Assembly (NCBI GenBank): GCA_002887195.1
Contig: PJAB01002013.1
Coordinates: forward strand, 1 to 10,980
DNA: 10,980 nucleotides
From: Chrysochromulina parva
Lineage: Eukaryota > Haptophyta > Prymnesiales > Chrysochromulinaceae
Reading direction: 5' to 3'
Each line of letters opens with the position of its first letter. The stretch's first letter is position 1. Below, piece after piece: positions 1 through 10,980 of the stretch. The notes under the pieces were generated by a model. The model saw nothing but the letters and a program-made list of their open reading frames with translations. It had not been told where the DNA came from and searched no databases. The position numbers and the translations under genes are program-made.

Positions 1-240
1 TGCTGCGGCGGCGGCGGCTGCGGCGGCGGCTGCTGCGGCGGCTGCGGCGGCGGCTGCGGCGGTGGCGGCGGCGGTGGCGGCGGCGGCTGCGGTGGCGGCT
101 GCTGCGGCGGCTGCGGCTGCTGCGGCTTCTGCGGCTGTGACTGCAGCTGCTGTTGCTGCTGCAGCTGCTGCTCCTCGACCTCCAGCCGCCGGATCTCACC
201 GAAATTCTGCCGCCACACCTGCTGCTGCTGCTGCTGCTGG
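1..240 (-). repeat. CAG/CCG trinucleotide-rich tract coding Gln and Pro
   Basis: On the minus strand the triplets CAG and CCG alternate, with a few CCA and CAA, giving a Gln/Pro low-complexity tail and one pure run of seven CAG codons (219-239). The plus-strand reading gives poly-Ala or poly-Leu, but only the minus frame joins a long, non-repetitive protein. The tract reaches the left edge, so its full length is not seen. Confidence 0.85.
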
Positions 241-1892
241 AAGAGGTCTTGGGCCTCTTTCTCACGATCGGATTTCAGTTTCTCCGTCAGTGTCATGCCC
301 TCGAAGGCGCGCCGCGGGTCACGACTCTTGTCATAGCCTCGAAGCGAGGCAAGCATCACAGCCGTGCTAGCTCTGGCCAGCTTCTTCGAGACAAGATTCG
401 GCAGCCCCATCTCGTCGCGAATGAGGGCGAGGAGGCCGCCCTCGCCCTGACGCCACCGGCGCCATGCGCACCTCAACAAGTGCCCAAGGCGCGGCGGGTA
501 CCGATCCGGATGTGCTGCGATCAGCGCATTCTCGGCATTCTCTTGAATGTAGCCCGCGGCCACCGCACAAAAAATCGAGAGGCCGAATGGCAAGTTCTGG
601 GCGAGTGCGCCGGGCAGAGTTTGGCCTTCGACGTATGTCCAAAAGACGAGGTGGAACACCTGGCTCACAAAGTGCGAGATGTACGCGAGATTGAGCAGCG
701 CGGAGACCAGGCGGCGGGTGCTCTGAGGCAGGTTGAACCACATCGTCTCGGTCGGCCGTCCATAAAAGTCAAGCCCTGGGGTGGAGGGTCGTCGGCTGAG
801 CCACGAGTGGTGGAAGATGGCGATGCGCCACGGCACAGGGAGGAAGTTGATGTACGAGAAGAGGCACACGAACCCCTTGATTGAGCCGTTGAAGACCCAC
901 TGGTTCACAGAGCAGTGGCTAATTGAGCCGTGCGGCACGGGAAACTCATTCGGCTGCAGCGTCTGGTTGAGCGCCGCGGCGGCCGTTAAGCACGCCGGCG
1001 ACATGACCTGGCCGCCGTTCCGCACTCCGAAATAGAGCCCAAACATTGCCCAGGCGATCACGAGAATATTGCTGATGATGAGCACAATACAAGTGAGGGC
1101 CAAGCCGATGAAGAGCTTCGCGATCCGCCTGCCGCATAAGACTTTCAACACGCGGTCTCGGGTGCGCTCGAAACACGTCGCATCCTCTGGCGCTAGGACC
1201 GACACCGCCTGCAGAGTCGAGAGAGGGTTGGACACCGGCTGGCCTAGCTTGAGATAGCTGCCGTAGCGCAAGAGGCTGCCTGGCACTTCGCCTTCTCTCC
1301 GAAGCATTCTCTCCTTCTTGAACAGCTGCCGCGCCAACCGACCCGCGTTTCTCTCCGCCGCGTTTTTCTCCTTTTGAAGCTGACGGACCAACCGGCCCTT
1401 CTCGGCGGCCTGTATCAAGGCGGCCGCTTTGGCTTTCCGCAGGTCTTCGAGATCAGCGATCTCAGGACCAGGAAACGATCGCACGTTGCGACGAAGTTCC
1501 GGCGGCGCTCGAAGGGCAGCGGCTTCTGCGGCGGCAACAATGCTCTGGCTCGGGCTGGATGGTTTGCGGAGCTCTCGGCTAGGAGCTAAACCCGCAGCGG
1601 TTCGTACGCTGCGGCTCTCAGCGGTGGCAGAGAAATTCTCGTGCAGCGAGCGGTCCGTTTGCGGGCTCTGCGTGATATGCGCCGCGGAGAGCCGCGAGAG
1701 GTGGGAGAGCAGCTCCTGAGTGTGAGCATCCCGTGACCGTCCCGAGTCCTCGACGAGGTCGCCGATCTGCTGGTGCGGCAACTTCTCATCGTTACTACCT
1801 GACGCAACCGCCGATCCGCGCTGCATTCCGGCGGCGGCCCGCGACTGACGGCTCCGACTGCTCGGTTCTGCTGGACCCCCGCCCTCCGCCAT
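1..1892 (-). CDS. Multi-pass membrane protein with coiled coil and Gln/Pro-rich tail (3' end off window)
   Basis: A single uninterrupted frame on the minus strand runs from an ATG at 1892 to the left edge (at least 630 codons); an in-frame TGA lies 15 codons upstream of that ATG. I do not recognise the family. Residues 1-130 are Ser/Ala/Arg-rich and probably disordered. Residues about 145-200 are Lys/Glu/Arg/Leu-rich and look like a coiled coil. A strong hydrophobic segment at about 260-290 starts the membrane part, with further candidates at about 340-360, 396-420 and 430-450. The loop between the first two carries Cys301, Cys327 and N-glycosylation sequons at Asn309 and Asn335, so it is probably lumenal or extracellular. 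A cytosolic-looking region follows, then seven consecutive Gln at 552-558 and a Gln/Pro tract to the edge. No intron is needed, unlike the plus-strand genes. The frame is certain by length; the function is unknown. Confidence 0.85.
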   Translation of the reverse strand, partial: MAEGGGPAEPSSRSRQSRAAAGMQRGSAVASGSNDEKLPHQQIGDLVEDSGRSRDAHTQELLSHLSRLSAAHITQSPQTDRSLHENFSATAESRSVRTAAGLAPSRELRKPSSPSQSIVAAAEAAALRAPPELRRNVRSFPGPEIADLEDLRKAKAAALIQAAEKGRLVRQLQKEKNAAERNAGRLARQLFKKERMLRREGEVPGSLLRYGSYLKLGQPVSNPLSTLQAVSVLAPEDATCFERTRDRVLKVLCGRRIAKLFIGLALTCIVLIISNILVIAWAMFGLYFGVRNGGQVMSPACLTAAAALNQTLQPNEFPVPHGSISHCSVNQWVFNGSIKGFVCLFSYINFLPVPWRIAIFHHSWLSRRPSTPGLDFYGRPTETMWFNLPQSTRRLVSALLNLAYISHFVSQVFHLVFWTYVEGQTLPGALAQNLPFGLSIFCAVAAGYIQENAENALIAAHPDRYPPRLGHLLRCAWRRWRQGEGGLLALIRDEMGLPNLVSKKLARASTAVMLASLRGYDKSRDPRRAFEGMTLTEKLKSDREKEAQDLFQQQQQQQVWRQNFGEIRRLEVEEQQLQQQQQLQSQPQKPQQPQPPQQPPPQPPPPPPPPPPQPPPQPPQQPPPQPPPPQ

Positions 1893-2065
1893 GCCTGCAG
1901 CAGAGAGGGCCCAACGCACAAACCGAGCTTTTCAATTTCGGGGCCTCACTAGATGCAATGTGGTTTCGTCGCATATGGCGATTCAGTCCATCCTGGTCAA
2001 GAAAGGATTTTGATTCATTTTCAACGGACCAAATTGAGTGACTGTGAAGAATAGCTGTGTACGCG
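1893..2065. promoter_or_regulatory. Head-to-head intergenic promoter region
   Basis: This 173-bp gap separates the start of the minus-strand membrane protein from the start of nicastrin. It is visibly richer in A and T than the flanking coding DNA, especially around 1980-2055. It carries TGTGAA at 2043-2048, the reverse complement of the TTCACA box found upstream of the other genes. No TATA box is evident. With the two starts this close, a shared bidirectional promoter is the simplest inference. Confidence 0.55.
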
Positions 2066-4411
2066 ATGCGGGCCCTCTGGCTGCTCGCGCCGCTCACAGC
2101 TCCGCTAGCCGCTGCCCGCTCGCCGCTCGACGGTCAGCGCATCGAGTTGCGCCACGTGGACCCGTGCGTCCGACTGCTCAACGCGACCGGCACCATCGGA
2201 TGCGCCACGCGCAGCAGCGGCTCGCTCGCGCCGCTGCACGTCCTGCGCAGCGACGCGGACCTGGCGGCGCTGCTGCGGGCGCCGCCCGAGGGCGGGATGG
2301 CCGTTGCGCTGGCCGCTCCGCTCTTCCACTTGACGACGCTCCGCGCGCTCGCCACCACGTTGGGCGCCAAGCTCGATGGCGTGCTCGTGCTGGACGCCAG
2401 GGCCATGCCGGCGCAGGTGCCGTCGCCCGACCTGGCCGTGCCCTTGGGCACCGAGACGCAGCCTCGGCATCCGTGGAACGCGGCGGGCACCGGCTTCTCT
2501 CACGAGCGCTTCCCCTTCGCCATCGTGCTCCTCGGCCTGGTCGAGAGTGCCGCGGTGCTCATGCACGGCGTCCATGCCGGCGCCAGTGTGGGCAGCGGCA
2601 ACCGACCACTCGTGGAGTTGCGCTACCCGATGAGCGCGCGCGGTGACGCTCCCAGCTGCCTCGCAAGCGAGACCTGCTTGCCCCTCGGCGGCCAGAGTGT
2701 CTGGGGCTCCTTGGAGCCGCGCACGGCGCCGGACACTGAACTGCTGCGCTTGGGGAAGCCTGTTGTGGCTCTCACGGCCTCGCTCGACGCGACGGGATTC
2801 TTCCACGAGACGGCGCCCGGCGCCAACGCCGCCGTCGCCTCACTCGTGGCCGTCCTCGCCGCCGTCGATGCCATCGTCTCGGACCCCGCGCTCGCGTCGC
2901 AGCTGGGCTCGCTGCCCAACACGGCCCTCTTCTTCCTCTTCACCGGGGAGGCGTGGGGCGAGCTCGGCTCCCGACGGCTGCTGACCGACGTGCGCAACTT
3001 CACCTGCGCGACGCCGCACGCGCCGCCGCCGCCGCCCAGCGCCCCCTCGGGTGCGCCGTCACAGCGCCCGCCGCTGCCGGCGCCAAGTTCTTGCCAGGTG
3101 CGTCCTCCCTCGAAGTGCTCATCAACCTAATGGCCACTCATGGCCTCTCATACGCCTTGATTGCCTCCCTCATCAGGTGCGTCCTCCCTCGAAGTGCTCA
3201 TCGCCCTAATGGCCACTCATGGCCTCTCATTCGCCTTGATTGCCTCCCTCATCAGGCTCCATTCAAACGCGACTTGAGGTTCCTCGAGCTGCGCGAGCGG
3301 CGGCTCACGACGCTAGTGCACGTAGGGCCGATCGGGGCACGCGAAGCTGGCGAGGAGCTCTTTATTCACACGTCGGCCGCCGCCACGAACGGCGCGACCA
3401 ACGGCGCGGCGGAGGCGTTACGAGCGGCGGCGTCGGCGGCTCCCGTGCTGTCGGCGCCTTCTCTGCAGGTGCGCGATGCGACGGGCGCTCATGGGCTACC
3501 CTCGCGCATGCAAGTGCTCAGCACGGCGCCCTCCGCTCCCCCCACAGGTGCGCGATGCGACGGGCGCTCGTGGGCTACCGCCCGGGGCGGCGCGCAGTTT
3601 CGTCGATCCGAAGCTCCAGCTGCCCAACACGGCGCTCCCCTCGGTCGCCACCCTTGCGGACTTTGAGGACGCCTACCATGGAGGTGGCCGTTACGGTTCC
3701 CACTTCGATACCATCGACGGCCTCAACGTGTCCCTCGTGTGCGCCGCGGCCACGGTCGCGGGACGTGCGTGGTGGAGCTTGGCGGGTGGCACTGGCACCC
3801 TGCACGCGAACTGCTCACTCGTGGAGGAGTTGCTCCACTGCTTGCTGCCTCCGGCGCGCCGTGGCGGCCGTGGCGGCGGCAGCGAAGGCGGCGAGGCCGG
3901 TAGCGGTGAGCCGGATGCGGCCGACGGCCACGGCGGCGGCGAGGGCGGCGAGGTGCCGTCGTGCGCGCTCGCAACGGCGCTCGGAGTGGAAGGCGACCTG
4001 ACGACGCACTACGCGGGCGTCTACATGGCGGCACCGGGCTCCGTCCGCGTGTCCGCGACGGCGCGATTCGCCTCCGCCTTTCTAGAGCAGCGACTGACAA
4101 GTGCCTGCGAGGCGACCGGGCTGGCGCCAACTGCCTCCTGCGAGCCTTCCATTCTCATGCACGACGCGTACCCAGCGGGCATCGAACGCGACCCAAGCAC
4201 CGGCCGTTGGCGGGTCACCGATCCCGACGAGCCCCTCTGGACCGAGTCCAACTGGCCCAACGAGATGTACGCCTTCCTGTACCCGCACGGGGCCCCTTCC
4301 ACAGTCGAAGGGCTCGCCCTCCTCGGCGTGGGCGCGCTGGGTGCGCTGCTCACCTACGTGGCCACGCACGTCAGCCGTTATCAGTACAAGAATGCGTACA
4401 AGCGGCTGTGA
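2066..4411 (+). CDS. NCSTN: Nicastrin, gamma-secretase subunit (3 exons)
   Basis: Exons are 2066-3097, 3256-3468 and 3548-4411, all joined in phase 0, giving about 702 residues; nicastrins are usually about 700. Nicastrin is the large glycoprotein subunit of gamma-secretase, which cleaves membrane proteins within the bilayer. Residues 1-17 form a signal peptide. The motif CVRLLNATGTIGC (34-46) matches the N-terminal nicastrin signature. A stretch around TGFFHETAPGANAAVAS and then FFLFTGEAWGELGS matches the peptidase-like domain, with Glu295 aligning with the Glu of the animal GETFDYIGS motif. A C-terminal membrane helix (about 669-690) precedes a short basic tail ending in AYKRL, and ESNWPNEMYAFLYP lies before it. 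A Gly/Glu-rich insert (about 516-553) is unusual. The first ATG of the frame is 2066; an upstream GTG at 2057 is not needed. The exon joins were made by hand from phase and homology. Confidence 0.93.
3098..3255 (+). repeat. Nicastrin intron 1: a 79-bp intron unit duplicated in tandem
   Basis: Two 79-bp units, 3098-3176 and 3177-3255, differ at only three positions by my count. Each begins GTGCGTCC and ends CCTCCCTCATCAG, so each is by itself a plausible GT-AG intron. Splicing out both (158 nt) keeps frame into exon 2. Removing only one would insert 79 nt and shift the frame. Confidence 0.85.
3469..3547 (+). other. Nicastrin intron 2, starting with a copy of the next exon
   Basis: This is a phase 0 GT-AG intron of 79 nt. 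Its first 32 nt match the first 32 nt of exon 3 (3548-3579) with one difference. The remaining 47 nt end in a tail built on GCATGCAAGTGCTCA, CGGCGCCC and a C-rich stretch before CACAG. The same tail closes the introns at 9153-9218 and 9480-9629. Confidence 0.8.
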
Positions 4412-5317
4412 TGGGCGCACTGAGCGGCACGCGGGCGCCTGCTGCAGCTCTCGCCGCGGCCTCAGCATCGTTGGTGTATAGGCGACTGTGACCAAATCAG
4501 TCGTGTGTACGTCGCCAGATATGACAAACGTACCTCGAACGCGACACACCCGTCGCCTACGGTATCACTATATTGGGTTCACTACCGTAGCCCGATTGGT
4601 CACAGTTGGTCACAAACTCACAGTGAGAGCCTGAGCCTCCTCATGAGCCTCCTCCGCACCAGCCCCAGGGGCGGGGGAGCCGGCATTCGAGCTGGAAAGT
4701 TAGGGCGCGTGCGCGCCGTTCACAACCACCGTTCACACTTCGGACCAGTATTAACAGGCTCCGTTCACACTCGCGTCGCGGCGTGTGCCCGGTTTTTCCC
4801 CTTGTGCGTCGCGGCGGGCTGGCGGGCGATCGCCGCGCGCGCGCCACCGCACCCCCTTCGCACACGGAATCGATCGAATCCGCTCAGGTGCTTTCTTCCA
4901 CGGTGCCCGCGGGCACTTCTGCATCTCAGGGAACACACGCCCTTGCCCCTACACGTCTCCCTTCGTCTCACGAGTGTGGATTCTTTTCGCGTGCCTTTCC
5001 GCAGTCGCGCGCCGACGACCAGTCCGCCTCTTTCCTCTCCGCCCCCGCGCGTTTCACCGCCACATGACTGCCCAACCCTGAGACCCCGAGCTGGGCTGCC
5101 TCTCTCAAGGGCATGCAACTCTCCGTTCGCGATGAGCTTCGGAGCCACTCGCCGGCCGCACGCCATTCCCCTCATCCTCGCGGCACGCTGTTGGCTGTTG
5201 CTTGTCTGCGTCGAGACCCTTGACGTGCCCTTCGAGCTTGCAGCCGTGTGTGGCCCCATATCTCCATGTTGCCGAATACACTTGCCGCCAAAGGCTCTCT
5301 TCTCTCTTGTTCGTAGG
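4412..5317. promoter_or_regulatory. Non-coding stretch: nicastrin 3' flank and WD40 upstream region
   Basis: About 900 bases with no coding frame I can support. Three TTCACA boxes lie at 4719-4724, 4732-4737 and 4764-4769, and the looser forms GGTCACAG, GGTCACAA and CTCACAG at 4598-4623. From about 4840 to 5070 the plus strand is C- and T-rich. The frame of the WD40 gene is open back to about 4505 and has an ATG at 5131, so an upstream coding start or a 5' exon is possible. The pyrimidine tract just before TTCGTAG at 5311-5316 resembles a 3' splice site, which would suit an intron in the leader. Confidence 0.5.
4557..4590. repeat. Short inverted repeat, 8-bp arms
   Basis: CTACGGTA at 4557-4564 is the exact reverse complement of TACCGTAG at 4583-4590, with an 18-base AT-richer spacer. 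It lies about 150 bases past the nicastrin stop codon. It could be a 3' UTR hairpin or a protein-binding site. An 8-bp pair can arise by chance, so the role is open. Confidence 0.4.
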
Positions 5318-6772
5318 ATGATCGCGAAGCTCATCAACTGTGTAGCGGAGAAGACCAACGCCCACAGCGACACCATCCGGTCGGTGGCGTTTTCCCCGGA
5401 TGGGACCAAGATCGTGTCCGGATCGGACGACGGGACGATCAAGGTCTGGGATTTGGGTGCGCTGCGATCCCTCAAAATCGCCCCTCCTTGGCCAAAACCG
5501 AACCCTGTTGGCTTGTCTGGCAGTCAAACTGGAGCAGCTCAGCGAGAAGACGAACGCTCACAGCAACCAGATCACATCGGTCGCGTTTTCCCCGGACGGG
5601 ACCAAGATTGTATCGGGATCGTGGGACAGGACGATCAAAGTCTGGGATTCGGGTGCGCCAGAGCCCTCAAATCGCCCCTCCTTGGCCAAAACTGATGCCT
5701 GCTGGCTTGTCTGGCAGACGGGCTGGAGCTGTTGAGCGAGAAGACGAACGCGCACAGCAGCTACGTCATGTCGGTGGCGTTTTCCCCGGACGGGACCAAG
5801 ATTGTGTCCGGATCGGCTGAAGGGACGATCGAAGTTTGGGATTCGGGTGCGCGCGAGCTCAAGATCACACCCCTCCTTGGCCAAAACTGATGCCTGTTGG
5901 CTTGTCTGGCAGGCGCGCTGGGGCTGCTGAGCGAGAAGACGAACGCCCGAAGCACCCCAGTCTACTCGGTGGCGTTTTCCCCGGACGGGACCAAGATTGT
6001 ATCGGGATCGTGGGACAGGACGATCGAAGTCTGGGATTCGGGTGCGCCGAGCCCTCAAGATCGCCCCTCCTTGGCCAAAACTGATGCCTTCTGGCTTGTC
6101 TGGCAGGCGCGCTGGGGCTGCTGAGCGAGAAGACGAACGCCCACAGCGACACAGTCTACTCGGTCGCGTTTTCCCCGGACGGGACCAAGATTGCCTCGGG
6201 ATCGGCTGACAATACGATCAAAGTCTGGGATTCGGGTGTGCCGGAGCCCTCAAAATCGCCCCTCCTTGGCCAAAACTGACGCCTGTACTGGCTTGTCCGG
6301 CAGATGCGCTGGGACTGTTGAGCGAGAAGCCGAACGCGCACAGCCTAAACATCAACTCGGTGGCGTTTTCCCCGGATGGCACCAAGATCGTGTCCGGATC
6401 GGGCGACAAGACGATCAAAGTCTGGGATTCGGGTGCGCTGAGCCCTCAAAATCGTCCCTCCTTGGCCAAAACTGACGCCTGCTGGCTTGTCTGGCAGGCA
6501 AACTGGAGATGCTGAGCGAGAAGAGGGACGCCCACACCGAATGCATCCTGTCGGTCGCGTTTTCCCCGGACGGGACCAAGATTGTGTCAGGATCGTATGA
6601 CAAGACGATCAAAGTCTGGGATATGGTCAATTGGTCTCGCAATGATCATTTGATGTTCAATAGCACCACCCAGCGATACGTCTTGCTGCTGCTGTGGCTG
6701 AACAAATACAGCATGAAGTTTCCTGATGATGTGCTTGATCTGCTCATCGAAGCTTGCTTGCAAAGCAGGTGA
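5318..6772 (+). CDS. Seven-bladed WD40 propeller protein, one blade per exon
   Basis: Seven exons join in phase 1: 5318-5456, 5524-5652, 5718-5846, 5913-6041, 6107-6235, 6304-6432 and 6498-6772. Exons 2-6 are each exactly 129 nt (43 residues). Every blade has the form [30 protein letters not shown], the WD40 consensus with GS and WD, and seven copies make one closed beta-propeller. WD40 propellers are protein-binding scaffolds, so the partner cannot be deduced. After blade 7 comes a unique tail of about 49 residues with a hydrophobic Leu-rich helix, ending at TGA 6770-6772. The start at 5318 is the nearest ATG before blade 1; an in-frame ATG at 5131 is an alternative. The end is also uncertain, because AAAGCAG followed by GTGAGA at 6762-6774 would make a good splice donor. 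Confidence 0.85.
5457..6497 (+). repeat. Six near-identical 65-68 nt introns of the WD40 gene
   Basis: The introns are 5457-5523, 5653-5717, 5847-5912, 6042-6106, 6236-6303 and 6433-6497. Each follows GGGATTCGG (GGGATTTGG for the first), starts GTGCG or GTGTG and ends TTGTCTGGCAG or TTGTCCGGCAG. They share a core CTCCTTGGCCAAAACTGA. CTGAT or CTGAC within it lies about 25 nt before the AG and fits a branch-site consensus (intron 1 has a variant). Exon and intron together form a repeat unit of about 194-197 bp, so the gene grew by duplicating exon-intron pairs. Confidence 0.85.
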
Positions 6773-6927
6773 GAGGTGGGGTGACGGCGGCCGGGTGTGT
6801 CGCATATCGGATCTGATCCACAGTGTGAGTGGTCGGCGCGCACGCGCGCGCCGTGAACGTTTGATTTGTTTTAGCGCCTGTTCACAGCCGTTTCACACAG
6901 GCCTGGAGGTGCTCGATTTTTCCACTA
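6773..6927 (+). promoter_or_regulatory. Promoter or leader region of the EF-hand gene
   Basis: This 155-bp gap carries TTCACA at 6881-6886 and 6892-6897, 30-50 bases before the ATG at 6928, and an A/T-rich patch TTTGATTTGTTTTAG at 6860-6874. No coding frame is supported. The boxes sit at a distance suitable for a core promoter or transcription start, but no transcript data are available. Confidence 0.45.
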
Positions 6928-9814
6928 ATGCCGCAAACTAAGCAAAACCCAACCGCCCACGTGACCGCCACCAAGACGGTCCGCTTTTCAGAAGAGGCGG
7001 TGGTCACAGGTCGAGGACGAAAGGGAGCGTGGGTGCCACCGCCTCGAGCTCCCACGCAAGCTGGGGTGCCCGCAGTAGCTCCTGCTGGTGCTGCCGCACA
7101 CATGCCGACGCCTGCGCCGGCCGCTGCAGCCGCCGTCGCCTTCACGCAGCAGGACCCGATCGAAGCAGCGGCCGCCCGCTGCGACGACTGGTTGCGCGCC
7201 CACGACCTGCAGCCGTCGGCCGACAGCACCGGGCGCCGGTTACGCTTGCATCATGGTTGCACCGACATCGAGGCCGTGCGCAGTGCGGCGATGAACGCAG
7301 TCAGCCGTGCGCTCGCGCTGGCTGCGGATGGCTTCGTCAGCCCGGAGGAGCTCTGCGACGAAACGGTCGACGAGGCAGCGTGCCTCGCCAATGACGCACG
7401 CTGGGACGAGGCGCACGCCGCGCTCGAGCAGCTGCGCGACTTGGGTGTGGGCGAGGAGCATCTCCGCGCCCTAAGCACCCTCACCAGTTGGGAGGAGCTG
7501 CGGGGGGAGCTGCTACCCATGCTGCACGAGATGATCTTTTACGCGACGGTCGGCGCGACCGAAGCCGCGCGGCGCAAGGCGCCGTCCGCGAGCTCGTATG
7601 GCGCCACGCTCCGTTGGCCCGTGGCGCTCGGGACGGCGCTTAGAGTTTCGTCGGGCCCCTGTGCGCTCGGGACGGCGCTTGGAGTTTCGTCGGGCCCCTG
7701 TGCGCTCGGGACGGCGCTTGGAGTTTCGTCGGGCCCCTGCGCGGTCGTTGTCGTGCCGCGGCTGGAGGAGGACGTGGCGTGGGTGCATCGGCTGCCCGCG
7801 GGCGTCGACTTCCACATCATGCAGCGCTCGGGCGTGCTGCAGCCCCAATTTGCACCGGAGAAGCAGACAGCGATGGAGGCGGCGGGCGCGGCGGCGGAGG
7901 CTGGTGCATCACCGCCGAGCGCATCGCTCGCGCTCGTGGCTTTTCTGCAGCAAGCGGCCGAGAATGAGGACTTGATCGAGGCGCTGCGCGATCCCGATTT
8001 CGCGCGCCAAGCGGATCTCGTTGTCACGCACGACAGGGCGGGTACGAATGGCCTCACGGATGGACCTCTGATGGCCATCTGATGGCCCTCTGATGACCTC
8101 AGATGGCCCTCTGATGGCCCTCTGATGACCCTCTGGTGGCCCTCTGATAGCCCTCTGGTGGCCCTCTGATGGCCCTCTGATGGTCCTCTGATGGACCTCT
8201 GATGGACCTCTGATGGACCTCTGATGGGCCTCTGATGGCCCTCTGATGGGCCTCTGATGGCCCTCTGATTGGCCTGATTGGCCTATGGTTCACCTATGAT
8301 TGACCTCTGATTGCGGTCGCTGAGCTGATCTGGCAGGTGATGGGCCTCTGATTGCTTCCCTCATTGCATGCAGGTGATGGGCCTCTAATTGCTTCCCTCA
8401 TTGCATGCAGGTGATGGGCCTACAGTACAGAGCGCCATTGTGTCACGGCTGCGCAAGCACGCACAGCGTGTGATGGACTTGTTACGCGAATGGGATACCG
8501 ACCGGTCAGGCACGATCTCGAAAGGCGAGCTCGCTGCTTGCCCTTTGATGGTGCTTTGAGTACGTACGATTGCCTCGTGTAACCATTTTAATATTGACTC
8601 GAATGCCAACCTCGGATTGCCTCCCTCATTGCATGCAGGTGCGTTACCTGCGCTCGGCGGCAGCTCCCCTGATGAGCACTAATGAGCCTCAGATTGCCTC
8701 CCTCATTGCATGCAGGTGAGCTCTACCGCGCCCTGTGCCACCTCGAGCTCGAGGTGACGGAGGAGGAGAGCGATCTACTCTTCGCGTCGTGGGACGTCTC
8801 GGGCGACGGCGCGATCGGATACACGGAGCTACTCGCAGCTCTCCACTCCGGCCGACGGTGATTGCCTCTGATAATGGCCTCTGATGGACTCTGATGACCT
8901 CTGATGACCCCTGATGGCTTCTGATGACCTCTGATGACCTCTGATGGCTTCTGATGACCTCCCTCATTAGGTACGATCGGTTCGTGCGACGGCGTGCGCG
9001 CCCGCCGTTGCCGCCGCTCGTCCTCTGCGCCCCGGCCGATCCGGCGAGCTGGAGCACGAGATTCCTTGATGACGTGGCTCTCATGGCCGGTGCGGCGGCC
9101 ATTGGACGGCCGTTGCCTCCCTTTGTGCCGTTGGGCGGCGCGCCGCGCTCGGGTGAGCGCCTTGTGCTCTGTGACGCGAGCATGCATGTGCTCACCACGG
9201 CGCCTCGCCTCCCCACAGGTGAGCGCCTTGTGCTCTGTGACGCGAGCGGTGCGCCGCTCCGCCTCTCTGAGCCGAGTGGGTTACCATGCCCACGACGACG
9301 CCCGGCGCTCCTTCCGATAGGGCCCCTCTGGCGAGCGGCGTTCGGTGGAAACGCCCACGACGGCGCCCAACACGGCGCCCACGACGGCGCCACCGGCCTT
9401 GGTGGTCCTCGAGCGACGGGCGCCGTCTCGGGCGCTGGCTCGCCGCCGCCGCTGCCTCTCTGGCTATGCTACACGCCGGGTGCGTGCTTCGGCGCTGCCG
9501 CCGCCTTGCATGCCCCGCCAGCATGCATGTGCTCACTACAACGCCGGGTGCGTGCTTCGGCGCTGCCGCCGCCTTGCATGCCCCGCCAGCATGCATGTGC
9601 TCACTACACGGCGCCCGGCCTCCCCACAGGTGCGTGTTTCGGCGTGCCGCGTGAGGGGGTGCTGCGCGCGCGGGGGGACGAGTCGGCCGCAGCGTACTGG
9701 AGGCGTTTGCGAGGCGTGCTGGCGGCGCCGAGGACGTACGACGTCGAGGCGAAGGGCGAGGCGTGGTCGAGATTGTGGCGCTATGTGTTCATGGGCGCTA
9801 TGGTGGGCGCGTGA
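6928..9814 (+). CDS. EF-hand calcium-binding protein with RVxF-like motif (6 exons)
   Basis: Exons 6928-8041, 8411-8524, 8716-8857, 8971-9152, 9219-9479 and 9630-9814 join in phases 1,1,2,1,1 and give 665 residues ending at TGA 9812-9814. Near the N-terminus, KTVRFSE fits the RVxF motif that docks protein phosphatase 1 (inference). An Ala/Pro-rich region and a helical region follow, then three 13-residue repeats at about 233-271. EF-hand loop 1 is DTDRSGTISKGE (400-411) and loop 2 is DVSGDGAIGYTE (436-447); both keep Asp1, the ligand at positions 3 and 5, Gly6, Ile8 and Glu12. The loops start 36 residues apart, exactly as in a calmodulin lobe, which supports the joins. The C-terminal 200 residues, Pro/Gly/Ala-rich at first, resemble nothing I know. 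It is a calcium sensor by structure; its partner is unknown. The exon 2 donor is GC rather than GT. Confidence 0.8.
7624..7740 (+). repeat. Three tandem 39-bp coding repeats
   Basis: Units at 7624-7662, 7663-7701 and 7702-7740 are nearly identical (two differences by eye, one giving Arg for Gly in unit 1, the other at the last base of unit 3). At 39 bp the repeat keeps frame and encodes ALGTALGVSSGPC three times. It is a recent in-frame expansion inside exon 1 of the EF-hand gene. Confidence 0.9.
8042..8410 (+). repeat. EF-hand gene intron 1: CTGATGGCC minisatellite plus duplicated acceptors
   Basis: This is a phase 1 GT-AG intron of 369 nt. About 8063-8310 is a degenerate array of a 10-11 bp unit close to CCTCTGATGGC, with about 17 copies of CTGAT between 8066 and 8280. 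CTGAT also fits a branch-site motif. The 3' end holds two 37-bp units, 8337-8373 and 8374-8410, each running from GTGATGGGCCT to CCCTCATTGCATGCAG. Each opens with the first 11 bases of the next exon, so three possible acceptors occur, at 8336, 8373 and 8410. Only 8410 gives the frame leading into EF-hand 1. Confidence 0.8.
8525..8715 (+). other. EF-hand gene intron 2, non-canonical GC-AG
   Basis: The 5' site is AAAG then GCGAGC, a GC donor; the 3' site is TTGCATGCAG at 8715. Splicing here turns the codon for Gly410 into GGT and restores the calmodulin-like order from loop 1 into the following helix and loop 2. Using the genomic frame instead stops after about 7 more codons. The intron opens GCGAGCTC and the next exon opens GTGAGCTC, one mismatch in eight. 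A second copy of the 3' tail ends at 8638, so the intron may be composite. Confidence 0.7.
8858..8970 (+). repeat. EF-hand gene intron 3, CTGATGACC/CTGATGGCC array
   Basis: This is a phase 2 GT-AG intron of 113 nt. After GTGATTGC it consists of about ten copies of a 10-bp unit with CTGAT, ending CCTCCCTCATTAG. The 3' tail is the same family as in introns 1 and 2 and in nicastrin intron 1. Confidence 0.8.
9153..9218 (+). other. EF-hand gene intron 4, starting with a copy of exon 5
   Basis: This is a phase 1 GT-AG intron of 66 nt. Its first 29 nt are identical to the first 29 nt of the next exon (9219-9247). The last 37 nt are the tail with ATGCATGTGCTCA, CGGCGCC and CCTCCCCACAG. The length is a multiple of three and contains no stop in the gene's frame, so retention would add 22 residues without breaking the protein. 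It could therefore also be read as a coding duplication. Confidence 0.65.
9480..9629 (+). other. EF-hand gene intron 5, two tandem units, starting with a copy of exon 6
   Basis: This is a phase 1 GT-AG intron of 150 nt. It contains two units, 9480-9547 and 9548-9629, that share about 60 bases. Each opens GTGCGTGCTTCGGCGCTGCC, a close copy of the start of exon 6 (GTGCGTGTTTCGGCGTGCC), and contains GCATGCATGTGCTCACTACA. Only the second has the final C-rich stretch and CACAG. Like intron 4 it is a multiple of three with no stop in frame, so retention stays open. Confidence 0.65.
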
Positions 9815-10019
9815 TGTTTGGGGGATGACTAGAGCGCAACCAACACGTTCACAGTCGAGTCCCACGGTCACGTTCACAGCCAAAAGCGTCATGAAAAGCA
9901 GGTTGTCCCGAAAGAGGCAGCCAGGGTCAGGCGGGTCGCAATCTTTTCCGACTCGCAGCCGCCGATTGGCAGCAACTCCCTCTCCTCTCGGTTCCCTCCG
10001 GGATCGCGGAGGCGGCGGG
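9815..10019 (+). promoter_or_regulatory. Promoter or leader region of the SH3-kinase gene
   Basis: This 205-bp gap has GTTCACAG at 9847-9854 and again at 9872-9879, 25 bases apart. The kinase frame is open through it and contains an in-frame ATG at 9825, which would add 65 Arg/Ser-rich residues. I favour the start at 10020 because the SH3 domain begins right after it. Confidence 0.45.
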
Positions 10020-10980
10020 ATGCCCGCCAATCGCAAGGCGCGGGCTATCTACGACTACGACGCACGCGCGCCCGACGAGCTCACGTTCAAACGTAACGAC
10101 CTCATCGAGGTGTTCGGCCTCGATGAAGAGGATGAAGGGTGGTACAAGGGGAGGCTGAATGGCATCGAGGGGCTATTCCCGAACAACTACGTGCATTTCA
10201 TGGAGGAGGTGCCGGCGCCGGCTGCAGCCCCGTCCAAGCCGACGTCGAGCGGTCCGATTGCGCCGACACCGCCGCCAACGACGCCACCGGCGCCGGCCGC
10301 ATCCGGGCTGCCCGAGAGCGTGAAGGTGCAAAAGTTTGAGGCGTCGTATGCGCTGGCAGAGGTGCTCGGCCGCGGGCGCTTCTCGCAGGTGCGCCGGTGC
10401 ACGCACACGGCGAGCAAGCGCAGCTGCGCCGTCAAGATCATGGAGCTGGACGATCCGGAGTTGGGTGCGAACGAAAAGGATGCCGAGAAGGAGATCCTAG
10501 CCGAGGTAAAGGTGCTGCGGATGGTGCAGCATGCGAACATCGTTGAGCTGCTCGAGACGATCAAGGAGGGCAAGCGCTACCATCTCGTGCTCGAAGATCT
10601 CGACGGCGGAGATCTCTTCGACCGAATCGAGCAGAATGGACCTTACAAGGAGGAGGATGCAGCGCTGTTGATGCGGCAGGTGGTGACGGCGGTGGATTAC
10701 CTGCATGCAAAGGGCATCGTGCATCGCGACCTGAAGCCGGACAACCTCGTGTTCACGACCAAGGCACCCGATGCTCGCATGAAGATCATCGACTTTGGGT
10801 ATGCTGGGTTTTGCTCGGCGAGCGCGCCGCTGCGCGGCCTGTGCGGCACGCCCGACTACGCGGCGCCCGAGATCCTCACCTGGTGAGTACTGGCCTCTGA
10901 TGGCCTCGGATGGCCTCTGATTGCGGCGCCCGAGATCCTCACCTGGTGAGTACTGGCCTCTGATGGCCTCGGATGGCCTC
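10020..10980 (+). CDS. SH3 domain-CAMK-type protein kinase (3' end off window)
   Basis: Exon 1 is 10020-10882, 287 codons plus two bases, followed by a GTGAGT donor; the rest lies beyond the right edge. Residues about 7-62 form an SH3 domain: AIYDYDARAPDELTF, then DEGWYKGRLNG and GLFPNNYV. SH3 domains bind Pro-rich peptides. A Pro/Ala-rich linker (65-98) follows, then a protein kinase domain from about 110: glycine loop GRGRFSQV (117-124), ATP-binding Lys139 in AVKIM, candidate helix-C Glu162, catalytic HRDLKPDN (235-242), DFG (258-260), and GTPDYAAPE (276-284). HRDLKPDN indicates a Ser/Thr kinase and the style fits the calcium/calmodulin-dependent group. The third Gly of the glycine loop is replaced by Ser122, which several active kinases tolerate. 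The C-terminal lobe and any calmodulin-binding region are not seen. Confidence 0.92.
10860..10980 (+). repeat. 63-bp tandem duplication across the kinase exon 1 donor site
   Basis: Unit 1 at 10860-10922 comprises the last 23 nt of exon 1 (from GCGGCGCCCGAG), the GTGAGTAC donor and 40 nt of intron. Unit 2 starts at 10923 and is identical over the 58 bases visible before the edge. The exon end and its donor are thus present twice, with donors at 10883 and 10946. The intronic part carries CCTCTGATGGCCTC units like those in the EF-hand gene introns. Confidence 0.9.

Follow-up and report, generated by a model that had tools for sequence, protein, structure and literature searches.

How could an intron come to open with a copy of the exon that follows it? 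Intron gain in genomes is an old open question, and introners have mostly been explained as DNA transposons generating short duplications. A sequence-only reading of the window analysed here (the whole stretch of 10,980 nt, contig C2013 of the draft assembly) had reported that several of its introns begin with such copies, and had ascribed them to introner-like elements inserted next to an exonic GT. The analysis drew on a draft assembly of 45.07 Mb in 2,199 contigs, in which 58 matches to chlorophyll-binding proteins were detected, indicating that the organism is apparently a phototroph. Copies of the following exon at intron starts were confirmed both in the window and throughout this genome.

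The introns in question reside in two genes, in which seven introns could be read in total (Table 1). The spliced reading of the EF-hand gene is unbroken and its product presents EF-hand Pfam matches, with an EF-hand pair spanning the 8525-8715 junction. The reading of the nicastrin-like gene is continuous when intron 3469-3547 is spliced, and the proteins of eight relatives (P0002-P0009; 12 found) continue across this site. A further protein (P0001), with 92% identity in the alignment, continues past the position of the first intron and ends in a stop shortly beyond the 3469 site; known as a protein alone, it is compatible with either the presence or the absence of the introns in its gene.

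Table 1. Coordinates of the two genes, their introns and the parts of the introns with exon copies.
Feature	Position	Strand	Details
Nicastrin-like gene	2066..4411	+	exons 2066-3097, 3256-3468, 3548-4411; Pfam Ncstrn_small and Nicastrin; 12 homologues
Intron of two 79-nt tandem units (96% alike), tail CTCATCAG	3098..3255	+	first nicastrin-like intron; without next-exon copy at its start
Class A introner-like intron, 79 nt, nicastrin-like gene	3469..3547	+	frame kept solely on removal
Next-exon copy, 32 nt, providing 5' splice site GTGCGC	3469..3500	+	31/32 identical to 3548-3579
Element part: core GCATGCAAGTGCTCAGCACGGCGCC, then pyrimidines and the 3' splice site CAG	3501..3547	+	30-nt direct repeat with 9175-9204
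Original 32 nt opening the next exon	3548..3579	+	spliced reading and copy comparison
EF-hand gene	6928..9813	+	exons 6928-8041, 8411-8524, 8716-8857, 8971-9152, 9219-9479, 9630-9813
369-nt intron, CTGATGGCC-type repeats, tail CTCATTGCATGCAG, two 37-nt units at its end	8042..8410	+	
GC-AG intron, tail CTCATTGCATGCAG, opening with 8-nt next-exon copy (one mismatch)	8525..8715	+	removal restores EF-hand
Intron, tail CTCATTAG, without exon copy (negative case)	8858..8970	+	spliced reading of EF-hand gene
Class A intron, 66 nt, EF-hand gene	9153..9218	+	spliced reading
Exon copy in intron 9153-9218	9153-9181	+	29/29 identical to 9219-9247
Element part of intron 9153-9218	9182-9218	+	spliced reading and copy comparison
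Dimeric intron, 150 nt: two 68-nt units, each with exon copy and core, followed by pyrimidines and CAG	9480..9629	+	

The copies reported at 3469 (32 nt, one mismatch) and 9153 (29 nt, none) were recovered as described, as was the shorter one at 8525 (GCGAGCTC against GTGAGCTC at 8716). At 9480 the exon copy stood (GTGCGTGCTTCGGCG against GTGCGTGTTTCGGCG at 9630, 15 nt with one mismatch, or about 21 nt by eye with a 1-nt gap), and the intron there is a dimer with identical units at 9473-9540 and 9541-9608. The 11-nt copies at 8337 and 8374 are present, but in our reading they do not mark two introns: both belong to units (8337-8373 and 8374-8410) within intron 8042-8410, and each unit opens with the first 11 nt of the next exon (from 8411). 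No next-exon copy was found at the start of two of the seven window introns, 3098-3255 and 8858-8970.

The window harbors several other repeated structures. The first exon of the EF-hand gene contains three near-identical, in-frame tandem copies of a 39-nt unit (7624-7747; 13 residues, ALGTAL.VSSGPC). A WD40-repeat gene at 5318-6771 presents an exon and a short intron (about 65-68 nt, ending in CTTGTCTGGCAG) that recur jointly about every 195 nt in seven blade-like copies, and its intron seems to have been multiplied together with the exon. A tract of GCTGCGGCGG-type repeats occupies the left end of the window (1-130), inside a minus-strand gene. At the right end of the contig (10860-10980), an exact repeat at a spacing of 63 nt involves 58 nt, made up of the last 23 nt of a kinase exon and an intron start containing CTGATGGCC filler; it may represent either a further case of a copied exon end, with other filler, or an effect of the assembly end.

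About 2,000 genome matches were obtained for the tail common to introns 3469-3547, 9153-9218 and 9480-9629, which bears out their description as introner-like. Its core (GCATGCANGTGCTCANNANNNCGCC) returned 1,038 forward and 1,038 reverse matches over the whole genome at up to three mismatches, an odd equality that may reflect a counting quirk, and a reversed-pattern control returned 11 and 12. Core, tail and GT together gave 153 and 156 matches with zero mismatches, and the control gave 0. Many similar introns are therefore found in unrelated genes of one genome, the pattern by which introners are recognized. Searches of virus and prokaryote collections, with one pattern each, yielded 0 exact matches.

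The comparison of intron starts with exon starts against shuffled pairs, proposed in the sequence-only reading, revealed a strong genome-wide excess of identity. An exon-start copy scoring at least 10 was located upstream in 65 of the 91 element copies having a 3' splice site, against about 0.5% of shuffled pairs. Without anchoring to the exon start, and with nine clusters close to the ends of loci excluded, a flanking repeat scoring at least 13 accompanied 127 of the 186 core clusters, against 19 of 552 shuffled pairs; 33 of the 186 contain more than one core. Because local repeats are common in this genome, the background was also sampled at random points of long loci: a direct repeat with this score flanks 110 of 153 single cores, being absent at the other 43, compared with 156 of 1,523 random points, and with 47 of 1,088 random points lacking CTGATG/CTGATT. 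The copies range from 13 nt, the detection floor, to 49 nt, those scoring below 13 being uncounted. Loci were picked from listed matches to a core, tail or 5'-extension pattern, and copies truncated within these patterns are missed.

Two mirror-image arrangements, assigned by simple rules, were distinguished among the insertions. In class A (63 rows; introns of 57-93 nt, median 78; copies of 13-49 nt), the upstream exon is followed by GT and a copy of the next exon, a spacer, the core, pyrimidines and CAG, and then by the next exon itself. The exonic target resembles a donor site, with GT followed by A or G and then mostly CGC, and preceded by G in 49 of the 63. In 58 of these 63 introns the unanchored repeat begins 0-4 nt upstream of the point where the exon opens, an offset partly explained by the fact that the bases preceding the target GT are often AG. 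The proposal that the duplicated exon start supplies the 5' splice site and the element tail the AG hence describes class A well, but is incomplete. In class B (20 rows, or 18 after setting aside L030 and L047 as in-frame; copies of 13-40 nt in the cluster set and up to 41 nt overall), an exon ending in CAG is followed by GTACGTTGATTGCCACTGATGACCTGCCTTGCATGCAAGT.. cut at varying points and by a copy of the upstream exon end that terminates in AG, so that here the 5' splice site comes with the element and the AG with the exon copy. Loci chosen by the 5' extension showed a flanking repeat scoring at least 12 in 23 of 40 cases, including an identical 40-nt copy (L123); since this extension has 103 and 89 genome matches, most core matches lack it. 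Both splice sites lie within the copy in only 4 of 186 clusters (class C). A further 17 rows (Aq) with pyrimidine-AG but without an exact unit-length GT-AG pair are mixed, comprising class A insertions with an indel and cases that are not introns by the present reading (for example L024, L063 and L134). The insert between the copies has a median of about 50 nt. The origin of the stretch separating exon copy and core was sought with 17 spacers combined into one query, too weak a search, which matched only the place of one of these spacers itself.

To assess removal of these insertions as introns, we called the reading phase over 99 nt per side with a codon model whose training set consisted solely of the window's nicastrin-like gene and first EF-hand exon. 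Coding phases join after deletion of exactly one repeat unit in 71 of 81 introns, one of which is the window's 3469 intron, whose flanks are in the training set and which is hence not independent. Of the 55 introns whose length is not divisible by three, 47 are consistent with splicing, 3 with retention and 5 with the third frame. On this sequence-level evidence, the repeat-flanked insertions are very probably spliced. The codon-phase test replaced a stop-codon test that proved uninformative in a GC-rich genome (of 83, 78 were open when spliced, 63 when retained and 75 in antisense). A dinucleotide control on the raw repeats was likewise discarded: it was distorted by WD40 units and tandem arrays, and dinucleotide pairs other than GT-AG scored just as high.

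Insertions without a unit-length GT-AG pair formed a strict list of 14 rows, 9 with a unit divisible by three. After dropping two L008 rows (one stretch on both strands), L093 (an intron seen from the other strand) and L160 (cores in tandem), the fraction was 7 of 10, or 9 of 12 upon adding L030 and L047, which had been called class B through a chance GT-AG and have units of 42 and 66. Coding phase is unclear for several of these rows, and antisense scores best in L134 and L055. The pattern is weak and only suggestive of in-frame survival of unspliced insertions in exons.

Among 101 copy pairs without gaps, 40 are identical and 61 differ by mismatches. The identical pairs suggest recent activity, and the readability of the copies means that the pre-insertion exon, the insert and both junctions are legible without an outgroup. 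The mismatched pairs bear in turn on the possibility that the copies are artefacts of assembly. The assembly is a draft in 2,199 contigs, and the exact duplication with 63-nt spacing at the right end of the window is what such an artefact might look like, but neither the mismatches, nor the restoration of phase upon removal of one unit, nor the continuation of relatives' proteins across one site would be anticipated from it, and we regard this explanation as hardly credible. The suggestion that falling copy lengths form an age series is not supported, since length does not drop with divergence: the Spearman correlation is +0.18 for classes A and Aq (n=75, p=0.13) and +0.21 for all classes (n=101, p=0.03), with a sign opposite to that of an age series. 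A search with joined flanks for empty, intron-less sites of 11 introns detected none in the organism's own genome.

Long exon copies are not restricted to a single family. The tail ..CTCATTGCATGCAG, present in window introns 8042-8410 and 8525-8715, has 117 and 110 genome matches (control 0), and exon copies accompany it in 11 of 19 cases against 0 of 328 shuffled pairs. For the tail ..CTCATCAG the figures are 9 of 23 and 8 of 428, some of these rows being tandem intron units; the rows for these tails include several from one locus (L195, L197, L198, L001). The presence of exon copies in two further tail families indicates that the long copy belongs to the manner of insertion and not to one element. 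The inserts are introner-like, as the sequence-only reading proposed, and copy length is not the signature of one transposon. In addition, a 35-nt copy of an upstream exon ending in CAGG was observed at L002:2026-2143, where a TGATGACTTC-type filler unrelated to the other inserts shows the class B layout.

The ends of the inserts were analysed for the features that DNA transposons would leave. No terminal inverted run of at least 6 was found in 80, 20 and 8 inserts or in 81 whole introns, the means being equal to those of shuffled ends. Insert ends vary within the family, and a near-constant duplication of 3-9 bp was not observed, copies shorter than 13 nt lying below the detection threshold. 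A MITE-like introner whose transposase makes unusually long duplications would account for the copy number, the recent subfamilies and the precise restoration of the exon, in which the present introns resemble published introners (PMC9860276), and some 2,000 uses of one sequence are more readily imagined as the work of a mobile element than as repair templates taken up by chance. The lack of terminal inverted repeats, the inconstant ends, the range of 13-49 nt within one family and the exon copies with other tails nevertheless make such a transposon quite unlikely.

Variable duplication lengths, the 5' truncation of class A inserts and 5' junction microhomology would fit target-primed retrotransposition, in which a copy of an intron or pre-mRNA is reverse transcribed at a nicked exon, yielding truncated inserts. 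Five RVT_1 matches were identified in the genome, although just 7 candidates were scored for this domain and the best E-value was 3.8e-7. A constant 3' end combined with 5' truncation was not observed, class B inserts being truncated at the 3' end. Furthermore, in two pairs of introns (C373/C1402 and C18/C1928) the likeness passes the intron border, involving sequence that would be absent from an excised intron but present in pre-mRNA. We consider this route unlikely, if not negligibly so.

The junctions themselves point to microhomology. At truncated 3' junctions, the identity run through the junction has a mean of 4.4 against a null of 1.0 (14 usable among the 30 rows of classes B and N), and 6 of these 14 present runs of at least 5 nt where 0.35 are expected; one case (L118) is probably element-element similarity and another (L109) is weak, leaving n=12 without both. 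The signal is modest at class A 5' junctions, with a mean of 1.5 against 0.7 (72 of 80 usable) and runs of at least 5 nt in 3 of 72 against 0.43 expected. Copying between genes is suggested by a 26-mer (TTGGCGTGTGGAGCGCCAAGGCGCAG) found at three genome places at up to 3 mismatches: an apparent C373 exon, its copy in the C373 intron and an intron of C1402. The C373 and C1402 introns align over 128 columns, and their otherwise dissimilar exons have 11 nt in common immediately upstream of the intron (CCAAGGCGCAG). From these alignments, C373 may be the donor of the C1402 intron, or both may derive from a common third source. In the C18 and C1928 pair, the shared intron sequence starts at GGCGCTC, which the C1928 exon contains as well, and runs up to GAGAGC in the exon that follows. 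A general homology to donor exons at junctions was tested and is not supported: shared prefixes of at least 7 nt are not commoner in close pairs (p=0.19; 790 close among 15,296 pairs, 176 copies), and the excess in mean shared exon prefix (2.07 against 1.54 permuted, p=0.0015) is confined to splice-site-like first bases.

Direct repeats of exon bases across the intron and junction microhomology, modest at the class A 5' side, are the features looked for in break repair. We lean, with little more than even confidence, towards a reading in which these introner-like introns each arose through microhomology-guided repair that copied part of an intron already present in the genome into an exon, with 13-49 nt of exon being duplicated. 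At the sequence level it draws on the repeats, the mirror classes, the phase across the join, the variable ends without inverted repeats, the microhomology and the one intron shared by C373 and C1402. Weighing against it are the 43 single cores lacking a repeat, the two window introns devoid of a copy, the 11 introns for which no empty site turned up, the modest signal at class A 5' junctions, the lack of a general donor-exon homology and the sheer number of uses of one sequence. The process would start, for instance, with a staggered break or paired nicks in an exon that are then filled in, an existing intron serving as the template for repair or template switching, and the exon bases would end up duplicated on either side of the insert. 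The gene would stay readable thanks to this duplication, since insert and exon copy would contribute one splice site each, such that removal of exactly one repeat unit would restore the exon. The event would be one of repair or template switching and not a transposase or reverse-transcriptase reaction, the introns would be spliced in the cell and the gains would be recent. Breaks with protruding ends are described, in a study on mouse cells, as giving rise to tandem duplications (PMC5730883), and in the present genome such repair may take up introns as filler.

A two-step history would instead place a tandem duplication of the exon first, with intron-family sequence being placed between the copies afterwards through gene conversion or slippage. 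This genome is rich in tandem duplications, and the four class C clusters have both splice sites in the copy. Such a history does not predict that the repeat border should coincide with the exon start as it does in 58 of 63 class A introns, and the same core lies between the copies in 110 of 110 repeat-bearing single cores, albeit by selection; we deem it very unlikely.

If the repair reading is correct, a long duplication would be a general way to instant spliceability, from either side, and introns could spread without a dedicated enzyme. A broader proposal, for which we see somewhat less than an even chance, is that introns multiply here without transposons, break repair with intron templates and long exon duplications generating thousands of introns with any intron as potential filler. 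Each insertion would then be rendered harmless by the duplication, because the splice pair restores the exon from either side.

The provision of one splice site by a duplication is already known in both directions, in different species. Published introner target duplications are given as 3-9 bp (PMC9860276), and the copies reported here lie far above that range, in agreement with the initial impression that they are unusually long. According to the same source, introners of Symbiodinium microadriaticum likewise combine a 3' splice site from the element with a 5' site from the target duplication and restore the coding sequence, but they carry 4-bp duplications and terminal inverted repeats, whereas the present copies reach 49 nt, lack inverted repeats and include the mirror layout in the same family. 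Known introners with the class B layout, also without terminal inverted repeats, are described with 4-bp duplications, compared with 13-41 nt here. The introner elements of Amoebophrya (PMC7789003) resemble those studied here in being repeated introns with direct repeats at their borders and no clear transposase, and differ in their 3-5 nt direct repeats, 8-20 nt inverted repeats and non-canonical splice sites. Among the matches listed in the introner literature, no account of long exon copies was recognized from titles and opening lines of abstracts. Copies of up to 49 nt, the coexistence of both arrangements in one family and the independence from the tail family were not found in the papers searched and partly read (among them PMC12768974) and are apparently new. 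Two other systems offer further parallels. Recently gained introns in Daphnia are attributed to staggered breaks and bear repeats of 4-12 bp (PMC4202315), in contrast to the longer repeats and the shared insert family of about 2,000 matches observed here. In the tandem genomic duplication of AGGT-containing exon segments (reviewed in PMC3443670), the duplicated exon also provides splice signals and the exon is restored; there, duplicated exon bordered by AGGT on either side makes up the intron, whereas in the present genome the copies are separated by a shared, foreign insert that supplies one of the two splice sites.
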